Source: Kocuria rosea (lineage in GTDB: Bacteria > Actinomycetota > Actinomycetes > Actinomycetales > Micrococcaceae). Taken from it: a stretch of 64,000 nucleotides of DNA. The notes beneath the pieces were generated by a model. It saw only the letters and a program-made list of their open reading frames with translations, did not search any database and had not been told where the DNA came from. Positions 1-64,000 of the stretch are shown in pieces. Numbering within the stretch: position 1 is the first letter of the stretch; each line of letters opens with the position of its first letter. The stretch lies in contig NZ_JAMBOG010000003.1 of assembly GCF_023715525.1 (NCBI RefSeq), positions 1 through 64,000 on the forward strand, written 5' to 3'. A program made the position numbers and the translations under genes.

Positions 1-349
1 ACCCGAACGATCCAGGCTGACACCGTCACCCACCCCACGGAGGCGGAACGAGCAACGGCCAATCAACCAAACAAAACATTTGGCATCAACAAACATGGCA
101 CACTATTGAGTTCTCAAACAACAGACCAAGAACCAGACCCCCAAGGCCCAGAACTCGAAGAAAAGAAACCGCCCAGCACCACGATTCCTCGCGGCCGCCG
201 AAGCAACCTGTCCAGCTTATCCGTTCCGCATCCCTGCTGCAACCGGCGGTTCCCGCTCAGCGGGCACCGGCTCGTTGCGACCGGATGGGTGGTTCGCCTG
301 GATCGGCGGCGTCGGACCGGGGCGATTTCTCGCGTCCCCTGCGGCGACT
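1..349 (-). other. rRNA operon 5' leader; 16S rRNA lies off the left edge
   Basis: Read on the minus strand, this segment runs from a strong promoter (356-384) towards the left edge. It carries the BoxA-like antitermination motif TTGAGAACTCAA (106-117), followed by a CAATAGTGTGCC tract and the AT-rich stretch TTTGTTGATGCCAAATG (about 78-95). This order is typical of the leader just ahead of 16S rRNA in Actinobacteria. The area around 60-120 is clearly AT-richer than the rest of the window. No 16S sequence is inside the window, so the identity is inferred from the leader and promoter alone. A tRNA-type stable-RNA transcript is the main alternative. Confidence 0.72.
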
Positions 350-355
350 CGGAGT

Positions 356-384
356 ACATTACACACGCTCCGCGGGGGCGTCAA
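356..384 (-). promoter_or_regulatory. rRNA-type promoter
   Basis: Minus strand: -35 TTGACG (379-384), a 17-bp spacer and -10 TAATGT (356-361). It is the best sigma-70/SigA-type match I noticed in the window. Transcription would start near 349 and run left through the BoxA-bearing leader. Confidence 0.7.
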
Positions 385-559
385 CAGCACGGAAGGAAGC
401 CGGGCGGCGGCCGCCGGGGGCGGCTGCGCTGCGGGGACCGCGACGGTGCTCCGGCGGCCGGCGCACGCGGTGCGCGAACGGCCCGGCCGGGACCCGGGCA
501 CGGGCCCGATCGTGCGTAGGCTGATGGAACACCGTATCCGCGACCCGAAAGGACAGCAG

Positions 560-910
560 ATGAGCACCTCACCGGAAGAACTGCCGGAGACTCCCGACAC
601 CTACGAGGGCGCCGCCGAGCTGGACCCGGACCACTGGCGCGACGACCCGCTCATCGAGGGCGAGGACGCCGAGGAGTCGGAGGAGCCGGCGCGCGTGGAC
701 CTCGACCACCCGGACGTGCCCAGCGAGCAGGAGGAGCGCGACGAGATGGAGGAGGACCGCTACGAGCAGGGGGAGGAGCAGATTCCTCCCTACGAGCCGC
801 GGATGGGCGAGGCCCTCGCGGACCTGGACGTCCCGGAGAACCACGCCTTCGAGGACGAGATCGACTCGAGCAACGACTCGTTCCACGCCGGCGGTGACCC
901 GCTGGACTGA
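560..910 (+). CDS. Small acidic hypothetical protein
   Basis: A 116-aa protein starting MSTSPEELPE. The ATG at 560 is preceded by GAAAGGAC (547-554), and a TAGGCT -10 box lies at 517-522, so I prefer this start to longer in-frame ones. The chain is very rich in Asp and Glu, has no membrane segment or cysteine and is probably largely disordered (for example DEMEEDRYEQGEEQ). I do not recognise a domain; it loosely resembles the acidic DUF5709-type proteins of Actinobacteria, but that is not a firm match. It stands alone and converges on the acyl-CoA dehydrogenase gene, separated by a strong hairpin. Confidence 0.7.
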   Translation: MSTSPEELPETPDTYEGAAELDPDHWRDDPLIEGEDAEESEEPARVDLDHPDVPSEQEERDEMEEDRYEQGEEQIPPYEPRMGEALADLDVPENHAFEDEIDSSNDSFHAGGDPLD

Positions 911-935
911 GTGCCGGCGGTGCGCCGCGCGCTGC

Positions 936-986
936 GAACGGGCGGGGCCCCCGGTCGGATCTGCCGACGGGGGGCCCCGCCCGTTC
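936..986. terminator. Bidirectional hairpin terminator
   Basis: A 17-bp GC-rich inverted repeat (left arm starts GAACGGGCGGGG, right arm ends CCCCGCCCGTTC); its loop can itself pair (GTCGG with CCGAC). It sits exactly between two converging genes. There is no U-tract, as is usual in high-GC Actinobacteria. Confidence 0.7.
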
Positions 987-999
987 GTGCACCGGCCGC

Positions 1000-2238
1000 T
1001 CAGGCGAACGCGGAGAGCCCGGTGATGCTGCGCCCGATGATCAGCGCCTGCATGGTCTCGGTGCCCTCGTAGGTGTGCAGGGCCTCGATGTCCGCGAAGT
1101 GGCGGGCCACCCGGTTCTGGATGAGGATGCCGTTGCCGCCCATGAGGTCCCGGGCGTTGGCGGCGATCGATCGGGCGGCGCGCGTGGAGGTGTACTTCGC
1201 CAGTGACGCCTGCTCCCCCGTGAGGCTGCCCGCCTCCTCCCGCTCGGTCATCCGCGCCACCAGCACCTGGATCTGCGTGAGCTCGCTGAGCATCCGGGCC
1301 AGCCGCTCCTGGACGATTTGCGACGCCGCCAGGGGCCGGCCGAACTGCACGCGCTGCTTCGCGTACTGCACGGCGGTCTCGTAGCAGGCCTGGGCGTGGC
1401 CCACCGCGCCCCACGCCACGCTGATGCGGGTGGCGAAGAGGACCTCGGCGGTGTTCTTGAAGGAGCGCGCGGCGGGCAGGGCGTTCTCCGCGGGGACGAA
1501 GACGTTCTCCAGGCGGATGTGCGCCTGGTGGATGGCGCGCAGCGCGAGCTTGCCGCGGATCGTCGTGCCCGTGTACCCCCCGCTCTCCTGCGGGACGACG
1601 AACCCGCGGACCTGGCCGTCCTCGTCGGAGCGGGCCCACACCACGGTGATCCCGCCCATGGACCCGTTGCCGATCCACTTCTTCTCGCCGTTGAGCACCC
1701 AGCCCCCCTCGGCGGGGGTCGCACGGGTCTCGAGGCTCACCGAGTCGGACCCGTGGGTGGGCTCCGTGAGGGCGAACGCGCCGAGCAGCTCCCCGGTGGC
1801 CATCCGCGGCAGGTACCGCTGCCGCTGCTCCTCGGACCCGCACACGGCGATCGAGCGCATGGCCAGCCCGCCCTGGACCCCGGAGACGGTCGCGATGGAG
1901 CCGTCCCCGCGGGAGAGCTCCATGCTGACCAGGCCGGCGGCGGTCTTGGACATCGGCCCGTACCCGTCGACGGCCACGCCGTCGCGCAGCAGGTCGAGCT
2001 CCCCGAGCCGGCGCACGAGGTCGAGGGAGTACTCCGACCGGTCCCAGTGCTCGCCGATCACGGGCAGCAGGTCCTCCTGGACGAAGGCCCGGGCACGCAT
2101 CCAGTGCGCGCGGTCGGCGTCGGAGATCGCGTCGAACGCCCCGGCGGCGTCGGTGCCGAGGGCCTCGCCGAGGACGTAGTCGGGCTCGACGGTGCCGGCG
2201 GGGAACAGGTTCTCGCCGGTCTCGGGGAAGGCGCTCAT
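1000..2238 (-). CDS. Acyl-CoA dehydrogenase family protein
   Basis: 412 aa, full length for the family. It oxidises an acyl-CoA to the 2-enoyl-CoA with FAD, passing electrons to ETF. Visible family features are FALTEPTHGSD (flavin/substrate loop), GEKKWIGN in the middle domain and HTYEGTETM near the C-terminus, which carries the catalytic glutamate in the position used by the glutaryl-CoA and short-chain branch. The ATG at 2238 follows GAAGGATCC. The gene lies 66 bp downstream of the hydratase/dehydrogenase gene on the same strand, probably in one beta-oxidation transcript. The glutaryl-CoA-like C-terminal motif leaves glutaryl-CoA dehydrogenase as a possible specific function; the true substrate is not decidable here. 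Confidence 0.88.
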   Translation of the reverse strand: MSAFPETGENLFPAGTVEPDYVLGEALGTDAAGAFDAISDADRAHWMRARAFVQEDLLPVIGEHWDRSEYSLDLVRRLGELDLLRDGVAVDGYGPMSKTAAGLVSMELSRGDGSIATVSGVQGGLAMRSIAVCGSEEQRQRYLPRMATGELLGAFALTEPTHGSDSVSLETRATPAEGGWVLNGEKKWIGNGSMGGITVVWARSDEDGQVRGFVVPQESGGYTGTTIRGKLALRAIHQAHIRLENVFVPAENALPAARSFKNTAEVLFATRISVAWGAVGHAQACYETAVQYAKQRVQFGRPLAASQIVQERLARMLSELTQIQVLVARMTEREEAGSLTGEQASLAKYTSTRAARSIAANARDLMGGNGILIQNRVARHFADIEALHTYEGTETMQALIIGRSITGLSAFA

Positions 2239-2304
2239 GTGAAGGATCCTTCGTTGTGCGGCGGTGCTGCCGTCGGGCTGCGGTGGTGGTGGTGCGGGAG
2301 CCGG

Positions 2305-4440
2305 TCAGTGCTGGTGGAAGCGCCGGCCGGTGACGCGCTCGGCGGCGCCCACGCGGTCGAGGTACGGGGTGATCCCGCCCAGGTGGAAGGGGTAGTTGGC
2401 CCCGAGGACCATGCACAGGTCCACGTCCTCGGGGCCGGCGACGACGCCCTCCCGCAGCATCGCGGCGATCTCCTCGGCGAGGGCGTCCTGGATGCGGACG
2501 AGCAGGCCCGCGGCGGAGCCCGGCGCGCCGGCGGCGCGCTCGGGGTGCGCCGTCCGGGTGCGCTCCAGCAGCGCGGCCGCCCCGGCCGCCAGGTAGCCGT
2601 CGGCGCCCGTGGCGGGCTCCTGCTCGGTGGGCAGGACGTGCGTGAGGCCCGCCCCGACCACGGCGTCCAGCCACGGGGAGCCGGCGAAGCGGTCGGGGTA
2701 GGCCCGGCGCATCGTCTCGCCCACGTGGTGTTGCACGGCCGGGCCCACGAAGTCGAGCAGCTGCAGCGGGGTCATCGGCAGGCCCAGGGGGTCGGGGGCG
2801 TGGTCCGCCTCGCGCACGTCCGTCCCGGCGTCGACCGCCCGGACGACGACGTCGAACAGCCGGGTCAGGACCCGGTTCACCACGAACCCGGGGGCGTCCT
2901 GCACCCGCACGGCCGTGCGGCGCAGCGTCGCGGCGAGGCCGAAGGCGGTGGCGAGCGCGACGTCGCCCGTCCGCTCCCCCGCGACGATCTCCAGCAGCGG
3001 GGTCACCTCCACCGGGTTGAAGACGTGGAAGCCGACGACGCGCTCGGGGTGCGCGAGGTCCCGGGCCATCGCGGTCACGGACAGGGAGCTGGTGTTGGTG
3101 GCGAGGACCGCGTCGGGGCGCACGAGCTTCTCCCACTGGGCGAGGACCGCCTTCTTGACCTCGAGGTCCTCGAAGACGGCCTCGATCACGAAGTCGGCGT
3201 CCGCGAGGTCCTCGGGCCGGGTCGCTCCGGTGACGAGGGCGGAGAGTTGCTCGGCCTGCTCCGCGGTGATCCGGCCCTTGGCGGCCTGGGCGGCGAAGCG
3301 GTCCCGGGTGCGCTGCACGCCGGCGGTGAGCCGGTCGTCGTCGAGGTCGGTCATCACCACGGGGATCCGGGCGCCGCCCGCGATGAGCGAGGCGAGCTGG
3401 CCGGCCATCAGACCGGCGCCGATGACGGCGGCCTTGCGGAGCGGCCGGGGCTCGGCGTCGGGCACGTCCGCGGCCCGCCGGGAACGGGTGGAGACGAGCT
3501 CGAAGGCGTAGAGGGAGGCCTTGGCGACGTCCCCGCGCACGAGCTCGGCGAAGGCGCGCACGGCCTTCCCGCCGTTCTCGGTGCGGGACTCGGTGCGGGC
3601 GTCGGCGACGAGGTCGACGGCCACGAGGGGGGCCGGGGCCGCGCCGTGCCAGGTGCGCTCCGCGCGGTCCCGGGCCCGGGCGACGGCGTCGGCCCACTCC
3701 CGCTCGCCCGTGCCGCCGGGGGTGCCGGCCCGGCGGCGGGACTCCCCCGCCTCGAGCGCCCCGAGCCGCCCGGCCACCCACTGCTGCCAGCCGGCCTCCC
3801 AGTCCTCGGTCCCGGGGGCGGCGTCGAGCACCGCGTCCACGAGGCCGAGCTCGAGCGCCTCCGGCGCCTTGAGGTGCTTGCCCCGCATGGAGTCGAAGAC
3901 GATGATCCGCAGGGCGGCCGCCGGGCCGATCAGGTGGGGCAGCAGGTGCACCCCGCCCCAGCCCGGGAAGAAGCCGAGCCGGCACTCCGGCAGCCCGAGC
4001 GGTCCCGTGCGGCGGTGGGCGACGCGGTGGTCGGTGTGCAGGGCCAGCTCCAGGCCGCCGCCCAGGGCCTGGCCGGTCACCAGGGAGAACGTGGGGACGG
4101 TCGCGTCGGCCAGGAGCCCGAAGGCCTCGTGGCCCAGGCCGACGTAGCGGTCCGAGTCGCCGCCGAGCTGGGCGGAGCGGATCTCCTGGAGGTTCGCCCC
4201 GGCCCCGAACGACCGCTCGTTGCCCGTGACCACGATCGCCTCGACGGCGGACTGGTCGATGGCCCCGACCGCCTCCCGGAACCCGCGCAGCGCCTCGGAG
4301 CCCCAGATGATCAGCCCGCCCGGCGTCGTCGAGTCCAGCCGGACCAGGGCGACGGGCCGGTGGCGGCCGGGGAGGACGGGGTGCTCGACCCGGACGGTGA
4401 CGGTCGAGGGGAAGGACGCGGTCTCCGCGGTGGGTGCCAT
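2305..4440 (-). CDS. Fatty-acid oxidation alpha subunit: enoyl-CoA hydratase / 3-hydroxyacyl-CoA dehydrogenase fusion
   Basis: 711 aa, the normal length of FadB/FadJ-type multifunctional proteins. The N-terminal crotonase domain (about 20-280) shows FGAGANLQEI and GGGLELAL with the active-site glutamate. The C-terminal part (about 325-600) is an NAD-binding 3-hydroxyacyl-CoA dehydrogenase (VIGAGLMAG, then NTSSLS and GFHVFNP), followed by the second helical domain. It would hydrate enoyl-CoA and oxidise the 3-hydroxyacyl-CoA. I chose MAPTAET at 4440 because AGGAG lies just upstream; a start at 4497 would cross the operator and promoter. No thiolase gene is adjacent. Together with the downstream acyl-CoA dehydrogenase it supplies three of the four beta-oxidation steps. 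Confidence 0.9.
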   Translation of the reverse strand: MAPTAETASFPSTVTVRVEHPVLPGRHRPVALVRLDSTTPGGLIIWGSEALRGFREAVGAIDQSAVEAIVVTGNERSFGAGANLQEIRSAQLGGDSDRYVGLGHEAFGLLADATVPTFSLVTGQALGGGLELALHTDHRVAHRRTGPLGLPECRLGFFPGWGGVHLLPHLIGPAAALRIIVFDSMRGKHLKAPEALELGLVDAVLDAAPGTEDWEAGWQQWVAGRLGALEAGESRRRAGTPGGTGEREWADAVARARDRAERTWHGAAPAPLVAVDLVADARTESRTENGGKAVRAFAELVRGDVAKASLYAFELVSTRSRRAADVPDAEPRPLRKAAVIGAGLMAGQLASLIAGGARIPVVMTDLDDDRLTAGVQRTRDRFAAQAAKGRITAEQAEQLSALVTGATRPEDLADADFVIEAVFEDLEVKKAVLAQWEKLVRPDAVLATNTSSLSVTAMARDLAHPERVVGFHVFNPVEVTPLLEIVAGERTGDVALATAFGLAATLRRTAVRVQDAPGFVVNRVLTRLFDVVVRAVDAGTDVREADHAPDPLGLPMTPLQLLDFVGPAVQHHVGETMRRAYPDRFAGSPWLDAVVGAGLTHVLPTEQEPATGADGYLAAGAAALLERTRTAHPERAAGAPGSAAGLLVRIQDALAEEIAAMLREGVVAGPEDVDLCMVLGANYPFHLGGITPYLDRVGAAERVTGRRFHQH

Positions 4441-4473
4441 GGACGGACTCCTGGTCGGCGTGTGATGGACACC

Positions 4474-4517
4474 ACTGTCGTTGAGACTCAGTCTCATGTC
4501 AAGGCATTCAGTCTCAA
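4474..4517 (-). promoter_or_regulatory. Promoter with palindromic operator for the beta-oxidation genes
   Basis: Minus strand: -35 TTGACA (4497-4502), 17-bp spacer, weak -10 GACAGT (4474-4479). The spacer is almost filled by the perfect palindrome TGAGACTCAGTCTCA (4482-4496, 7-bp arms). A further half-site TTCAGTCTCAAAG lies just upstream (4508-4517, plus-strand reading). A repressor bound here would block the promoter. The TetR gene at 5088-5816 is the nearest candidate; that link is inference. Confidence 0.6.
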
Positions 4518-4569
4518 AGTCCTTGTGCGGCCTCCGCCGCCGCAGGGAGGCCCGTTAGTCTGGGTGCTG

Positions 4570-5115
4570 ATGATCGACGTGCTGCCTCCCCAGACCGAGC
4601 GCCTGGCGTTCCGCCGCTTCGACGCGGCCGACGTCGAGCCCATGTACTCCTACCAGAGCCGTGAGGACTACGCGCAGTACGCGTGGCGCGGCCCGCGCAC
4701 GCGCGGGGACTGCGAACGGGCCGTGGCCGACAACAGCGGGCTGCGCCCGTGGGACCGCGACGGCGACCACGTGCGCTTCGCCGTCTCCCCCCGGGGCTCG
4801 CGCGAGCTCGTGGGCGAGATCGTGCTGACCCTGACGGACGCGGGAGCGGCCCAGGTCGAGATCGGCTGGGTCGTCCACCCGGACCACGCCGGCAAGGGCT
4901 ACGCCTCGGAGGCGGCCCGCGCGGCGCTCGAGTTCGCCTTCGCCGAGCTGGGCGCCCACCGCGTCCGCGCGAGCCTGGACGCCCTCAACACCGGCTCCGC
5001 CAAGGTCTGCGAGCGCATCGGGATGCGCCGCGAGGCCACCCTGCGGCAGAGCCACCGCCAGCTGGGCCAGTGGCGGGACGAGCTGGTCTACGCGGTCCTC
5101 GCCGACGAGGTCTGA
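4570..5115 (+). CDS. GNAT family N-acetyltransferase (RimJ/RimL-like)
   Basis: 181 aa. It begins with the RimJ/RimL-style LPPQTERLAFRRF strand and shows the acetyl-CoA-binding region VEIGWVVHPDHAGKGYASEAARA (about 98-120) and the late NTGSAKVCERIGMR helix. The substrate is unknown; protein N-termini, antibiotics and small amines are all used by relatives. The ATG at 4570 has no Shine-Dalgarno sequence but sits 8 nt after a TAGTCT box (4556-4561), so a leaderless mRNA is likely. It is divergent from the beta-oxidation genes, and its 3' end overlaps the converging TetR gene by 28 bp. Confidence 0.85.
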   Translation: MIDVLPPQTERLAFRRFDAADVEPMYSYQSREDYAQYAWRGPRTRGDCERAVADNSGLRPWDRDGDHVRFAVSPRGSRELVGEIVLTLTDAGAAQVEIGWVVHPDHAGKGYASEAARAALEFAFAELGAHRVRASLDALNTGSAKVCERIGMRREATLRQSHRQLGQWRDELVYAVLADEV

Positions 5116-5816
5116 GCCCGCCCGTCCAGGGCGTCCCGCACGGAGGCCACGACCGTCTCGGTGTCGGCGCCGGGGTCCAGGACGGTGACGACGACGGCGG
5201 GGCGGGCCGCGGCCTGCCCGCTCGTCCCGGCCCGGCCCGCGGCGTCGTCGAACCCGGCCAGCAGCGTGCGGGCGAGGCGCTCGGTCTGCGCGGCGAGCTC
5301 GGCGGACGGGTCGGTGCCGGGCGCGCGCAGCCAGCCGCGCAGGTGGGCGTTGTGCACGGCCACCGCCGCCGCGGGCAGGGCCGTGGCGACGGTCTCGCGG
5401 TGCGGGCTCTCCGGCAGGACGCGGCGCAGCCAGCCGCGGAAGACGCGCTCGTAGCGGTGGGATGTGATCAGCTCGCGGTCGCGCAGCTGCGGCACCTGCC
5501 GGAGCAGGGCGTGCCGGGCCAGCGTGCGGTCACGGTGGTCGAGGTGGTGGCGGAAGACGAGCAGGACGCCCTCCCGCAGCACCGCCGCGGGGTCGGCCCC
5601 TGGGTGGGAGAGCAGCCGCTCGAGCGCCGCGAGGTTCGCCGCGTGGTCCGCGAAGACGATGTCCTCCTTGGACCCGTACTTGCGGAAGAACGTGGCCCGG
5701 CTGATCCCGGCGGCCTGGGCGAGCTGGTCCACGGTCGTGGCCTCCCAGCCCTGCTCGGCGAGCAGCCGGATCGAGTCGGTGACGACGTCCGGCGGCGGGC
5801 CGGGGGTCTGGGTCAT
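5088..5816 (-). CDS. TetR family transcriptional regulator
   Basis: 242 aa. The N-terminal TetR DNA-binding domain (about 5-55) shows the typical TTVDQLAQAAGISRATFFRKYGSKEDI helix-turn-helix. The remainder is a helical ligand-binding domain with a QLRDRELI..HRYERVFRGWLRRVL segment resembling the C-terminal domain found in actinobacterial fatty-acid-responsive TetRs, plus an unusually polar tail (about 200-242). The ATG at 5816 follows GGAGGAGG. It is the closest regulator to the palindrome in the beta-oxidation promoter, so control of those genes is plausible but unproven. Confidence 0.88.
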   Translation of the reverse strand: MTQTPGPPPDVVTDSIRLLAEQGWEATTVDQLAQAAGISRATFFRKYGSKEDIVFADHAANLAALERLLSHPGADPAAVLREGVLLVFRHHLDHRDRTLARHALLRQVPQLRDRELITSHRYERVFRGWLRRVLPESPHRETVATALPAAAVAVHNAHLRGWLRAPGTDPSAELAAQTERLARTLLAGFDDAAGRAGTSGQAAARPAVVVTVLDPGADTETVVASVRDALDGRAQTSSARTA

Positions 5817-5842
5817 GGTGCCTCCTCCGCTCGATCGTAGAC

Positions 5843-5880
5843 GCCCGCACCCCGGCGACCGGCGCGGCCGGGGTGCGGGC
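5843..5880 (-). terminator. GC-rich hairpin between MerR and TetR genes
   Basis: Inverted repeat with 14-bp arms (left arm GCCCGCACCCCGGC, right arm GCCGGGGTGCGGGC). It lies just downstream of the MerR gene and upstream of the TetR start, both on the minus strand. It probably ends the MerR transcript. Confidence 0.6.
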
Positions 5881-5902
5881 GGGGTGCGGGCGGGGCCGAC
5901 GG

Positions 5903-6694
5903 TCAGCCCGCGGCGCGGTCCGCGTTGGCGTGGATCGCGTCCCGCACGTACTGCGCGAGGCCGGGCTCGAGGTCCTCGTAGGTCCGGGTGAACCGGGGGT
6001 CCGCCACGTACAGGTCCCCCAGGTGGCGGTGGAACTCCGGCGTGAGGTCGTAGAAGCGCTCGTGGATCTGGCGCCGGGCGGCCTCGGCGGCGTCCATCGC
6101 CTCGGCCGAGGTCGCGGGCCGTCCCGCCCGCTTGGCCTCGGCGAACCGGCGGTTGAGGGCCTGGGCCTCCTCCGTGATCCGCCGCCAGTCCGCCTCGGTG
6201 TAGCGGGAGGCCCGACGGCGGGACTGCTCCCACGCGTCGGTGCCGCCCCACCGCTGCTCGGCCTCGGCCGCGTACTCGTCGCTGAAGCCCTCCCCGAACA
6301 GCTCGCGCTGCTCCTCCGGGGTCAGGTCGGTTCCGGTCATCTCTGCCTCCAGTGCTCGGTCGATCGCGGCGACGAGGTCCTCCAGCTCGGTGAGCCTCGC
6401 CCGGACGGTCTCGCGCTGGCGGCGCAGGTGCACGACGACGGCCTCCTCGTCCTCGGCGGCCAGGATCCGCTCGATCTCCCCGAGGGAGAAGCCCAGGCGG
6501 CGGTAGACCACGACGTGGCGCAGCCGCAGCAGGTCCGCCGCGGTGTACAGGCGGTAGCCGCCCGCCGACCGCTCGCCGGGAGTGAGCAGGCCGACGTCGT
6601 CGTAGTGGCGCAGCGTGCGCACGGTGACGCCGAAGCGCTGTGCCACCTGCCCCACGGTGAGCCTTTCGTCCGCCGCCGGTCGTGTTCCGTTCAT
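5903..6694 (-). CDS. MerR family regulator with TipAS-type effector domain
   Basis: 263 aa. N-terminal MerR winged helix (about 11-80: LTVGQVAQRFGVTVRTLRHYDDVGLLTPGERSAGGYRLYT split by the family-typical turn), a coiled-coil dimerisation helix (about 85-120, QRETVRARLTELEDLVAAIDRAL), then a TipAS-like domain (about 150-263) ending in HERFYDL..EFHRHLGDLYVADPRFTRTYE. TipAL relatives sense antibiotics or other xenobiotics and activate their own promoter. The start at 6694 lies 7 nt from a MerR-type promoter, so the transcript may be leaderless; GGAGG is only 2 nt from the ATG, too close for a normal ribosome site. No dedicated resistance gene is adjacent. Confidence 0.9.
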   Translation of the reverse strand: MNGTRPAADERLTVGQVAQRFGVTVRTLRHYDDVGLLTPGERSAGGYRLYTAADLLRLRHVVVYRRLGFSLGEIERILAAEDEEAVVVHLRRQRETVRARLTELEDLVAAIDRALEAEMTGTDLTPEEQRELFGEGFSDEYAAEAEQRWGGTDAWEQSRRRASRYTEADWRRITEEAQALNRRFAEAKRAGRPATSAEAMDAAEAARRQIHERFYDLTPEFHRHLGDLYVADPRFTRTYEDLEPGLAQYVRDAIHANADRAAG

Positions 6695-6701
6695 GTCCTC
6701 C

Positions 6702-6732
6702 ACTGTGGACCCTCCCGTGGCGTGAGGGTCAA
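6702..6732 (-). promoter_or_regulatory. MerR-type promoter with 19-bp spacer and operator dyad
   Basis: Minus strand: -35 TTGACC (6727-6732), a 19-bp spacer and -10 CACAGT (6702-6707). The dyad GACCCTC-N9-GAGGGTC fills the spacer. An over-long 19-bp spacer with a dyad is the hallmark of promoters activated by MerR proteins through DNA distortion; here it would give autoregulation of the gene starting at 6694. Confidence 0.65.
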
Positions 6733-6753
6733 GGCCCCGGCCGGAGCGGGGGC

Positions 6754-7623
6754 TCAGCCCGCGAACGGCAGCACGGGCAGTCCCGGCACGGCCACCCCCA
6801 CGGCGAACAGGGAGCCGGCGGCGGGGTCCTCGTCGGCGTCCAGGTTCTCCCGGGAGGTGGTGATGTAGAGGGTCCGCAGGTCGTCTCCGCCCAGGCAGCA
6901 CGCGGTGGTCTGGCGCGCCGCGACCTCCACCACGGTGTCGAGCTCGCCGTCCGCCGTGTAGCGGTGCATCTGGCCGGCGCCGTGCAGCGCCACCCAGACA
7001 GCGCCCTCGGCGTCCACGGTGAGCCCGTCGGGGTGGACGTCGCCCTCCTCCAGCTGCGGCACCACGAAGGTCCGCCGGCCGGTGAGCCCGCCGGCCTCGG
7101 ACCAGTCGAGGACGTCGACCTTCCCGGTCGGCGTGTCGTTGTAGTAGGCGCGGGTGCCGTCCGGTGACCACGCGATCCCGTTGGAGACGGTGACCCCCTC
7201 GAGCACGGGCTCCCACGTGAGGTCCGGGTGCACCCGGTAGAGGGTCGCCGCGCCCTCGGCCTGGTCGTAGGCCATGGACCCGGCGTACAGGCACCCGTCG
7301 GGGCCCACGCCGCCCTCGTTCATCCGGATCCCGGGGCTGTCCCAGAGCAGCTGGGCCGGGTGCACGGTGCCGTCGGGGTCCTCGAGGGCCACGCCCCGCT
7401 CCACGGCGAGCACCGCTCCGCCGGTGGCTCGGGGCCGCACGCACGCCACGACGTCGCCCACGTGGGTGCGCAGCACCCGGCCGTCGGCCCCGAGGGACAG
7501 GACGTCCCCGGCGAGCATGTCGACCCAGCGCAGCCCGCCCCAGCGCTCGGACCAGCAGGGCCCCTCGGCGTGGTAGGCCACGGAGTCGGTGATCCGTTCG
7601 GCGGTGAGCCGCTGCACGGTCAT
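6754..7623 (-). CDS. SMP-30/gluconolactonase/LRE family protein
   Basis: 289 aa, a six-bladed beta-propeller lactonase. It shows the family pattern AEGPCWSERWGGLRWVDM at the N-terminus (metal-binding Glu in the first motif), MNEGGVGPDG in the middle, VSNGIAWSPDGTRAYYNDT and HPDGLTVDAEGAVWVAL, which supply the Glu/Asn/Asp ligands of a divalent metal. Members hydrolyse sugar lactones (gluconolactone, arabinolactone and so on) in the cytoplasm. No sugar-oxidation gene is next to it, so the substrate is open. A possible 26-codon upstream frame ends one base before its ATG. Confidence 0.85.
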   Translation of the reverse strand: MTVQRLTAERITDSVAYHAEGPCWSERWGGLRWVDMLAGDVLSLGADGRVLRTHVGDVVACVRPRATGGAVLAVERGVALEDPDGTVHPAQLLWDSPGIRMNEGGVGPDGCLYAGSMAYDQAEGAATLYRVHPDLTWEPVLEGVTVSNGIAWSPDGTRAYYNDTPTGKVDVLDWSEAGGLTGRRTFVVPQLEEGDVHPDGLTVDAEGAVWVALHGAGQMHRYTADGELDTVVEVAARQTTACCLGGDDLRTLYITTSRENLDADEDPAAGSLFAVGVAVPGLPVLPFAG

Positions 7624-7624
7624 C

Positions 7625-7705
7625 TCAGGACCTCCGCTCGCGCGCGGCCGGTTGGGCCGTGCCGGGGGTCCGGTCCGGGTGGGGGATGATGTCCTGGGTC
7701 GTCAT
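7625..7705 (-). CDS. Possible 26-codon leader ORF upstream of the lactonase gene
   Basis: ATG at 7705, 26 codons (MTTQDIIPHPDRTPG...), TGA one base before the lactonase ATG (TGAGATG). A weak GGAG lies upstream of the ATG. The tight junction would allow translational coupling. It may instead be untranslated leader; there is no similarity evidence either way. Confidence 0.3.
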   Translation of the reverse strand: MTTQDIIPHPDRTPGTAQPAARERRS

Positions 7706-7746
7706 GGCTCCACGATACCGAGCGGACCCGCCGGGGCCGCGGAGCG

Positions 7747-8580
7747 CTACAGGTCGACGACGCCGCGCGCCACCGCGCCCACGTGCCCGCCGACCCAGAC
7801 GGTGTCCGCCTCCCGCCGCACCGCGATGCGCCCCGCGCGCCCGAGCACGGTGCCCTGGGCGGCGACGTAGGCGTCCGGGGTCCACCCGTTGTCGGTGAGC
7901 CAGCGGCCCATCCCGGCGTTGAGGCTGCCGGTCACGGGGTCCTCGACCACCCAGTCCCCGACGAACGCGCGGACCTCGACCGCGCACTCCGTGCCCTCCG
8001 GGTGCGCGCCGACCACGCCCAGCTTGAGCCCGTCCATGGCCGCCCAGTCGGGCCGGATCCCCAGCACGGTCGCGGCGTCGGCGACGCGGGCGCCGATCCA
8101 GCCGGGCCCGTTGTCCAGCCACGACACGTCGAGCAGCGCCGCCGGGTCCAGCCGCAGCGACCGGGCGACCCGCTCCAGCAGCCCCGGCTCCGCCACGGGC
8201 TCGTAGCGCAGCAGCGGCGGGGCGGCGAAGGCCAGCTGCCCGCCGCTGCGCCGGACGGTCACCAGCCCTGCCCCGCACTCCTGGACGAGGTCCTCCCCGG
8301 CGGGCTCGCCCCCGAGGGCCAGCCACGCGGAGGCCGTGCCGAGGGTGGGGTGCCCGGCGAAGGGCAGCTCCCCGCCCGGGGTGAAGATCCGCACGCGGTA
8401 GTCGGCGGCCGGGTCCTCGGGGTCGAGCAGGAAGGTGGTCTCGGACAGGTTGGTCCAGCGCGCGAAGCGGGCCATGGTGTCCTCGCCGAGGTCGCCGGCC
8501 CCGTGCACGACGGCGAGCGGGTTGCCGCCCAGCGGCACGGTCGAGAAGACGTCGACCCAGCTGATCTCGTGGCGGGCCAC
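7747..8580 (-). CDS. PhzF family isomerase/epimerase
   Basis: 277 aa, full length for the PhzF/diaminopimelate-epimerase-fold family. Clear motifs are FSTVPLGGNPLAVV (about 12-25), the catalytic glutamate E47 in LSETTF, GGELPFAGHPTLGTA and the late EDPVTGSLNAGM signature. No other phenazine gene is present, so phenazine synthesis is not implied; most actinobacterial members are uncharacterised. The start is GTG at 8580, three bases after the stop of the small membrane protein gene and with no good ribosome site, suggesting translational coupling. Confidence 0.87.
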   Translation of the reverse strand: MARHEISWVDVFSTVPLGGNPLAVVHGAGDLGEDTMARFARWTNLSETTFLLDPEDPAADYRVRIFTPGGELPFAGHPTLGTASAWLALGGEPAGEDLVQECGAGLVTVRRSGGQLAFAAPPLLRYEPVAEPGLLERVARSLRLDPAALLDVSWLDNGPGWIGARVADAATVLGIRPDWAAMDGLKLGVVGAHPEGTECAVEVRAFVGDWVVEDPVTGSLNAGMGRWLTDNGWTPDAYVAAQGTVLGRAGRIAVRREADTVWVGGHVGAVARGVVDL

Positions 8581-8583
8581 GGC

Positions 8584-8781
8584 TCAGAGCACCGGGCCCC
8601 GGCGGGTGCGCCGGCGCGGCCGGGCCGGCTCGGAGCGCCGGCCGTTGCGCGGGGCCGCTGCCCCGCGGGCCACGGCCCGGTCCCGGCGCAGCCGGCGCAC
8701 GACCATCCCGACCAGGGCGGAGCCGGCGGTGCTCAGGACGAGGGGCAGCACGGAGCTGCGCTGCTTGCTGTTGTCGTACAC
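8584..8781 (-). CDS. Small membrane-anchored hypothetical protein with Arg-rich tail
   Basis: 65 aa starting GTG at 8781, chosen because AGGAGG lies at the right distance (GCAGGAGGCCCGGCC-GTG). Residues about 10-28 (SVLPLVLSTAGSALVGMVV) form one likely membrane helix; the rest is a strongly basic Arg/Pro tail, probably cytoplasmic. No domain is recognised. It ends three bases before phzF and probably forms an operon with it. Confidence 0.55.
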   Translation of the reverse strand: MYDNSKQRSSVLPLVLSTAGSALVGMVVRRLRRDRAVARGAAAPRNGRRSEPARPRRRTRRGPVL

Positions 8782-8839
8782 GGCCGGGCCTCCTGCCGGA
8801 AGGCGGCGCGGGGCGCCGCCGGGTTCGGTGCTTGGCATC

Positions 8840-9469
8840 CTACGCAGGAGCGCCGGGCTCCGGCCACACACCGGCGCTGCCGCGGCGGTGGCTGCCCACC
8901 AGGTGCGTGTCCACCATGCCGACCGCCTCCATCAGCGCGTACATCGTGGTGGGCCCCACGAAGCGGAAGCCGCGGGCCCGCAGCGCCCGGGACAGTGCCT
9001 CGGACTCCGGCGAGCGCGTCGGGATCTCGGCGAACGTGCGCGGGCGGGGGGTGCGGGCCGGGCGGAAGGACCACACCAGGCCGGGCAGCCCGCCCTCGGC
9101 GCGCAGGGCGACGGTGGCCCGGGCGTTGCCCACGGCGGCCTCGATCTTGCCGCGGTGGCGCACGATCCCGGGGTCGCCCAGGAGCCGCTCGACGTCGTCC
9201 TCCCCGAACCCGGCCACCGCGTCCGGGTCGAAGCCCGCGAAGGCGGCCCGGAACGCGGGGCGCTTGCGCAGGATCGTGGCCCAGGACAGTCCGGCCTGGA
9301 AGCCCTCGAGGCAGATCCGCTCGTAGAGGCCGCGCTCGTCGCGCACGGGCAGCCCCCACTCGGTGTCGTAGTACTCGCGCAGCAGCGGGTCCGACGCCGC
9401 CCAGCGGGGGCGGGCCAGGCCGTCGTCGCCGGCCACGAGGTCGGGGGCGGGGCGGGGATCGGGGCTCAT
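8840..9469 (-). CDS. tag: DNA-3-methyladenine glycosylase I
   Basis: 209 aa. It excises 3-methyladenine from alkylated DNA (base-excision repair). The Tag fold is clear: RPRWAASDPLLREYYDTEWGLP near the N-terminus, GFQAGLSWATILRKRPAFR, the helix-hairpin-helix-like LLGDPGIVRHRGKIEAAVGNA, and GFRFVGPTTMYALMEAVGMVDTH at the end. The usual zinc-binding N-terminal Cys is not obvious in the chosen frame. ATG at 9469 has no Shine-Dalgarno sequence; a longer start at 9505 is possible but would run into the divergent MFS gene region. Confidence 0.88.
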   Translation of the reverse strand: MSPDPRPAPDLVAGDDGLARPRWAASDPLLREYYDTEWGLPVRDERGLYERICLEGFQAGLSWATILRKRPAFRAAFAGFDPDAVAGFGEDDVERLLGDPGIVRHRGKIEAAVGNARATVALRAEGGLPGLVWSFRPARTPRPRTFAEIPTRSPESEALSRALRARGFRFVGPTTMYALMEAVGMVDTHLVGSHRRGSAGVWPEPGAPA

Positions 9470-9543
9470 GACGGCATGGAACCACACCGGTGACCGCCGG
9501 GACACCGCACCGCCGCCCGCCCCGGGGGCATAGCATGGCCGTC

Positions 9544-10797
9544 ATGCACCCGACGGACGGCGCGGCGGACCGGCGCGCCCTGCAGCGGCGGGTCGTGCGC
9601 GTGCTGGCCCTCGGCCAGGTGCTGGGCGGACTGGGCGTGGGCGCGACCCTGGCCCTGGGCGCGCTGCTGCTCACCGAGGTCTCGGGGTCCCCGGCGTGGT
9701 CCGGGATGGCCGCCACCATGAACACCCTGGGCGCGGCCCTGCTCGCCGTGCCCCTGGCGCGGCTGGCCCGGGCGAGGGGCCGCCGGATCTCGCTGGGCAC
9801 CGGCGCCCTGGTCGCCGTGGCGGGGGCGGCGCTCACGGTCGGCGCGGCGGCGCTGGCCAGCTTCCCCGTCCTGCTGGTGGCCCTGGCCCTGCTCGGGGCG
9901 GGCTCGGCGCTGGGCCTGCAGTCCCGCTTCGCGGCCACCGACCTGGCCCGCGACGACACGCGCGCCCGGGACCTGTCCCTGGTGGTGTGGGCGACGACGC
10001 TCGGCGCGGTGGCCGGGCCCAACCTGTTCGGGCCGGGCGAGGCGATCGGCCGGGCCCTGGGGCTGCCCGGGCTCACGGGCGGGTTCGTCATCGCCCTCGT
10101 GGCCCAGGCCGCGGGCGCCCTCCTGTACTTCACGGCGCTGCGCCCCGACCCCCTGCTGGTCGCCGTCGCCGACGGGGAGGCCGCGGGGCGGGGCCGGCCG
10201 TCGTCCGCGGGAGGTCTCGCGGTGCTGCGCGCCTCCCCCGGCGCCCGCCGGGCGGTGCTCACCGTGGCGCTGAGCCACGCCGTGATGGTCGCCCTGATGT
10301 CGATGACCCCGGTGCACCTCACCGGGCAGGGGGCGTCGCTGGGCGTCGTGGGCCTGACGATCAGTCTGCACGTGGCCGGGATGTACGCGCTGGCCCCCGT
10401 GTTCGGGACGCTCGCCGACCGGGTGGGGCGGCGCCCCACCGTCCTGCTCGGCCAGGCGCTGCTCGTGGGTTGCCTGGTCCTGTCCTGGCTCGGCTCCGGC
10501 TCCCCCGTGCTGGTGACCGCGAGCCTCGTCCTGCTCGGGCTGGGCTGGTCCGCCTCCACCGTGGCGGGCTCGGCGCTCGTGGCCGAGGCCGTCCCGCCGG
10601 CGCAGCGCCCGCCGCTGCAGGGCGTCTCCGACCTGTTCATGAACCTCGCGGGCGCCTCCGGCGGGGCGCTCGCCGGTCCGGTGCTGGCGCTGATCGGCTT
10701 CGCCGGGCTCAGCGCGGCCCTGCTCGTCCTCGTGGCGGTCGTCGTGCTCGGCCACCGGGCGCGGCCGGCCGCCCCGGCCCGGGCGGCCGGCGGGTGA
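9544..10797 (+). CDS. Major facilitator superfamily transporter
   Basis: 417 aa with about 12 hydrophobic segments (first at about 22-42, last at about 370-400). The signature between helices 2 and 3 (ARLARARGRRISLGTG) and its repeat in the second half (GTLADRVGRRPTVLLGQ) mark an MFS antiporter-type permease, probably an exporter. The substrate is unknown. I chose ATG 9544 over ATG 9535 because TAGCAT (9531-9536) sits 7 nt upstream with no Shine-Dalgarno sequence, as in other leaderless genes of this window. Divergent from tag. Confidence 0.85.
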   Translation: MHPTDGAADRRALQRRVVRVLALGQVLGGLGVGATLALGALLLTEVSGSPAWSGMAATMNTLGAALLAVPLARLARARGRRISLGTGALVAVAGAALTVGAAALASFPVLLVALALLGAGSALGLQSRFAATDLARDDTRARDLSLVVWATTLGAVAGPNLFGPGEAIGRALGLPGLTGGFVIALVAQAAGALLYFTALRPDPLLVAVADGEAAGRGRPSSAGGLAVLRASPGARRAVLTVALSHAVMVALMSMTPVHLTGQGASLGVVGLTISLHVAGMYALAPVFGTLADRVGRRPTVLLGQALLVGCLVLSWLGSGSPVLVTASLVLLGLGWSASTVAGSALVAEAVPPAQRPPLQGVSDLFMNLAGASGGALAGPVLALIGFAGLSAALLVLVAVVVLGHRARPAAPARAAGG

Positions 10798-10810
10798 GCC
10801 GGTCCGGGGG

Positions 10811-11209
10811 CTAGCGCAGCACGGGCAGCTGCATCGGGTAGCGGTAGACCTCGCCCCGGTTGGCCTTGGCGATCGCCAGGACGTGGCACACGACGAGCGC
10901 CACGAAGGCGACGATCCACAGCACGATCGCCACCGGGATGAGCAGGATCGTCGCGAAGCACACGAACGCGGCCGCGTTGAGCAACCACATGGACAGGTTG
11001 AAGTTGAAGGACCCGGCGGCGGTGGCCCGCAGGAACAGGTTCCTGTCCCTGTGGACGAGCCACACCACGAGCGGGCCCACGAAGCCGAGCCAGCCCAGGG
11101 AGAACAGCGCGCCGACCAGTCCGGAGAGGTGGGTGAGGATCGCGATCGTACGGTCGTCGCTCTCCACCCGGTACTGCGGCTGCGGTGCTGACGGAGGCAG
11201 GTAGGACAT
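10811..11209 (-). CDS. DUF4870 domain membrane protein
   Basis: 132 aa. The DUF4870 pattern is visible: RTIAILTHLSGLVGALF near the N-terminus, GPLVVWLVHRDRNLFLRATAAGSFNFNLS in the middle and a last hydrophobic pair followed by ANRGEVYRYPM. About four membrane segments. Function unknown in the family. ATG at 11209 follows AGGAGA; a TACGCT box (11257-11262) is a likely -10. It converges on the MFS gene with a 13-bp gap. Confidence 0.82.
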   Translation of the reverse strand: MSYLPPSAPQPQYRVESDDRTIAILTHLSGLVGALFSLGWLGFVGPLVVWLVHRDRNLFLRATAAGSFNFNLSMWLLNAAAFVCFATILLIPVAIVLWIVAFVALVVCHVLAIAKANRGEVYRYPMQLPVLR

Positions 11210-11454
11210 CGGGGTCTCCTGGTCGGGAACGGGGCCGCATCGGCGCGGTGCTGCCAGCGTAGCGGGGCCCGGGGCCCGTCCGGTATGGGGGTTGACCGCA
11301 CTTCGCGGGCACGGTCGCCCGCCGGGGCAGGTCCGCTCCGGGACGGGTCACCGGACCTCCCGGCGGGCGGGCGCCGGGACGGCCGTCCTGGTCTACGATT
11401 CTCGGCAGACCGTTCCCGGCCCGCCCGCGCGGGCCCCGTCCCCGAGGAGGGACC

Positions 11455-12270
11455 GTGGCCCTGCCGCTGCGCCCCAGCAAGCACGCCTACCGTGCCATCG
11501 TCTTGGCCGGGCTGGCCGCCACGAAGCTCTTCCGCGTGCCCGTGCTCGCGTCCGGCGAGGAGCACCTGCCCGCCGGCCAGCTCGTGCACGGGCTGACCCG
11601 CGAGGTCGTCCCGGGCCGGGGCGCGGTCGTGGCGGTCACCCACTTCGGCTACCTCGACTTCGTGTTCGCCCAGCTGGTGATCTGGCGCCGGCTGCGGGCC
11701 CACTCCCGGTTCCTCATCACCCGCAAGCACACCGGCAGCGCGTTCGTCACCGCGGTGTGCCGGCTGTGCGACCACGTCGTCGTCGACCGCGCGAACGGGG
11801 CCCCCGCGTACGCCGAGGCCGTCACGAAGCTGCGCCGCGGCGAGTTCGTCGCCGTGTTCCCGGAGGGCGGCGTCAGCCGCAGCTACACCGTGCGCCCCCT
11901 GCGCACCGGGGCCGCGCGCATGGCCGCCGAGACCGGCACCCCGATCGTCCCCGTCGCCGTGTGGGGCGGGCACCGGATGCTCACCCGCGGCCGCGGCGGG
12001 ATCCGGCTGCGCGACGTGTGGCGGACCCCCGTGCGGGTGCACGTCGGCCCGGAGCTGCACGTGGGCCCGGGCGAGGACGTGCTCGCCGCCAGCGCCCGGC
12101 TGCGGGCGGCGCTGCAGGCGGGGATCGACCACTGCATCGCCACCTATCCCGAGGCCCCCCCGCCGGGCGCGTGGTGGATGCCCGCGCACCTGGGCGGCGG
12201 GGCGATCACCGTCGCGGAGCAGGTCGCCTACGACCAGCGCGAGCGCGAGTCCTACCGGACCACGGGCTGA
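11455..12270 (+). CDS. 1-acyl-sn-glycerol-3-phosphate acyltransferase (PlsC family)
   Basis: 271 aa, a membrane-associated acyltransferase of phospholipid synthesis. The catalytic HX4D motif is THFGYLDF (H63, D68) and the substrate-binding FPEGG is at 135-139, with SRSYTVRPLRTGAARMA after it. It probably transfers an acyl chain to lysophosphatidate; close relatives act on other lysolipids. GTG start at 11455 has an excellent GAGGAGG site 4 nt upstream. A single gene converging on the PucR-type regulator. Confidence 0.87.
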   Translation: MALPLRPSKHAYRAIVLAGLAATKLFRVPVLASGEEHLPAGQLVHGLTREVVPGRGAVVAVTHFGYLDFVFAQLVIWRRLRAHSRFLITRKHTGSAFVTAVCRLCDHVVVDRANGAPAYAEAVTKLRRGEFVAVFPEGGVSRSYTVRPLRTGAARMAAETGTPIVPVAVWGGHRMLTRGRGGIRLRDVWRTPVRVHVGPELHVGPGEDVLAASARLRAALQAGIDHCIATYPEAPPPGAWWMPAHLGGGAITVAEQVAYDQRERESYRTTG

Positions 12271-12282
12271 GGCCCCCGGCGC

Positions 12283-13458
12283 TCACAGGGCGCGGGCGCG
12301 CAGCACCAGCTCGAGCTCGAACCTCGCCTGCGGGTCGTTGAGCGCCTCACCGAAGATCTCGCGCAGCTGGTTGACCCGGTAGCCGACCGTCTGCTCGTGG
12401 ATCACCAGCTCCGCGGCCATCGCCGCGCGCTGGCCGTGGTGCTTGAGCCAGGACAGCAGGGTCGCCACCAGCCGCTCCTGCTGCGCGGGCCGCAGCCGCT
12501 CCAGCGGCGCCAGCCGCTGGGCGCCCAGGTCCTCCACCACGGTGCGCTCCCCCAGCAGGACGAGCTCCGCCAGGCGCTCCGAGACCCACAGCGGCCCCTC
12601 CCCGTCGGGATCGTGGGCCAGCAGCTCCCGGGCCATGACGGCGAGCCGCAGGGAGTCGGGGGCCGCCTGCCAGGGCCGTCCCGGGCCGACCACCGCGGCC
12701 CGCCCGGCCAGGACGCGCCCCAGCTCCTGGCGCGCCGTCGGGGAGGCGGGCTCCGGCACGACCGCCACGACGTCGCCGGGGCGGGAGGTGAGCAGCGCCC
12801 GCCGGCCCAGGCGGGAGCGCAGCCCCATGCGCCGGTCCGCGGGCAGGGTGACCACCACCACGCGCTCGGGCAGGATCCAGCCGGCCGCGTGCACGGCCGC
12901 GCGCACGGACTCCTCGTCGGCGTTGCCGCGGATCAGCATCTCCGCCACCGTGTCCAGCAGCCGGTCCCGCTCGCCCGCCCGCTCGGACTGCTCGGCGGCG
13001 TAGCCCTCGGCGCTGGCGGCGGAGAGCTCCTCGATGTAGGCGAACACGGACTCCGCCAGGCCGATCAGCACGGAGGCCTCGAAGCCGGCCTCCATGGCCA
13101 CGCGGGACAGCGAGCGCAGGGTGGTGCGGGCGCCCGAGCGGTAGGCCGCGAACAATGCGTCCATGGGCCGGCCCTCGCGCACCTCGCCGCGGCCCAGTCC
13201 CTCGTAGACCCGCCGGTCCTCGTCCTGCAGCGCCGGCTGGTGCGTGCCGGGCAGGTGCAGGAAGCGGGTCAGGGCGACGTCGACGCCCTGGCGGATGCCG
13301 TCCCCGAACAGGCCCTCGAGCGGGCGGGCGTAGACCGGCACGTCCTCGCGCACGGCGTCCAGCAGCTCCTGCGTGACCTCGGCCAGGTGCGGCATGAGCA
13401 GCGGGGTCAGCGACGGCGGCAGCGACGTCCACGGCTGTTCTCGGTCCATCTGCTGCAC
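12283..13458 (-). CDS. PucR-type helix-turn-helix transcriptional regulator
   Basis: 391 aa. The N-terminal two thirds is a helical/GGDEF-related sensing region (RsbT-type, about 20-165, followed by a degenerate nucleotide-cyclase-like domain). The last about 60 residues hold the PucR C-terminal HTH: LLSWLKHHGQRAAMAAELVIHEQTVGYRVNQLREIFG. GTG at 13458 follows GAGGGAGA. It is divergent from the flavoprotein/desaturase pair and an 8-bp inverted repeat lies between them (13466-13504), so control of membrane-lipid desaturation is a reasonable inference. Confidence 0.85.
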   Translation of the reverse strand: MQQMDREQPWTSLPPSLTPLLMPHLAEVTQELLDAVREDVPVYARPLEGLFGDGIRQGVDVALTRFLHLPGTHQPALQDEDRRVYEGLGRGEVREGRPMDALFAAYRSGARTTLRSLSRVAMEAGFEASVLIGLAESVFAYIEELSAASAEGYAAEQSERAGERDRLLDTVAEMLIRGNADEESVRAAVHAAGWILPERVVVVTLPADRRMGLRSRLGRRALLTSRPGDVVAVVPEPASPTARQELGRVLAGRAAVVGPGRPWQAAPDSLRLAVMARELLAHDPDGEGPLWVSERLAELVLLGERTVVEDLGAQRLAPLERLRPAQQERLVATLLSWLKHHGQRAAMAAELVIHEQTVGYRVNQLREIFGEALNDPQARFELELVLRARAL

Positions 13459-13465
13459 CGTCTCC

Positions 13466-13504
13466 CTCTTTCATGCCCGCACGATAGTTGTTCGGCTGAA
13501 AGAG
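13466..13504. promoter_or_regulatory. Inverted repeat between regulator and desaturase operon
   Basis: Arms CTCTTTCA (13466-13473) and TGAAAGAG (13497-13504), perfect 8-bp inverted repeat with a 23-nt gap, in a 94-bp divergent intergenic region. It probably contains the operator of the PucR-type regulator; both promoters must overlap it. Confidence 0.45.
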
Positions 13505-13552
13505 TACGCGAGACCACGAGAAATCTCCTGAGAATTGCGGGAGAGTGATCAC

Positions 13553-14605
13553 GTGGCCCCGATACGACTGATTTCCCGCCTGGCTTCGGCCTTCACGACC
13601 CCGTTCTCGCCGGAGGACTTCCTCCGCCTCGTCGACCCCCTCGCCAGCGCCCGCCAGCTGCGGGCCCTGGTCACGGCCGTCGAGCCCGAGACGGCGGACT
13701 CGGTGACCATCCGCTTCCGCCCCGGCAAGGGCTGGAACCCGCACGAGGCCGGCCAGTGGGCGCGCATCGGCGTGGAGATCGACGGCGTGCGCCACTGGCG
13801 CTCCTACTCCCTGAGCACCGGCGCCGGCCAGGACCCCGCCATCACCGTGAAGGCGATGGGCACCGTCTCGGGCGCCCTGGTCCGCGGCACGCGGGTGGGG
13901 GACGTCCTGTTCCTCGCCCCGCCCGAGGGCGACTTCGTCCTGCCCGCGCACCCGCGGCCCCTGCTCATGCTCACCGCCGGCAGCGGGCTCACCCCCGTGA
14001 TGTCGATGATCCGCACGCTGGTGCCCCGCCGCGCGGACGCCGACGTGGTGCTCGTGCACTCCTCCCGCGCCCCGCAGGACGCGCTCTTCGCCGAGGAGCT
14101 GCTGGAGCTGGCGGACCAGTTCCCCGGCTTCCGCCTCGTCCACTGGTTCACCGCCGAGCGGGGCCGCCGCCTCGACCTCACGAGCACCTCCGACCTCGAC
14201 GCCGCCTGCCCGGACTGGCGCGACCGGGCCGCCTACGCCTGCGGGCCCGCCGACTTCCTCGACGCCGCCGAGTCCCTCTGGGACCGGGAGGAGGGGCAGC
14301 TGCGGGTCGAGCGCTTCGCCCCCGTCGTCGCCCCCGGCCCCGCCGGCGAGGGCGGCCAGGTGACGTTCGAGAAGTCCGACAAGGACGTGGACGCCGACGG
14401 CGCCACGACCCTGCTCGAGGCCGGCGAGGCCGCCGGCGTGCTGCTGCCCAGCGGGTGCCGCATGGGCATCTGCCACTCCTGCGTGAAGCCCCTCGTCTCC
14501 GGGCGGGTCCGCGACACCCGCACCGGCGAGGTGCACGGCGAGCCCGGGCACCTGGTCCAGACCTGCGTGTCGACCGCCGCGGGGCCCGTGAGCCTCGACG
14601 CCTGA
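13553..14605 (+). CDS. Flavodoxin/ferredoxin-type oxidoreductase with C-terminal 2Fe-2S domain, partner of the desaturase
   Basis: 350 aa. FAD-binding barrel (about 35-130, RSYSLSTGAG for the flavin), NAD(P)-binding domain (about 135-240, LLMLTAGSGLTPVMSMIR and AYACGPADFLD), then a plant-type [2Fe-2S] ferredoxin domain with CRMGICHSC and a distant last cysteine (LVQTCVS). Electrons go from NADPH through FAD and the cluster to an acceptor. The desaturase gene starts 53 bp downstream; this order copies Rv3230c/DesA3 of Mycobacterium tuberculosis. GTG at 13553 is preferred to the TTG at 13535 because GGGAGAG lies 8 nt before it. Confidence 0.88.
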   Translation: MAPIRLISRLASAFTTPFSPEDFLRLVDPLASARQLRALVTAVEPETADSVTIRFRPGKGWNPHEAGQWARIGVEIDGVRHWRSYSLSTGAGQDPAITVKAMGTVSGALVRGTRVGDVLFLAPPEGDFVLPAHPRPLLMLTAGSGLTPVMSMIRTLVPRRADADVVLVHSSRAPQDALFAEELLELADQFPGFRLVHWFTAERGRRLDLTSTSDLDAACPDWRDRAAYACGPADFLDAAESLWDREEGQLRVERFAPVVAPGPAGEGGQVTFEKSDKDVDADGATTLLEAGEAAGVLLPSGCRMGICHSCVKPLVSGRVRDTRTGEVHGEPGHLVQTCVSTAAGPVSLDA

Positions 14606-14658
14606 CCCGCACCCCTGCCGTCCCCCACTTCCCCGTCCCCGTTCCCGAAGGAGCGACC

Positions 14659-15774
14659 ATGACCGTCATCACCCCCTTCCTCGTCGACGGCTCGCGCCGG
14701 CCCCGCCCGCCGAAGCCCGAGACCGCCGCCCACCTCACCGACGCGCAGATCGAGGAGCTCGGCCGCGAGCTCGACGCCGTCCGCGCCGCCGTCATCGAGG
14801 TGCGCGGCGCGGAGGACGCCGCCTACATCCGCCGCGTCATCGCCGTGCAGCGCTCCCTCGAGCTCGCCGGGCGCACCGCGCTGCTGTTCTCGAAGCACAA
14901 GCCCGCCTGGGTCGCGGGCACCGGGATGCTGACCCTCGCCAAGATCCTCGAGAACATGGAGATCGGCCACAACGTCCTGCACGGGCAGTGGGACTGGATG
15001 CGCGACCCCGACATCCACTCCACCACCTGGGAGTGGGACTTCGTGACCCCCGCCAAGGCGTGGCAGCACACCCACAACGACCTCCACCACACGTGGACGA
15101 ACGTGCTCGGCAAGGACCGCGACGTCGGGTACAACATCTTCCGCGTGGACAAGGACCAGCCGTGGCAGTGGTGGAACCTCGGCAACCCGCTCTACAACGC
15201 GCTGCTCGCCCCGGTCTTCGAGTGGGGCATCGCGATCTACGACCTCGAGCTGGACGAGTACCGGGCGGGCAAGAAGCCGAAGGCCGAGCTGGTCCGGGGC
15301 CTCAAGGCCCTCGGGGCGAAGTTCGTGAAGCAGGCCGCCAAGGACTACGTGGCCACCCCGGCCGCCGCGTCCCTCACCGGCTCCGGCAGGCAGGCGCTCG
15401 CCGCGACGCTCACCGCCAACGCGGTCCGCAACGTGTGGGCCCACGCCGTCATCTTCTGCGGGCACTTCCCCGAGGGGGCGGACACGTTCACCGAGGAGCA
15501 GATCGAGGGCGAGACCCGCGGGGACTGGTACCTGCGCCAGATGCTGGGCTCCGCGAACATCTCGGGCTCCAAGCTCATGCACCTGATGACCGGCAACCTC
15601 TCCCACCAGATCGAGCACCACCTGTTCCCGGACCTGCCCTCGAGCCGCTACGCCGAGGTCGCCGTGAAGGTGCGCGAGATCTGCGGGCGCTACGGCCTGC
15701 CCTACACCACCGGCCCGCTGCCCAAGCAGGTCGGCTCCGCCTGGGCGAAGATCTTCCGCCTGGCGCTGCCCTGA
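14659..15774 (+). CDS. Membrane acyl-CoA/acyl-lipid desaturase (DesA3-like)
   Basis: 371 aa. The three histidine boxes of the di-iron membrane desaturases are present: HNVLHGQ (104-110), HTHNDLHH (137-144) and HQIEHH (316-321). It inserts a cis double bond, most likely at position 9 of a long acyl chain, adjusting membrane fluidity. Electrons would come from the flavoprotein encoded just upstream. ATG at 14659 follows GAAGGAG. The pair is divergent from a PucR-type regulator, and a strong hairpin ends the transcript. Confidence 0.9.
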   Translation: MTVITPFLVDGSRRPRPPKPETAAHLTDAQIEELGRELDAVRAAVIEVRGAEDAAYIRRVIAVQRSLELAGRTALLFSKHKPAWVAGTGMLTLAKILENMEIGHNVLHGQWDWMRDPDIHSTTWEWDFVTPAKAWQHTHNDLHHTWTNVLGKDRDVGYNIFRVDKDQPWQWWNLGNPLYNALLAPVFEWGIAIYDLELDEYRAGKKPKAELVRGLKALGAKFVKQAAKDYVATPAAASLTGSGRQALAATLTANAVRNVWAHAVIFCGHFPEGADTFTEEQIEGETRGDWYLRQMLGSANISGSKLMHLMTGNLSHQIEHHLFPDLPSSRYAEVAVKVREICGRYGLPYTTGPLPKQVGSAWAKIFRLALP

Positions 15775-15792
15775 TCCGCCTCCCCCGCGGAC

Positions 15793-15839
15793 GCACGCGC
15801 GAGGCCCGCACCCGATCCGGGTGCGGGCCTCGCGCGTGC
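15793..15839 (+). terminator. Strong hairpin terminator after the desaturase gene
   Basis: A perfect inverted repeat with 21-bp arms around the loop GATCC (left arm begins GCACGCGCGAGGCC, right arm ends GGCCTCGCGCGTGC), starting 18 bp after the stop codon. No U-tract. Confidence 0.75.
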
Positions 15840-15907
15840 CGCCCCCGGACGGGGACGGTGTCGGTGGGCGTTGGTAGGCTCGGCGCAACCGCACGAAAGG
15901 CCGGCCC

Positions 15908-17440
15908 GTGACCTCCTCCCCGCGCGTCCTCATCACCGGTGCGACCGGCTACGTCGGCGGGCGCCTCGTGCCCCGCATGCTGGACGCCGGCCATCCCGTG
16001 CGGGTGGCCGTCCGCTCCCCGCAGAAGCTGCGCTCCGTGCCGTGGCGGGACGACGTCGAGATCGCCGCGACCGACCTCGGGGACCTCGAGGCCGTGACGG
16101 CCGCGTGCCGGGGCGTGCACACCCTCTACTACCTCGTGCACTCCATGGGCAGCTCCCAGCACTTCGAGGAGCAGGAGGCCGCGATGGCCCGCACCGTGGC
16201 CGAGGCCGCCGCGCGGGCCGGGGTGCGCCGCATCGTCTATCTCTCCGGCCTGCACCCGCAGGGCGTGGAGCTGTCCCAGCACATGCGCTCGCGGGTGCGG
16301 GTCGGCGAGATCCTCCGGGCCGGGGAGGTCCCGGCCGTCGTGTTCCAGGCCGGGGTGGTCATCGGCTCCGGCTCGGCGTCCTTCGAGATGATCCGCCACC
16401 TCGGCGACACCCTGCCCGTGATGCCCGCGCCCGCCTGGGTGACCAACCGGATCGAGCCCATCGCCGTCCGCGACGTCCTCCACTACCTGGTCCACGCCAT
16501 GGACCTCCCGGAGGGCCTGGACCGCACCTTCGACATCGGCTCCCGCGACGTGATGACGTACGCGGACGCCATGCGCCAGTACGCCCGGGTCGCCGGGCTG
16601 CGCCGGCGCGTCGTGTTCCACCTGCCCCTGCCCGCCCCGCGGCTGTCGGGCTACTGGATCGGGTTGGTGACGCCCATCCCCCTCGGGCTGGCCGTCCCGC
16701 TCGTGCAGTCGCTGCAGCACGAGGCCGTCGCGGCCGAGCACGACATCGACGCCTACATCCCGCCGCCGCCCGAGGGGCTCACCGGGTACCGGCGCGCCGT
16801 CGCCCTGGCCCTGAAGAAGATCGAGGACAACAACGTCGAGACCACGTGGGACGTCCACGCCGACCCGGCCACGACGGCCGCCGACCCCCTCCCCTCGGAC
16901 CCCGACTGGGCCGGGCGCACCGTCTACGTCGACGAGCGCAGCCGGGCCGGGAGCGCGCGCCCGGAGCAGGTGTGGCAGGTGATCGAGTCCATCGGCGGGC
17001 GCAACGGCTGGTACTCCCTGCCGCTCGCGTGGCGGATCCGCGGCGCCATGGACAAGCTCGCGGGCGGGGCCGGGCTCAACCGCGGCCGCCGCGACCACAC
17101 CGACCTGCAGGTGGGTGAGTACGTCGACTGGTGGCGCGTGGAGGACATGGAGGAGGGGCACAAGCTGCTCCTGCACGCCGAGATGAAGGCCCCGGGACGG
17201 GCCTGGCTCGAGCTGTCCGTGGAGCCCGAGGGCGAGGGCAGCCGGTACCGGCAGCGGGCCATCTTCTTCCCGCGGGGCCTGCCCGGGCGGCTCTACTGGT
17301 GGGGCGTGTGGCCCTTCCACGGGTTCATCTTCCCGTCCATGGCCCGCAACGTCCTGGCCCGCGCGGCCACGCTCGAGGTGCCGGAGGGCACGCCCGCGGC
17401 GGGGACCGCCGCGGGCCGGGTCCCGGACCCGCGCAGCTGA
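15908..17440 (+). CDS. NAD(P)-binding SDR protein with C-terminal DUF2867 domain
   Basis: 510 aa. The N-terminal atypical short-chain dehydrogenase fold (about 5-290) has the nucleotide loop G11-x-x-G14-x-x-G17 (TGATGYVG) and resembles YbjT/complex-I NDUFA9-type proteins. The C-terminal 170 residues are a DUF2867 (START-like) domain: RPEQVWQVIESIGGRNGWYSLPLAWRIRG and ending YWWGVWPFHGFIFPSMARN. Its reaction is unknown; quinone or lipid binding has been proposed for related proteins. GTG at 15908 follows GAAAGG, and TAGGCT (15876-15881) is a likely -10. It converges directly on the sulfurtransferase gene. Confidence 0.85.
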   Translation: MTSSPRVLITGATGYVGGRLVPRMLDAGHPVRVAVRSPQKLRSVPWRDDVEIAATDLGDLEAVTAACRGVHTLYYLVHSMGSSQHFEEQEAAMARTVAEAAARAGVRRIVYLSGLHPQGVELSQHMRSRVRVGEILRAGEVPAVVFQAGVVIGSGSASFEMIRHLGDTLPVMPAPAWVTNRIEPIAVRDVLHYLVHAMDLPEGLDRTFDIGSRDVMTYADAMRQYARVAGLRRRVVFHLPLPAPRLSGYWIGLVTPIPLGLAVPLVQSLQHEAVAAEHDIDAYIPPPPEGLTGYRRAVALALKKIEDNNVETTWDVHADPATTAADPLPSDPDWAGRTVYVDERSRAGSARPEQVWQVIESIGGRNGWYSLPLAWRIRGAMDKLAGGAGLNRGRRDHTDLQVGEYVDWWRVEDMEEGHKLLLHAEMKAPGRAWLELSVEPEGEGSRYRQRAIFFPRGLPGRLYWWGVWPFHGFIFPSMARNVLARAATLEVPEGTPAAGTAAGRVPDPRS

Positions 17441-18304
17441 TCAGGCGGGGCCCTCCACCGGCCGCGGCCCCGGGCGCCCCCACTCGCTCCACGAGCCGTC
17501 GTAGACCGCGACGTCCTCCCGCCCCGCCAGGTGGGCGCCCAGCGCGAGCACGCACGCCGTGAGCCCCGACCCGCACGTGGTCACGATCCGCTGCCCCTCC
17601 GGGGCGGCCGCGGCGATCCGCTCCCGCAGCAGCGCCGGCGGCAGCAGGCGCCCGTCCGGGCGCTGCAGCTCCGTGTAGGGCAGGCTGACCGCCCCGGGCA
17701 TGTGCCCGGGGCGCAGGCCGGGCCGCGGCTCGGGCTCCGTGCCGGCGAACCGGCCGGCGGAGCGGGCGTCGAGGACGGCCGCCCCCGGGTCCTCGAGGGC
17801 GCGGGCGACGTCGTCGGCGCCCACGAAGAACCCCTCCCGGGGGACGAGCTCGACGTCGCCGGGCTCGGCGGGCGGGTCCGCGTGCGGTCCCGCGGGCCGC
17901 CCGTCGGCGGTCCAGGCGGGCAGTCCGCCGTCGAGCACCGCGACCCGCTCGAAGCCCGCCGCGCGCAGCATCCACCACACGCGCGCGGCGGCGAAGAGGC
18001 CCTTGCCGTCGTAGGCGACCACGGTGCTGGTGCGCGAGATGCCCAGCGCCCGGGCCGCCGCGGTGAGCCGGCCGGCCGGTGGCATCGTGTGCGGCAGCCC
18101 CGAGGAGGGGTCGGCGAAGGGCCCGTCGAGGTCCAGGAGCAGGGCGCCCGGGATGGCCTCGTCGGTGCGGTTGAGCGTGGAGCTGGCGTCCACCAGCACG
18201 AGCCGGGGGTCGCCGAGGTGCTCGGCCAGCCACTCGGTGCCCACCACCGGGCCGGGCGGCCCGAGCGGGGCGGGGACGTCATCGTGCTCGTGCGGGTGCG
18301 CCAT
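17441..18304 (-). CDS. Thiosulfate/3-mercaptopyruvate sulfurtransferase (two-domain rhodanese)
   Basis: 287 aa with tandem rhodanese domains. The first (about 20-140) is inactive; the second (about 155-285) carries the active-site loop CGSGLTAC, whose CGSG(V/L)TA form is typical of the 3-mercaptopyruvate branch. It moves a sulfane sulfur to an acceptor such as cyanide or thioredoxin. ATG at 18304 sits 7 nt after TAGCCT (18312-18317) with no ribosome site, so it is probably leaderless. It lies just downstream of the cysteine/methionine genes on the same strand but has its own promoter. Confidence 0.88.
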   Translation of the reverse strand: MAHPHEHDDVPAPLGPPGPVVGTEWLAEHLGDPRLVLVDASSTLNRTDEAIPGALLLDLDGPFADPSSGLPHTMPPAGRLTAAARALGISRTSTVVAYDGKGLFAAARVWWMLRAAGFERVAVLDGGLPAWTADGRPAGPHADPPAEPGDVELVPREGFFVGADDVARALEDPGAAVLDARSAGRFAGTEPEPRPGLRPGHMPGAVSLPYTELQRPDGRLLPPALLRERIAAAAPEGQRIVTTCGSGLTACVLALGAHLAGREDVAVYDGSWSEWGRPGPRPVEGPA

Positions 18305-18334
18305 GCGTCCCAGGCTAGTGCGGACGGGTCCGGC

Positions 18335-19528
18335 CTACGAGGAGGCGGCGAGCGCCCGCTCGAGGTCGTCGAGCTGGTCCTCCACGTCCTCGATCCCCAC
18401 CGACAGCCGCACGAGGTCGGTGGGCACCGCGAGCGGGGTGCCCTTGACCGAGGCGTGCGTCATCTCGGACGGGTAGCAGATCAGGGACTCGACCCCGCCG
18501 AGGCTCACGGACAGCGAGTACAGCTCGGTGGACTCCGCGACCGTGCGCGCGGCGGCCTCGCCGCCGGCGAGCCGGAACGAGACCATGCCGCCGAACCCGC
18601 GCATCTGCGCGGCCGCGAGGGCGTGGCCGGGGTGGTCGGGCAGGCCCGGGTAGAGGACGCGGGCGACCTCCGGGCGCTCGAGCAGCCACTCGGCGACGGC
18701 CTGCGCGTTGGCCTGGTGGCGCTCCATCCGCAGGCTCAGGGTCTTGAGCCCCCGCGCCGCGAGGTAGCTGTCCTGCGGCCCGGCCACGGCGCCCGCGGCG
18801 AACTGCTGGAAGCCCACGGCCTCGGCGAGGGGGGCGTCGCGCCACTCGGCCGTCCCCACGACCACGGCGCCGCCGAGGACGTCGGAGTGCCCGCCGATGT
18901 ACTTGGTGGTGGAGTGCACCACCGCGTGGGCGCCGAGGGCCAGCGGGTTCTGCAGGTACGGGGACGCGAAGGTGTTGTCGACGACGAGCAGCGCCCCGGC
19001 GTCGGCGGCGACCTGCGCCCAGCCGGCGACGTCGGCGATGCCGAGCAGCGGGTTGGACGGCGTCTCCAGCCACAGCACCTTGGTGGTCCCGGGCCGCACG
19101 GCCGCCCGGACCGCGCCGAGGTCGGTGATGTCCACCGGCGTGTGCGCGATCTCCCACGGGGCGAGGACCTTGGTGATCAGCCGGTTCGTGCCGCCGTAGC
19201 CGTCGGCGCCGAGTACGACGTGGTCGCCCGGGCGCAGCACGGCCCGGAGCAGGGCGTCCTCCGCGGCGATCCCGGAGGCGAACGCGAAGCCGCGCTCCCC
19301 GCCCTCGAGGGCCGCGAGCTGGTGCTCGAAGCCGCTGCGGGTGGGGTTGGAGCCCCGGCTGTACTCGTGGCCGGCCCGCAGGACGTTGATCCCGTCCTGG
19401 GCGAAGGTCGAGGTCTGGTAGATCGGCGGGATGACGGCGCCGGTCAGCGGGTCGGGCTCATGCCCGGCGTGGACGGCGGCGGTGGTGAAGCCCCGGTGAC
19501 GGGTGCTGGTGGTGACGGGCTGGGTCAT
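18335..19528 (-). CDS. metB: Cystathionine gamma-synthase/lyase-type PLP enzyme
   Basis: 397 aa, Cys/Met-metabolism PLP family. YSRGSNPTRSGFE (phosphate-binding and substrate region), VVDNTFASPYLQNPL and HSTTKYIGGHSD (Schiff-base lysine) are intact. It would join O-succinyl/acetyl-homoserine and cysteine to cystathionine, or split cystathionine; the two activities cannot be told apart by eye, so the symbol is tentative. It starts 7 bp after metY on the same strand and shares its riboswitch-controlled leader. Confidence 0.85.
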   Translation of the reverse strand: MTQPVTTSTRHRGFTTAAVHAGHEPDPLTGAVIPPIYQTSTFAQDGINVLRAGHEYSRGSNPTRSGFEHQLAALEGGERGFAFASGIAAEDALLRAVLRPGDHVVLGADGYGGTNRLITKVLAPWEIAHTPVDITDLGAVRAAVRPGTTKVLWLETPSNPLLGIADVAGWAQVAADAGALLVVDNTFASPYLQNPLALGAHAVVHSTTKYIGGHSDVLGGAVVVGTAEWRDAPLAEAVGFQQFAAGAVAGPQDSYLAARGLKTLSLRMERHQANAQAVAEWLLERPEVARVLYPGLPDHPGHALAAAQMRGFGGMVSFRLAGGEAAARTVAESTELYSLSVSLGGVESLICYPSEMTHASVKGTPLAVPTDLVRLSVGIEDVEDQLDDLERALAASS

Positions 19529-19535
19529 CGTGGGC

Positions 19536-20864
19536 TCACTTCCCGGGGGTCTGGACGGTCTCGAGGACGCCGTCGAGGGCCTGGCGCAGGTCGGCGACGA
19601 GGTCCTCGGGGGACTCGAGGCCGATCGAGAGCCGGATCGTGGTCTCGGCGATCCCGCCGGCGGCCCGCTGCTCGGGGGTCAGCCGGCAGTGGGTCATCGC
19701 GGCGGGGTGGGCCACGAGGCTGCGGGTGTCCCCGATGTTGGCCACCAGCTTGAACAGCCGGAGGCTGTCGATGAACGGGCCCACGGCGTCGCCGGGGGCG
19801 GCGAGGTCGAAGGAGAACACGGATCCGGTGCCGCGGGGGAAGTCCCGGGCCGCGATCCCCGCGCCGGGATCCCCGGGCACCGCGGGGTGGTGGACGCGGG
19901 CGACGGCGGGGTGGCCGCTCAGGAACTCCGCCACCGCCACGGCGGAGGCGGTGTGGCGGGCGACGCGCAGGTCGAGGGTCTCGGTGCCCTGCAGGATCTG
20001 GCTGGCGTTGAACGGGGAGAGGGTCGTGCCGAGGTCGTGCACGTACTTCGCCCGCACGAGGTGCAGGTAGGGGCTGGCGCCGGCGCACTTGTGGACCAGG
20101 CTCTGCCCGCCCCAGCGGGCCCGGGCCGCGGTGAACTGCGGCCACCTCCCCGGCTCGGCGGACCAGTCGAACGTCCCGCCGTCCACGACCGCCCCGGCCA
20201 GCGCGTTGCCGTGCCCGCCGAAGAACTTGGTGGCCGAGTGCACGACGATGTCCGCGCCCTTCTCCAGCGGCCGGTACAGCACCGGGGAGGCGAGGGTGTT
20301 GTCGACGACGACGGGCACGCGCGCGGCCCGGGCGACGTCGGCGATCCCGGGCAGGTCGGGGAGGGTGGCCAGCGGGTTGCCGATGGACTCCAGCAGGAAC
20401 GCCCGGGTGTCCGGGCGCACGGCCGCGGCCCACGCGCCGGGGGTGGTCGGGTCCACGAAGGCCACCTCGACGCCGAGGTCGGCGAGGGAGTCGGTGAGCA
20501 GGTCCACGGTCCCGCCGTAGAGCTTCTCCGAGGCGACCACGTGCTTGCCGGAGCCCTGGCCGAGCAGGGCCAGCAGGGCGACGGCCACGGCGGACTGGCC
20601 CGAGCCGGTCGCGACGGCGCCCGCGCCGCCCTCGAGGTCGGCGATGCGCTGCTCGAGGACGGCGACCGTCGGGTTGCCGGTGCGCGTGTAGGTGAAGCCC
20701 GGCCGGGTCTGCGCGAACATCTGCTTCGCGGCCTCGTAGTCGGGGAACTCGAACGCCGCCGACTGGTAGATGGGCACCGTCAGGGTGCGCTGGGTCAGGT
20801 CGTTCTCGGTGCCGGCGTGGATCTGCCGGGTGGAGAGGTCGTGGTCGGTCACGGGGACGGACAT
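19536..20864 (-). CDS. metY: O-acetylhomoserine sulfhydrylase-type PLP enzyme
   Basis: 442 aa, the longer branch of the Cys/Met PLP family. Motifs: TYTRTGNPTVAVLEQRIA, VVDNTLASPVLYRPLEKGAD and HSATKFFGGHGN with the PLP lysine; the roughly 40-residue insertion after it (WPQFTAARARWGG..) separates MetY from MetB. It makes homocysteine from O-acetylhomoserine and sulfide. I chose ATG 20864 (GAGGAG 8 nt before) over the longer frame from 20897, which would run into a hairpin. A SAM-I/IV-type riboswitch lies directly upstream. metB follows in the same operon. Confidence 0.9.
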   Translation of the reverse strand: MSVPVTDHDLSTRQIHAGTENDLTQRTLTVPIYQSAAFEFPDYEAAKQMFAQTRPGFTYTRTGNPTVAVLEQRIADLEGGAGAVATGSGQSAVAVALLALLGQGSGKHVVASEKLYGGTVDLLTDSLADLGVEVAFVDPTTPGAWAAAVRPDTRAFLLESIGNPLATLPDLPGIADVARAARVPVVVDNTLASPVLYRPLEKGADIVVHSATKFFGGHGNALAGAVVDGGTFDWSAEPGRWPQFTAARARWGGQSLVHKCAGASPYLHLVRAKYVHDLGTTLSPFNASQILQGTETLDLRVARHTASAVAVAEFLSGHPAVARVHHPAVPGDPGAGIAARDFPRGTGSVFSFDLAAPGDAVGPFIDSLRLFKLVANIGDTRSLVAHPAAMTHCRLTPEQRAAGGIAETTIRLSIGLESPEDLVADLRQALDGVLETVQTPGK

Positions 20865-20890
20865 GGCGATGCTCCTCGCACTTGCTCTTA

Positions 20891-20930
20891 CCCGCATCGG
20901 TCACCGGCGGTGCCACCACCGGGATGCGGG
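20891..20930 (-). promoter_or_regulatory. Expression-platform hairpin before metY
   Basis: Outer stem CCCGCATC/GATGCGGG enclosing an inner stem CCGGTGGT/ACCGCCGG, ending 13 nt upstream of the metY ribosome site. It directly follows the riboswitch aptamer and is probably the terminator or sequestering element that the aptamer controls. Confidence 0.6.
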
Positions 20931-20932
20931 CC

Positions 20933-21012
20933 GCTTCCTCATCCGAACCACCCAATGAGCATGGGGTTGGTGCGCGACCAAGTCGGAGCTTGGCGGTCAC
21001 GTCTCGTGAAGC
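20933..21012 (-). ncRNA. SAM-I/IV-family riboswitch aptamer upstream of metY
   Basis: Minus strand: closing stem P1 GCTTC (21008-21012) with GAAGC (20933-20937); an ACGAG segment after P1 and GGATGAG before its return, as in SAM-IV RNAs (AUGAG and GUGAU); a hairpin CCAAG-CTCCGA-CTTGG (20978-20993); and a loop TCCGA that can form a pseudoknot with TCGGA (20942-20946) just before P1 closes. The same loop and partner covary in the mycobacterial SAM-IV RNA (CCCCGG with CCGGG). It would sense S-adenosylmethionine and switch off metY-metB. Identification is by eye from remembered consensus, not a covariance search. Confidence 0.75.
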
Positions 21013-21047
21013 TGGGACAACACTATGCGCAGAGGTAATCGGCGTCG

Positions 21048-21060
21048 TTCCGTGACGGAA
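21048..21060. promoter_or_regulatory. Palindrome upstream of the metY leader
   Basis: TTCCGTGACGGAA, perfect 6-bp arms around one base, between the Lrp gene and the metY promoter region (candidate -10 TAGTGT just downstream on the minus strand). It could be an operator for a regulator of sulfur metabolism; no protein is assigned. Confidence 0.35.
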
Positions 21061-21129
21061 GATGACGAACATGACGCACGCCGCCGTCATGTTCCGTCCC
21101 GTCCCCGCCCCTCCTCCCCGCGGGGCGGG

Positions 21130-21582
21130 TCAGGACCGCGTGTCGACGTCCTCGAAGATCAGGAACGTCTGGGTGTCGACGACGCCGGGCAGCTGCTGGA
21201 TCTGCTCGAAGATGACCTGGCGCAGGTGCACGGTGTCCACGGCGCGCACGAGCAGCATGACGTCGAAGTTCCCGCCCACCAGGGCGATGTGGTGCACGTC
21301 CGGGATCGCCCGCAGCTGCCCGCACAGCTCCCGCCAGGTGTTCTGCTGCAGCTTGAGCGTCACGTAGGCCGAGGCCTGCAGCCCGGCCCGCACCGGGTCG
21401 ATCACGGCGCTGAAGCGCAGGATCACCCCCTCCTCCCGGAGCCGGTTGATCCGGGCGTAGGCGTGGGCCCGGGACACGTGCACGGCGGCGGCCACCGCGG
21501 TCACCGACTGTCGGCAGTCGCGGGAGAGCTCCGCGAGGATCTTGCGGTCGGTCTCGTCCAGCGGCACGGGGGTCGAGGGCAC
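21130..21582 (-). CDS. Lrp/AsnC family regulator (BkdR-like)
   Basis: 150 aa. N-terminal HTH (about 8-60: DETDRKILAELSRDCRQSVTAVAAAVHVSRAHAYARINRLREEGVI broken by the usual turn) and C-terminal RAM effector domain (about 70-145, YVTLKLQQ..PDVHHIALVGGNFDVMLLVRA). GTG at 21582 follows AGGAGC. It is divergent from the branched-chain oxoacid dehydrogenase operon, the same arrangement as BkdR and bkd genes elsewhere, so it probably controls them in response to branched-chain amino acids. Confidence 0.87.
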   Translation of the reverse strand: MPSTPVPLDETDRKILAELSRDCRQSVTAVAAAVHVSRAHAYARINRLREEGVILRFSAVIDPVRAGLQASAYVTLKLQQNTWRELCGQLRAIPDVHHIALVGGNFDVMLLVRAVDTVHLRQVIFEQIQQLPGVVDTQTFLIFEDVDTRS

Positions 21583-21825
21583 GGGAGCTCCTGGGTGGAT
21601 CGGGGCGGCCGTGGCCGCCTTGAGGTGTCGGACGAATCCGTGTGTTACACCTCACATTAGTCGATTTCGTCCACGCTGATCGGGCTTCTGCGACCACTCT
21701 TCTGCACTTCCCCCGGAACCTGGATACGAACGTTCGCGGTTTCCCATACTTGGCGGACAGAACACCTCCAGCCTTTCCGCCTCCCCGGGCCGCAGCCGGT
21801 CCGGGGGACCACCGAGGGGGAACCC
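21583..21825. promoter_or_regulatory. Divergent promoter region, Lrp gene / bkd operon
   Basis: A comparatively AT-rich 243-bp gap. On the minus strand a TAATGT box (21654-21659) fits the Lrp gene; on the plus strand CATACT (21745-21750) fits the E1 operon. A perfect palindrome CGAACGTTCG (21727-21736) lies where the plus-strand -35 would be. Several T-rich patches could be Lrp sites. Confidence 0.45.
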
Positions 21826-23001
21826 ATGAGCCAGACCGTCGAGAACGCGGAGAACCCGATCCTGCGGGCGTGCCGGAGCTTCGGCATCACCCCGGAGCAG
21901 TACATGCTCCCCGCGCGCGGCGAGATCCGGATGGTGGACTCCGGCGGCCGCCTGCGGCCGCCGGAGGAGCAGGGCACGGGGCCCGGCCACGAGTACCCGC
22001 TGCCGCCCCGGGACGTCCTGCTGTCCGCCTACGAGAAGCTCGTGGTGGGCCGCCGGGTCAACGACCAGAACTCGGCCCTGGTGCGCCAGGGCCGGATGGC
22101 GGTCTACCCGTCCAGCCACGGCCAGGAGGCCTGCCAGGTCGCGGCGGCACTGTGCCTGGCGGAGGGCGACTGGCTGTTCCCGACCTACCGGGACACCGTG
22201 GCCGTGATGACCCGGGGCGTGGACCCCCTGCAGGTCATGTCGATCTTCCGCGGCGAGTGGCACGGCGGCTACGACCCGTACGAGCGCCGGGTGGGCATCC
22301 AGGCCACGCCGCTGACCACCCAGCTGCTGCACGCGGTGGGCGTGGCCCACGCGGCGAAGCTGCGCGGCGAGGACACCGTGGTCCTGGCCATGTGCGGCGA
22401 CGGCGCCACGAGCGAGGGGGACTTCCACGAGGCCCTCAACTTCGCGGCCGTGTTCAAGCTGCCGGTCGTGTTCTTCGTGCAGAACAACGGCTATGCGATC
22501 TCCGTGCCCCTGTCCCAGCAGTCCGCCGCGCCGACCCTCGCCCACAAGGCGGTCGGCTACGGGATGGCCGGCGAGCGCGTGGACGGCAACGACCTCGTGG
22601 CCCTGCTCGCGACCCTGGGCCGGGCCGTCGACCTCGCCCGCACCGAGTCCGAGCCCCTGCTCGTGGAGGCCCACACCTACCGTATGCAGGCGCACACCAA
22701 CGCCGACGACGCCACGCGCTACCGCGACGACGCCGAGGTCCAGGAGTGGATCGCGAAGGACCCCGTGACCCGGATGCGCGCGTGGCTGCGCGGCGAGGGC
22801 CTGCTCGACGACGCGGCCGAGGCGCGCATCGCCGCCGCCGCCGAGGACGTCGCCGCGGCCCTGCGGGACGGCATGAACGCCGAGGTGAGCGTCGACCCGC
22901 TGGAGCTCTTCCGCCACGTCTACGTCGAGCGGACCCCGCAGCTGGCCGAGCAGGAACAGCTCCTCGCGGCCGAGCTCGCCCGAGAGGAGACCGACCAGTG
23001 A
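21826..23001 (+). CDS. Branched-chain 2-oxoacid / pyruvate dehydrogenase E1 alpha subunit
   Basis: 391 aa. The ThDP-binding signature GDGATSEGDFHEALNFAAVFKLP..FVQNN (about 187-222) is intact, with SSHGQEACQVA and FPTYRDT in the substrate channel. It decarboxylates a 2-oxo acid and transfers the acyl group to lipoyl-E2 together with E1 beta. The N-terminal extension and the divergent Lrp gene favour the branched-chain (bkdA) role over pyruvate. It overlaps the E1 beta start by 4 bp (GTGA). ATG at 21826 follows GAGGGG. Confidence 0.9.
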   Translation: MSQTVENAENPILRACRSFGITPEQYMLPARGEIRMVDSGGRLRPPEEQGTGPGHEYPLPPRDVLLSAYEKLVVGRRVNDQNSALVRQGRMAVYPSSHGQEACQVAAALCLAEGDWLFPTYRDTVAVMTRGVDPLQVMSIFRGEWHGGYDPYERRVGIQATPLTTQLLHAVGVAHAAKLRGEDTVVLAMCGDGATSEGDFHEALNFAAVFKLPVVFFVQNNGYAISVPLSQQSAAPTLAHKAVGYGMAGERVDGNDLVALLATLGRAVDLARTESEPLLVEAHTYRMQAHTNADDATRYRDDAEVQEWIAKDPVTRMRAWLRGEGLLDDAAEARIAAAAEDVAAALRDGMNAEVSVDPLELFRHVYVERTPQLAEQEQLLAAELAREETDQ

Positions 23002-24053
23002 GCACCCTCGAAGCCCCCGCCCCGGCCGCCGAGGTCCCGGCGCAGCGGCCCGTGACCTTCGCCCAGGCGCTCAACTGCGCACTGGCCGACGCGCTGGCCG
23101 CCGACGACGCCGTCGTCGTCTTCGGCGAGGACGTCGGCACCCTCGGCGGCGTCTTCCGCATCACCGACGGGCTGACCCGGCGCTTCGGCCGCACCCGGTG
23201 CTTCGACACCCCGCTGGCGGAGTCCGGGATCGCCGGGATGGCCGTGGGCATGGCGATGAACCGGATGCGCCCGGTGATCGAGATGCAGTTCGACGCGTTC
23301 GCCTACCCGGCGTTCGAGCAGATCGCCTCCCACCTCGCGAAGATGCACAACCGCACCCGCGGCGCCGTGCGCCTGCCCGTCGTCGTCCGCATCCCCTACG
23401 CCGGCGGCATCGGCGGCGTGGAGCACCACTGCGACTCCTCCGAGGCCTACTACGCCCACACCCCGGGGCTGAAGGTCTTCACCCCGGCCACCGTCGAGGA
23501 CGCCTATCTGATGCTGCGCGAGGCCATCGACTCGGACGACCCGGTCGTGTTCTTCGAGCCCAAGAAGCTCTACTGGTCCAAGGCGCCGGTGGACCTGGCC
23601 GAGCTCAAGGAGCGCTACGAGCACCGGGCGCCGGAACGGCGGGAGGGCCGCGCCGTCGTGGCCCGCACCGGGGAGGACGCGACCATCCTCACCTACGGGC
23701 CCTCCGTGCCGACCGCCCTCGCCGCCGCCGCGACCGCCGCGGCCGAGGGGCGCTCGCTGGAGGTCGTGGACCTGCGCAGCATCGTGCCCTTCGACGACGA
23801 GACCGTGGCGGCGTCGGTGCGCAAGACCGGCCGCGTGGTCGTCGTCGCCGAGGCCCCGGGCTTCGCGTCCGTGGCGGCCGAGATCGTGGCCCGCGTCCAG
23901 GAGCGCTGCTTCCACTCGCTGGCCGCGCCCGTGCGCCGCGTGACGGGCTTCGACATCCCCTACCCCGCTCCCAAGCTCGAGGAGCACTACCTGCCGAGCG
24001 TCGACCGCATCCTCGACGCCGTGGACGACCTGCAGTGGGAGGACCGGCCATGA
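22998..24053 (+). CDS. Branched-chain 2-oxoacid / pyruvate dehydrogenase E1 beta subunit
   Basis: 351 aa, full length for the transketolase-like beta subunit. It shows VVVFGEDVGTLGGVFRIT, RCFDTPLAESGIAGMAVGMA and the EMQFDAFAYPAFEQI helix, then RIPYAGGIGGVEHHCDS, and the C-terminal transketolase domain from about 215. It completes the alpha2beta2 E1. GTG start overlaps the alpha stop; its own stop overlaps the E2 start (ATGA). A short Ala/Pro-rich N-terminal tail (about 15 residues) precedes the domain. Confidence 0.9.
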   Translation: MSTLEAPAPAAEVPAQRPVTFAQALNCALADALAADDAVVVFGEDVGTLGGVFRITDGLTRRFGRTRCFDTPLAESGIAGMAVGMAMNRMRPVIEMQFDAFAYPAFEQIASHLAKMHNRTRGAVRLPVVVRIPYAGGIGGVEHHCDSSEAYYAHTPGLKVFTPATVEDAYLMLREAIDSDDPVVFFEPKKLYWSKAPVDLAELKERYEHRAPERREGRAVVARTGEDATILTYGPSVPTALAAAATAAAEGRSLEVVDLRSIVPFDDETVAASVRKTGRVVVVAEAPGFASVAAEIVARVQERCFHSLAAPVRRVTGFDIPYPAPKLEEHYLPSVDRILDAVDDLQWEDRP

Positions 24054-25534
24054 CCGTGAAGACGTTCGCCCTGCCCGATCTCGGCGAGGGCCTGACCGAG
24101 GCCGAGCTCGTCACCTGGCTCGTGCGGGTGGGCGACACCGTCGCCGTGGACCAGCCGATCGCCGAGGTGGAGACCGCCAAGTCCGCCGTGGAGGTGCCCT
24201 GCCCCTTCGCCGGGACCGTGCAGCAGCTGCACGGCACCTCCGGGCAGACCATCGACGTGGGCGCGCCGCTGATCTCGGTGGACACCGCCGCCGACGGCGG
24301 CACGCCCGCACCGCAGGGCGGGGGGCCCCGCGGCGGGCAGTCCTACCGCGAGGAGGAGCGCGCGGGGGCGGATCCCGCGACGGCCGCCGAGGCCGGGACC
24401 GTGGCCGCGGGCTCCGCCGGCGGCGCGGCCGGGGAGGGCGGGTCCGGCAACGTGCTCATCGGCTACGGCACCCCCGCCGGCGGGTCCGGCGGACGCCGCC
24501 GGCGGCCCCGGCAGTCGTCCTCCGTCCCGGCCGCCGCCCCGGCAGCCGCCCCGGCAGCCGAGGCCGCCCGCGACGCCATGGCCTCGGCCCCGCGCCTGGC
24601 CCCGACCGTCATCTCCCCGATCGTGCGCAAGCTCGCCAAGGACCTCCGGCTCGACATCAGCACCGTGCGCGGCTCCGGGCCCGGGGGGCTGGTCCTGCGC
24701 CGGGACGTGGTGGCCGCGAGCACGGCCGCCGCCGCGGGGACGCCCGCGGCGCCGTCCTCGCCCGCGCCCGGGACCGCCGTGCCCGGGACCGCCGCGGGCA
24801 CTGCTGCCGTGGACGCGCGCACCGGGCTGGGCGTCGCCGAGCGGGTGCCCGTGAGCGGGGTGCGCAAGGCCGTCGCCCAGGCCATGACCCGCTCGCGCAC
24901 CGAGATCCCCGAGGCCACCGTCTGGGTCGACGTGGACGCCACACGGCTCGTGGAGCTGCGCGCCGCGCTCAAGGCCCAGGACCCCGCGACCGCGCCGGGG
25001 CTGATGGCCCTGGTCGGCCGGTTCGTGCTGGCCGGCCTCGCGCGCTACCCGGAGCTGGCCACGCGCCTGGAGACCCGCGAGGACGGCGGCCAGGAGATCG
25101 TGCGCTTCGACGGCGTCAACCTCGGCTTCGCCGCCCAGACGGACCGCGGGCTCGTGGTGCCCAGCATCCGGGGCGCCCACCGGCTGAGCGCGCGGGGGCT
25201 GGACGCCGAGCTGCGGCGGCTCACCGAGCTCGCGCGGGCGGGCAGGGCCTCCCCGGCCGAGCTGTCCGGGTCCACGTTCACCCTCAACAACTACGGGGTG
25301 TTCGGCACGGACGGCGCCGCGGCGATCATCAACCACCCGGAGGTCGCGATCCTCGGGATCGGGCGGATCATCGACCGCCCCTGGGTGGTGGACGGGCAGC
25401 TCGCGGTGCGCAAGGTCACCCAGCTCTCCCTCGCGTTCGACCACCGGGTGTGCGACGGCGGGACCGCCGGCGGGTTCCTGCGCATGGTGGCCGATGCGGT
25501 CGAGGACCCGGTGTCGGTGCTGGCGGACCTGTAG
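24050..25534 (+). CDS. Dihydrolipoamide acyltransferase (E2) of a 2-oxoacid dehydrogenase complex
   Basis: 494 aa. Lipoyl domain (about 3-80) with the lipoylated lysine K44 in ETAKSAVEVP; a long Gly/Ala/Pro/Arg-rich linker (about 80-180, including the basic patch GGRRRRPRQ); a peripheral-subunit-binding domain (about 185-225, SPIVRKLAKDLRLDISTV); and the catalytic domain with FTLNNYGVFG and the active-site FDHRVCDG near the end. It moves the acyl group to CoA. No E3 (lipoamide dehydrogenase) gene follows, so E3 must come from elsewhere. Confidence 0.9.
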   Translation: MTVKTFALPDLGEGLTEAELVTWLVRVGDTVAVDQPIAEVETAKSAVEVPCPFAGTVQQLHGTSGQTIDVGAPLISVDTAADGGTPAPQGGGPRGGQSYREEERAGADPATAAEAGTVAAGSAGGAAGEGGSGNVLIGYGTPAGGSGGRRRRPRQSSSVPAAAPAAAPAAEAARDAMASAPRLAPTVISPIVRKLAKDLRLDISTVRGSGPGGLVLRRDVVAASTAAAAGTPAAPSSPAPGTAVPGTAAGTAAVDARTGLGVAERVPVSGVRKAVAQAMTRSRTEIPEATVWVDVDATRLVELRAALKAQDPATAPGLMALVGRFVLAGLARYPELATRLETREDGGQEIVRFDGVNLGFAAQTDRGLVVPSIRGAHRLSARGLDAELRRLTELARAGRASPAELSGSTFTLNNYGVFGTDGAAAIINHPEVAILGIGRIIDRPWVVDGQLAVRKVTQLSLAFDHRVCDGGTAGGFLRMVADAVEDPVSVLADL

Positions 25535-25586
25535 CGGCCCGCGGCCGCCCGGGTCCCCGGCCGGTGTTCGCCGTCGCCGGCCGGGC

Positions 25587-25775
25587 TCAGCGGGCCGGGG
25601 CGTCGGCGGGGCCCAGGAGGATCCTGCCGCCGGTGTCCCGGGTGATGTTCCACGCCCACTGGAGCGCGCCGGCCCGGGTGCTGGCGCGGAGGCCGGTCCA
25701 CCGGGAGCCCGGGGTCCGCACCTCCCACCCGCCGTGGGGACTGGGGATCACGAGGCGGTCGGCGGACGTCGACAT
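25587..25775 (-). CDS. Small hypothetical protein, DUF2188-like
   Basis: 62 aa starting MSTSADR at 25775, with GAGGTG 7 nt upstream. The sequence VIPSPHGGWEVRTPGSRWTGLRASTRAGALQWAWNITRDTGGRILL follows the short beta-beta-alpha layout of DUF2188 proteins (pattern W.V....G..RAS.....ALQ.A..I....GG.IL). Function unknown. It follows the 53-aa gene at a 10-bp gap on the same strand; the two probably form a tiny operon. Confidence 0.6.
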   Translation of the reverse strand: MSTSADRLVIPSPHGGWEVRTPGSRWTGLRASTRAGALQWAWNITRDTGGRILLGPADAPAR

Positions 25776-25785
25776 GGCCGGCACC

Positions 25786-25947
25786 TCAGTCGGTCTCCGG
25801 GCCGGAGCAGTACGGGCAGTCCTGCTCGACCTGGGCCCACCCGTGCTGCCGGCCCGCGGGGAGGCGGGACGGGTGCGTGCGGTCCGCGGTGCGCTCCGCG
25901 CGCACCGGGGCCGGCGCGGAGGGGCGGGGACGAAGATCGACGGTCAT
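25786..25947 (-). CDS. 53-aa hypothetical protein with CPYC motif
   Basis: ATG at 25947 preceded by GGAGGACACC, 53 codons to TGA at 25786-25788. The chain is polar, Arg/Pro-rich, and ends QVEQDCPYCSGPETD; the CxxC pair could bind a metal or act in thiol chemistry, though the remainder is too short for a glutaredoxin. The good ribosome site and the tight spacing to the next small gene are the reasons to call it. Confidence 0.5.
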   Translation of the reverse strand: MTVDLRPRPSAPAPVRAERTADRTHPSRLPAGRQHGWAQVEQDCPYCSGPETD

Positions 25948-26139
25948 GGTGGTGTCCTCCGGGGAAGGTGGGGGCCGGCCGGTGATCGTCCGGTCCCCCC
26001 AGTATGAGACAGATCACCTGTGAGGAAAATCAATGATCCTCGACGATAACTCGTTAGTAGATCCGTTCTCTTCCGTGCGCCCGGGAGGGAGTCCGGACGG
26101 CGCGCCGGGAAACGCCCCGGAAGCGGGGGAGGACCGGTC

Positions 26140-27345
26140 TCAGAGAGCGGTGAGGACGTCGAGGGAGGTCCGCAGCCCCTCCTCCTCCCGGACCGCGCGT
26201 CCCAGGCGCCCCGCGCGGTCCCCGCGGGCGAGCGCCTGGCCGAGGGCGGGGACCAGCGTGTCCACCGCCAGCTTCCGGTAGGGGACCGGGGCCGCGGCGA
26301 TCCCGAGCCGGTGGAGCTGCCGGCCCCAGAACGGCTGGTCGGCGAGAAAGGGCACCACCACGGACGGCACACCGGCGCGGGCCACCGCGTGCACGGTTCC
26401 GGCCCCGCCGTGGTGGACCGCCACGGCGGCGCCCGGGAGCAGGGCCCCCAGCGGCGCGGACGGCACGACCAGCACGTCGTCGCCGCCGCTGTCCTCCGGC
26501 AGGGCCAGCCCGCCCCACCCCGTGAGCAGTAGGGCCCGCAGACCGTGGGCGCGCGCGCTCTCGACGACCGCCCTCCCCCGCGCGTGCGCGTCCCCGGCCG
26601 ACATGGAGCCGAAGGTCGCCACCAGGTACGGTCCGCCGCGCACGAACCTTGCCGCGGCGGGGTCCACCGGTGCGTCCGCGCCCGCCGCGTGCCAGGCGCC
26701 GGTCAGGTGCACCTTGGCCGGCCAGTCGGCAGGCCTGGGCAGCAGCTGCGGGCTGACCCCCATCAGCGTGGCCCGGGACCTCGAGGAGGGCGACGGCGCC
26801 CGGCCGCCGGGCAGCTGCCGGCACGCGTGCTCCACGCCGGCGCGGAACAGCACGGTGCCGCTGCGGGGGACCGCGTAGGTCGCCCGGTTGAACCGGCCGA
26901 GGTCCGAGGCGACCGTGGGCCCGCCGGGTGCGGAGAACTCCCGTGTGGGCGTCGCCACGGGGACGAACTCGGCCAGCACGCGGGGGACGCCGAGGGAGTC
27001 CGCCACGGCCGGTGCGGTGAGGACCAGCGGGTGGTGCAGCACCACGTCCGGGTCGAACGCCAGCGTCTCCCGCACCGCGGCGGAGAACATCTCGCGCATC
27101 CCGGGACCGACCTCGGAGCGGAAGTGGCGCACCGCCGTCCGCGGCGAGCGCCCGGGCACGCGCATCAGCCGGTGGAAGTCCACGCCGAGGCCCACGGTGT
27201 CGAGCCCGGCGAGGTCCACGCCGGAGTTCTCCGGCAGGCCCAGCCGGACCCGGTGGCCCCGGGCGGTGGCGTACCGGGCCAGGGCCGCGAACGGCTCCAC
27301 GTCGCCGCGGGTTCCGGAGGTCAGCAGCATCAGGCGCACCCCCAC
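26140..27345 (-). CDS. Family-1-type glycosyltransferase (CrtX / MGT-like)
   Basis: 401 aa, GT-B fold. N-terminal acceptor domain beginning LMLLTSGTRGDVEPFAALA, and C-terminal nucleotide-sugar domain with VATFGSMS, VVPSAPLGALLPGAAVAVHHGGAGT (the HHGGAGT donor-binding motif), PSVVVPFLADQPFWG. Relatives put glucose on zeaxanthin (CrtX), macrolides or sterols. Its position, divergent from a carotenoid-elongase/desaturase pair, suggests glycosylation of a hydroxylated carotenoid. Start is uncertain: GTG 27345, GTG 27339 or ATG 27330, none with a clear ribosome site. Confidence 0.82.
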   Translation of the reverse strand: MGVRLMLLTSGTRGDVEPFAALARYATARGHRVRLGLPENSGVDLAGLDTVGLGVDFHRLMRVPGRSPRTAVRHFRSEVGPGMREMFSAAVRETLAFDPDVVLHHPLVLTAPAVADSLGVPRVLAEFVPVATPTREFSAPGGPTVASDLGRFNRATYAVPRSGTVLFRAGVEHACRQLPGGRAPSPSSRSRATLMGVSPQLLPRPADWPAKVHLTGAWHAAGADAPVDPAAARFVRGGPYLVATFGSMSAGDAHARGRAVVESARAHGLRALLLTGWGGLALPEDSGGDDVLVVPSAPLGALLPGAAVAVHHGGAGTVHAVARAGVPSVVVPFLADQPFWGRQLHRLGIAAAPVPYRKLAVDTLVPALGQALARGDRAGRLGRAVREEEGLRTSLDVLTAL

Positions 27346-27488
27346 AGTCTGCCCGTGGCGGGACGCAGCACGGAAGGACCGGCGGCTGGCGCCCGGGCCG
27401 GGCTCCGTCGCGCCGCTGCCCGAACCGACGTAGTGTGGGGCGCACCCGGGCTCCCCGGGTCACCTGTCGCCCGAGGAGGACCACCGCT

Positions 27489-28355
27489 GTGCCCCAGGCA
27501 GGACCCGCCCCCGCGCTCCGGAGGATCCTCCACATCTCCCGGCCGGTGCTCTGGATCAACGCCCTGGGCACGGGTGTGGTGGGCATGTGGCTCGCGGGGG
27601 CGCTCTGGCGGTGGGAGGCGCTGCCGCTCCTGCTGTGGCTCACCCTCCCGTTCAACCTGCTGATCTACGGCGTCAACGACGTCTTCGACCAGGACACCGA
27701 CGCCCTCAACCCGCGCAAGGGCTCGCTGGAGGGCGCGCGGATCAGGTCTACCGAGGTGCGCACGATCCGGGCCTGGGTGCTCGTCACCAATGTGCCGTTC
27801 CTCGCCTGGTTCGCCGTCTCCCTTCCAGCGGCAGCGCTGGGCTGGATCGCGCTGTACGTCCTGGTCTTCGTGTTCTACTCGGCCCCGCCCGTGCGCCTCA
27901 AGGCCCGGGCCTTCCTCGACTCGCTGAGCAACGCCGCCTATGCGTTCCCCCTGGTCTTCGTGGCCTACGCGCTGGGAGAGACCCCGGTGTGGCCCGCGGC
28001 GCTGGGCCTGATGGCCTGGAGCGTCGCCAAGCACGCGTTCGACGCCGTCCAGGACATCGAGGAGGACCGCGCCGCGGCCATCACGACGACGGCCGTCCGG
28101 CTGGGCCCGGGCGGCGTCGCACGGTGGAGCGGTGCCTGGTGGGGCGTCTCCACGCTGTGCTTCGCGCTGGTCAGCATCCCGGTGGCCCTGGTGAACGCGC
28201 TCATCGCCGGGTGGCTCGTCGTCTGCCTGGGGCGGGACCCGACGCCGGACACCGGGCACCGGCTGTACAGGCACTCCATCGCCTTCCCCTACGTCGCCGG
28301 CGCCGTGGCCGGGGTGCAGCTGACGCTCGCGCTGTACTTCGGGCTGTACCCGTGA
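27489..28355 (+). CDS. UbiA-family prenyltransferase, lycopene-elongase-like (second copy)
   Basis: 288 aa, an integral membrane protein with about eight hydrophobic segments. First aspartate-rich motif NDVFDQDTD (63-71) and a second one DAVQDIEED (near 190) bind the Mg-diphosphate of the prenyl donor. It is plainly paralogous to the UbiA half of the 29788-30996 fusion: both read FP/PFNLL-YG-NDVFD-...-LNPRKG. Such enzymes add dimethylallyl units to lycopene (CrtEb, LyeJ), giving C45/C50 carotenoids. GTG at 27489 follows GAGGAGGA; TAGTGT (27432-27437) is a likely -10. Overlaps the next gene by 4 bp. Confidence 0.85.
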   Translation: MPQAGPAPALRRILHISRPVLWINALGTGVVGMWLAGALWRWEALPLLLWLTLPFNLLIYGVNDVFDQDTDALNPRKGSLEGARIRSTEVRTIRAWVLVTNVPFLAWFAVSLPAAALGWIALYVLVFVFYSAPPVRLKARAFLDSLSNAAYAFPLVFVAYALGETPVWPAALGLMAWSVAKHAFDAVQDIEEDRAAAITTTAVRLGPGGVARWSGAWWGVSTLCFALVSIPVALVNALIAGWLVVCLGRDPTPDTGHRLYRHSIAFPYVAGAVAGVQLTLALYFGLYP

Positions 28356-29791
28356 GCCGCGTCGTCGTCGTGGGCGGGGGCATCGGCGGGCTGACGGCGG
28401 CCGCCCTGCTCGGTCACGCCGGCCACGGCGTGACCCTGCTCGAGGCCGCCGACCACCTCGGCGGCAAGAGCCGCCGCCTGGAGGACGCCGGGCAGCGCAT
28501 GGACACCGGGCCGTCGCTGTTCACGTTCCCGGGCGTGTGGGAGGAGTTCCTCCGCCGCCTGGACGGGCTGCGCGCGGCGGGCACGCCCGGCCCCGCGCCG
28601 CGTGCGCCGAGCGCCGAGGAGACCGCGGGGCTCGTGCTGGAGCGCCTCCCGGGCGTCGGCACGTACTACTACCGCGGCACCCGGTGCGAACTGCCCGTTC
28701 CGCCGGGGCATCCCTGGCACGCGGCCTGGGTCCGCTTCGAGGCCGAGCACGGCGGGCTGGGTCCCGACGTCACGCGGCTCCTGACCGCCGGGCCGCTGGA
28801 GAGGCGGTCCCACTCCGCGCTGGCGAAGCTGGGGCGGCTGTACGGGCGGCGGCTGACGACCCGCAGCTACCTCGACAGCCTCACCTGGATGCCGGACGGC
28901 CTGCGCGAGGTCATCGCCATCCACACCCTCAACGCCGGCGTCGGCCCTGCGCGCACTCCGGCCCTCTACGCGAGCATGCCCGCCGTCATGGCCCGCGACG
29001 GCGTCTGGGTCCCCAGGGGCGGGGTGTACGAGCTCGTCGAGGCCCTGCAGCGGCTGGCGGTGGGCGCCGGGGTCGAGATCCGCACCGGCGAACCGGCCAC
29101 CGCCATCGCCCGCCGCCGCGTGGTCACGGACCGGGGCACCTACCCGGCCGACGCCGTCGTCAGCGGGCTCGACGCCCACCGCCTCGACGGCCTGCTCGCG
29201 GGACGGGCTCCCCGGCGGCCGCGCAGGCTCAGCTGCTCGGCGATCGCGATCTACGCCGTGCTGCGCTCCGAGCTGCCCGCCGGGACGCCCCGGCACGGCG
29301 TCGTCCTGCCCGACCGTCCCGCCGAGCTCTACGCCGGCCTCGAAGCCGGCACCGAGCCCGCGCAGACCATGGCCTTCGCGAACTACTACCCGGCCCACGG
29401 GGTCTACCCGAACAGCGCCCCCACGCTCGCCCTGCTGCTGACCGCACCGGCCAACGGGAGGTCGTACGACCTCGAGGACCCGTTCGTCGCGCGCGAGCTC
29501 GAGCGCGTGGCGCAGGTCCTCGGGCTGCCGGGCCCCGTCACGGACCGGTTCCGCAGCGCGAGGATCCTGGATCCGGCCTACTTCGCCGCGCACGGGTCGG
29601 AGGGCGGGGCCCTGTACGGCGCGGTGCGTCCGTCGTGGCGCAGCGGCCCGCTCCACGCGCCGTCCCACACGAGCCTGCGCCGGCCGTGGCTGTGGCGGGT
29701 GGGGGCCTCCGTCCATCCGGGCGGCGGCCTGCCCGCGGTGCTGGGCGGCGCCATGATCTCCACGGACAAGCTGATCAAGCACCTGCGCTAG
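28352..29791 (+). CDS. CrtI/CrtD-type carotenoid desaturase (FAD-dependent)
   Basis: 479 aa. FAD-binding GGGIGGLTAAALLGHAG and LEAADHLGGKSRR at the N-terminus, then GPSLFTFPGVWEEF, TPALYASMPAVMARDGVWVPRGGVYELVEAL in the middle and SVHPGGGLPAVLGGAMIS near the C-terminus, as in carotenoid desaturases and related isomerases. It is shorter and more divergent than the CrtI half of the 31346-33832 fusion, so a later step (3,4-desaturation of a hydroxylated end group, as CrtD does) is more likely than phytoene desaturation. GTGA overlap with the UbiA gene shows co-expression. Its stop overlaps that of the converging fusion gene in CTAG. Confidence 0.83.
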   Translation: MSRVVVVGGGIGGLTAAALLGHAGHGVTLLEAADHLGGKSRRLEDAGQRMDTGPSLFTFPGVWEEFLRRLDGLRAAGTPGPAPRAPSAEETAGLVLERLPGVGTYYYRGTRCELPVPPGHPWHAAWVRFEAEHGGLGPDVTRLLTAGPLERRSHSALAKLGRLYGRRLTTRSYLDSLTWMPDGLREVIAIHTLNAGVGPARTPALYASMPAVMARDGVWVPRGGVYELVEALQRLAVGAGVEIRTGEPATAIARRRVVTDRGTYPADAVVSGLDAHRLDGLLAGRAPRRPRRLSCSAIAIYAVLRSELPAGTPRHGVVLPDRPAELYAGLEAGTEPAQTMAFANYYPAHGVYPNSAPTLALLLTAPANGRSYDLEDPFVARELERVAQVLGLPGPVTDRFRSARILDPAYFAAHGSEGGALYGAVRPSWRSGPLHAPSHTSLRRPWLWRVGASVHPGGGLPAVLGGAMISTDKLIKHLR

Positions 29792-30996
29792 GGCCCGGGG
29801 GCGGCACCGCCCGATCCGTGCTCGAGGATCCAGGCCCAGTTCAGCAGCAGCGTCACGAGAGCGCCGGTCACGTAGTTCAGCCACAGGAACCGCCTCCACC
29901 CCCGGTGGGCGCGCTCGCAGTCGGCGTCCGTGACGGACAGGTACGGCACGAGGTTGGCCAGGTAGGGCAGCACCAGGAGGGACGCCACCGGCCCGGGCCA
30001 GGGGACGAACAGCAGGAGCAGCCCGGCGGCGAGGTAGAACGCCGCGGCGGCCCACACCGTGGGGCGGGCGCCCAGGACCGTGGCGATCGACCCCAGTCCG
30101 GCCTCCCGGTCCGCCCTGACGTCCTGGACGGCGCCGAACGCCTGGGAGGCCATGGACCACAGGAAGAACCCGGCGCACAGGGCGACGGTGCCCGCCGAGC
30201 CGTCCGCCCCGGCGAGCACGAGGCCGTAGACGGCCGGGGACACGAAGTGCGTGGCGGAGGTCGCCGAGTCCAGGAACGGGACCTCCTTGAACCGCAGGCC
30301 CTTGAGGCTGTAGGCCGCCACCGCGAAGAGGCTGACCACGAGCACCCACGCCGCGGCGGCCCCGCCGACCGGGAACAGGAACGCCAGGAACGGCAGGGCG
30401 AGCAGCACGGAGCCCACGAGGATCATCCGGTGCTCGGAACGGTCCACGAGCGCGCCCTCGGCCCCGCCCTTGCGGGGGTTGAGGAGGTCGGACTCGTGGT
30501 CGAAGACGTCGTTGATCCCGTACATCAGGAGGTTGTAGGGGAAGAGGAAGAACAGGGTCCCGACGACGAGGGGCAGGTCCAGCCGGCCGGTCGTCATGAC
30601 GTAGGCCGCCGCGAACGGGAAGGCGGTGTTGACCCAGGAGACGGGCCGGGACGTGGCCACGAGCGTGCGCACCGTGGCGGCGAGCCGTCCGCGCTCGGCC
30701 AGCCCCCACCACAGCGAGGGCAGCAGGAGCAGCCCCGCGAGCGGGTAGGCGAAGTCCTCGACCGGCACGAGGCCGACCCGCAGCCCCGTGATGTGCCCGG
30801 CCCCGTAGTCGAAGAACCCGGCGGCGATCATGAGGTTGTCGAACACCGCCGTCAGCACGGCGAGCACCGCGAAGGAGAGGCCGAGCACGGCCAGGGCCCG
30901 GCGCCGCGGGGGCGCCGGGGAAGGCTCACGGACCAGCAGGGTGGCCGGTGCCAGGGCGAGCGCGAGGAACACCGGGATGATGAGCGCGTAGGTCAC
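29788..30996 (-). CDS. CrtYf-CrtEb fusion: C50 cyclase subunit joined to lycopene elongase
   Basis: 402 aa. Residues 1-102 are a lycopene-cyclase-domain subunit (CrtYf type) with three membrane segments, FDNLMIAAGFFDYG and the PVEDFAY motif (78-84). Residues about 105-402 are a UbiA-type prenyltransferase with NDVFDHESD (162-170) and a second motif FGAVQDVRAD. In Corynebacterium these are two proteins, a heterodimeric-cyclase subunit and CrtEb, encoded by separate genes. Here there is no stop between them. GTG at 30996 follows GGGAGGTG and overlaps the crtYe stop. Predicted role: elongation of lycopene and epsilon/gamma-type cyclisation of the C50 product. Confidence 0.88.
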   Translation of the reverse strand: MTYALIIPVFLALALAPATLLVREPSPAPPRRRALAVLGLSFAVLAVLTAVFDNLMIAAGFFDYGAGHITGLRVGLVPVEDFAYPLAGLLLLPSLWWGLAERGRLAATVRTLVATSRPVSWVNTAFPFAAAYVMTTGRLDLPLVVGTLFFLFPYNLLMYGINDVFDHESDLLNPRKGGAEGALVDRSEHRMILVGSVLLALPFLAFLFPVGGAAAAWVLVVSLFAVAAYSLKGLRFKEVPFLDSATSATHFVSPAVYGLVLAGADGSAGTVALCAGFFLWSMASQAFGAVQDVRADREAGLGSIATVLGARPTVWAAAAFYLAAGLLLLFVPWPGPVASLLVLPYLANLVPYLSVTDADCERAHRGWRRFLWLNYVTGALVTLLLNWAWILEHGSGGAAPGP

Positions 30997-31349
30997 GGGG
31001 CGTCCACCTCCCGGCGGGGGGGACCGGCCGCGGCGGAACGCCGCGCCAGCACCTTCTCGGTCAGCCGGACCAGGTTCATGGTGAGGTAGCACAGGAACGC
31101 CAGGAACACGACCTCCTCGACCGGTATCTGCGGGGCGAGCATCCAGCCGGTCGCGTAGCTGCTCCGGCTGTGCAGGAAGATCCCCAGGCTGATCCCGGCG
31201 AGGTCCCAGGCGAGGAAGAACGCCACCCCCGCGAGGAGCACGAGGGACGCCCGGCGGGGGTCGTGGGCGAAGAACAGCTTCTCCCGCACGTCCAGGAGCA
31301 CCATCCCGGCCAGGCTGAGCAGGAGGAAGCCGAGGTACGCGAAGCTCAT
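30993..31349 (-). CDS. crtYe: C50 carotenoid cyclase subunit CrtYe
   Basis: 118 aa, three membrane helices, lycopene cyclase domain. It has the paired motifs WDLAGISLGIF and PVEEVVFLAFLCYLTMNLV (PVEE at 76-79), matching CrtYe/CrtYg subunits, which work with CrtYf/CrtYh as a heterodimer. Here the partner is the N-terminal part of the adjacent fusion protein. ATG at 31349 overlaps the crtBI stop (ATGA) and its own stop overlaps the next start, so the four biosynthetic genes are translated in a chain. Confidence 0.87.
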   Translation of the reverse strand: MSFAYLGFLLLSLAGMVLLDVREKLFFAHDPRRASLVLLAGVAFFLAWDLAGISLGIFLHSRSSYATGWMLAPQIPVEEVVFLAFLCYLTMNLVRLTEKVLARRSAAAGPPRREVDAP

Positions 31350-33832
31350 CCGCGCGGCACCGGTGGTTCCGCCAGGGGCCCGGTGGAGGTGTCCCCGCGC
31401 AGGTCCTTGAGCAGGATCTCCGCGCTGATCAGGCACATGGGGAGGCCGATCCCGGGGATGGTCGAGGCACCGCAGTAGTGCAGGCCGGCGACCTTCCGGC
31501 TGCGGTTGGACCCGCGGAAGAACGCGGACTGCCTCAGGACGTGGGCGGGGCCGAGCACGTTGCCGCGCCAGGCGTTGAAGTCGCGACGGAAGTCCTCGGG
31601 CCCCACGGTGTGGCGCACGACGATCCGCTCCCGCAGGTCCGGCACGCCCGCCCACGACGCCACCTGGTCGATCACCCGGTCCGCGACGGCCTCGACGGCC
31701 GGGGAGCCGGTGCCGTCGGGCCCGCCTGCGCCCAGCGACGGATCGGCGGGGACGGGGATCAGGACGAACAGGTTCTCGTGCCCGTCCGGGGCCACACTGG
31801 GGTCGGTGGCCGAGGGCTTGCACACGTAGACGGACGCGGGGTCCGGGACGCTCGTGGGCTCCTCGAAGATCGCCCGGAAGTTCGTGTCCCAGTCCTCGCT
31901 GAAGAACAGGGTGTGGTGCGGGAGCCGGGGCAGCTCACCGCGCACCCCGAGCATCACGAGCACCGCGCCCGGGCCGGACTGCCGCTTGTCCCAGTACCGC
32001 TGCGGATAGCTCTGCAGCTCGCGCGGGAGCAGCGCCGTCTCGGTGTGGTGCAGGTCCGCGGCCGAGACCACGACGTCCGCGGCGAGCTCGTGCTCCGCCC
32101 CGTCCGCGTCCCGCCACACGACACCGGTGGCCCGGACCGGGCCGTCGGGGGCCGGGGAGGTGCGGATCCGCACGACGTCGGCCTCCGTCCGGATCCGCGC
32201 GCCGTGGGAGAGGGCGAGCCGTTCGACGGACTCGACGACCCGGCGGAACCCGCCGCGCGGGTACTGCACGGAGTCGGCGAGGTCCATGTGGCTCATGAGG
32301 TGGTAGAGCGAGGGCGTCATCCGGGGCGCACTGGCCAGGAAGACGGCCGGATAGCCGAGCACCTGCCGCAGCCGGGTGTCCTGGACCGTCGCGGCGGCGA
32401 GATCGTGCAGGGACCCGGTGAGGTGGCGGGCGAGCTCCGGCAGCCGCCGCAGGACCGCCCGGGTGAGCAGCGGGGCGAACGAGGCGTAGGACGTGTAGAG
32501 GAAGTGGTCCACGGCGAGGTCGTAGGTCCGCTGCGCCGAGGCGAGGTACGTGCGGATCCGGGCGCCGGCGCCCGGCTCCACGGCCTCGAACTGCGCGACC
32601 GTGTGCTCGAGGTCGGAGCGGACGTCGAGCGGCTCGGCGTAGTTCTCGCCGTACACCCGGTAGGCCGGGTCGAGCCGGACGAGGTCGAGCTCGTGGGCGG
32701 CGCTGGAGCCCATGAGGCGGAAGAAGTGGTCGAAGACCTCCGGCATGAGGTACCAGGAGGGCCCGGTGTCGAAGCGGAAGCCGTCCCGCTCGAGCCGCCC
32801 GGCGCGCCCACCCGTCGTCGTCCCGCGCTCCAGGACGGTGACGTCCCAGCCGTCCTTCGCGAGCAGGCCCGCGGCGGCCAGGCCGCCGATCCCGGCGCCG
32901 ACCACCACGGCGCGCCGGCCCGCGGGCCCGGGGGCCCGGCGACGGGCGCGCGCCTTCGCGACGGCCGCCGCGGCGAGCGCGGCCTTGCGGGGGTTGGGGA
33001 CGCGGATGCGGGAGCTCAGCAGCTCCCGGGCGGGGGTGGCTCGGATGCGCACGGACAGCTCCCGGAACAGGTCGTGGGCGGCGAGGACGGCCGCGCGGGA
33101 GGAGGAGGGCAGGCCGCCGATCACCGCGCGGGCGGCGGAGAGGTCGGCGTCGATGTCGTCGAGGAGGCGGTTCTTCTCGGTCTCGGAGAACTGCCCGGGC
33201 TCCACGCCGGGGAAGTACACGCGGCCGAGCTCGCCGTAGTCCTCGGCGAGGTCGCGCAGGAAGTTGACCTTCTGGAACGCCGCGCCCAGGCGGCGCGCCC
33301 CGGCCTCGAGCTCCGCCCGCCGGGCGTCGGGGACGCTGCGCCCGGCCAGGAATACCTGCAGGCACATCAGCCCCACGACCTCGGCGGAGCCGTAGACGTA
33401 CTCGTCGAGGGAGTCGGCGCTGTGCCGGTCCTCGCTGAGGTCGGCCCGCATCGACGCGAAGAACGGCCGGACGAGGTCCTCGCCGATCCCGGCGTGGCGG
33501 GCGGTGCGGGCGAAGGCGTGCACCACGAGGTTGCTGCTGAACCCGCGCCCGATCGCGGCGAAGGTCTCGGCCTCGAGGGAGTCCAGCAGCTCACGGGATC
33601 CGTCCGGGGAGATCCCGGCACCGGCGCTGGCGCCGTCGACGATCTCGTCGGCGATCCGCACGAGGGCGTAGACGGCATAGACGTGGGCGCGGATCTCCGG
33701 GCCCAGCAGCCGGCAGGCGAGGCCGAAGGAGGTGGAGTAGCGGCGGATGACGGTCGCGGCGGCCTGCCGGGCGGCGTCGTCGTAGCGGGCGGCGGCCTCG
33801 GCCGGGGACCCTGCGTGCTGGGCCGCGGTCAC
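31346..33832 (-). CDS. CrtB-CrtI fusion: phytoene synthase joined to phytoene desaturase
   Basis: 828 aa in one open frame. Residues 1-290 are a squalene/phytoene synthase with both aspartate motifs: DEIVD (62-66) and NFLRDLAED (190-198). An Ala/Arg-rich linker (about 290-306, KARARRR) leads into a complete CrtI desaturase (307-828): FAD loop VVVGAGIGG (309-317), FDTGPSWYLMP, and the C-terminal GLHYCGASTIPGIGLPMCLISAE. It would turn two GGPP into phytoene and desaturate that to lycopene. CrtB and CrtI are separate in the relatives I know; no stop or frameshift is visible at the joint. GTG at 33832 overlaps the crtE stop. Confidence 0.9.
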   Translation of the reverse strand: MTAAQHAGSPAEAAARYDDAARQAAATVIRRYSTSFGLACRLLGPEIRAHVYAVYALVRIADEIVDGASAGAGISPDGSRELLDSLEAETFAAIGRGFSSNLVVHAFARTARHAGIGEDLVRPFFASMRADLSEDRHSADSLDEYVYGSAEVVGLMCLQVFLAGRSVPDARRAELEAGARRLGAAFQKVNFLRDLAEDYGELGRVYFPGVEPGQFSETEKNRLLDDIDADLSAARAVIGGLPSSSRAAVLAAHDLFRELSVRIRATPARELLSSRIRVPNPRKAALAAAAVAKARARRRAPGPAGRRAVVVGAGIGGLAAAGLLAKDGWDVTVLERGTTTGGRAGRLERDGFRFDTGPSWYLMPEVFDHFFRLMGSSAAHELDLVRLDPAYRVYGENYAEPLDVRSDLEHTVAQFEAVEPGAGARIRTYLASAQRTYDLAVDHFLYTSYASFAPLLTRAVLRRLPELARHLTGSLHDLAAATVQDTRLRQVLGYPAVFLASAPRMTPSLYHLMSHMDLADSVQYPRGGFRRVVESVERLALSHGARIRTEADVVRIRTSPAPDGPVRATGVVWRDADGAEHELAADVVVSAADLHHTETALLPRELQSYPQRYWDKRQSGPGAVLVMLGVRGELPRLPHHTLFFSEDWDTNFRAIFEEPTSVPDPASVYVCKPSATDPSVAPDGHENLFVLIPVPADPSLGAGGPDGTGSPAVEAVADRVIDQVASWAGVPDLRERIVVRHTVGPEDFRRDFNAWRGNVLGPAHVLRQSAFFRGSNRSRKVAGLHYCGASTIPGIGLPMCLISAEILLKDLRGDTSTGPLAEPPVPRG

Positions 33833-34947
33833 CGGATGCGCTCCGTGGCCCCGCCCACGATGCGGCGCAGGTCCCGTTCGAGGGCCTCGGGCAGCACCGC
33901 GCCGTCGAGCAGGGCCCGGGCCTCGGCCGCGCACTCGGCGACCATGTCCTCGACCTCCTGGCGCGCCCCGCACTGCTCCAGGAGGTCCCGGGCGCGCAGG
34001 GCCTGCTCCCCGCTGATCTCGTGGCGGCCCAGGATCGCGTCGAGCTCCTCGCCCGCGGACGTCCGCTGCGCCGCGGCGACGAGCATGGTGCGCTTGCCCT
34101 CCCGCAGGTCGCTGACCACGGACTTGCCCGTGGTTTCCGGGTCCCCGAAGACCCCGAGCAGGTCGTCCACCAGCTGGTAGGCGGTGCCCACGGTGCGGCC
34201 CAGCCGCCCGAGCACCTCGACGTCCCCGTCCGGGGCCCCGCCGAGCACCCCGCCGGCCTGCAGGGGGGTCTCGAAGGAGTAGACCGCGGTCTTCAGGCAC
34301 GTGGCCGCGAGCACCTGCTCGCGGCCGGGCCGAGCCCCGGGCAGCGTGTGGTCGACGTCGAGCAGCTCCCCCGCGGCGGAGGAGAAGAGGGCCGCGTCGA
34401 GCAGGTCGAGGAGGCGGGGCAGCCGGTCGGGGGACAGCCCCGAACGGGCCACGAGCCGGTAGGCGCCGGCCAGGGCGAGGTCCCCGGCGATGACGCCCAC
34501 GCTCGCGCCGTACTGGCGCGCCTGGTCGCGCCCGGAGCCCGCCGCGGACGCACGGGAGGCCGCGGCGGCGTTGATGGTGGGCTGGTGGCGGCGCTGGTCG
34601 TCCTGGTCGATGACGTCGTCGTGGACGATGAGGGCGGTGTGCAGCAGCTCGAACGCGGCTCCCACGGCCTCGACCACGCGCTCCGGCTCCGGCTCGGGAT
34701 AGGCGCCGGCCACGAGGCGGACGAGCTGGGGCCGGATGCGCTTGCCGCCGGAGCTGAGCCGGGCGACCTCCCCCCACAGCCGCCCGAACCCGGGGTCCAC
34801 CGCCTCGGCGCGGCCGGTGGCCTCCGCGAGGAACTCGTCCAGCACGGGGACCTCGGCGGAGCCCTTTCCACCGTCCCTCCCGGCACGTGTCCCGGTGCCC
34901 GGACGGGCGCTGGAGAATGCCGAATCGCGCGAGAAGACCGTCACCAT
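33829..34947 (-). CDS. crtE: Geranylgeranyl diphosphate synthase
   Basis: 372 aa, trans-prenyltransferase of the IdsA/CrtE type. First aspartate-rich motif HDDVIDQDD (109-117) and second DDLLGVFGD (261-269), plus GGKRIRPQLV (67-76), bind allylic diphosphate, Mg and IPP. It makes C20 GGPP for carotenoids. The first 35 residues are a low-complexity extension. ATG at 34947 lies 6 nt after TGGAAT (34954-34959, minus), so it may have its own leaderless start in addition to read-through from the MarR gene 46 bp upstream. First gene of the crtE-crtBI-crtYe-crtYf/Eb chain. Confidence 0.9.
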   Translation of the reverse strand: MVTVFSRDSAFSSARPGTGTRAGRDGGKGSAEVPVLDEFLAEATGRAEAVDPGFGRLWGEVARLSSGGKRIRPQLVRLVAGAYPEPEPERVVEAVGAAFELLHTALIVHDDVIDQDDQRRHQPTINAAAASRASAAGSGRDQARQYGASVGVIAGDLALAGAYRLVARSGLSPDRLPRLLDLLDAALFSSAAGELLDVDHTLPGARPGREQVLAATCLKTAVYSFETPLQAGGVLGGAPDGDVEVLGRLGRTVGTAYQLVDDLLGVFGDPETTGKSVVSDLREGKRTMLVAAAQRTSAGEELDAILGRHEISGEQALRARDLLEQCGARQEVEDMVAECAAEARALLDGAVLPEALERDLRRIVGGATERIR

Positions 34948-34993
34948 GTCCCCATTCCACCACAGTCCTTCGAAAACCGAACCAATTTCCCCG

Positions 34994-35584
34994 TCACGCC
35001 GCGCTCGGAGCCGGTCCGGCCTCCGCCCGGGCCCCCTCCTCCGGCGATGTGTCCTCGGCCGCCCTCCGGCCCGCCCGGCGGACGGCCTCCGTGAGCTGGG
35101 GCAGACGCCGCCGCAGGACCTCGACCTCCTCGTCCGTGCAGTCGTCGAGCACGGCCAGGACCTCTTCGGTCATGGCCGAGAACATCCGACGGCCGGAGCG
35201 GTAGGCGTGCTCGGTGGCCCGGAGGCTGATCTCCCGCCGGTCGTGCGGATCGACCGCCCGCACCAGGTGGCCCGCGGCGACGAGGCGCTTGATGACCGTC
35301 GTGGTCGCCGAACCGCTCAGCACGAGCCGGCGGGCGATGTCCCCGGCGCGGACCGGCCGGCCCTCCCGGTTGGCCTGCATGACCTCGTTGAGCGCGTGGA
35401 CGTCCTTGTGCGCCAGGCCGAAGCGGCGCCGGACCTGGTCCGCGTAGCGCTCGGCCTCGGTGCTGAAGAGCTGGAGCAGGAAGAGGACGTCGAAGCCCCT
35501 CCGCCCCCGGTGCGCGCTTGCCTCCGCACCCCTGTCCGGCACCGCGGCGCCGGGCGTGCTGATCGTGCCCTCGTCGGCCTGCAT
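34994..35584 (-). CDS. MarR family regulator, CrtR-like
   Basis: 196 aa. The winged-helix domain (about 45-135) shows VRAGDIARRLVLSGSATTTVIKRLVAAGHLVRAVDPHDRREISLRAT with the usual DRR wing. The N-terminal 25 and C-terminal 20 residues are low-complexity. In Corynebacterium a MarR protein (CrtR) next to crtE represses the carotenoid operon and is relieved by GGPP; this one sits directly upstream of crtE on the same strand, so the same job is likely. ATG at 35584 lies 6 nt after a TAGAAT box (35591-35596), with no ribosome site: leaderless. Confidence 0.87.
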   Translation of the reverse strand: MQADEGTISTPGAAVPDRGAEASAHRGRRGFDVLFLLQLFSTEAERYADQVRRRFGLAHKDVHALNEVMQANREGRPVRAGDIARRLVLSGSATTTVIKRLVAAGHLVRAVDPHDRREISLRATEHAYRSGRRMFSAMTEEVLAVLDDCTDEEVEVLRRRLPQLTEAVRRAGRRAAEDTSPEEGARAEAGPAPSAA

Positions 35585-35590
35585 GTCCCG

Positions 35591-35616
35591 ATTCTAGGGT
35601 GCGGGCGCGGGAGAAT
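35591..35616. promoter_or_regulatory. Back-to-back leaderless promoters, MarR gene and glycosyltransferase
   Basis: Minus-strand -10 TAGAAT (35591-35596) is 6 nt from the MarR ATG; plus-strand -10 GAGAAT (35611-35616) is 7 nt from the glycosyltransferase ATG at 35624. The whole divergent gap is 39 bp, so the polymerase sites overlap and the two genes compete or share one operator. Confidence 0.6.
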
Positions 35617-35623
35617 GGGGCCC

Positions 35624-36427
35624 ATGACCGACAGCGAAGATGAGACCGTCCCGGCCCTCCCGCCCCCGGGGGGCCCCGGCACCCCGGCCGTGTCCGTGGT
35701 GGTGCCGGCCCGTGACGACGCCGCCCACCTGGCGCGGTGTCTGCGGCTGCTCGCGGCGCAGACCCGTCCGCCGGACGAGGTCGTGGTCGTGGACAACGCC
35801 TCGAGCGACGCCACCGCCGAGGTCGCCCGGGCCGCCGGGGCCCGGGTGGTGTTCGAGCCCGTGCGGGGCATCCCCCAGGCGGCGGCCGCGGGCTACGACG
35901 CCGCCCGGGGGGACGTCGTGGTGCGCTGCGACGCCGACAGCGCCCCCGGCCCCGAGTGGATCGCGGGTCTGCTCGCAGCGCTGGACCACCGTGCGGACGC
36001 GGTCGCCGTGGCCGGCCCGGGGCGCTTCTACGGCCTTCCCCCCGGGCTCGGCGGGCTGCTGTCCGCCCTGTACATGGGCCTGTACGTGCTCACCACGGCC
36101 GCGGCGCTGGCCCACCCGCCCCTGTTCGGCACCAACATGGCGATGCGCCGGGACTGGTGGCTCGAGGTCCGCAACCGGGTCCACCGGTACGACCCGGAGC
36201 TGCACGACGACCTCGACCTCAGCTTCCGCCTGGGCCCGGGGTGCCGCATCCTCTTCCGTCCCGGCCTGTCGGTGGGCATGTCCCCGCGGGCGCTGCGGGG
36301 AGGGCGCCCCGCCGTCCGGCGGCTGGGACGCGCGTTCCGGACCATCCGGCTCAACTGGGCCGAGGAACGCCCGTGGGAGCGCTGGCGGGCACGCCTGGGC
36401 CGCCGGGCCGGCCGGTGCCGGCCGTGA
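35624..36427 (+). CDS. Family-2 glycosyltransferase
   Basis: 267 aa, GT-A fold: SVVVPARDDAAHLARCLRLLAAQTRPPDEVVVVDNASSDATAEVA (about 23-68) and the DXD-like RCDADSAPGPEW (about 99-110), then LFGTNMAMRR and a C-terminal basic segment. One hydrophobic stretch (about 145-165) may anchor it to the membrane. Sited beside the carotenoid genes, it could glycosylate a carotenoid, as the CrtX-like gene does in Micrococcus, but wall or lipid glycosylation is equally possible. Leaderless ATG; GTGA overlap with the next gene. Confidence 0.82.
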   Translation: MTDSEDETVPALPPPGGPGTPAVSVVVPARDDAAHLARCLRLLAAQTRPPDEVVVVDNASSDATAEVARAAGARVVFEPVRGIPQAAAAGYDAARGDVVVRCDADSAPGPEWIAGLLAALDHRADAVAVAGPGRFYGLPPGLGGLLSALYMGLYVLTTAAALAHPPLFGTNMAMRRDWWLEVRNRVHRYDPELHDDLDLSFRLGPGCRILFRPGLSVGMSPRALRGGRPAVRRLGRAFRTIRLNWAEERPWERWRARLGRRAGRCRP

Positions 36428-37008
36428 GGGGGATCGTGCTCGCGGTGCGGTGGGCCGGCCCGCTCTCCGCGCTGCTCACCGCCGTGTTCTTCGACGTCGC
36501 GGGCGCCGCCGTGATGATGCTGGTGTGCCTCGGCATCACGATCACGTGGCGGGCCCGGCTGCCGAGGGCCCTGGAGCTGGCCACCGACCTGCTCCTGCTG
36601 CTCGCTGCGTGGAGCTCCGTGTTCCTGCTCTACGAGCGGCTCGCCCACTGGGACCTGGTCGTCCACTTCGCGGCGACCGCCGTGCTGGCCGAGCTCGCGT
36701 TCCGCGCCCTGGAGCGCTGGGGCCGGCTCCGCACGCCCGGGCCGGTGACCCATGTCCTGGTGGTCACCGCCCTCGGCACGGCCCTCGCGCTCGTCTGGGA
36801 GTACGTCGAGTTCGCGGGCTACGCGATCGTCGACCCGCGCGTCCAGGTGGGCTACACGGACACCATGGGAGATCTCGCCGCCGGCAACGCGGGCTCCCTG
36901 GTGGCCGGGATCCTCGGCGCCTGGGCCCGGCTCAGGGCGGAGGCCCCGGCCGCGGGCCGCTCGGGACTCCACGCGCACGACGACGGCGCCGCCCACCCCG
37001 CGGGGTGA
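36424..37008 (+). CDS. Membrane protein, DUF2238/YjdF-like
   Basis: 194 aa, about five hydrophobic segments. The conserved polar residues of the DUF2238 family appear in order: ERLAHWDLVVHFAA (Asp/His pair), WEYVEFAGY, then YTDTMGDLAAGNAGSLVAG. These may form a buried metal or lipid site; no function is established. GTG at 36424 overlaps the glycosyltransferase stop, so the two are co-translated and may work on one substrate. The last codons form half of a hairpin terminator. Confidence 0.7.
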   Translation: MRGIVLAVRWAGPLSALLTAVFFDVAGAAVMMLVCLGITITWRARLPRALELATDLLLLLAAWSSVFLLYERLAHWDLVVHFAATAVLAELAFRALERWGRLRTPGPVTHVLVVTALGTALALVWEYVEFAGYAIVDPRVQVGYTDTMGDLAAGNAGSLVAGILGAWARLRAEAPAAGRSGLHAHDDGAAHPAG

Positions 37009-37019
37009 GCGGCGCCGTC
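36982..37019. terminator. Hairpin terminator overlapping a coding end
   Basis: Arms GACGGCGCCGC and GCGGCGCCGTC (11 bp) around an inner CACCCC-GC-GGGGTG stem. The left arm encodes the last residues of the upstream membrane protein; the right arm lies between its stop and the converging subtilase stop. Near-perfect, probably works in both directions. Confidence 0.72.
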
Positions 37020-37036
37020 GGGCGGGAGCCGGCGGG

Positions 37037-38671
37037 TCAGCCGGCGGAGGCGACCGTCCACCACTGCGCGGGCAGGGCGCCGGGGATCCAGCGGGCCTCC
37101 TGGCCGGAGGAGCGCACGATCCAGCCGGTCTCGAACTCCTGGAAGCACGGGCTGCCGCCGAGGGCGCACAGCTCGCGGGAGACCGGCTTGCCGGTGCTGG
37201 CGCCGATCCGGCCGTGGAGTCGGCCGATGACGTCGCGGGTGGTGAACGGATCGCCGCCCTGCGCCGCGATCACGGCCGAGACCGGGTCCACGATGCCCGC
37301 GCCGCAGCCGGGCGCGCAGCCGCCGGGGGCCTGGCGGGCCGTGGTGGTCAGCGCCGCGCGGACGCCGTTCGCGTCCAGGCCCGGCGCGGCCTGGCGGACC
37401 AGCGCCACGGCGCCGGCCACGGCCGGCGCCGCCATGGACGTGCCGTTGCCGTCTGTGTACGAGGCCGCCCCCGGCTCCTTGGCCCCGTCGTTGCCCGTGG
37501 AGTGGATGCCTGCCCACGGGTCGCCGCCGGGGGCCGCGACCGTCACCGAGCCGAAGTTGGAGTAGGAGGCCAGGGCGCCGGAGACGTCCGTGGCAGCGAC
37601 CGAGATCACCCCGGCGCAGTTGGCCGGCGCGGACCGGGCGGCGTCGACGGCGTTGTTGCCGGCGGCCACGACCACGGAGACCCCCCGGCCGACGGCCTCG
37701 TCGATGGCCGACTGGAGCACCGGCGGGCACTGCCCCACGACGCCGAGGCTGAGGTTGATGACGGTGGCGGGCGTCGGGTTGGCGGGCGCGCCGGGCACCG
37801 CGGCGCCGGCGGCCCAGGCCACGCCCGCGGCGACGTCGGAGATGTAGCCCTGGCTGCAGGCGCCCACGACGCGCACCGGGAGGATCTTCGCCGCGGGGGC
37901 GACCCCGGAGATGCCGATCCCGTTGCCGCCCTCGGCCGCCGCGATGCCCGCGGTCTGCGTGCCGTGCCAGGTCGAGGTCGCCGGCATGGGGCTGTTCGGG
38001 CACAGCACCGCGTCGGGGTGGTCGCCCGCGTCCGTGGGGTCGGCGTCCCACCCGTTCCCGTCGCGGCCGTTCGGGGCCGCGGAGACGAAGTCGTAGCCGG
38101 GCAGGACGTTGGCGTCCAGGTCGGGGTGGGCGGTGATGCCCGTGTCCACGATCGCGATGGTCTGCCCGGCGCCGGTGGCCCGGTCCCACGCCAGGGGCAT
38201 GCCGAGGCCGGCGGGGTCGTCCCACAGGCTCCACTGCCGGGCGCGGTACGAGGGGTCGTCGGGCTCGGCGGCCGTGGTGGCCAGGAGGTCCGGCTCGGCG
38301 TACTCGACGGCGGGGTCCTGCTCGAGGGCGGTGGTCAGCGCCTCGAGGTCCGCGCCCGCCAGCTTCTCCTCGGTCCGCAGGACGGTGGCCCCGCCGGCGG
38401 TGGGCGCGGCCTCCGCGAGCTGCGCCCCGGCCGTGCTGGAGCGTGCGGCGGCCTGGCCGTACACCGCCCCCGGGGAGCCGCCCGGGGCCGCCCCGTCCCG
38501 GAACTTCACGACGACGCGGTCCGTGGCCGCGCTCCCGGCGGACGCGGCGGCGGTCTCGGGGGCGGGGGCCGGGGCGGTCTGCCCGGGGTCCGCCCCCGCG
38601 ACGGCGAGCGGGGCGAGCGCGAGGGCCGCCGCGAGGGCGAGGGCCGCGGCGGTGCTGCGGGTGGACGTCAA
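37037..38671 (-). CDS. Secreted subtilisin-like serine protease (S8) with inhibitor propeptide
   Basis: 544 aa. A Sec-type signal (about 1-25: STRSTAAALALAAALALAPLAVAGA), a propeptide (about 45-130, VVVKFRDG..QDPAVEYAEPDL) and the S8 catalytic domain: AIVDTGITAHPD (Asp), STWHGTQTAGI (His), GNGTSMAAPAVAGAVAL (Ser). The last 60 residues (GRLHGRIGASTGKP.., FETGWIVRSSG..ARWIPGAL) resemble a single LGFP-type wall-binding repeat. It is an extracellular, possibly wall-bound, protease. I chose the TTG at 38671: GGAGGAACCC precedes it and the signal begins there; the upstream frame is proline-rich with no signal. Confidence 0.88.
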   Translation of the reverse strand: MTSTRSTAAALALAAALALAPLAVAGADPGQTAPAPAPETAAASAGSAATDRVVVKFRDGAAPGGSPGAVYGQAAARSSTAGAQLAEAAPTAGGATVLRTEEKLAGADLEALTTALEQDPAVEYAEPDLLATTAAEPDDPSYRARQWSLWDDPAGLGMPLAWDRATGAGQTIAIVDTGITAHPDLDANVLPGYDFVSAAPNGRDGNGWDADPTDAGDHPDAVLCPNSPMPATSTWHGTQTAGIAAAEGGNGIGISGVAPAAKILPVRVVGACSQGYISDVAAGVAWAAGAAVPGAPANPTPATVINLSLGVVGQCPPVLQSAIDEAVGRGVSVVVAAGNNAVDAARSAPANCAGVISVAATDVSGALASYSNFGSVTVAAPGGDPWAGIHSTGNDGAKEPGAASYTDGNGTSMAAPAVAGAVALVRQAAPGLDANGVRAALTTTARQAPGGCAPGCGAGIVDPVSAVIAAQGGDPFTTRDVIGRLHGRIGASTGKPVSRELCALGGSPCFQEFETGWIVRSSGQEARWIPGALPAQWWTVASAG

Positions 38672-38809
38672 GGGTTCCTCCGGCCGGTCGGGCGGGAGCG
38701 AGCAGTGCAGCACGCGGTCCTGCCCCCCGGGGACCGGAGGGCGGGCCGGTCCCCTGCGCGCAGGCCCGGAAGCGCCTGCAGGAAAGGAGCCCCCACTCCT
38801 GTGCACTGC

Positions 38810-39238
38810 TCAGCGTAGGAACGGGGCCTGCGTGTTACCGAATGCGAAGCCTCCCGGTGGGACGGGGGCGCGGGCGATCCGGACCGCCACCGCGATCAGC
38901 GGCAGCTGCAGCGGCAGGCGCCCCCAGGCCACGGCCTTCCGGGCGGGCGACGCGCGGCGGGCGCGCCACGCCATGGTGAGGTTGCCCGGCCACACGGCCA
39001 CGAACAGCGCGGCCGCCGCCCAGCCGCCCGCCCGCCGGGTGCGCGGGTGCAGCAGCAGCGCCCCGACACCGAGCTCCACGATCCCCGAGCCCAGGGTCCA
39101 CGCCCGGGGCGGGCCGGGCAGGACGCGGGGGATCAGGCCGTCGAACGGCCGGGGGAACAGCAGGTGCAGGGCGCCGGTCCCCAGGAGCGCGGCCCCCGTG
39201 CGCACGGCGGCCCCCGGGTGCTGCGCGGCCCCGGCCAC
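38810..39238 (-). CDS. Small membrane protein, DoxX-like
   Basis: 142 aa with about four hydrophobic segments. The layout (ALHLLFPRPFDGLIPRVLPGPPRAWTLGSGIVELGVGALLLHPRTRRAGG..., then AWRARRASPARKAVAWGRLPLQLPLIAVA) fits DoxX/DUF417-like small membrane proteins found as pairs with regulators. Function unknown. GTG at 39238 lies one base after the stop of the DUF2087 gene, so the two are translationally coupled. Confidence 0.65.
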   Translation of the reverse strand: MAGAAQHPGAAVRTGAALLGTGALHLLFPRPFDGLIPRVLPGPPRAWTLGSGIVELGVGALLLHPRTRRAGGWAAAALFVAVWPGNLTMAWRARRASPARKAVAWGRLPLQLPLIAVAVRIARAPVPPGGFAFGNTQAPFLR

Positions 39239-39239
39239 G

Positions 39240-39767
39240 TCAGCTCCGCACCGCGCGGTAGCGGGAGCCGTCGGCGGAGCGCTCGGCCAGGCCCGCGTCC
39301 ACGAGGTGGCGCCGCAGCATCGCCACGTCGTCGTGCAGGACGACGAGCCGGTCGTTGACCCGCTCCTCCGTCAGGGTCTCGTCCCCGCGGAAGACGCGGT
39401 CCCGCACCCACTCCAGCAGCTGCACCCGGTCGGCCGGGCCGGCCGGCATCTGCACGACCCGCCCCTGGTCCAGGAACCGGTCCGGCCCGGCGGTGCGGCG
39501 CGGCGCGGCGCCCTCGGCGAGCGCCCGCCGGAACGCGGCGGGGTCCACGGCGCAGCGGCCCTCGTGCTCCACGACCACACCGAGGCGGATCCAGGACTGC
39601 AGGGCGCGCCGCTCGCGGGCGGGCCACGCCTCGGCGCCCACCACCGGGACACCCCCCAGCGCGACCCGGGCGAACACGGCCCGGGAGGCGTCGTTGGCCA
39701 GCGCGGCGAGCAGCGGCTTCCAGTCGGCGGCGGGGCTCACCGGGGCGTTCGCGTCGTCGGCGTGCAT
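39240..39767 (-). CDS. DUF2087 domain protein
   Basis: 175 aa. The C-terminal 75 residues are the DUF2087 domain: QLLEWVRDRVFRGDETLTEERVNDRLVVLHDDVAMLRRHLVDAGLAERSADGSRYRAV, a small winged-helix-like fold often attached to regulators. The N-terminal part (about 15-80) looks like an ArsR/MarR-style helical domain (PLLAALANDASRAVFARVALGG), so it may be a transcription factor. ATG at 39767 sits 6 nt after TACGCT (39774-39779): leaderless. Longer start at 39815 is less likely. Confidence 0.75.
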   Translation of the reverse strand: MHADDANAPVSPAADWKPLLAALANDASRAVFARVALGGVPVVGAEAWPARERRALQSWIRLGVVVEHEGRCAVDPAAFRRALAEGAAPRRTAGPDRFLDQGRVVQMPAGPADRVQLLEWVRDRVFRGDETLTEERVNDRLVVLHDDVAMLRRHLVDAGLAERSADGSRYRAVRS

Positions 39768-39883
39768 GGCGCCAGCGTACGTCGCCGGGAACGTGGCGAA
39801 CACCACGTCGGGCACGGAATGGACCGGGGCACCGCGTTCGTTGGCATGTACAGATCCACATCCTTGAATCCGAAAGGACCGAC

Positions 39884-40495
39884 ATGGCCCCCGACGCCCT
39901 GCAGGACCAGCTCGCCCTCGACGCCGCCACCGCGGACCTCCTCTTCCGCGAGGCGCGCACCGCCACCGAGTTCCTCGACGAGCCCGTGGACGACGCCCAG
40001 CTGCGGGCCGTGCACGAGCTGGCCAAGATGGGCCCCACGGCCATGAACATCCAGCCCCTGCGCGTCACCTGGGTCCGCTCCCCCGAGGCCCGGGAGCGGC
40101 TCGTGCAGCACATGGCGGAGGGCAACAAGGCCAAGGTCGCCGCCGCCCCCGCCGTCGCCGTGCTGAGCTACGACGTCGACTGGCACGAGCAGCTCCCGGT
40201 GCTCTTCCCGCCGGCCGCGGGCAACCAGCAGGTGTTCGCCGCCAACGAGGAGCTGCGCGCGCAGATGGGCCGGGACAACGCCCACCTGCAGGCTGGGTAC
40301 TTCGTCCTGGCCGTGCGCGCGGCGGGCCTGGCCGCCGGGCCCATGGGCGGGTTCGACCCGGCCGGCGTGGACGCGCAGTTCCACGCCGGCACGAACCGCC
40401 GCTCGGTGCTGGTCGTGGCCGTCGGCCGGCCCGCCGCCCCGCGGCACGAGCGCCTCCCCCGGCTGGACTTCGACGCCGTGACCACCGTCGTCTGA
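39884..40495 (+). CDS. Nitroreductase family protein, malonic-semialdehyde-reductase (RutE)-like
   Basis: 203 aa, FMN-dependent. The RutE/HadB/YdfN branch is recognisable from ATADLLFREARTATEFLDEPVDDAQLRAVHELAKMGPTAMNIQPLRVTWV at the start and GRDNAHLQAGYFVLAVRAAGLAAGPMGGFD in the middle. RutE reduces 3-oxopropanoate in pyrimidine breakdown, but no other rut gene is present, so the real substrate may be a quinone, nitro compound or enal. GAAAGGA precedes ATG 39884. A TTGGCA element (39841-39846) lies upstream. Confidence 0.85.
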   Translation: MAPDALQDQLALDAATADLLFREARTATEFLDEPVDDAQLRAVHELAKMGPTAMNIQPLRVTWVRSPEARERLVQHMAEGNKAKVAAAPAVAVLSYDVDWHEQLPVLFPPAAGNQQVFAANEELRAQMGRDNAHLQAGYFVLAVRAAGLAAGPMGGFDPAGVDAQFHAGTNRRSVLVVAVGRPAAPRHERLPRLDFDAVTTVV

Positions 40496-40572
40496 GCCGC
40501 GCCGGGCCCGTGCCGCGGCGCGGCGCGGGCCCGGCGTGGCTTTCACGCCCGCGGAGCCGGATACTGGGTGGG

Positions 40573-41748
40573 ATGACCCCCGCACTCCTGTCCCTCGGCA
40601 CGGCGGTCCCCCCGCACGTCCTCGAGCAGACCGCGGCCCGGGACCTGTACCTGGGCCAGCCCGGCACGGACCGGCTCACCGAGCGCCTCGTCCGCACCGT
40701 GTTCGGGGCCTCGGGGGTGGGCCGCCGGCACACCGTGCTGCGCGAGCTGGTCGACGACGGCGCCCGCACGGCCTCCCCCTACATCGGCCCGGGCGGGCAG
40801 ATCCTCAACCCGCTCACGGGCGTCCGCAACCGCACCTACGTGAGCGAGGCCCCCCGCCTCTTCGCGGCCGCCGCCCGCGACGCCCTCGCCGGCTGCCCCG
40901 GGCTCGACCCGGCGGGGATCACCGACGTGATCACCGTCTCCTGCACCGGCTTCTTCGCCCCCGGCCCCGACTACCAGCTCGTGCGGGACCTGGGCCTGAA
41001 CCCGGCCACCCGCCGGTCCCACATCGGGTTCATGGGCTGCCACGGAGCGCTCATCGGGCTGCGCCAGGCCCGCGCGATCGCGCAGGCGGACCCGGAGGCC
41101 GTCGTGCTGCTGGTCGCGGCCGAGCTGTGCAGCCTGCACCTGCGCCCGGCCCGGGACGCCGACGCCATCCGCGGGGCCGCCCTCTTCGCCGACGGCGCCG
41201 CGGCCGCCGTCGTCAGCTCGCGGCGGCCCGGCGGCGCGGAGCCGCTGCTCGGGCTCGACCGCTTCAGCACCCTCGTGATCCCCGACGGCGAGCACGACAT
41301 GGCCTGGACCATCGGTGACGAGGGCTTCGAGATGGTCCTCGGCGCGGCCGTGCCGAAGGTCATCGAGGGCAACATCCACACGGCCGTCGACGCGCTCCTC
41401 GGGGGGCCCGGGGGCGCGGTGCCCCGAGGAGCGATCACCGACTGGGCCGTCCACCCCGGCGGGCGCAGCATCCTGGACAAGCTCGAGAACGCCCTCGGCC
41501 TGTCCCCGGAGGCGCTGCGGGAGTCGCGCGACGTGCTCGCCGCCCGTGGCAACATGAGCAGCGTGACCGTCCTGCACGTGCTGCGCCAGGTGATCGACGC
41601 CGCCCCCGCCGACGAGCCGCGGACGGTGTGCGCGCTCGCGTTCGGGCCGGGCCTGACCGTGGAGTCGGCGCTGTTCAGCATCCCGGTCCGGGCCGCCGGA
41701 GCGCCCGGACCGCGGCTCGAGCCGGCCGCAGCCCCCCTGTCCCGCTAG
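40573..41748 (+). CDS. Type III polyketide synthase (chalcone/stilbene synthase family)
   Basis: 391 aa. The catalytic triad is complete: C156 in GFMGCHGAL, H294 in WAVHPGGRSIL and N327 in GNMSSVTVL. It condenses malonyl-CoA with an acyl-CoA starter to an alkylpyrone or resorcinol; bacterial relatives give germicidin, naphthalenetetrol or lipid quinones. It has no acyl carrier protein partner, as expected. The next gene, a FAD-dependent oxidoreductase 9 bp downstream, probably modifies the product. ATG at 40573 is 7 nt after GATACT with no ribosome site: probably leaderless. Confidence 0.9.
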   Translation: MTPALLSLGTAVPPHVLEQTAARDLYLGQPGTDRLTERLVRTVFGASGVGRRHTVLRELVDDGARTASPYIGPGGQILNPLTGVRNRTYVSEAPRLFAAAARDALAGCPGLDPAGITDVITVSCTGFFAPGPDYQLVRDLGLNPATRRSHIGFMGCHGALIGLRQARAIAQADPEAVVLLVAAELCSLHLRPARDADAIRGAALFADGAAAAVVSSRRPGGAEPLLGLDRFSTLVIPDGEHDMAWTIGDEGFEMVLGAAVPKVIEGNIHTAVDALLGGPGGAVPRGAITDWAVHPGGRSILDKLENALGLSPEALRESRDVLAARGNMSSVTVLHVLRQVIDAAPADEPRTVCALAFGPGLTVESALFSIPVRAAGAPGPRLEPAAAPLSR

Positions 41749-41757
41749 GAGGATCCC

Positions 41758-42984
41758 GTGGACCACGACGTCGTGATCGTCGGCGCCGGCCTCGCCGGCC
41801 TGCAGTGCGCCCGGCTGCTCGAGCAGCACGGCCTGGACGTGGTGGTGCTGGAGGCCTCCGACGGCGTCGGGGGCCGGGTGCGCACCGACGTGGTCGACGG
41901 CTTCCGCTGCGACCGCGGCTTCCAGGTGCTCAACCCCGCCTACACGGAGCTGCGCCGCAGCGTGGACGTCCCCGCCCTGGGGCTGCAGAAGTTCGACGCC
42001 GCGGCCGGCGTCCGCCGCGGCGACGGGATCGACGTCCTGGCCGACCCGCGGCGCGTGCCCTCCCGCCTGGCCGGGACCCTGGGCAGCCCGCTCGTGGAGC
42101 TGCGCCGGCTGCCCGCCCTGCTGGCGTGGCTGGCGCCCGTGCTCGACCCCCGTGCGGCGCACCGGGAGGAGCTGGACCGCCCGTGGCACGAGTCCCTCGA
42201 CGCCGCGGGGGTGCGCGGGCCGCTGCGGGACCTCGTGCTCGAGCCGTTCCTGGCGGGCGTGATCCTCGAGGACGGGGGCCGGACCTCCGCGGCGTTCGTG
42301 CGGCAGCTGGTCGGCTGGTTCCTGCTCGGCACGCCCGGCCTGCCGGCCGGGGGCATGGGGGCGCTGCCCGAGTGGATCCACGACGGCCTGCGCGCCCGCG
42401 CCGTCCTGGGCGCCCGCGTCGAGACCCTCGAGCGCACCGCCTCCGGCTGGACGGTCGGCGCCGGCGGCGGCTCGTGGCGGGCCCCGTCGGTGGTCGTGGC
42501 CACGGACGGCCCCGCGGCCGGCGGGCTGCTGGACCTGCCGGCCGTGCCGATGAAGGGCGAGGCCACGTGGTGGTTCGCCCCGGACCGGGCGCCGTCGGAC
42601 CTGAGGTCGCTGGTGCTGCCGGGCGAGACCACGGGACCGCTCATCGACACGGCCGTGGTCAGCAACGCCGCCCCCAGCTACGCCCCCGCGGGCCGTGCAC
42701 TGGTCCAGGCGTCCGCCCTGCTCCCGCGCGGAGCCGCACTGCCCGCCGAGGCCGACGTCCGCCGCCAGCTGTCCGGGATCTGGGGCGCGGACGCGGGCGC
42801 CTGGGAGCTGCTGACGGTGCACGAGGTCCGTGACGCCCTGCCCGAGCAGCTGCCCCCGTTCGTGGCGGAGCGCCCCGCCGCCCTCGGCGACGGCGTGTTC
42901 GTGTGCGGGGACCACCGCACCACCGGCTCCAGCCAGGGAGCGCTGCGCTCCGGGCGGCGGGCCGCGGAGGCGCTGCTCGCCTGA
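41758..42984 (+). CDS. FAD-dependent amine-oxidase-type oxidoreductase
   Basis: 408 aa. FAD-binding GAGLAGLQCARLLEQHGLDV and LEASDGVGGRVRTD at the N-terminus, and FVCGDHRTTGSSQGALRSGRRAAEAL at the C-terminus as in flavin-containing amine oxidases and phytoene-desaturase relatives. GTG at 41758 (GGAGGATCCC before it) is 9 bp after the type III PKS gene, and this pair recurs in actinobacterial type III PKS loci from memory. It likely oxidises or desaturates the polyketide or its lipid chain. Confidence 0.85.
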   Translation: MDHDVVIVGAGLAGLQCARLLEQHGLDVVVLEASDGVGGRVRTDVVDGFRCDRGFQVLNPAYTELRRSVDVPALGLQKFDAAAGVRRGDGIDVLADPRRVPSRLAGTLGSPLVELRRLPALLAWLAPVLDPRAAHREELDRPWHESLDAAGVRGPLRDLVLEPFLAGVILEDGGRTSAAFVRQLVGWFLLGTPGLPAGGMGALPEWIHDGLRARAVLGARVETLERTASGWTVGAGGGSWRAPSVVVATDGPAAGGLLDLPAVPMKGEATWWFAPDRAPSDLRSLVLPGETTGPLIDTAVVSNAAPSYAPAGRALVQASALLPRGAALPAEADVRRQLSGIWGADAGAWELLTVHEVRDALPEQLPPFVAERPAALGDGVFVCGDHRTTGSSQGALRSGRRAAEALLA

Positions 42985-43009
42985 GCCGCCGGCGAGCACG
43001 GCGACGGGC

Positions 43010-43216
43010 CTATCCTGCGACGCCGAGGCTGAGGATCGCGGTGACGCCCGTGAGGACCAGGCCGGTGGCGAAGATCGCCGCGACGACCATGATCACGCCC
43101 AGGGTGGCCACGGCCGTGATGCGACGGAACCGGCCGGCCACCACCACGGCCGACTGGGCGAGCAGCACCATGAGCAGCACGGCCACCGCCATCAGCACCA
43201 CCCCGAAGAGGATCAT
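43010..43216 (-). CDS. Small two-helix membrane protein
   Basis: 68 aa, MILFGVVLMAVAVLLMVLL... and a second helix after a basic loop (GRFRRITAV). Two membrane segments with a cytoplasmic Arg cluster between. No domain recognised. Start is the ATG at 43216; a GTG at 43225 is also in frame. It converges on the flavoenzyme gene. Confidence 0.5.
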   Translation of the reverse strand: MILFGVVLMAVAVLLMVLLAQSAVVVAGRFRRITAVATLGVIMVVAAIFATGLVLTGVTAILSLGVAG

Positions 43217-43437
43217 CGCGCCCACCTGCCGTGGGCGCCTTCGGGCCTCGACATGGCTTCCTCCCCCGATTCCGCCCTGTCCCGGAGCCGGCCACCGCCC
43301 TGCGCCCACCCCGGGAACCGGGTTCCCGCACACCACGAGAGCACCGGGGGCGGACGCCCCGCAACGATCCATGCAAAGGCGCTATCACGAGCCGACACAA
43401 TGGTGTGCCGGCGCGAAGCCCCTGGTCGCCCCGGCAG

Positions 43438-44664
43438 TCAGTCCCGCAGCATCTGCCCCACCCGGCGGACGCCCTCGGCGATGTCGGCCTCGGAGGCCGC
43501 CGAGTAGGCCAGCCGCAGGCTCGTGGAGGGACGGCCGTCGGCGTAGCAGGCCCCGCCCGGCACCAGCGCCACGCCGTGCTCGACGGCCCGGCGCAGCAGG
43601 TCGCCGTGCGGGAGGGCCCGGGGGTCCAGGTCCAGCCACGTGAAGAAGCCGCCGGCCGGGCGGGTCCAGCGCACCCCGTCGGGCATGTGCGCCGCGAGGG
43701 CGTCCATCATGGCCGCGCACCGGGAGCGGTACAGCGCCACCGCCCGGTCCAGCGCGGGCCGCCAGTGCTCCCCGCCCACGTACTGCGCGGCGAGCTCCTG
43801 GCCGAGCACCGAGGGGTGGATGGTCACGGCCTCCGCCGCGATCTGCAGCCGCGCCCGCACCGCGGGCACCGCGGCGATCCACCCGATCCGCAGGCCCGGG
43901 GAGAAGATCTTCGAGAAGCTGCCGAGGTGGATCACCGTGTCCGGGTCCATCGAGTACAGCGACGGCGGCCGGTGCTCCCGGTCGAAGCCGAGCAGCCCGT
44001 ACGGGTCGTCCTCGAGGATCAGCACGCCCCGCTCGGCGCACACCTGGACGAGCCGCCGGCGCCGGGCCTCGGTGAGGGTCACCCCGGTGGGGTTGTGGAA
44101 GTTCGGGATCGTGTAGAGGAGCTTCACGGTGCGCCCGGCGGCCCGCAGCGCGTCGATGCGCTCGGCCACCGCCTCGGGGTCCAGGCCCTCGTCGTCGACG
44201 TCCACGTGCTCGACCTCGACCTCGTAGCTGCCGAACACACCCAGCGCCCCGACGTAGGTGGGACCCTCGGCCACCACGACGTCGCCCGGGTCGCAGAACA
44301 GCTTCGTCACCAGGTCCAGGCCTGCCTGGGACCCGGCGGTGATCTGGATCCGGTCCGGGGTGACCTCGGTGCCCTGCAGGCGCATCAGCTCGCAGACCAG
44401 CCCGGGCAGGCGGCCGATGCCCGCCCCCGAGCCGTACTGGAGCACCTCGGGCCCGCGCTCGGCCACGATCCCCCGGGCCAGCTCGGCGATGAGCTCGTGC
44501 GGGAGCACGCTCATGTCCGGGTTGCCGCCGGCCAGGGAGATCATCCCCGGCTGCAGCGCGATCTCGAACACCGCCCGCACCGGGGAGGGCCGGAACTGCC
44601 CGGAGCGCCGGGCGAAGAGGGAGGCATGGTCGGGACGGGGGGCCGCGGAGGCCCCCCCGCTCAC
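43438..44664 (-). CDS. PLP-dependent aminotransferase (MocR/2-aminoadipate type), candidate arginine transaminase
   Basis: 408 aa, fold-type-I class I/II aminotransferase. It shows [69 protein letters not shown], and the PLP lysine in [17 protein letters not shown]. This branch covers 2-aminoadipate, branched-chain and arginine transaminases (AruH). GTG at 44664 follows GGGAGGG and overlaps the ureohydrolase stop by 4 bp. The linked ThDP decarboxylase, aldehyde dehydrogenase and guanidinobutyrase-like gene make arginine the best-guess substrate (inference from context). Confidence 0.85.
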
Positions 44665-45731
44665 GCGCCCTCCCGGCCCGGCCCGTCCGCTGCGTCCGCC
44701 GGCCGGCCGTAGACGTGCCCGGCCAGCCCGTAGGCGGGCCCGCCGGGGGCCGCGCCGGGGCCCATGGCCAGGAGGGTGATCAGCTCGTAGGCCACGTGCG
44801 CGGCGGCCACCCCGGTGAGCTCGGCGTGGTCGTAGGCGGGGGCGACCTCGACGACGTCGGCCCCCACCACGTTCGTCCCGCGCAGCCCGCGCAGGATCTC
44901 CAGGACCTCCCGGCTCGTCATCCCGCCGGCCTCCGGGGTCCCGGTGCCCGGGGCGTGGGCGGGGTCCAGCACGTCGATGTCCAGCGACACGTACAGCGGG
45001 CGGTCGCCGACGCGCTGGCGCAGGTGCGCGACGACGGCGTCGACCCCCAGCCGCATGACGTCGGCGGAGGAGACGATGCCGAAGCCGAAGCGGGCGTCGT
45101 CGTCGAGGTCCTCCGGCCCGTAGAGCGGCCCGCGGGTGCCCACGTGGGAGACGGCGTCGGTGTCGAGCAGGCCCTCCTCGTACGCGCGGCGGAACGGGGT
45201 GCCGTGGGTGTACTCGGCGCCGAAGTAGGTGTCCCACGTGTCGAGGTGGGCGTCGAAGTGCAGCAGCGCGACCTTGCCGTGGCGGGCGTGCACGGCGCGC
45301 AGCAGGGGCAGGGCGATCGTGTGGTCCCCGCCGATGGCCACCAGCTGGGTGGACTCCCCCATCAGCTCCTTGGCCTGGGCCTCGATGGAGGCGATCGCCT
45401 CGCCGATGTCGAAGGGGTTGGCCACGATGTCCCCGGCGTCGGCGACCTGGACCCCGGCGAACGGGGAGACGTTCTGGGCGGGGTTGTACGGGCGCAGCAG
45501 GCGCGAGGCCTCCCGGACGTGGTTGGACCCGAAGCGGGCGCCGGGGCGGTAGGAGACCCCGGCGTCGAAGGGCACCCCGACCACGGCGATGTCCGCGTGC
45601 TCCACCTCGTCGGTGCGCGGCAGGCGGGCGAAGGTGCCCAGCCCCGCCCAGCGCGGGGTCAGGGCGGCGTTGACGGGGCCGAGGACGGGGGTGCCGTCCG
45701 GGGTGGAGCCGGTGATGCGCTCGGTGGTCAT
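44661..45731 (-). CDS. Ureohydrolase (agmatinase/guanidinobutyrase family)
   Basis: 356 aa. All binuclear metal motifs are intact: GGDHT (about 147-151), FDAHLDTWD, and [19 protein letters not shown]. It releases urea from a guanidino compound. The usual annotation is agmatinase (SpeB), but no arginine decarboxylase is present, while a ThDP 2-oxoacid decarboxylase and aldehyde dehydrogenase are linked; that combination points to 4-guanidinobutyrate as substrate, giving GABA and urea. A roughly 40-residue C-terminal extension ([19 protein letters not shown]..) is longer than in E. coli SpeB. The urease operon follows within 11 kb. Confidence 0.88.
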
Positions 45732-45796
45732 GGTGTGCGGTCCTCTCGGTGGGCGGTGCGGAGCGGAAAGGGACGGAACGGGACGGAACGGGCGGG

Positions 45797-46363
45797 TCAG
45801 GAGCCGAGGATCCACAGCAGGACGGCGTCCTCGTCCCCGGGGTTCTCCCAGGTGTGGGGCTCGGAGCCGGGGAAGGTCACGGTGTCCCCGGCGACCAGGT
45901 CGAAGGTCCGGTCGGGGACCTTGAGCCGGAACCGGCCGCTGATCAGGTGCAGCACCTCCGTCTCGCAGTCCATGCTGTACATCGCCTCCTCCCCGCGGCC
46001 GCCGGCGGCCACGCGGGCGCGGAGGACCTGGACCTTGCGCTGGGCCGCGGGCGTGACGAGCTGCTCCTCGATGCCCTCGCCGCCGAGGTCGATGTGCGGG
46101 GCCTCCTCGAGCCGGACGAGCTCGACGTCGGCGGGCCCGGCGAAGAGGTCCCCCACGTCGATGCGCAGCACCTCGCACATGCGCACCAGCGAGTCCACGG
46201 AGGGCGAGGTGATGTCCCGCTCGACCCGGCTGACGAAGCCCTTGGTCAGCCCCGCCGCCGAGGCCAGCTGGTCGATGGTCATGTGGTTGCGCCGGCGGTG
46301 GTTGCGCAGCCGCGAGCCCACGGCGGCGGAGCGCCCGGAGCTCTCGATGGGCAGTGCTTTCAC
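45797..46363 (-). CDS. XRE-family regulator with cupin domain
   Basis: 188 aa. N-terminal HTH_3 (about 16-72: [45 protein letters not shown] interrupted as usual) and C-terminal cupin (about 108-186: [46 protein letters not shown]). Such proteins sense a small carboxylate or amine and repress a neighbouring catabolic operon (PuuR-like). GTG at 46363 follows GAAGAAGG. It stands between the two arms of the locus and faces a perfect inverted repeat at 46429-46448. Confidence 0.88.
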
Positions 46364-46428
46364 GACGACCTTCTTCCCCGCACGGCTTTACCCGCCCGTA
46401 ACGGCGCGGACCTGTTCCGAAAACATGA

Positions 46429-46448
46429 CCCACATCATACTATGTGGG
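46429..46448. promoter_or_regulatory. Operator with embedded -10 for the divergent catabolic genes
   Basis: Perfect inverted repeat CCCACAT-CATACT-ATGTGGG. The central CATACT reads as a -10 on the plus strand and the overlapping TAGTAT as a -10 on the minus strand, so a protein bound here would shut both promoters. Best candidate is the XRE-cupin regulator. Confidence 0.6.
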
Positions 46449-46534
46449 ACAACTTTTGTTTCTCATCGAGCAACTCGACGGGAAACACGGCGAACGACCC
46501 AGGGGTCCGCAGGGCCCCGAGGAACGAGTGACCC

Positions 46535-48019
46535 ATGAACGTGCTGATCATCGTGCTCTACCTGGTCGCCATGGTGGCGATCGGCCTCCTGGCCAGCCGA
46601 CGCGCCCACAACGCAGAGGACTACCGTGTGGCGGGACGCCGGCTCGGCCCCGGCTTCTACACCGGCACCATGGTGGCCGTGGTCCTGGGCGGGGCCTCCA
46701 CCGTGGGCGGGGTGGGCCTGGGCTACACCTACGGCGTCTCGGGGATGTGGCTGGTCGTGGCGATCGCCGCGGGCCTGGCCGTGCTGAGCCTGCTCTTCGC
46801 CTCGCGCATCCAGTCCCTGAAGGTCTTCACCGTCTCCCAGATGCTCCAGCTGCGCTACGGCGAGCACGGCGGGGCCAAGGCGTCGTCGTTCGTGATGCTC
46901 GCCTACACGGTGATGCTGTCGGTGACCTCCACCTCCGCCTACGCGTCGATCTTCTCGGTGCTGTTCCCGATCGACCGGACCTGGGCGATCCTGCTCGGCG
47001 GGCTGGTCGTCGTGGGCTACTCCGTGCTGGGCGGGATGTGGTCGATCACCCTCACCGACATGATGCAGTTCCTGTTCATGACCGTGGGCATCTTCCTGGT
47101 CCTGCTGCCCTTCTCCCTCTCCGCCGCCGGCGGCTGGTCCGGGCTCACGGGCCGCCTCGACGCCACGTACTTCACGTGGAACGGGATGGGCACCCAGGCG
47201 ATCATCACCCAGTTCGTCGTCTACGGCTTCGGCATCCTGATCGGCCAGGACATCTGGCAGCGCGTGTTCACCGCCCGCTCCCCGCAGGTGGCCCGCTGGG
47301 GCGGGCTGTCCGCCGCCGCCTACGTGGCCCTCTACGGGCTCGCCGGGGCCGTGATCGGCATGACCGCCGCGGCCCTGGCCCCGGGCCTGGACTCCGCCGA
47401 CGACGCCTTCGCCACCATGGCCCAGCAGCACGTGCCGACCGGGCTGGGCGGGGTGGTGCTCGCCGCCGGCGTCGCGGCCATGATGTCCACCGCCTCCGGG
47501 GCCCTCATCGCCTCGGCCACCGTGGCCCGCGTCGACGTCGTGCCCACCCTGAGGTCCCTGCTCGGGCGGAGCACCGCCCCGGCCGGCGGAGGCGCGACCG
47601 CCGAGGACGAGGCCGCGGAGCTGCGCGCCGACCGGCTCTACATGCTGGTCTTCGGCGTGGTCATCACCGCGATCTCGGTCTTCGTCACCGACACCGTCAC
47701 CGCCCTCACCATCGCCTACGACATCCTGGTGGGCGGCCTGCTCGTCGCGATCCTCGGGGGTCTCGTGTGGAGGCGGGGCACGGGGCTGGGCGCCGCCCTG
47801 TCGATGCTCGTCGGCTCGGTGGTCGTCCTGGCCTCCATGGCGCTCTTCGGCGTGCTGGCCAACGCCCCCATCTACCTGGGCCTGCTGAGCTCCGCGGCCG
47901 TCTACGTCGTCGTCTCCCTGCTGAGCCGCCCCACGCACGAGGGCGTGCTGCGGCACTGGAACGAGCGCCTCGCCGGCTCCCGCCCGGCCGGCGCCGACCG
48001 CCCGGAGGCCCGCCGGTGA
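46535..48019 (+). CDS. Sodium:solute symporter (SSS family)
   Basis: 494 aa with about 13 hydrophobic segments. SSS motifs: AEDYRVAGRRLGPGFYTGTMVAVVLGGAS near the first helices, GGMWSITLTDMMQFLFMTVGIF, and GQDIWQRVFTARSPQVARWG. It imports an organic solute with Na+. The substrate is unknown; within this locus it is probably the compound broken down by the linked enzymes. First gene of the plus-strand catabolic operon, ATG 46535 after GAGGAACG. Overlaps the 85-aa gene by 4 bp (GTGA). Confidence 0.88.
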   Translation: MNVLIIVLYLVAMVAIGLLASRRAHNAEDYRVAGRRLGPGFYTGTMVAVVLGGASTVGGVGLGYTYGVSGMWLVVAIAAGLAVLSLLFASRIQSLKVFTVSQMLQLRYGEHGGAKASSFVMLAYTVMLSVTSTSAYASIFSVLFPIDRTWAILLGGLVVVGYSVLGGMWSITLTDMMQFLFMTVGIFLVLLPFSLSAAGGWSGLTGRLDATYFTWNGMGTQAIITQFVVYGFGILIGQDIWQRVFTARSPQVARWGGLSAAAYVALYGLAGAVIGMTAAALAPGLDSADDAFATMAQQHVPTGLGGVVLAAGVAAMMSTASGALIASATVARVDVVPTLRSLLGRSTAPAGGGATAEDEAAELRADRLYMLVFGVVITAISVFVTDTVTALTIAYDILVGGLLVAILGGLVWRRGTGLGAALSMLVGSVVVLASMALFGVLANAPIYLGLLSSAAVYVVVSLLSRPTHEGVLRHWNERLAGSRPAGADRPEARR

Positions 48020-48273
48020 CCGGGGCGCCCGGCGCCCGCGGAGCGGACGCGGCCCCGGCGCGCAGGCCCGCTCCGCTGACCCGCGAGGAGGTCGAGCGGG
48101 CCGCCGCCGCCCTGGTCGCGGCGTTCGTCCGCACCACCACGGAGACCGGCGGCGTGGCCGAGACCACGGCCGAGCGCGAGACCATCGTCTTCCACCGGAC
48201 CGCGGACGGATCCGTCAGCGCCGTCCACGAACACCTCTCGCCCGTTCCGCCGACCCCTGAGGCACGCCCATGA
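48016..48273 (+). CDS. 85-aa hypothetical protein between two transporter genes
   Basis: No membrane segment. An N-terminal Ala/Pro-rich stretch is followed by EEVERAAAALVAAFVRTTTET, ETIVFHRTADGSVSAVHEHLSPVPP. The end (DGSxxxVHEHLSP) looks like the last strands of a SnoaL/DUF4440 nuclear-transport-factor fold, but the protein is about 40 residues too short for the complete fold. GTG start overlaps the symporter stop; its stop overlaps the permease start (ATGA), so it is translated with both. Function unknown. Confidence 0.7.
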   Translation: MTGAPGARGADAAPARRPAPLTREEVERAAAALVAAFVRTTTETGGVAETTAERETIVFHRTADGSVSAVHEHLSPVPPTPEARP

Positions 48274-49724
48274 CGACACCACGCCACACCGCCGACGGGC
48301 CCCGGTCCGCCTGGTCCCGGCTCTCGGACCACCTCGACGAGAACTCCGAGGGCTACGGCCCGCTGCGGGGCACGCTGGGGGCGGGCCGGGTCGGGATGAT
48401 CTGGCTCGCGGCGAACCTGGTGGTGACCACGCTCCTGACGGGGACGCTGTTCGTGCCCGGGGTGCCCTGGTCCACGGCCCTGGGCATGATCGTCCTCGGC
48501 ACGCTGATCGGCGGGGCGGTGCTGGTGCTCGTGGGCAGCATGGGCACGCGCACGGGCCTCGCCACCATGTCCCTGACCAAGGGGTCCTTCGGTCTGCGCG
48601 GCTCCTTCCTCCCGGTGGCCGCGAACGTGGTCATCCTCATGGGCTGGAGCTGGGTGCAGGCCATGCTCGCCGGTGTCACCGTGAACTTCCTGGTGGAGCA
48701 GGCGACCGGCTTCTCGAGCCCGGTGCTGTTCTCGGTGCTCTGCCAGACGCTGGTGGTGGCGCTGGCCGTGTTCGGCCACGAGGGCATCGCCCGGGTGGAG
48801 CCGTGGCTGGCGGTGGTGATCCTGGCGATCATGGCCTGGGTCTTCACGGTGGCGTTCACCTCCTACCCGGTGGCCGACTTCGCCGCGCTGCCCGCGGACC
48901 CCGCGGCGGGCTGGTCCGGCATCGCGGTCCTGGACGTGGTCATCGCCACGGCCATCTCCTGGACCGTGCTCTCCGCGGAGTTCAACCGCCTCGCCCGGAC
49001 GCCGTCCGCGGGCGTGGTCGGCTCCGGCGCGGGCTACGTCCTGTCCACGGTCGCGGCCATGAGCCTCGGGGCCACGGCCGTCGCCTACGTGGTGCTCGAC
49101 GGCGGGGAGGCGGTCGGCTTCGACCCGACGGTGCTCGTCGCCGCCTTCGGCGCGCCCCTGGCCGTGGTGGTCTTCCTGTCGGTCATGGCCACCAACACCA
49201 TGGTCGTCTACGGCATGGTGTCCTCCGTGGTGAACCTCACGCCCTCGCGGAGACTGCGGTTCCTGCCCACCGCCCTGGTGCTGGGGGCCGTGTCGATCCT
49301 CGGGTCGACCTGGCTGGGCCTGCTGGACCAGTTCACCAGCTTCCTGGTCCTGATCGGCTCGCTGTTCATCCCGGTCTTCGCGATCATGCTGGTGGACTAC
49401 TACGTGGTCAAGCGCGGCTCCTACGCAGCGGACATCCTGCGCGGGCGCGGTGGCCGGTACTGGTACCGGGGCGGGGTCAACCCCGCCGCCGTCGTGGTGT
49501 GGGTGGTCGGCGCGGCCTCCTCCCTCGTGCTCACCTACGTGCTGCCGAGCCCCGTGGGCGCGACCATCCCCACGTTCGTGGTCTCCGCGGCGCTCTACCT
49601 GGGCTGGGCCCTCGCGGCCCGCCGGATCGTGGCGGGACGCCCGGTGCAGCGCCACCTCGCCGACGATCCCGGGGCTCCCGGTGCGGCCGGTGCGCCGGCG
49701 GAGGCCGCCGATGCGCCTCGTTGA
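48270..49724 (+). CDS. NCS1-family permease (cytosine/purine/allantoin/thiamine type)
   Basis: 484 aa, about 12 membrane helices. Features typical of CodB-like proteins: WLAANLVVTTLLTGTLF in helix 1, GTRTGLATMSLTKGSFGLRGSFLP, WSWVQAMLAGVT and FTSFLVLIGSLFIPVFAIMLVDYYVVKRG. NCS1 carriers move nucleobases, allantoin, hydantoins or related nitrogen compounds. A second importer beside an SSS symporter in one operon is unusual. Stop codon lies 14 bp inside the cyclase-family gene. Confidence 0.87.
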   Translation: MTTPRHTADGPRSAWSRLSDHLDENSEGYGPLRGTLGAGRVGMIWLAANLVVTTLLTGTLFVPGVPWSTALGMIVLGTLIGGAVLVLVGSMGTRTGLATMSLTKGSFGLRGSFLPVAANVVILMGWSWVQAMLAGVTVNFLVEQATGFSSPVLFSVLCQTLVVALAVFGHEGIARVEPWLAVVILAIMAWVFTVAFTSYPVADFAALPADPAAGWSGIAVLDVVIATAISWTVLSAEFNRLARTPSAGVVGSGAGYVLSTVAAMSLGATAVAYVVLDGGEAVGFDPTVLVAAFGAPLAVVVFLSVMATNTMVVYGMVSSVVNLTPSRRLRFLPTALVLGAVSILGSTWLGLLDQFTSFLVLIGSLFIPVFAIMLVDYYVVKRGSYAADILRGRGGRYWYRGGVNPAAVVVWVVGAASSLVLTYVLPSPVGATIPTFVVSAALYLGWALAARRIVAGRPVQRHLADDPGAPGAAGAPAEAADAPR

Positions 49725-50367
49725 CCTGAGCCACCCCGTGGAGGCCGGCATGCAGGTCTTCCCGGGGGACCCGGCCGTGGACTCCCGGCTCGCGGCGTCG
49801 TTCCCGCAGGACGGCTTCCAGGTGGCCGAGCTGCACCTGGGCACGCACAGCGGGACGCACGTGGACGCGCCCCTGCACACCGTGGACGGGGGCTCGCCCG
49901 TGGACGAGATCGACCTCTCCCGCCTCGTGGGACCGGCGCGCATCGTGCACGTGCCCGCCCTCCGGGAGCACGACCTGATCCGCTGGGAGCACGTCCGCGC
50001 GCAGCTGGAGGACCTCCGGGCCGGCACGATCGTGGTGTTCCGCACCGACTGGTCCCGGCACTTCGGCACGCCGCGCTACCTGGCGCACCCGGTGCTCGAC
50101 GTGGAGATCGCCCGGCGCCTGCTGTCCGCGGGCGTGCGCGTGCTCGGCGTGGACACCCTCAACCCGGATCGCACCCCGGACGCGTCCTCGACCGGTCCGT
50201 CCGAGCTGCCGGTGCACGCGGCCGTGCTGGGAGCGGGCGGGGTGATCATCGAGAACCTGACGAACCTCCACGCCGTCACCTGGCGCGACCCGCTGCTGAG
50301 CGCCCTTCCGCTGCGGCTGCGCGGCCTGGACGGCTCCCCGGTGCGGGCGGTGGCGATGCAGCTGTGA
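49711..50367 (+). CDS. Cyclase-family metal-dependent hydrolase (KynB-like)
   Basis: 218 aa. The signature HSGTHVDAPLHTVDGG (about 45-60) supplies metal-binding His and Asp of the cyclase/kynurenine-formamidase fold; the start MRLVDLSHPVEAGMQVFPGDP and the TSSTGPSELPVHAAVLGAGGVIIENLTNL segment are also typical. Members hydrolyse amides such as N-formylkynurenine or isatin. No tryptophan-degradation gene is present, so the substrate is open; a ring-opening or deamidation step on the imported compound is possible. GGAGG precedes ATG 49711; overlaps the permease by 14 bp. Confidence 0.85.
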   Translation: MRLVDLSHPVEAGMQVFPGDPAVDSRLAASFPQDGFQVAELHLGTHSGTHVDAPLHTVDGGSPVDEIDLSRLVGPARIVHVPALREHDLIRWEHVRAQLEDLRAGTIVVFRTDWSRHFGTPRYLAHPVLDVEIARRLLSAGVRVLGVDTLNPDRTPDASSTGPSELPVHAAVLGAGGVIIENLTNLHAVTWRDPLLSALPLRLRGLDGSPVRAVAMQL

Positions 50368-50435
50368 GCCCTCACCCGCGCCCCGAACGCCCCGACGTCG
50401 TCGACGCCCCACCCCGTCCCCGAGGAGACCCCACC

Positions 50436-51839
50436 ATGACCACTGATCCCCGCGCCACCGCCCCGTCCCCCTACCGGTCGGTCAATCCGGCCACCGGTGA
50501 GGTGGTGGCGCAGTTCCCCGCCGCCACCGACTCCCAGGTGAGGGAGGCGGTGGCCGCCGCCGACGCCGCCTACCGCTCCTGGCGTGCGGTGCCCATCGCC
50601 GAACGGGCGGCGGTCGCCGCCCGCGTGGGCGAACTGTTCGCCGAGCGGGTCGAGGAACTGGCCGCGATCGCCACCGAGGAGATGGGCAAGCCGCTCTCCG
50701 AGGCGGTCGGGGAGGTGGAGTTCAGCGCGGAGATCTTCGCCTACTACGCCGCCGAAGGCCCGGCCCTGGCCGCCGACCAGCCCCTGCCCACCCCCGCCGG
50801 CGGTCGCGCCGTGCTCCAGCGCCGCCCGGTGGGGGTGCTGCTGGGGATCATGCCCTGGAACTACCCCTACTACCAGGTCGCCCGCTTCGCCGCCCCCAAC
50901 CTGGTACTGGGCAACACCATCGTGCTCAAGCACGCCGAGTCCTGCCCCCGCACCGCCCTGGCGATCCAGCAGCTCATGGAGGAGGCCGGGGTCCCGGCCG
51001 GGGCCTACACCACCCTCTTCGCCTCCCACGCCCAGGTCGCCGACATCATCGCCGACCCGCAGGTGCAGGGGATCTCCCTGACCGGCTCCGAACGCGCCGG
51101 GGCGGCCGTGGCCGAGACCGCCGGGCGGCACCTCAAGAAGGTCGTGCTCGAGCTGGGCGGCTCGGATCCCTACATCGTGCTCGACACCGACGACGTGGCG
51201 GCTTCGGCCCGGGCGGCGCTGGCCACCCGGATGGGCAACACCGGCCAGGCCTGCAACTCCAACAAGCGCATGATCGTCACCGCCGGGATCTACGAGGAGT
51301 TCGTCGCCGAGCTCACCACCCGGGCCGCCGCCCTGGTCCCGGGGGACCCGGCGGTGGACGCCCCGGGGACCTACGCCCCGCTGTCCTCCCGGGCCGCGGC
51401 CGAGGGGCTGGCCGCCCGGATCCAGGCCGCGGTGGCCGCCGGGGCGCAACTGCACACCGGCGGGGTGCTGCTGGAGGGGCCCGGGGCGTACCTGGCCCCG
51501 GCGGTGCTCACCGGGATCACCCCGGACATGGCCGCCCACCACCAGGAGCTCTTCGGCCCGGTCGCGGTGGTCTACAAGGTGGGCAGCGACGAAGAGGCCC
51601 TCGCGCTGGCCAACGACACCCCCTACGGGCTCGGCGGGGCGGTGTTCAGCACCGACCCCGAGCGGGCGCGCCGGCTGGCCGAGCGGCTCGAGTGCGGGAT
51701 GGCCAACGTCAACGCCGCCGAGGCCGAGGGCGCGGGCATGCCCTTCGGCGGGATCAAGCGCTCCGGCTACGGCCGCGAGCTGGGCCCGCTGGGCATGGAC
51801 GAGTTCGTCAACAAGCGCCTGCTCTACACCACCGACTGA
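50436..51839 (+). CDS. NAD(P)-dependent aldehyde dehydrogenase, succinate-semialdehyde/guanidinobutyraldehyde type
   Basis: 467 aa. Catalytic cysteine in [12 protein letters not shown] and glutamate in [10 protein letters not shown]; the cofactor region reads [35 protein letters not shown], and the end [17 protein letters not shown] is standard. It is closest in pattern to GabD-type succinate semialdehyde dehydrogenases. Here it could oxidise 4-guanidinobutyraldehyde, the product of the linked decarboxylase, or succinate semialdehyde from GABA. GAGGAGACC precedes ATG 50436. The coding sequence is unusually even in codon use. Confidence 0.87.
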
Positions 51840-51931
51840 CACACCCGACCCGCACCGGAACGGACCGGCACCACCACGCCGCCCCTGCACCGCACCATCG
51901 TGCACCCCACCACCCCGAGGGAGATCCGTCC

Positions 51932-53515
51932 ATGACCGCACGCAGGACCACGGCCCGGGCCGTGCTTGAGACGCTGAAGGGCTACGGGATCGACACGGTC
52001 TTCGGGATCCCCGGCACCCACTCGCTGGAGTTCTACCGCCCGCTGCGGGAGCTCGGCATCCGCGCGGTCACGACCCGCCACGAGCAGGGGGCCGCGTACG
52101 GGGCCGACGGGTGGAGCCAGGTCTCCGGGCTGCCCGGGGTCGTCATCACGACCTCCGGGCCCGGCCTGCTCAACTCGCTGTCCGGGGCGGCCACCGCCTA
52201 CGCGGAGTCCCGGCCGATGATCGTCCTCTCCCCCGGCCGGCCGGTGGGCCACGACTTCCGGGACATCGGCTCCCTGCACGAGACCAAGAACCCGTCCGCC
52301 GCCGTCGGCGCGATCGTGGGCCGCAGCCGGCGGGTGACCAGCGGGGCCGAGGCCGTGACGATGGTCCACGACGCCTTCCGGGACTTCACCCACTCCCGCC
52401 CCCGCCCCGTGCACATCGAGATCCCGCTGGACATCCTCGAGGCGGAGTTCGACTACACCGACCGGCAGGTGGCCCCGCGCCGGCTGGGCGCCCCGCAGCC
52501 GGCACCGGCAGACGACGTCCGGCGCGCCGCCGAGGTCCTGCGCGCGGCCCGCGCCCCCGTGATCCTGGCCGGCGGCGGCTCGCTGGCCGCCGGGGAGCGG
52601 CTGCTCGAGCTCGCCGAGCTGCTCGAGGCCCCGGTCATCACCACGACCAACGGCAAGGGGGCGATCCCGGAGCGCCACCGGCTCTCCCTCGGCGCGGACC
52701 TGCGGCTGAGCACCGCCCACGAGTTCCTGCGCTCCGCCGACGCGCTGCTGGTGATCGGCTCCAAGGTGGGCGAGGCGGAGCTGTGGGGCGGGGACATCGT
52801 CCCGGCCGGGCCGATCGTGCGCGTGGACATCATGCGGGACCAGATGCTGTGCAACCTCGACCCGGACGTCGAGCTGCCCGGCAACTCCGCGGCCGTGGTG
52901 CCGCAGCTCATCGAGGCGCTCGGCCCGCCGGCGCCCCGGGCACCGCGGGACCTGAGCGAGGTCTTCGCCCGGATGGACGACGAGGGCCGCCGGTGGGCCC
53001 CCGAGCTCGCGGCCCTCAACGAGGCGATCATGGCCGTGGTGCCCGAGGACACCATCATCGGCGGGGACTCCTCCCAGGTCACCTATCTGGGCTCCACCAC
53101 GTTCTTCCGCGCGCAGCACCCCCGCTCCCTGCTGTACATGGGCACCTACGCGACGCTGGGCTACGGGCTGCCGGCGTCGATCGGCGCGAAGCTCGCCGCT
53201 CCCCACCGGCCCGTGCTGTGCGTCGTGGGCGACGGCGCGCTGATGTTCTCGGTCCAGGAGCTGATGACCGCCGTGGAGCTCGGGCTGCGCCTGCCGGTCG
53301 TCTGCGTGGACAACGGGGGCTACGGGGAGATCCGGCAGAACATGGTGGAGCGGGACATCGACCCGCTCGCCGTGGACCTGCGGCAGCCGGACTGGCCGGC
53401 GCTCGCGGCGGCGTTCGGCGCCGTCGGGCTGGAGGCCACCCAGGAGACGCTCGCCGCGACGGTCGTCGAGGCGCTGGCGATCGAGGGGCCCAGCCTGATC
53501 CACCTCAGGATCTGA
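51932..53515 (+). CDS. ThDP-dependent decarboxylase, candidate 2-ketoarginine decarboxylase (AruI-like)
   Basis: 527 aa, acetolactate-synthase/benzoylformate-decarboxylase superfamily. N-terminal Pyr domain with [22 protein letters not shown] and catalytic E51 in [12 protein letters not shown]; central domain; C-terminal PP domain with [36 protein letters not shown] (diphosphate/Mg site). No ilvN-type regulatory subunit or ilvC is near, so it is not an ordinary ilvB. GIPG-H-LE-YR, RHEQGA-ADG and [12 protein letters not shown] are patterns I recall from AruI of Pseudomonas aeruginosa, which decarboxylates 5-guanidino-2-oxopentanoate. Gap to the aldehyde dehydrogenase 92 bp. GAGGGAG upstream of ATG. 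Confidence 0.82.
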
Positions 53516-53551
53516 GCCCGCCGGCGGACCCCGGGCGGCCGGCGGAGCCGC

Positions 53552-54535
53552 TCAGCGCGGGACCTGGTGCTCGGGCAGCTCCGCCACGGGGGCGAGCACC
53601 ACGTCCTCGATCTTCCAGTCCAGGTCCGCGCAGCGCTTCCGCGCCGCCGCGAGCTGCTCGAGCGTCGGCGTCGTCCCCGCGACCGGGACCACGAAGCCCT
53701 CCACGTGGAAGACGTGGCCCTCGTCGCGCATGCGCACGCCGGCGTCCCGGACCCACGGCTGCTGGCGCAGCACCGTCTCGACCTGCTGGACGAGCGGGTG
53801 CGGTCCCGCGTCGTCGTAGGTGGTGGGCCGGGCGTCGGCCAGTCCCGCCACGGCTCCCTTCAGGTTGGCCACCCCGTCCCTGAGGATCGACGTGGAGACG
53901 AGCAGCGCCGCCGCGGCGTCGGCCCACCACAGGCCCGCCCCGATGCCGAGGACGCCGGCGACCGTGGCCAGCCCGGTCATCCAGTCGGCCTTGTTCATGT
54001 CCGCGTCGGCGTAGAGCACCTTGTCGTGCAGCTCCTCGGCGAGCCTCATCTTCATCCGGCCCAGGACCACCGGCGGGATGCTGGTGAGGCCCATGGCGGC
54101 CACCATGAGCCACCCCGACCACACGGGCACCCCGAACAGGCTGGTGACGCCGATCGGCGGCCGCTCCCCGGTGATCAGTCCGGAACCGGAGTCGACCACC
54201 AGGAAGGTGCCCATCGCCAGCAGGGCGACCGCGGCGACGAGGTGGCCCACCCCCACCGACCGGTGGTAGCCGTAGGGGTGGCTCGGGGTGGGGCGCCGTC
54301 CGGCGATCCGGGCGGCCACGAGGAAGGCGACGGGCGGCAGGAGGGACAGCGAGTCCTCGATCCAGGCGACCTTCATGGCCTGGGACTGCCCGGCGACGAG
54401 CGCCACGACGGTCACGGTCACCAGGAGGGTGCCGATGGTGATCCTCTCCAGGCGGACCGCGCGGCCCAGGGTGCGGGCCTGGCCGTCGCTGAGCTCGGTG
54501 GACCCGAACCGCGCCTGCGCCCCGGACCGGGTCAC
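53552..54535 (-). CDS. Cation-efflux (CDF) family transporter
   Basis: 327 aa, six membrane helices. CDF features are WIEDSLSLLPPVAFLVAARIAGRRPTPSHPYGYHR in helix 2 and its loop (with the YGYHR end), then DADMNKADWMTGL in helix 5, and a C-terminal cytoplasmic domain from about 245. Normally these export Zn, Mn, Co or Fe. The helix-2/helix-5 metal site (canonical H/D-xxx-D) is only partly conventional here: D-xxx-S and D-xxx-D. GTG at 54535 follows GGGAGGAG and overlaps the lipoprotein gene by 4 bp. Confidence 0.82.
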   Translation of the reverse strand: MTRSGAQARFGSTELSDGQARTLGRAVRLERITIGTLLVTVTVVALVAGQSQAMKVAWIEDSLSLLPPVAFLVAARIAGRRPTPSHPYGYHRSVGVGHLVAAVALLAMGTFLVVDSGSGLITGERPPIGVTSLFGVPVWSGWLMVAAMGLTSIPPVVLGRMKMRLAEELHDKVLYADADMNKADWMTGLATVAGVLGIGAGLWWADAAAALLVSTSILRDGVANLKGAVAGLADARPTTYDDAGPHPLVQQVETVLRQQPWVRDAGVRMRDEGHVFHVEGFVVPVAGTTPTLEQLAAARKRCADLDWKIEDVVLAPVAELPEHQVPR

Positions 54536-55014
54536 GACCGCTCCTCCCGCTCCACGAGGAACGTCTCCAGCTCGGTGAGGAAGCCGTTCTCCCCGAGCCG
54601 GGTGGCCAGCACCATCTTCTCGGTGCGCCCGTCCGGGGTCGCGATCTCGGCGTACGGGCGGGTGAGGGCGGCGTGCTTCTCCCACGGGGCCGTCTCGGTG
54701 AGGCCCGCGGCGACGACGTCGAGCTCGCCGCTCTCGAGCGAGCGGATCAGGTGGCTCTCGCTGCCGGGGACCCACACGACCTCCGCGTCGAGGCGCCGGG
54801 CGAAGTCCTCGACGAGGTCCACCTCGATGCCGGAGGGCCGGCCGCTGTCGGGGACCTCCGTCCACGGGGGGCTCTCGACCACCCCGGCCCGCAGCTCACC
54901 GCCGCGGACGCGCTCGAGGGTGCCCTCGGGGTCCCGGGGGAACCCGGAGCCGCACCCGGCCAGCAGGACCACGGCGAGCGCGCCGGCCGCCCAGCGGCCG
55001 CCTCGGAGTCCCAT
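54532..55014 (-). CDS. Short lipoprotein, single-lobe solute-binding protein (SBP family 3)
   Basis: 160 aa. Lipobox LAGC with the lipidated C21 after a short signal; then GELRAGVVESPPWTEVPDSGRPSGIEVDLVEDFARRLDAEVVWV (amino-acid-binding lobe) and LIRSLESGELDVVAAGLTETAPWEKHAALTRPYAEI. Normal members are about 250-280 aa with a second lobe; here the chain goes from the first lobe to a short C-terminal helix (FLTELETFLVE), so the second lobe is missing. Followed by a CDF gene in the same operon, with no ABC permease. It may be a sensor-like or metal/amine-binding accessory of the transporter. Confidence 0.72.
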   Translation of the reverse strand: MGLRGGRWAAGALAVVLLAGCGSGFPRDPEGTLERVRGGELRAGVVESPPWTEVPDSGRPSGIEVDLVEDFARRLDAEVVWVPGSESHLIRSLESGELDVVAAGLTETAPWEKHAALTRPYAEIATPDGRTEKMVLATRLGENGFLTELETFLVEREERS

Positions 55015-55087
55015 GGTCGTCTCCTCCCGGCCGGGCCCGGCAGCCGGCGCCGGGACGTTGCTGGAGCGGTCGCGCTCCACGACCACT

Positions 55088-55642
55088 CTACGGAGGTCCG
55101 CGGCGGAGCAGCTCCGCCTCGTGCAGCCCCAGGTAGTCCCATCCGCGGCGGGCGGGGGCCGTGACCACGGGCAGCAGCGCCAGGGGTGCCGTCGCGACGA
55201 GCCAGGGGGCCGCCGCGGGGGCCAGTGCCGAGAGGGCCCACACCACGACGACCAGGGCGGGCAGGACGAGCACGAGCGCCTCGAGCTCCTCCGCGGCCCC
55301 CACCGCGCACACCCGGCGCCACGCGGGGTCCTCGGGCAGGCGCCCCTCCGCCACGGCCTGCCGGATCCGGCGCGTGACGGCGGGACGGTCCCGGGCGGAG
55401 GCCAGGGACGGCCGCCGCCGCCGCAGCGGGACGGAGACCACGAGGACGAGCACGAGGAACAGGCTCACCGTGCTCAGGGCGAAGCCCCTGATGCCGAACG
55501 TCACCTCGGCCGTCCAGTAGACGAGCGTGAAGCCGGTCGCCGTGGCCGCCCCCGTGCCCACCGCGTCGCGCAGGATGCGGTGCCGCCCCGGGAGGGGGCG
55601 CTCGCCGTGGGCGGGCAGGGGCGGCTCCGTCGCGACGGTCAT
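55088..55642 (-). CDS. Hypothetical membrane protein
   Basis: 184 aa, ATG at 55642 after GAGGAGGTGCC. Two N-terminal hydrophobic segments (about 28-45 and 55-73), an Arg-rich cytoplasmic stretch (about 74-105, RRRRPSLASARDRPAVTRRIRQAVAEGRLPED), and two further segments (about 122-160). I do not recognise the family. It is divergent from the urease operon and precedes the lipoprotein/CDF pair on the minus strand with a gap of 73 bp. Confidence 0.65.
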   Translation of the reverse strand: MTVATEPPLPAHGERPLPGRHRILRDAVGTGAATATGFTLVYWTAEVTFGIRGFALSTVSLFLVLVLVVSVPLRRRRPSLASARDRPAVTRRIRQAVAEGRLPEDPAWRRVCAVGAAEELEALVLVLPALVVVVWALSALAPAAAPWLVATAPLALLPVVTAPARRGWDYLGLHEAELLRRGPP

Positions 55643-55873
55643 GGCACCTCCTCGAGCCGCCGGCGCGGGCGTGCTGATGTGAGTCGTACCACACCGGGAC
55701 CGTGGGAGGAAGGGGCCGCCGACGGCGGCCCGGGGGACCGCGCGCGGCGGGCCGGTGCCCCGGCCGGGCGGGTCCGCCACGTCCCGGAAACACGGGAAGA
55801 ACCTGCTCGTAACATGACCGCCATACGGTGACGGGGACCACCCAGCGCCTGCCCGCCGTCCCCGAGGAGAACC

Positions 55874-56176
55874 GTGCACCTGACACCCCGCGAACAGGAG
55901 AAGCTGCTCGTCGTCGTCGCCGGCGACCTCGCGCGCCGCCGCCGGGAGCGGGGGCTGAAGCTCAACCACCCGGAGGCCGTCGCCCTGATCACCGCCGAGC
56001 TGCTGGAGGGCGCCCGGGACGGGCGGACCGTCGCCGAGCTCATGTCCTGGGGCTCCACGGTCCTCGCCCGCGAGGACGTCATGGAGGGCGTGCCCGAGAT
56101 GATCCACTCCGTCCAGGTCGAGGCGACGTTCCCGGACGGGACGAAGCTCGTCACCGTCCACGACCCCATCCGCTGA
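55874..56176 (+). CDS. ureA: Urease gamma subunit
   Basis: 100 aa, standard length. Family sequence throughout: [39 protein letters not shown]..., then [45 protein letters not shown]. Structural subunit of the nickel enzyme that splits urea into ammonia and CO2. GTG start at 55874 follows GAGGAG. First gene of ureABCEFGD; a TAACAT box at 55811-55816 is a likely -10. Confidence 0.95.
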
Positions 56177-56207
56177 CCCGACGGCAACCCGACAGGAAGG
56201 AGCAGCC

Positions 56208-56546
56208 GTGATCCCCGGAGAACACGTCCTGCGGCCCGAGCCCGTGGTGATCAACGCCGGCCGGCCCACGGTCGCGCTCGACGTCGTCAACCGCGGCGAC
56301 CGGCCCGTGCAGGTCGGGTCCCACTTCCACTTCGCCGAGGCCAACGCGGGCCTGGAGTTCGACCGGGACGCCGCCCGCGGCTTCCGCCTCGACATCCCTG
56401 CGGGCACGGCCGTGCGCTTCGAGCCCGGGGACCGCAAGCGGGTCCAGCTCGTCGCCCTCGCCGGGCGCCGGGAGGTGCACGGGCTGGCCAACCGGGTGAA
56501 CGGCCCCCTGGACGACCCCGACCGCACCCCGGAGGAGCCGGCATGA
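56208..56546 (+). CDS. ureB: Urease beta subunit
   Basis: 112 aa. [45 protein letters not shown] and [30 protein letters not shown] are diagnostic. It packs between the gamma and alpha subunits. GTG at 56208 after GAAGGAG. The stop overlaps the ureC start (ATGA). Confidence 0.95.
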
Positions 56547-58255
56547 GCCATGAGATGTCCCGCGCCCAGTACACGAGCCTCTACGGCCCCACCACGGGGG
56601 ACCTGGTGCGCCTGGCCGACACCGAGCTGTTCCTCGAGGTCGAGCACGACCTCACGGTCCCCGGGGAGGAGGTCGTCTTCGGCGGCGGCAAGGTGGTCCG
56701 GGACGGCATGGGCCACAACGGCCGGCTGACCCGGGACGACGGCGTGGTGGACACCGTGATCACCAACGTGGTGGTCCTCGACGCCACCGGGATCTACAAG
56801 GCGGACGTCGGGCTGCGCGACGGGCGGATCAGCGGGATCGGCAAGGCCGGCAACCCCGACATCATGGACGGCGTCACGATCCTGATCGGGGCCTCCACCG
56901 AGGTGATCGCGGGCGAGGGCCGGATCCTCACCGCCGGTGGCGTCGACTCCCACATCCACTTCATCGGCGCCGACCAGATCGGCACGGCCCTGTCCTCGGG
57001 GATCACCACGATGATCGGCGGCGGCACGGGCCCGGCCGAGGGCTCCAACGCCACCACGATCACCCCGGGGGCGTGGCACCTCGCCCGGATGTTCCAGGCC
57101 CTGGACGGCTACCCCATGAACTTCGGGCTGCTCGGCAAGGGCCACGCGTCCGCGCCCGAGCCGCTCGCGGAGCAGATCCGGGCGGGGGCCGTGGGCCTGA
57201 AGATCCACGAGGACTGGGGCGCCACGACGTCGGCCATCGACACCGCCCTGGCCGTCGCCGACGAGCACGACGTGCAGGTCGCCATCCACACCGACACCCT
57301 CAACGAGTGCGGCTTCCTCGAGGACACGGTGGCCGCCATCGCCGGGCGGGTGATCCACACCTTCCACACCGAGGGCGCCGGCGGCGGGCACGCCCCGGAC
57401 ATCATCCGCATCGCCTCCCTCCCCCACGTCCTGCCCTCCTCGACGAATCCCACGCTGCCGTTCACGCGCAACACGGCCGAGGAGCACCTGGACATGCTCA
57501 TGGTCTGCCACCACCTCAACCCGGACATCCCGGAGGACGTGGCCTTCGCCGACTCCCGGATCCGGCCCGAGACGATCGCCGCCGAGGACGTCCTGCACGA
57601 CCTCGGGGTCTTCTCGATGACCTCCTCCGACTCCCAGGCCATGGGCCGCGTGGGCGAGGTCGTGCTGCGCACCTGGCAGCTCGCCGACCAGATGAAGCGG
57701 CGCACCGGCCCCCTGCCGGAGGAGACGGGCCGCGGGGACAACGCCCGGCTCAGGCGCTACGTGGCGAAGTACACGATCAACCCCGCGCTCGCGCACGGGA
57801 TCGCCGACGTCGTGGGCTCCGTGGAGACGGGCAAGTTCGCGGACCTGGTGCTGTGGGACCCGGTGTTCTTCGGGGTCAAGCCGCACGCGGTGCTCAAGGG
57901 CGGGCAGATCGTCCACTCGCTCATGGGCGACCCCAACGCCTCGATCCCCACCCCGCAGCCGCAGCTGATGCGCGACGCGTTCGGCGCCAAGGGCACCGCC
58001 CCGCACGCCAACTCGATCACCTTCATGTCCCGCGCCGCCGTCGAGGCGGGCGTGGGCGAGCGGCTGGGCCTGCGCAAGCGGGTGCTGCCCGTGGGCGGGA
58101 TCCGCACCCTGTCCAAGAAGGACATGCGGCACAACGACGCGACGCCGCGGATCGACGTGGACCCGCAGACCTACGAGGTGCGGGTCGACGGCGAGCTCGC
58201 CACGTGCGAGCCGGCCGCGGAGCTCGCGATGGCCCAGCGCTACTTCCTGTTCTGA
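56543..58255 (+). CDS. ureC: Urease alpha subunit (catalytic)
   Basis: 570 aa, full length. Active-site residues are all visible: HIHF (H137, H139), the carbamylated lysine K220 in [11 protein letters not shown]249, H275, the flap CHHLNP (C322, H323) and D363 in SSDSQAMGR. Binds two Ni ions. In this window the likely source of urea is the ureohydrolase at 44661-45731. GGAGGAG before the ATG. Confidence 0.96.
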
Positions 58256-58304
58256 GACCCCAGTTGTGACACCCCCAGTTGCGAGACCCGTGGAGGAAGA
58301 CCCC

Positions 58305-58793
58305 GTGATCGTCGAAGCCGTCCTCGGCAACCTGGCCGAGCTCACCGAGCAGGAGCGCGCCGGCCTGCACCTGGAGCGGATCGCCCTGTCCGGCGCCGAG
58401 CTGCGCAAGCGGGTGCAGCGGGTCGTCACCGACCACGGCACCGAGGTGGGGATCCGCCTCGCGCAGCGGCACGAGCTGCGGGACGGGGACATCCTGCACC
58501 GGGAGGGCCGCAACGCCGTCGTCGTCTCGACCCTGCCCACCGACGTCCTCGTCGTCGCGCCGGCCACGATCGAGCAGATGGGCTTCGTCGCCCACTCCCT
58601 GGGCAACCGGCACCTGCCCGCCCAGTTCCTCGCCCCCGGCACGGAGGTCGAGGGCCTGCCGGGCCACGACGGGCTCATGGTCGTCCAGTACGACCACACG
58701 GCCGAAGCCTTCCTGCGGGAGACCGGCGTGCGCTTCGCGCGCGTCGAGCGGCAGATGGAGGTCCCGTTCCGCCATGCCGAGCACACCCACTGA
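58305..58793 (+). CDS. ureE: Urease accessory protein, nickel chaperone
   Basis: 162 aa. N-terminal peptide-binding domain and C-terminal metal-binding domain with VVAPATIEQMGFVAHSLGNRHLPAQF (metal-binding His of the GN-H motif); the tail ends FRHAEHTH, a very short His-rich end compared with some UreE. Delivers Ni to UreG/UreC. I chose GTG 58305 because GGAGGAAG precedes it; a GTG at 58266 is in frame but lies in an imperfect tandem repeat (CCCCAGTTG.GA..CCC twice, about 58256-58288). Confidence 0.9.
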   Translation: MIVEAVLGNLAELTEQERAGLHLERIALSGAELRKRVQRVVTDHGTEVGIRLAQRHELRDGDILHREGRNAVVVSTLPTDVLVVAPATIEQMGFVAHSLGNRHLPAQFLAPGTEVEGLPGHDGLMVVQYDHTAEAFLRETGVRFARVERQMEVPFRHAEHTH

Positions 58794-59475
58794 GCCGCGC
58801 GGGGCGGTGATGCTCGCCGTCCTGCAGCTGTGCGACTCGGCCCTGCCCACCGGCGCGTTCGCCCACTCCCTCGGGCTGGAGACCTACGTCGACGACGGCA
58901 CGGTGGACGACGAGGCGAGCTTCCTCGCCTGGGTCCGCCACAGCCTGCACCACCAGACGGTGCCCGCCGAGGGCTGGGCCGTGCGCGCGGTCGCCACCGC
59001 GGCCGCCGCCGACGACGTGTGGCGCGTCGACGACCTGCTGCACGCGCAGGCGCTGCCCGTCCAGGTCCGGGACGCCGCCTCGGCCATGGGCCGGCGGATG
59101 GCGGAGATCGGGGCGGAGAACTTCCCCTCCCCCCGGCTGCTGGCCTACGCGGACCGCCTGCGGGCGGGCACGAGCCGCGGCAGCCCTGCGGTGGCCTTCG
59201 CGCTCGCCGGCGCGGGCCTCGGCGTGGGCTGGGAGCCGCTGGCCAGCGCATACCTGTTCTCCACCGCCACGTCCCTGACCCAGAACGCCGTGCGCGGCAT
59301 CCCGCTGGGGCAGAGCGCCGGCCAGCGCGTGCTGCGCGCCCTGCACGACGACGTCGCCCGCGGCGTCGGGCGGATCGCCCGCATGGGCCTCGACGAGTTC
59401 GGGGCGACCAGCCCCGGGCTGGAGATCGCGCAGATGCGCCACGCCTGGCAGCGGGCGCGCATGTTCATGTCCTGA
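58774..59475 (+). CDS. ureF: Urease accessory protein, GTPase-activating/scaffold
   Basis: 233 aa. UreF features: [42 protein letters not shown] near the N-terminus and the helical core with [29 protein letters not shown]. Works with UreG and UreD on apo-urease during GTP-driven Ni insertion. Starts 20 bp inside ureE. A tandem repeat follows its stop codon. Confidence 0.92.
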
Positions 59476-59537
59476 CCGCCCACCGTCCTGACCGCCCACC
59501 GTCCCGACCGCCCACCGTCCCGACCGCCCACCGTCCC
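59474..59537. repeat. Four tandem 16-bp repeats between ureF and ureG
   Basis: Units GACCGCCCACCGTCC(T/C), four copies head to tail (59474-59489, 59490-59505, 59506-59521, 59522-59537), starting in the ureF stop codon; a partial GAC follows. The ureF-ureG gap is 98 bp. The repeat is not palindromic and looks like slippage expansion. Confidence 0.85.
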
Positions 59538-59573
59538 GACGGCCCCGCCGTCCGACCCCGAGGAGTTCCCACC

Positions 59574-60197
59574 ATGACCAGCACCGGTCCCGTCCGCATC
59601 GGCATCGGAGGCCCCGTGGGCGCCGGCAAGACCCAGCTCGTGGAGCGGGTGACCCGGGCGCTGATCGACGAGGTGTCGATGGCCGCGATCACCAACGACA
59701 TCTACACGATCGAGGACGCCAAGATCCTGGCCCGCAACGGCGTGCTGCCGCTGGACCGGATCGTCGGCATCGAGACCGGCGGCTGCCCGCACACCGCGAT
59801 CCGCGAGGACACCTCGATGAACGAGGCGGCCATCGCGACCCTGTGCACGGCCCACCCCGACCTGCAGATCGTCTTCGTCGAGTCCGGCGGGGACAACCTC
59901 TCCGCCACGTTCAGCCCCGAGCTCGTCGACTTCTCGATCTACGTCATCGACGTGGCCCAGGGCGAGAAGATCCCCCGCAAGGCCGGCCAGGGGATGATCC
60001 GCTCGGACCTGTTCGTGATCAACAAGATCGACCTCGCCCCGCACGTCGGCGCGGACCTCGACGTCATGGCCGCCGACTCCCGCGTCTTCCGCAAGGACAG
60101 GCCGTTCTGCTTCACCAACCTCAAGACCGACGAGGGCCTCGACGCGGTCCTCGACTGGATCCGTCACGACGTCCTCATGCTGGACATGCAGCCGTGA
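59574..60197 (+). CDS. ureG: Urease accessory GTPase
   Basis: 207 aa, SIMIBI-class GTPase. P-loop GPVGAGKT (13-20), the CPH metal motif in [29 protein letters not shown] and [15 protein letters not shown] for guanine recognition. Couples GTP hydrolysis to nickel insertion. ATG at 59574 follows GAGGAG; stop overlaps the ureD start by 4 bp (GTGA). Confidence 0.95.
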
Positions 60198-61036
60198 CCC
60201 CCGCCGCGGCCCCCACCGGCCGGCTCGAGCTGGCCCTGGCGCCGCGCGGGGAGCGGACCGTGGCCGTGCACCAGTACCACTGCGGGGCGCTGCGCGTGCT
60301 GCGGCCGCACCACCTGGACGACTCCGGGCAGCCGTGCTTCGTCGTCGTCAACCCGGGCGGAGGCTACCTCGGCGGGGACCGCTACGAGCTCGACGTCACG
60401 GTCGCCGCCGGGGGGACCGCCCTGGTCACCACCCAGTCCGCGACCAAGGTCTACCGCACCCCCGCCGCGCCGGCCCGGCAGGAGGTCCGCCTGGTGCTCG
60501 GGCCCGGCGCGGTCCTCGAGTACCTCCCGGACCAGCTGATCGCCTACGAGGACGCCGACTACGTCCAGTCCACCACGGTGTCGATGGACCCCACGGCGTG
60601 CCTGGTCGCCGGCGAGGTGGTCACCCCCGGCTGGGCGCCGGACGGGACCGCGTTCCGGTACCGCAGCGTGGCGCTGCGCACGGAGGTGGAGATGGCGGGG
60701 CGGACGGTGGTGCTCGACAACCTGCGGCTGCGCCCCGCGGAGGACGCCGTCGCGGGTCTCGGCTTCCTGGAGGGCCGCAGCCACCTCGGGTCCCTGCTGG
60801 CCGTGGACCCCCGGGTGGACCGGGCGCTCGTGGACCGGGTGCAGCAGCTGCTGGCCGCCGCGGAGGACCGGGTGCCCGGCCTGCGCTGCGGGGTCTCGGA
60901 GCTGCCCGTGCCGGGGCTCGTGGTCCGGGCCCTGGGTCCCGGCTCCGACGAGCTGACCGCGCTGCTGCTGGACGTCACCGCGCTGCTGCGCGCGCAGTGG
61001 AGCGGCCGGGGACGGCCCGCGCTGCGCAAGTACTGA
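60194..61036 (+). CDS. ureD: Urease accessory protein UreD
   Basis: 280 aa. Family features are [63 protein letters not shown] and the C-terminal [37 protein letters not shown]. Binds apo-urease and UreF/UreG. Last gene of the operon; order ABCEFGD is common in Actinobacteria. No Ni/urea transporter gene follows. Confidence 0.93.
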
Positions 61037-61051
61037 CCCCGGAGCGGGGAG

Positions 61052-61094
61052 GGCGGATCCGGGCACCCCACGAGGGAGGGCGTCCGGACCCGCC
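61052..61094 (+). terminator. Weak hairpin after ureD
   Basis: Imperfect inverted repeat GGCGGATCCGGGC (61052-61064) and GTCCGGACCCGCC (61082-61094), 11 of 13 pairing, in the 295-bp gap before the ABC genes. The remainder of that gap is AT-richer around 61120-61150 (TTACCGAGCAGTAGACAATTC), possibly promoter sequence, but I see no clear -35/-10 pair. Confidence 0.4.
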
Positions 61095-61331
61095 GCCCGG
61101 GGCGGCGACCCCGGGCACCTCTACCTTACCGAGCAGTAGACAATTCGTCGACGCCGGGCGGAGTCCCGTTCCGGCTCCGTCTGCCGCCTCTAGTGGGGAC
61201 ACGCCCGCGGTTCCCCTCCGTGTGTGCACCTGCACATGATGGATCGGGGCGGGGACGGCCCCGGTCCGCGGATCGTCCAGCAGTGCCGCAGGGGGTGCGG
61301 CCGGCGACCGCGCAGCGAGGGGGAGAGCGAC

Positions 61332-62102
61332 GTGACGGGTTCCGTGGTCCTCGACGCCGATCAGCTGGTCAAGGCCTACGGGCAGGGCGCCGACCGCTTC
61401 GAGGCCCTCCGGGGCGTGAGCGTGCGGATCGAGCGGGGCGAGTCCGTCGCGATCGTCGGGAAGTCCGGCTCCGGGAAGTCCACGCTGATGCACCTGCTCG
61501 CGCTCCTGGACGCCCCGACCGCCGGCACGGTGGCCCTGGAGGGCCGCCCGGCGGAGTGTCTGTCCGCCCGGGAGGTGAACCGGCTGCGCAACGCCACGTT
61601 CGGCTTCGTCTTCCAGCAGTTCTTCCTCACCCCGCACCAGACGGTCCTCGAGAACGTGGTGCTGCCGCTGAAGATCGCCGGCGTGGGCGGTGCCGAGCGC
61701 CGGCGCCGGGGCCTGGAGGTCCTGGAGCGGCTCGAGCTCGCGGACAAGGCCACCAGCCGGGCGGCCGACCTCTCCGGCGGGCAGAAGCAGCGCGCGGCGA
61801 TCGCGCGCGCCCTGGTCAACGACCCGCTCGTGATCTTCGCCGACGAGCCCACGGGCAACCTCGACTCGGCGACCGGCGCGGTCGTCGAGGACATCCTCCT
61901 CGGCCTGCACCGGGAGCGGGGCATCACCCTGGTCGTCGTCACGCACGACGAGGACCTCGCGGCCCGCTGCGGCCGCCGGGTGCACCTGCGCGACGGGCTC
62001 GTCGTGGGCCCCGCGCCGCGCGCCACCGGGCGCGCCCCGCGCGCCGGGGAGCTGGTGCGGGCCCAGGACGCCGGCGTCCGGACCGCGGGAGTCGTGCTGT
62101 GA
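61332..62102 (+). CDS. ABC transporter ATP-binding protein (LolD/MacB type)
   Basis: 256 aa. Walker [11 protein letters not shown]-loop [16 protein letters not shown], signature LSGGQKQR, Walker B LVIFADEP and the H-loop VVVTHDE are all intact. LolD/MacB-type ATPases pair with FtsX-like permeases. I chose GTG 61332 (GGGGGAGAG before it); an ATG at 61224 is in frame but gives a basic, non-conserved 36-residue tail. The C-terminal 35 residues ([14 protein letters not shown]..) are a low-complexity extension. Overlaps the permease start by 4 bp. Confidence 0.9.
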
Positions 62103-63379
62103 CGGGGGCGGAGCTGCTCCGGAGCGCCGTGGGCAACACGTGGCGCGCCCGGGCCCGGGCCGTGCTCACGGTGCTGGCCGTGTTCATCGGCGCGTTCGCG
62201 CTCACCCTGACCTCCGGGATGGGCACCGGGGTGAACCGGTACATCGACGACACCGTGGCCGCCTTCGGCGACGCCGAGTCGCTCTACGTCCAGCGCTCCC
62301 ACCCGCTGGTCGAGATGTCCGCCGGCTCCCGGCCCCGGGTCTACGACCCGGACACCACCCGCGTCCAGACCGGCTTCGGGGTGTCCTTCGAGGGGCTCTC
62401 CCCCGAGGACGTCGAGCTCATCGAGGCGATGGACGGCGTGGCGTCGGTGGAGCCGATGTACTCGGTCACCCCGACCTATCTGGAGTCCGCCGGCGGCGAC
62501 CGGTTCCAGCTCTCCCTCGGCATCCCCGTCGACGCCGAGGGGCTGCAGATGGTGGCCGGGCGCATCCCGGCGACCGGCGAGGACGAGATCGCCGTGCCCG
62601 ACAGCTGGGTCCAGGACCTGGGGTTCCCCTCGGCCGGGGCCGCCGTCGGCGCGACGGTGCAGGTCGTCATGACCAACATGGCCGAGCAGGTCCGGTCCTT
62701 CCCCGCCACGGTCTCCGGGGTCACCCGCTCCAGCCTCGCCGGCACAACCCTCTACCCCATCCCCTCCACGTCCTTCAACGAGCGCCTCCACGACTTCCAG
62801 GTCGGCGGAGGCCCGCACCCGGTGCCGGAGAGCTATCTGATGGCCACGGTCACCGTGGAGGAGCTGTCCCGCGCCGCGGAGGTCCAGGCGCGGCTGGAGG
62901 AGGAGGGCATGGTGGGCTCGACCGTGGAGGACAAGCTGGGCATGTTCCGGGCCGTGATCAACGGCATCGTGTGGATCCTCAACACCTCCGCGGTCGTCGC
63001 GCTGCTCGCGGCCGGGCTGGGGATCGTCAACACCCTGCTGATGTCCGTGCAGGAGCGCACGCGCGAGATCGGGCTGATGAAGGCCATGGGCATGGGCGGC
63101 GGCAGGGTGTTCGGCCTGTTCTCGCTGGAGGCCGTGTTCATCGGCTTCCTCGGGGCCACCCTCGGTGCGGTCGCGGGCGTCACCGTGGGCTCCTTCGCCA
63201 GCCGGGCCCTCGCCGGGGGCCTGCTCGCCGGGCTGCCGGGGCTGTCCCTGTTCGCCTTCGAGGCGGGGAAGGTCCTGCTGATCGTCCTGTCCGTCATGGT
63301 GATCGCGTTCCTGGCCGGCACGATGCCCGCCGTCCGGGCGGCCCGAAAGGATCCCATCACCGCGCTGAGGCACGAGTGA
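62099..63379 (+). CDS. ABC transporter permease (MacB/FtsX family)
   Basis: 426 aa. N-terminal helix (about 17-38, [20 protein letters not shown]), a large extracellular MacB-PCD-like domain (about 40-275) and the three C-terminal helices of FtsX with [34 protein letters not shown] and ending [14 protein letters not shown]. With the ATPase it forms a mechanotransmission-type transporter for peptides, lipids or antibiotics. No membrane-fusion partner is present, as expected in a monoderm. GTG at 62099. Confidence 0.88.
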
Positions 63380-63440
63380 GCACGACCGCCGGCACCGGAC
63401 CGCCGCAGGAGATCCCGCCGGGACCTGCCGGCGGGCGCGC

Positions 63441-64000
63441 TCAGACGGCCTTGCCGGGGTTGAGGATGTCGTGCGGGTCGAGGACGGCCTTGATCCGGTG
63501 CTGCAGGTCCCGGGAGAGCTCGCCGACCTCGGCGGTGAACCAGTCCCGCTTGAGCAGGCCCACACCGTGCTCGCCGGTCAGGGTGCCGCCGAGGCTCTGG
63601 GCGAGCTCGAACATCCGGGCCAGGGCGGTCTTCGGGGCGCCCTCCGTGATGGACCCGTGCGGCCCGACCACGATGACGGGGTGCAGGTTGCCGTCGGCGG
63701 CGTGGGCGATCGTGCAGATCTCCACGCCCGTCTCCCGGGCGATCTGTTGGATGCCGGTGACGGCCTCGGCGAGCCGGTTGCGCGGCACGCCCACGTCCCC
63801 GATGGAGGGCCGGCCCAGCTTCTCCAGCGAGGGGATCGCGTCCCGGCGGGCCTGGAGCAGGGCCTCGGCCTGCAGGGGGTCGTCGGCGATCAGGATCGAG
63901 TCCGCGAAGGGCTCGACGGCCCGGAGCACCACGTCGCGCTCGATCCCGGCGCCGAAGCCGTCGGTCTGCGCGAGCAGGAAGGCCTCGCCGCGCCGGCGGT
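63441..64000 (-). CDS. FAD-binding oxidase (GlcD/D-lactate dehydrogenase type), C-terminal part; continues off the right edge
   Basis: The minus-strand frame stays open from 64000 to the stop at 63441, about 186 codons. Visible C-terminal motifs of the GlcD/Dld family: [50 protein letters not shown], and the end [12 protein letters not shown]. The N-terminal FAD-binding PCMH domain lies beyond 64000. It would oxidise a 2-hydroxy acid (glycolate, D-lactate or similar). GTG 63932 is in frame but is internal. Confidence 0.85.

Follow-up and report, generated by a model that had tools for sequence, protein, structure and literature searches.

The carotenoid operon in the stretch of Kocuria rosea DNA under study (64,000 nucleotides, hereafter the window) contains a gene in which phytoene synthase (CrtB) and phytoene desaturase (CrtI) share one reading frame, and this raises the question of whether the two enzymes are made as a single protein, how such a gene arose and which benefit it may confer. 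A first-pass annotation, made from the sequence without database searches, had described an in-frame fusion of 828 residues, judged it not to be an assembly error and proposed that it would channel phytoene between the two active sites. We have carried out an analysis of the domains, of the gene order in relatives and of a structural model, according to which crtBI very probably encodes a bifunctional protein that would act as a single-chain lycopene synthase, resulting from a gene merger within Kocuria and having tethering as its most likely benefit.

One frame with two complete domains

The gene extends on the minus strand, a point left unstated at first pass, from a GTG at position 33832 to a TGA ending at 31346, its 828 codons having 0 internal stops, and its ends overlap the neighbouring genes as had been described, with crtE at the start (GTGA) and with crtYe at the stop (ATGA). 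The open frame is by itself weak evidence in DNA as GC-rich as that of the window: in the list of open reading frames that of crtBI is open upstream too (1205 amino acids in all), the opposite strand has a frame of 900 amino acids, and another frame within crtBI has 2 stops only. Conservation across the genus is stronger evidence that the gene is real. Among 27 Kocuria genomes, 8 carry the fusion, 7 of them nearly full length and one (G015) truncated at the edge of a contig and unbroken over residues 152–828; the 6 further nearly complete copies are 86–91% identical to that of the window. In the fused Kocuria the gene is under purifying selection (median dN/dS over the 8 copies: 0.18 for the final 131 CrtB codons, 0.21 for the CrtI part). 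Although the window genome is a draft of 73 contigs, the loss of a stop between two genes through sequencing or assembly error is exceedingly improbable and is ruled out as the origin of crtBI by this conservation, since the continuous frame recurs in 7 further genomes of the genus (one of them the contig-cut copy), including the single-contig genome G014. The fusion is also present in three named Kocuria records (K. dechangensis, isolate 2-558A and a third that matches the contig-cut copy); these are not independent, because the CrtI sequences of K. dechangensis and 2-558A are identical to those of G005 and G021 and the third corresponds to G015. The assignment of the genus to Kocuria agrees with the loci L012 and L015, whose CrtI is identical to that of named records of K. 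dechangensis and K. subflava.

Both halves are complete at the level of domains. The SQS_PSY match covers profile positions 1–262 of 263 (Pfam) and the TIGR02734 crtI_fam match positions 1–500 of 504 (NCBIfam), and the Amino_oxidase domain of Pfam, which together with SQS_PSY had been suggested as a check, is found at residues 315–804. The catalytic motifs, which had been said to be kept, can all be located: the CrtB half has two DxxxD motifs (DEIVD, residues 62–66, and DLAED, residues 194–198), whose aspartates are invariant in alignment A1, which comprises 8 fusions of the Kocuria, Clavibacter and Rathayibacter types, and the CrtI half has the GxGxxG of the FAD Rossmann fold as GAGIGG at residues 312–317 and CGASTIPGIG at residues 787–796. 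Among solved structures the CrtB half matches, by sequence, chains of CrtM, dehydrosqualene synthase and phytoene synthase. It does not reach the cut-off of the NCBIfam CrtB equivalog NF042419 (56.7 vs 480 bits), and phytoene as its product is therefore deduced from family and context. The first Foldseek matches, both with the CrtI fold, are 4rep, a gamma-carotene desaturase (TMt 0.88), and 4dgk, the CrtI of Pantoea (TMt 0.72), and lycopene, reached by four-step desaturation, is the product predicted from the family; phytoene synthesis and desaturation are thus both activities that family membership would lead one to expect. No solved chain has its best stretch across both halves among 25 sequences or the best 60 of 82. 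A search with PF00494 returned a single SQS_PSY match per genome in 9 of 9 Kocuria (7 fused and 2 unfused), so that none of the 7 fused genomes with full-length copies has a second such domain, the window genome having no further match at E up to 0.001, and the fusion is therefore the sole phytoene synthase candidate in the fused Kocuria searched.

The surrounding C50 carotenoid operon is complete, six parts (crtE, crtB, crtI, crtYe, crtYf and crtEb) being contained in four genes with 4-bp start-stop overlaps at the three junctions from crtE through crtYf-crtEb (Table 1). In the proposed pathway CrtE would supply GGPP, the N-terminal CrtB domain would couple two GGPP to phytoene, the C-terminal FAD-dependent CrtI domain would convert phytoene to lycopene, and CrtYe together with CrtYf-CrtEb would elongate and cyclise lycopene to C50 carotenoids. 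The MarR-family gene adjoins crtE in 5 of 5 Kocuria loci inspected and is a candidate CrtR-like regulator, a function drawn from papers on CrtR.

Table 1. Positions in the window of crtBI, its parts and the neighbouring genes.
Feature	Positions	Strand	Evidence
crtBI, CrtB-CrtI fusion, 828 aa, GTG start	31346..33832	-	One open frame; Pfam and NCBIfam domains; in 8/27 genus genomes
Phytoene synthase domain SQS_PSY, residues 29-281	32990..33748	-	140.6 bits vs cut-off 26
First Asp-rich motif DEIVD, residues 62-66	33635..33649	-	Invariant in 8 fused proteins (alignment A1)
Second Asp-rich motif NFLRDLAED, residues 190-198	33239..33265	-	190-195 and D198 invariant in A1
Linker, residues 282-306, basic, Ala/Arg-rich	32915..32989	-	Predicted helix 280-296, then low-confidence 298-304
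CrtI phytoene desaturase domain, residues 308-823	31364..32911	-	TIGR02734 crtI_fam 557.7 bits vs 238.1; Foldseek
crtE, polyprenyl (GGPP) synthase	33829..34947	-	PF00348 163 bits; GTGA overlap with crtBI
crtYe, C50 carotenoid cyclase subunit	30993..31349	-	TIGR03462 54.9 bits vs 39.4; ATGA overlap with crtBI
crtYf-crtEb, cyclase subunit and UbiA-type lycopene elongase, 402 aa	29788..30996	-	TIGR03462 2-96, PRK13105 104-389, UbiA
MarR-family gene upstream of crtE, candidate CrtR-like regulator	34994..35584	-	MarR_2 39.9 bits

The neighbouring crtYf-crtEb gene is likewise a fusion. A single match covers both of its parts in 12 of the 27 genus genomes, five of which have separate crtB and crtI (G004, G017, G019, G020 and G022). 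A joint frame free of stops was confirmed for the window and for 5 loci, including one unfused for crtBI, and on sequence grounds this fusion is taken to be older than crtBI. LitBC is presumably a fusion of the same CrtYf-CrtEb type, with a cyclase subunit joined to an elongase, and its likeness to the window concerns this neighbour gene, not crtBI. The name LitBC occurs in PMC2889829, Table S2 of which is a list of carotenoid fusion proteins.

Probable origin within Kocuria and fusions elsewhere

Separate crtB and crtI genes are the rule in Kocuria: besides the fused genomes, the survey of architecture that had been proposed found 18 of the 27 with separate genes, in different frames in 18 of 18, and one (G011) without a match. 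Of the 5 junctions read in sister Kocuria, 4 (those of K. subflava, G004, G019 and G020) have the TGA of crtB overlapping the ATG of crtI (ATGA), and in the remaining one (G017) the crtB stop lies 3 bases ahead of the crtI ATG. The crtB of K. subflava ends in the basic tail GRATGRRLQA, with AAGGAGA ahead of the crtI ATG, and a comparable basic stretch leads directly into the Rossmann strand of CrtI in the fused clade; given this resemblance, the linker appears to be the former CrtB tail and not new sequence. The origin of crtBI would thus lie inside Kocuria, where two overlapping genes, probably translationally coupled, would have merged into one frame, a merger that would have cost crtB its stop and crtI its ATG.

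The same architecture is found in other genera. Among the 80 named loci listed of 537 relatives, 12 are fused (3 Kocuria, one of them contig-cut, 5 Clavibacter, 3 Rathayibacter and 1 unclassified Microbacteriaceae) and 67 have separate crtB and crtI, which in three of these share a frame and are parted by a stop codon, while L066, cut by a contig start, falls outside the verdict. All judgeable copies of Clavibacter and Rathayibacter are fused, among the matches listed. The draw of Microbacteriaceae matched 156 of 199 genomes, at least 6 being fused, in the two genera that correspond to Clavibacter and Rathayibacter; that of family f11 matched 33 of 47, with 3 fused (G503, G588 and G368, all of genus g42); that of the order matched 182 of 297, the fused ones among the matches listed being the window genome, G503 and G368; and in a draw of 295 genomes, 218 of which matched, stop-free fused rows occur only in genus g1, among the matches listed. 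In the phylum draw (246 genomes, 17 matching at 1e-80) only the window's own row spans both halves, most other rows being CrtI alone, and a diverged CrtB half could escape notice at this range. A search of plasmids matched 207 records, all with less than 60% identity, and the 15 listed each match in two pieces. In-frame crtB and crtI neighbours at L043, L048, L051, L117–L119 and L171–L174 have a stop between them and are separate genes; G115 and G232 lie outside the set checked singly.

The CrtI and CrtB trees, of 100 rows each out of 119 loci (omitted were 6 that lack one of the two genes and 13 that are partial or duplicates), give 3 changes for three fused groups, and a concatenated tree without the linker (75 picked rows, 17 fused) gives 4 changes for four fused groups; all trees were quick, without bootstraps, and the fused groups were set by architecture prior to each tree. 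A single clade of all 18 fused rows is rejected by AU test (p 1.4e-11 for CrtI, 0.014 for CrtB), and in the concatenated alignment so are a clade of all 17 fused rows, g42 included (p 8e-35), and one of Kocuria with g42 (p 3e-4). A clade of Clavibacter with Rathayibacter is not rejected in three tests (p 0.55, 0.80 and 0.69), so that the count of fusions is three or four. Splits of an old fusion set aside, the trees point to at least three separate CrtB-CrtI fusions. The change counts are also compatible with a single old fusion that later split many times, but the likely crtI start retained in Clavibacter and the resemblance of the Kocuria linker to a CrtB tail favour gains.

The joint between the domains and its possible benefit

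The linker had been described as basic, rich in alanine and arginine and without stop or shift, and the frame across it is indeed open in 8 of 8 fused Kocuria, its length shifting by 1–2 codons. Its median dN/dS in these genomes is 0.30, over 26 aligned columns only, and its exact sequence seems unimportant, as its dN is about threefold that of the domains. In Clavibacter and g42 the linkers are longer, and L046 has one of roughly the short Kocuria length: being unequal in length between lineages, they do not keep a fixed spacing of the domains. The AlphaFold2 model (60-row alignment, mean pLDDT 90.3) has both domains well formed and places a helix at residues 280–296, followed by a stretch with pLDDT below 50 at residues 298–304; its pTM of 0.67 leaves the relative placement of the domains unsure. 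These features suggest that the CrtB and CrtI domains are probably joined flexibly, and since the joint is variable and partly of low confidence, tethering fits better than a fixed tunnel. The most likely benefit would be a fixed 1:1 dosage with both enzymes tethered at one membrane patch, the insoluble phytoene being produced beside the desaturase without a rigid tunnel.

A chance joining of overlapping genes into one frame, tolerated without benefit as a neutral compaction of the operon, is a credible alternative, although we consider it the less probable course. The 4-bp overlaps at three junctions of the operon and the presence in it of a second, older fusion speak for it, as does the finding that in several lineages crtB and crtI share a frame with a stop between them; however, at least three groups are fused, the fusion is kept in all sampled members of their clades among the matches listed, and the 7 fused genomes searched have no second SQS_PSY domain.

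The proposal of channeling, in its strict form, holds that the fusion evolved so that facing active sites pass phytoene on directly, bypassing the bulk membrane. Phytoene is insoluble in water, and three or more groups, which together make no single clade, have joined this pair in identical order, both of which would speak for it; we nevertheless regard it as unlikely, and the analysis does not bear it out, the linker being an apparent ancestral CrtB tail that varies in length and sequence between lineages, with the low-confidence stretch and the uncertain domain placement of the model adding to the case against it. Moreover, the unfused relatives examined also have crtB next to crtI in this order, and repeated fusion could therefore be mere opportunity.

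It is less probable still that two proteins continue to be produced, whether because translation also begins internally at a GTG around residue 308 or because the flexible linker is cleaved. This GTG, which falls on the first strand of CrtI (VVxGAG), is shared by all 8 fused Kocuria, and the sequence ahead of it agrees with AGGAGG at 3 to 5 of 6 positions; the linker is predicted with low confidence, and both Clavibacter copies scanned retain a linker ATG with a match of 5 of 6. Yet GTG is a common valine codon in GC-rich DNA and such matches to AGGAGG are weak, that of the window copy being 3 of 6; an ATG is absent from the linker in 8 of 8 fused Kocuria, and translation from the GTG would give a slightly shortened CrtI, without the few residues found ahead of this strand in the sisters.

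Relation to known fusions

The products of crtB and crtI in Corynebacterium glutamicum are two proteins, where the window has one; the first-pass annotation had named Micrococcus, too, as having separate genes. The C50 operon of C. glutamicum (PMC3598387) serves the same pathway as that of the window and has the same gene order. A fused gene has been named before: the genome paper of Rathayibacter toxicus, of 2017, lists crtBI as a bifunctional phytoene synthase/oxidoreductase, a single chain in the order CrtB-CrtI that is encoded in a carotenoid cluster with crtE and crtYe on either side, as in the window (PMC5552033). This architecture is common to other Rathayibacter and to Clavibacter, and the window protein is 59–62% identical to five fusions of Clavibacter, Rathayibacter and relatives in A1; the novelty attached to the fusion at first pass was thus overstated. 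The Clavibacter and Rathayibacter fusions nevertheless do not group with those of Kocuria, trees that hold them together being rejected, and the longer Clavibacter linker differs in that a likely crtI start is retained. The g42 fusions resemble those of Kocuria in having CrtB then CrtI in one frame, and differ in a longer, Pro/Ala-rich linker and in not joining them in the tree. The thraustochytrid CrtIBY (PMC10016063) also unites phytoene synthase and desaturase in one chain and is needed for pigment in A. limacinum, but it is eukaryotic, has the order CrtI-CrtB-CrtY and includes a cyclase domain; with the order B-I and no cyclase domain in Pfam, the window chain falls outside this type. A CrtB-CrtI fusion in Kocuria is not named in titles and abstract openings among the matches listed, in a search that covered subscription literature thinly. 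The Kocuria fusion is probably a new, separately evolved instance of the already known crtBI architecture.

The finding bears on a 2026 survey that reports Kuril-Kamchatka isolates of Kocuria without crtB though their pigment is deep red (PMC13028206): a crtB fused into crtI and annotated as crtI alone may explain the missing gene, and crtBI may thus correct an annotation error of absent crtB in Kocuria. A tentative idea, which we hold to be somewhat unlikely, is that selection for proximity led Actinobacteria to join phytoene synthase and phytoene desaturase on three or more occasions; if true, fused and unfused sister Kocuria would constitute a natural experiment on phytoene channeling in bacteria. 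As a putative natural single-chain enzyme leading from GGPP to lycopene, with close unfused sisters, crtBI would make the tethering or channeling of phytoene testable.

Order of the two crt fusions

The downstream part of the crt operon carries a fusion of its own, crtYf-crtEb (C50 cyclase subunit and lycopene elongase), which is covered by a single match in 12 of the 27 Kocuria genomes compared. As crtB and crtI are separate genes in 5 of these 12, the distribution of sequence matches indicates that crtYf-crtEb predates the CrtB-CrtI fusion, crtBI. Among relatives, crtB and crtI share a frame at loci L117-L119, L171-L174 and L043, with a single stop between them in most, and these are possible intermediates on the way to fusion. 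The fused Clavibacter loci L039 and L047 have a linker ATG (residues 339 and 351, respectively), each preceded by a 5/6 match to AGGAGG, and since these elements are retained free CrtI might still be produced.

Neighbouring genes

Features of the window
Feature	Position	Strand	Remark
Glycosyltransferase, EryCIII-like C-terminal domain	26140-27345	-	adjoins second elongase gene
Second UbiA-type elongase	27435-28355	+
CrtI/CrtD-like desaturase	28352-29791	+
crtYf-crtEb fusion	29788-30996	-	402 aa
MarR-family gene	34994-35584	-	immediately upstream of crtE (GGPP synthase), same strand
Subtilase-family protease	37037-38806	-	C-terminal LGFP repeat
Type III polyketide synthase	40510-41748	+	member of the chalcone/stilbene synthase family
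Flavin amine oxidase-like	41758-42984	+	next after polyketide synthase

Whereas the CrtR regulator of C. glutamicum is described as divergently oriented (PMC5401885), the MarR-family gene is co-oriented with crtE.

A second elongase and desaturase pair

The second elongase and desaturase genes overlap by 4 bases and are convergent with crtYf-crtEb. Within the genus comparison, comparable second elongases were found in G003, G009, G014, G015, G021 and G023 and not in G005 or G006; thus, the distribution of the pair does not follow that of the crtBI fusion. The pair possibly serves a bacterioruberin-type pigment, and a carotenoid could be the substrate decorated by the adjoining glycosyltransferase.
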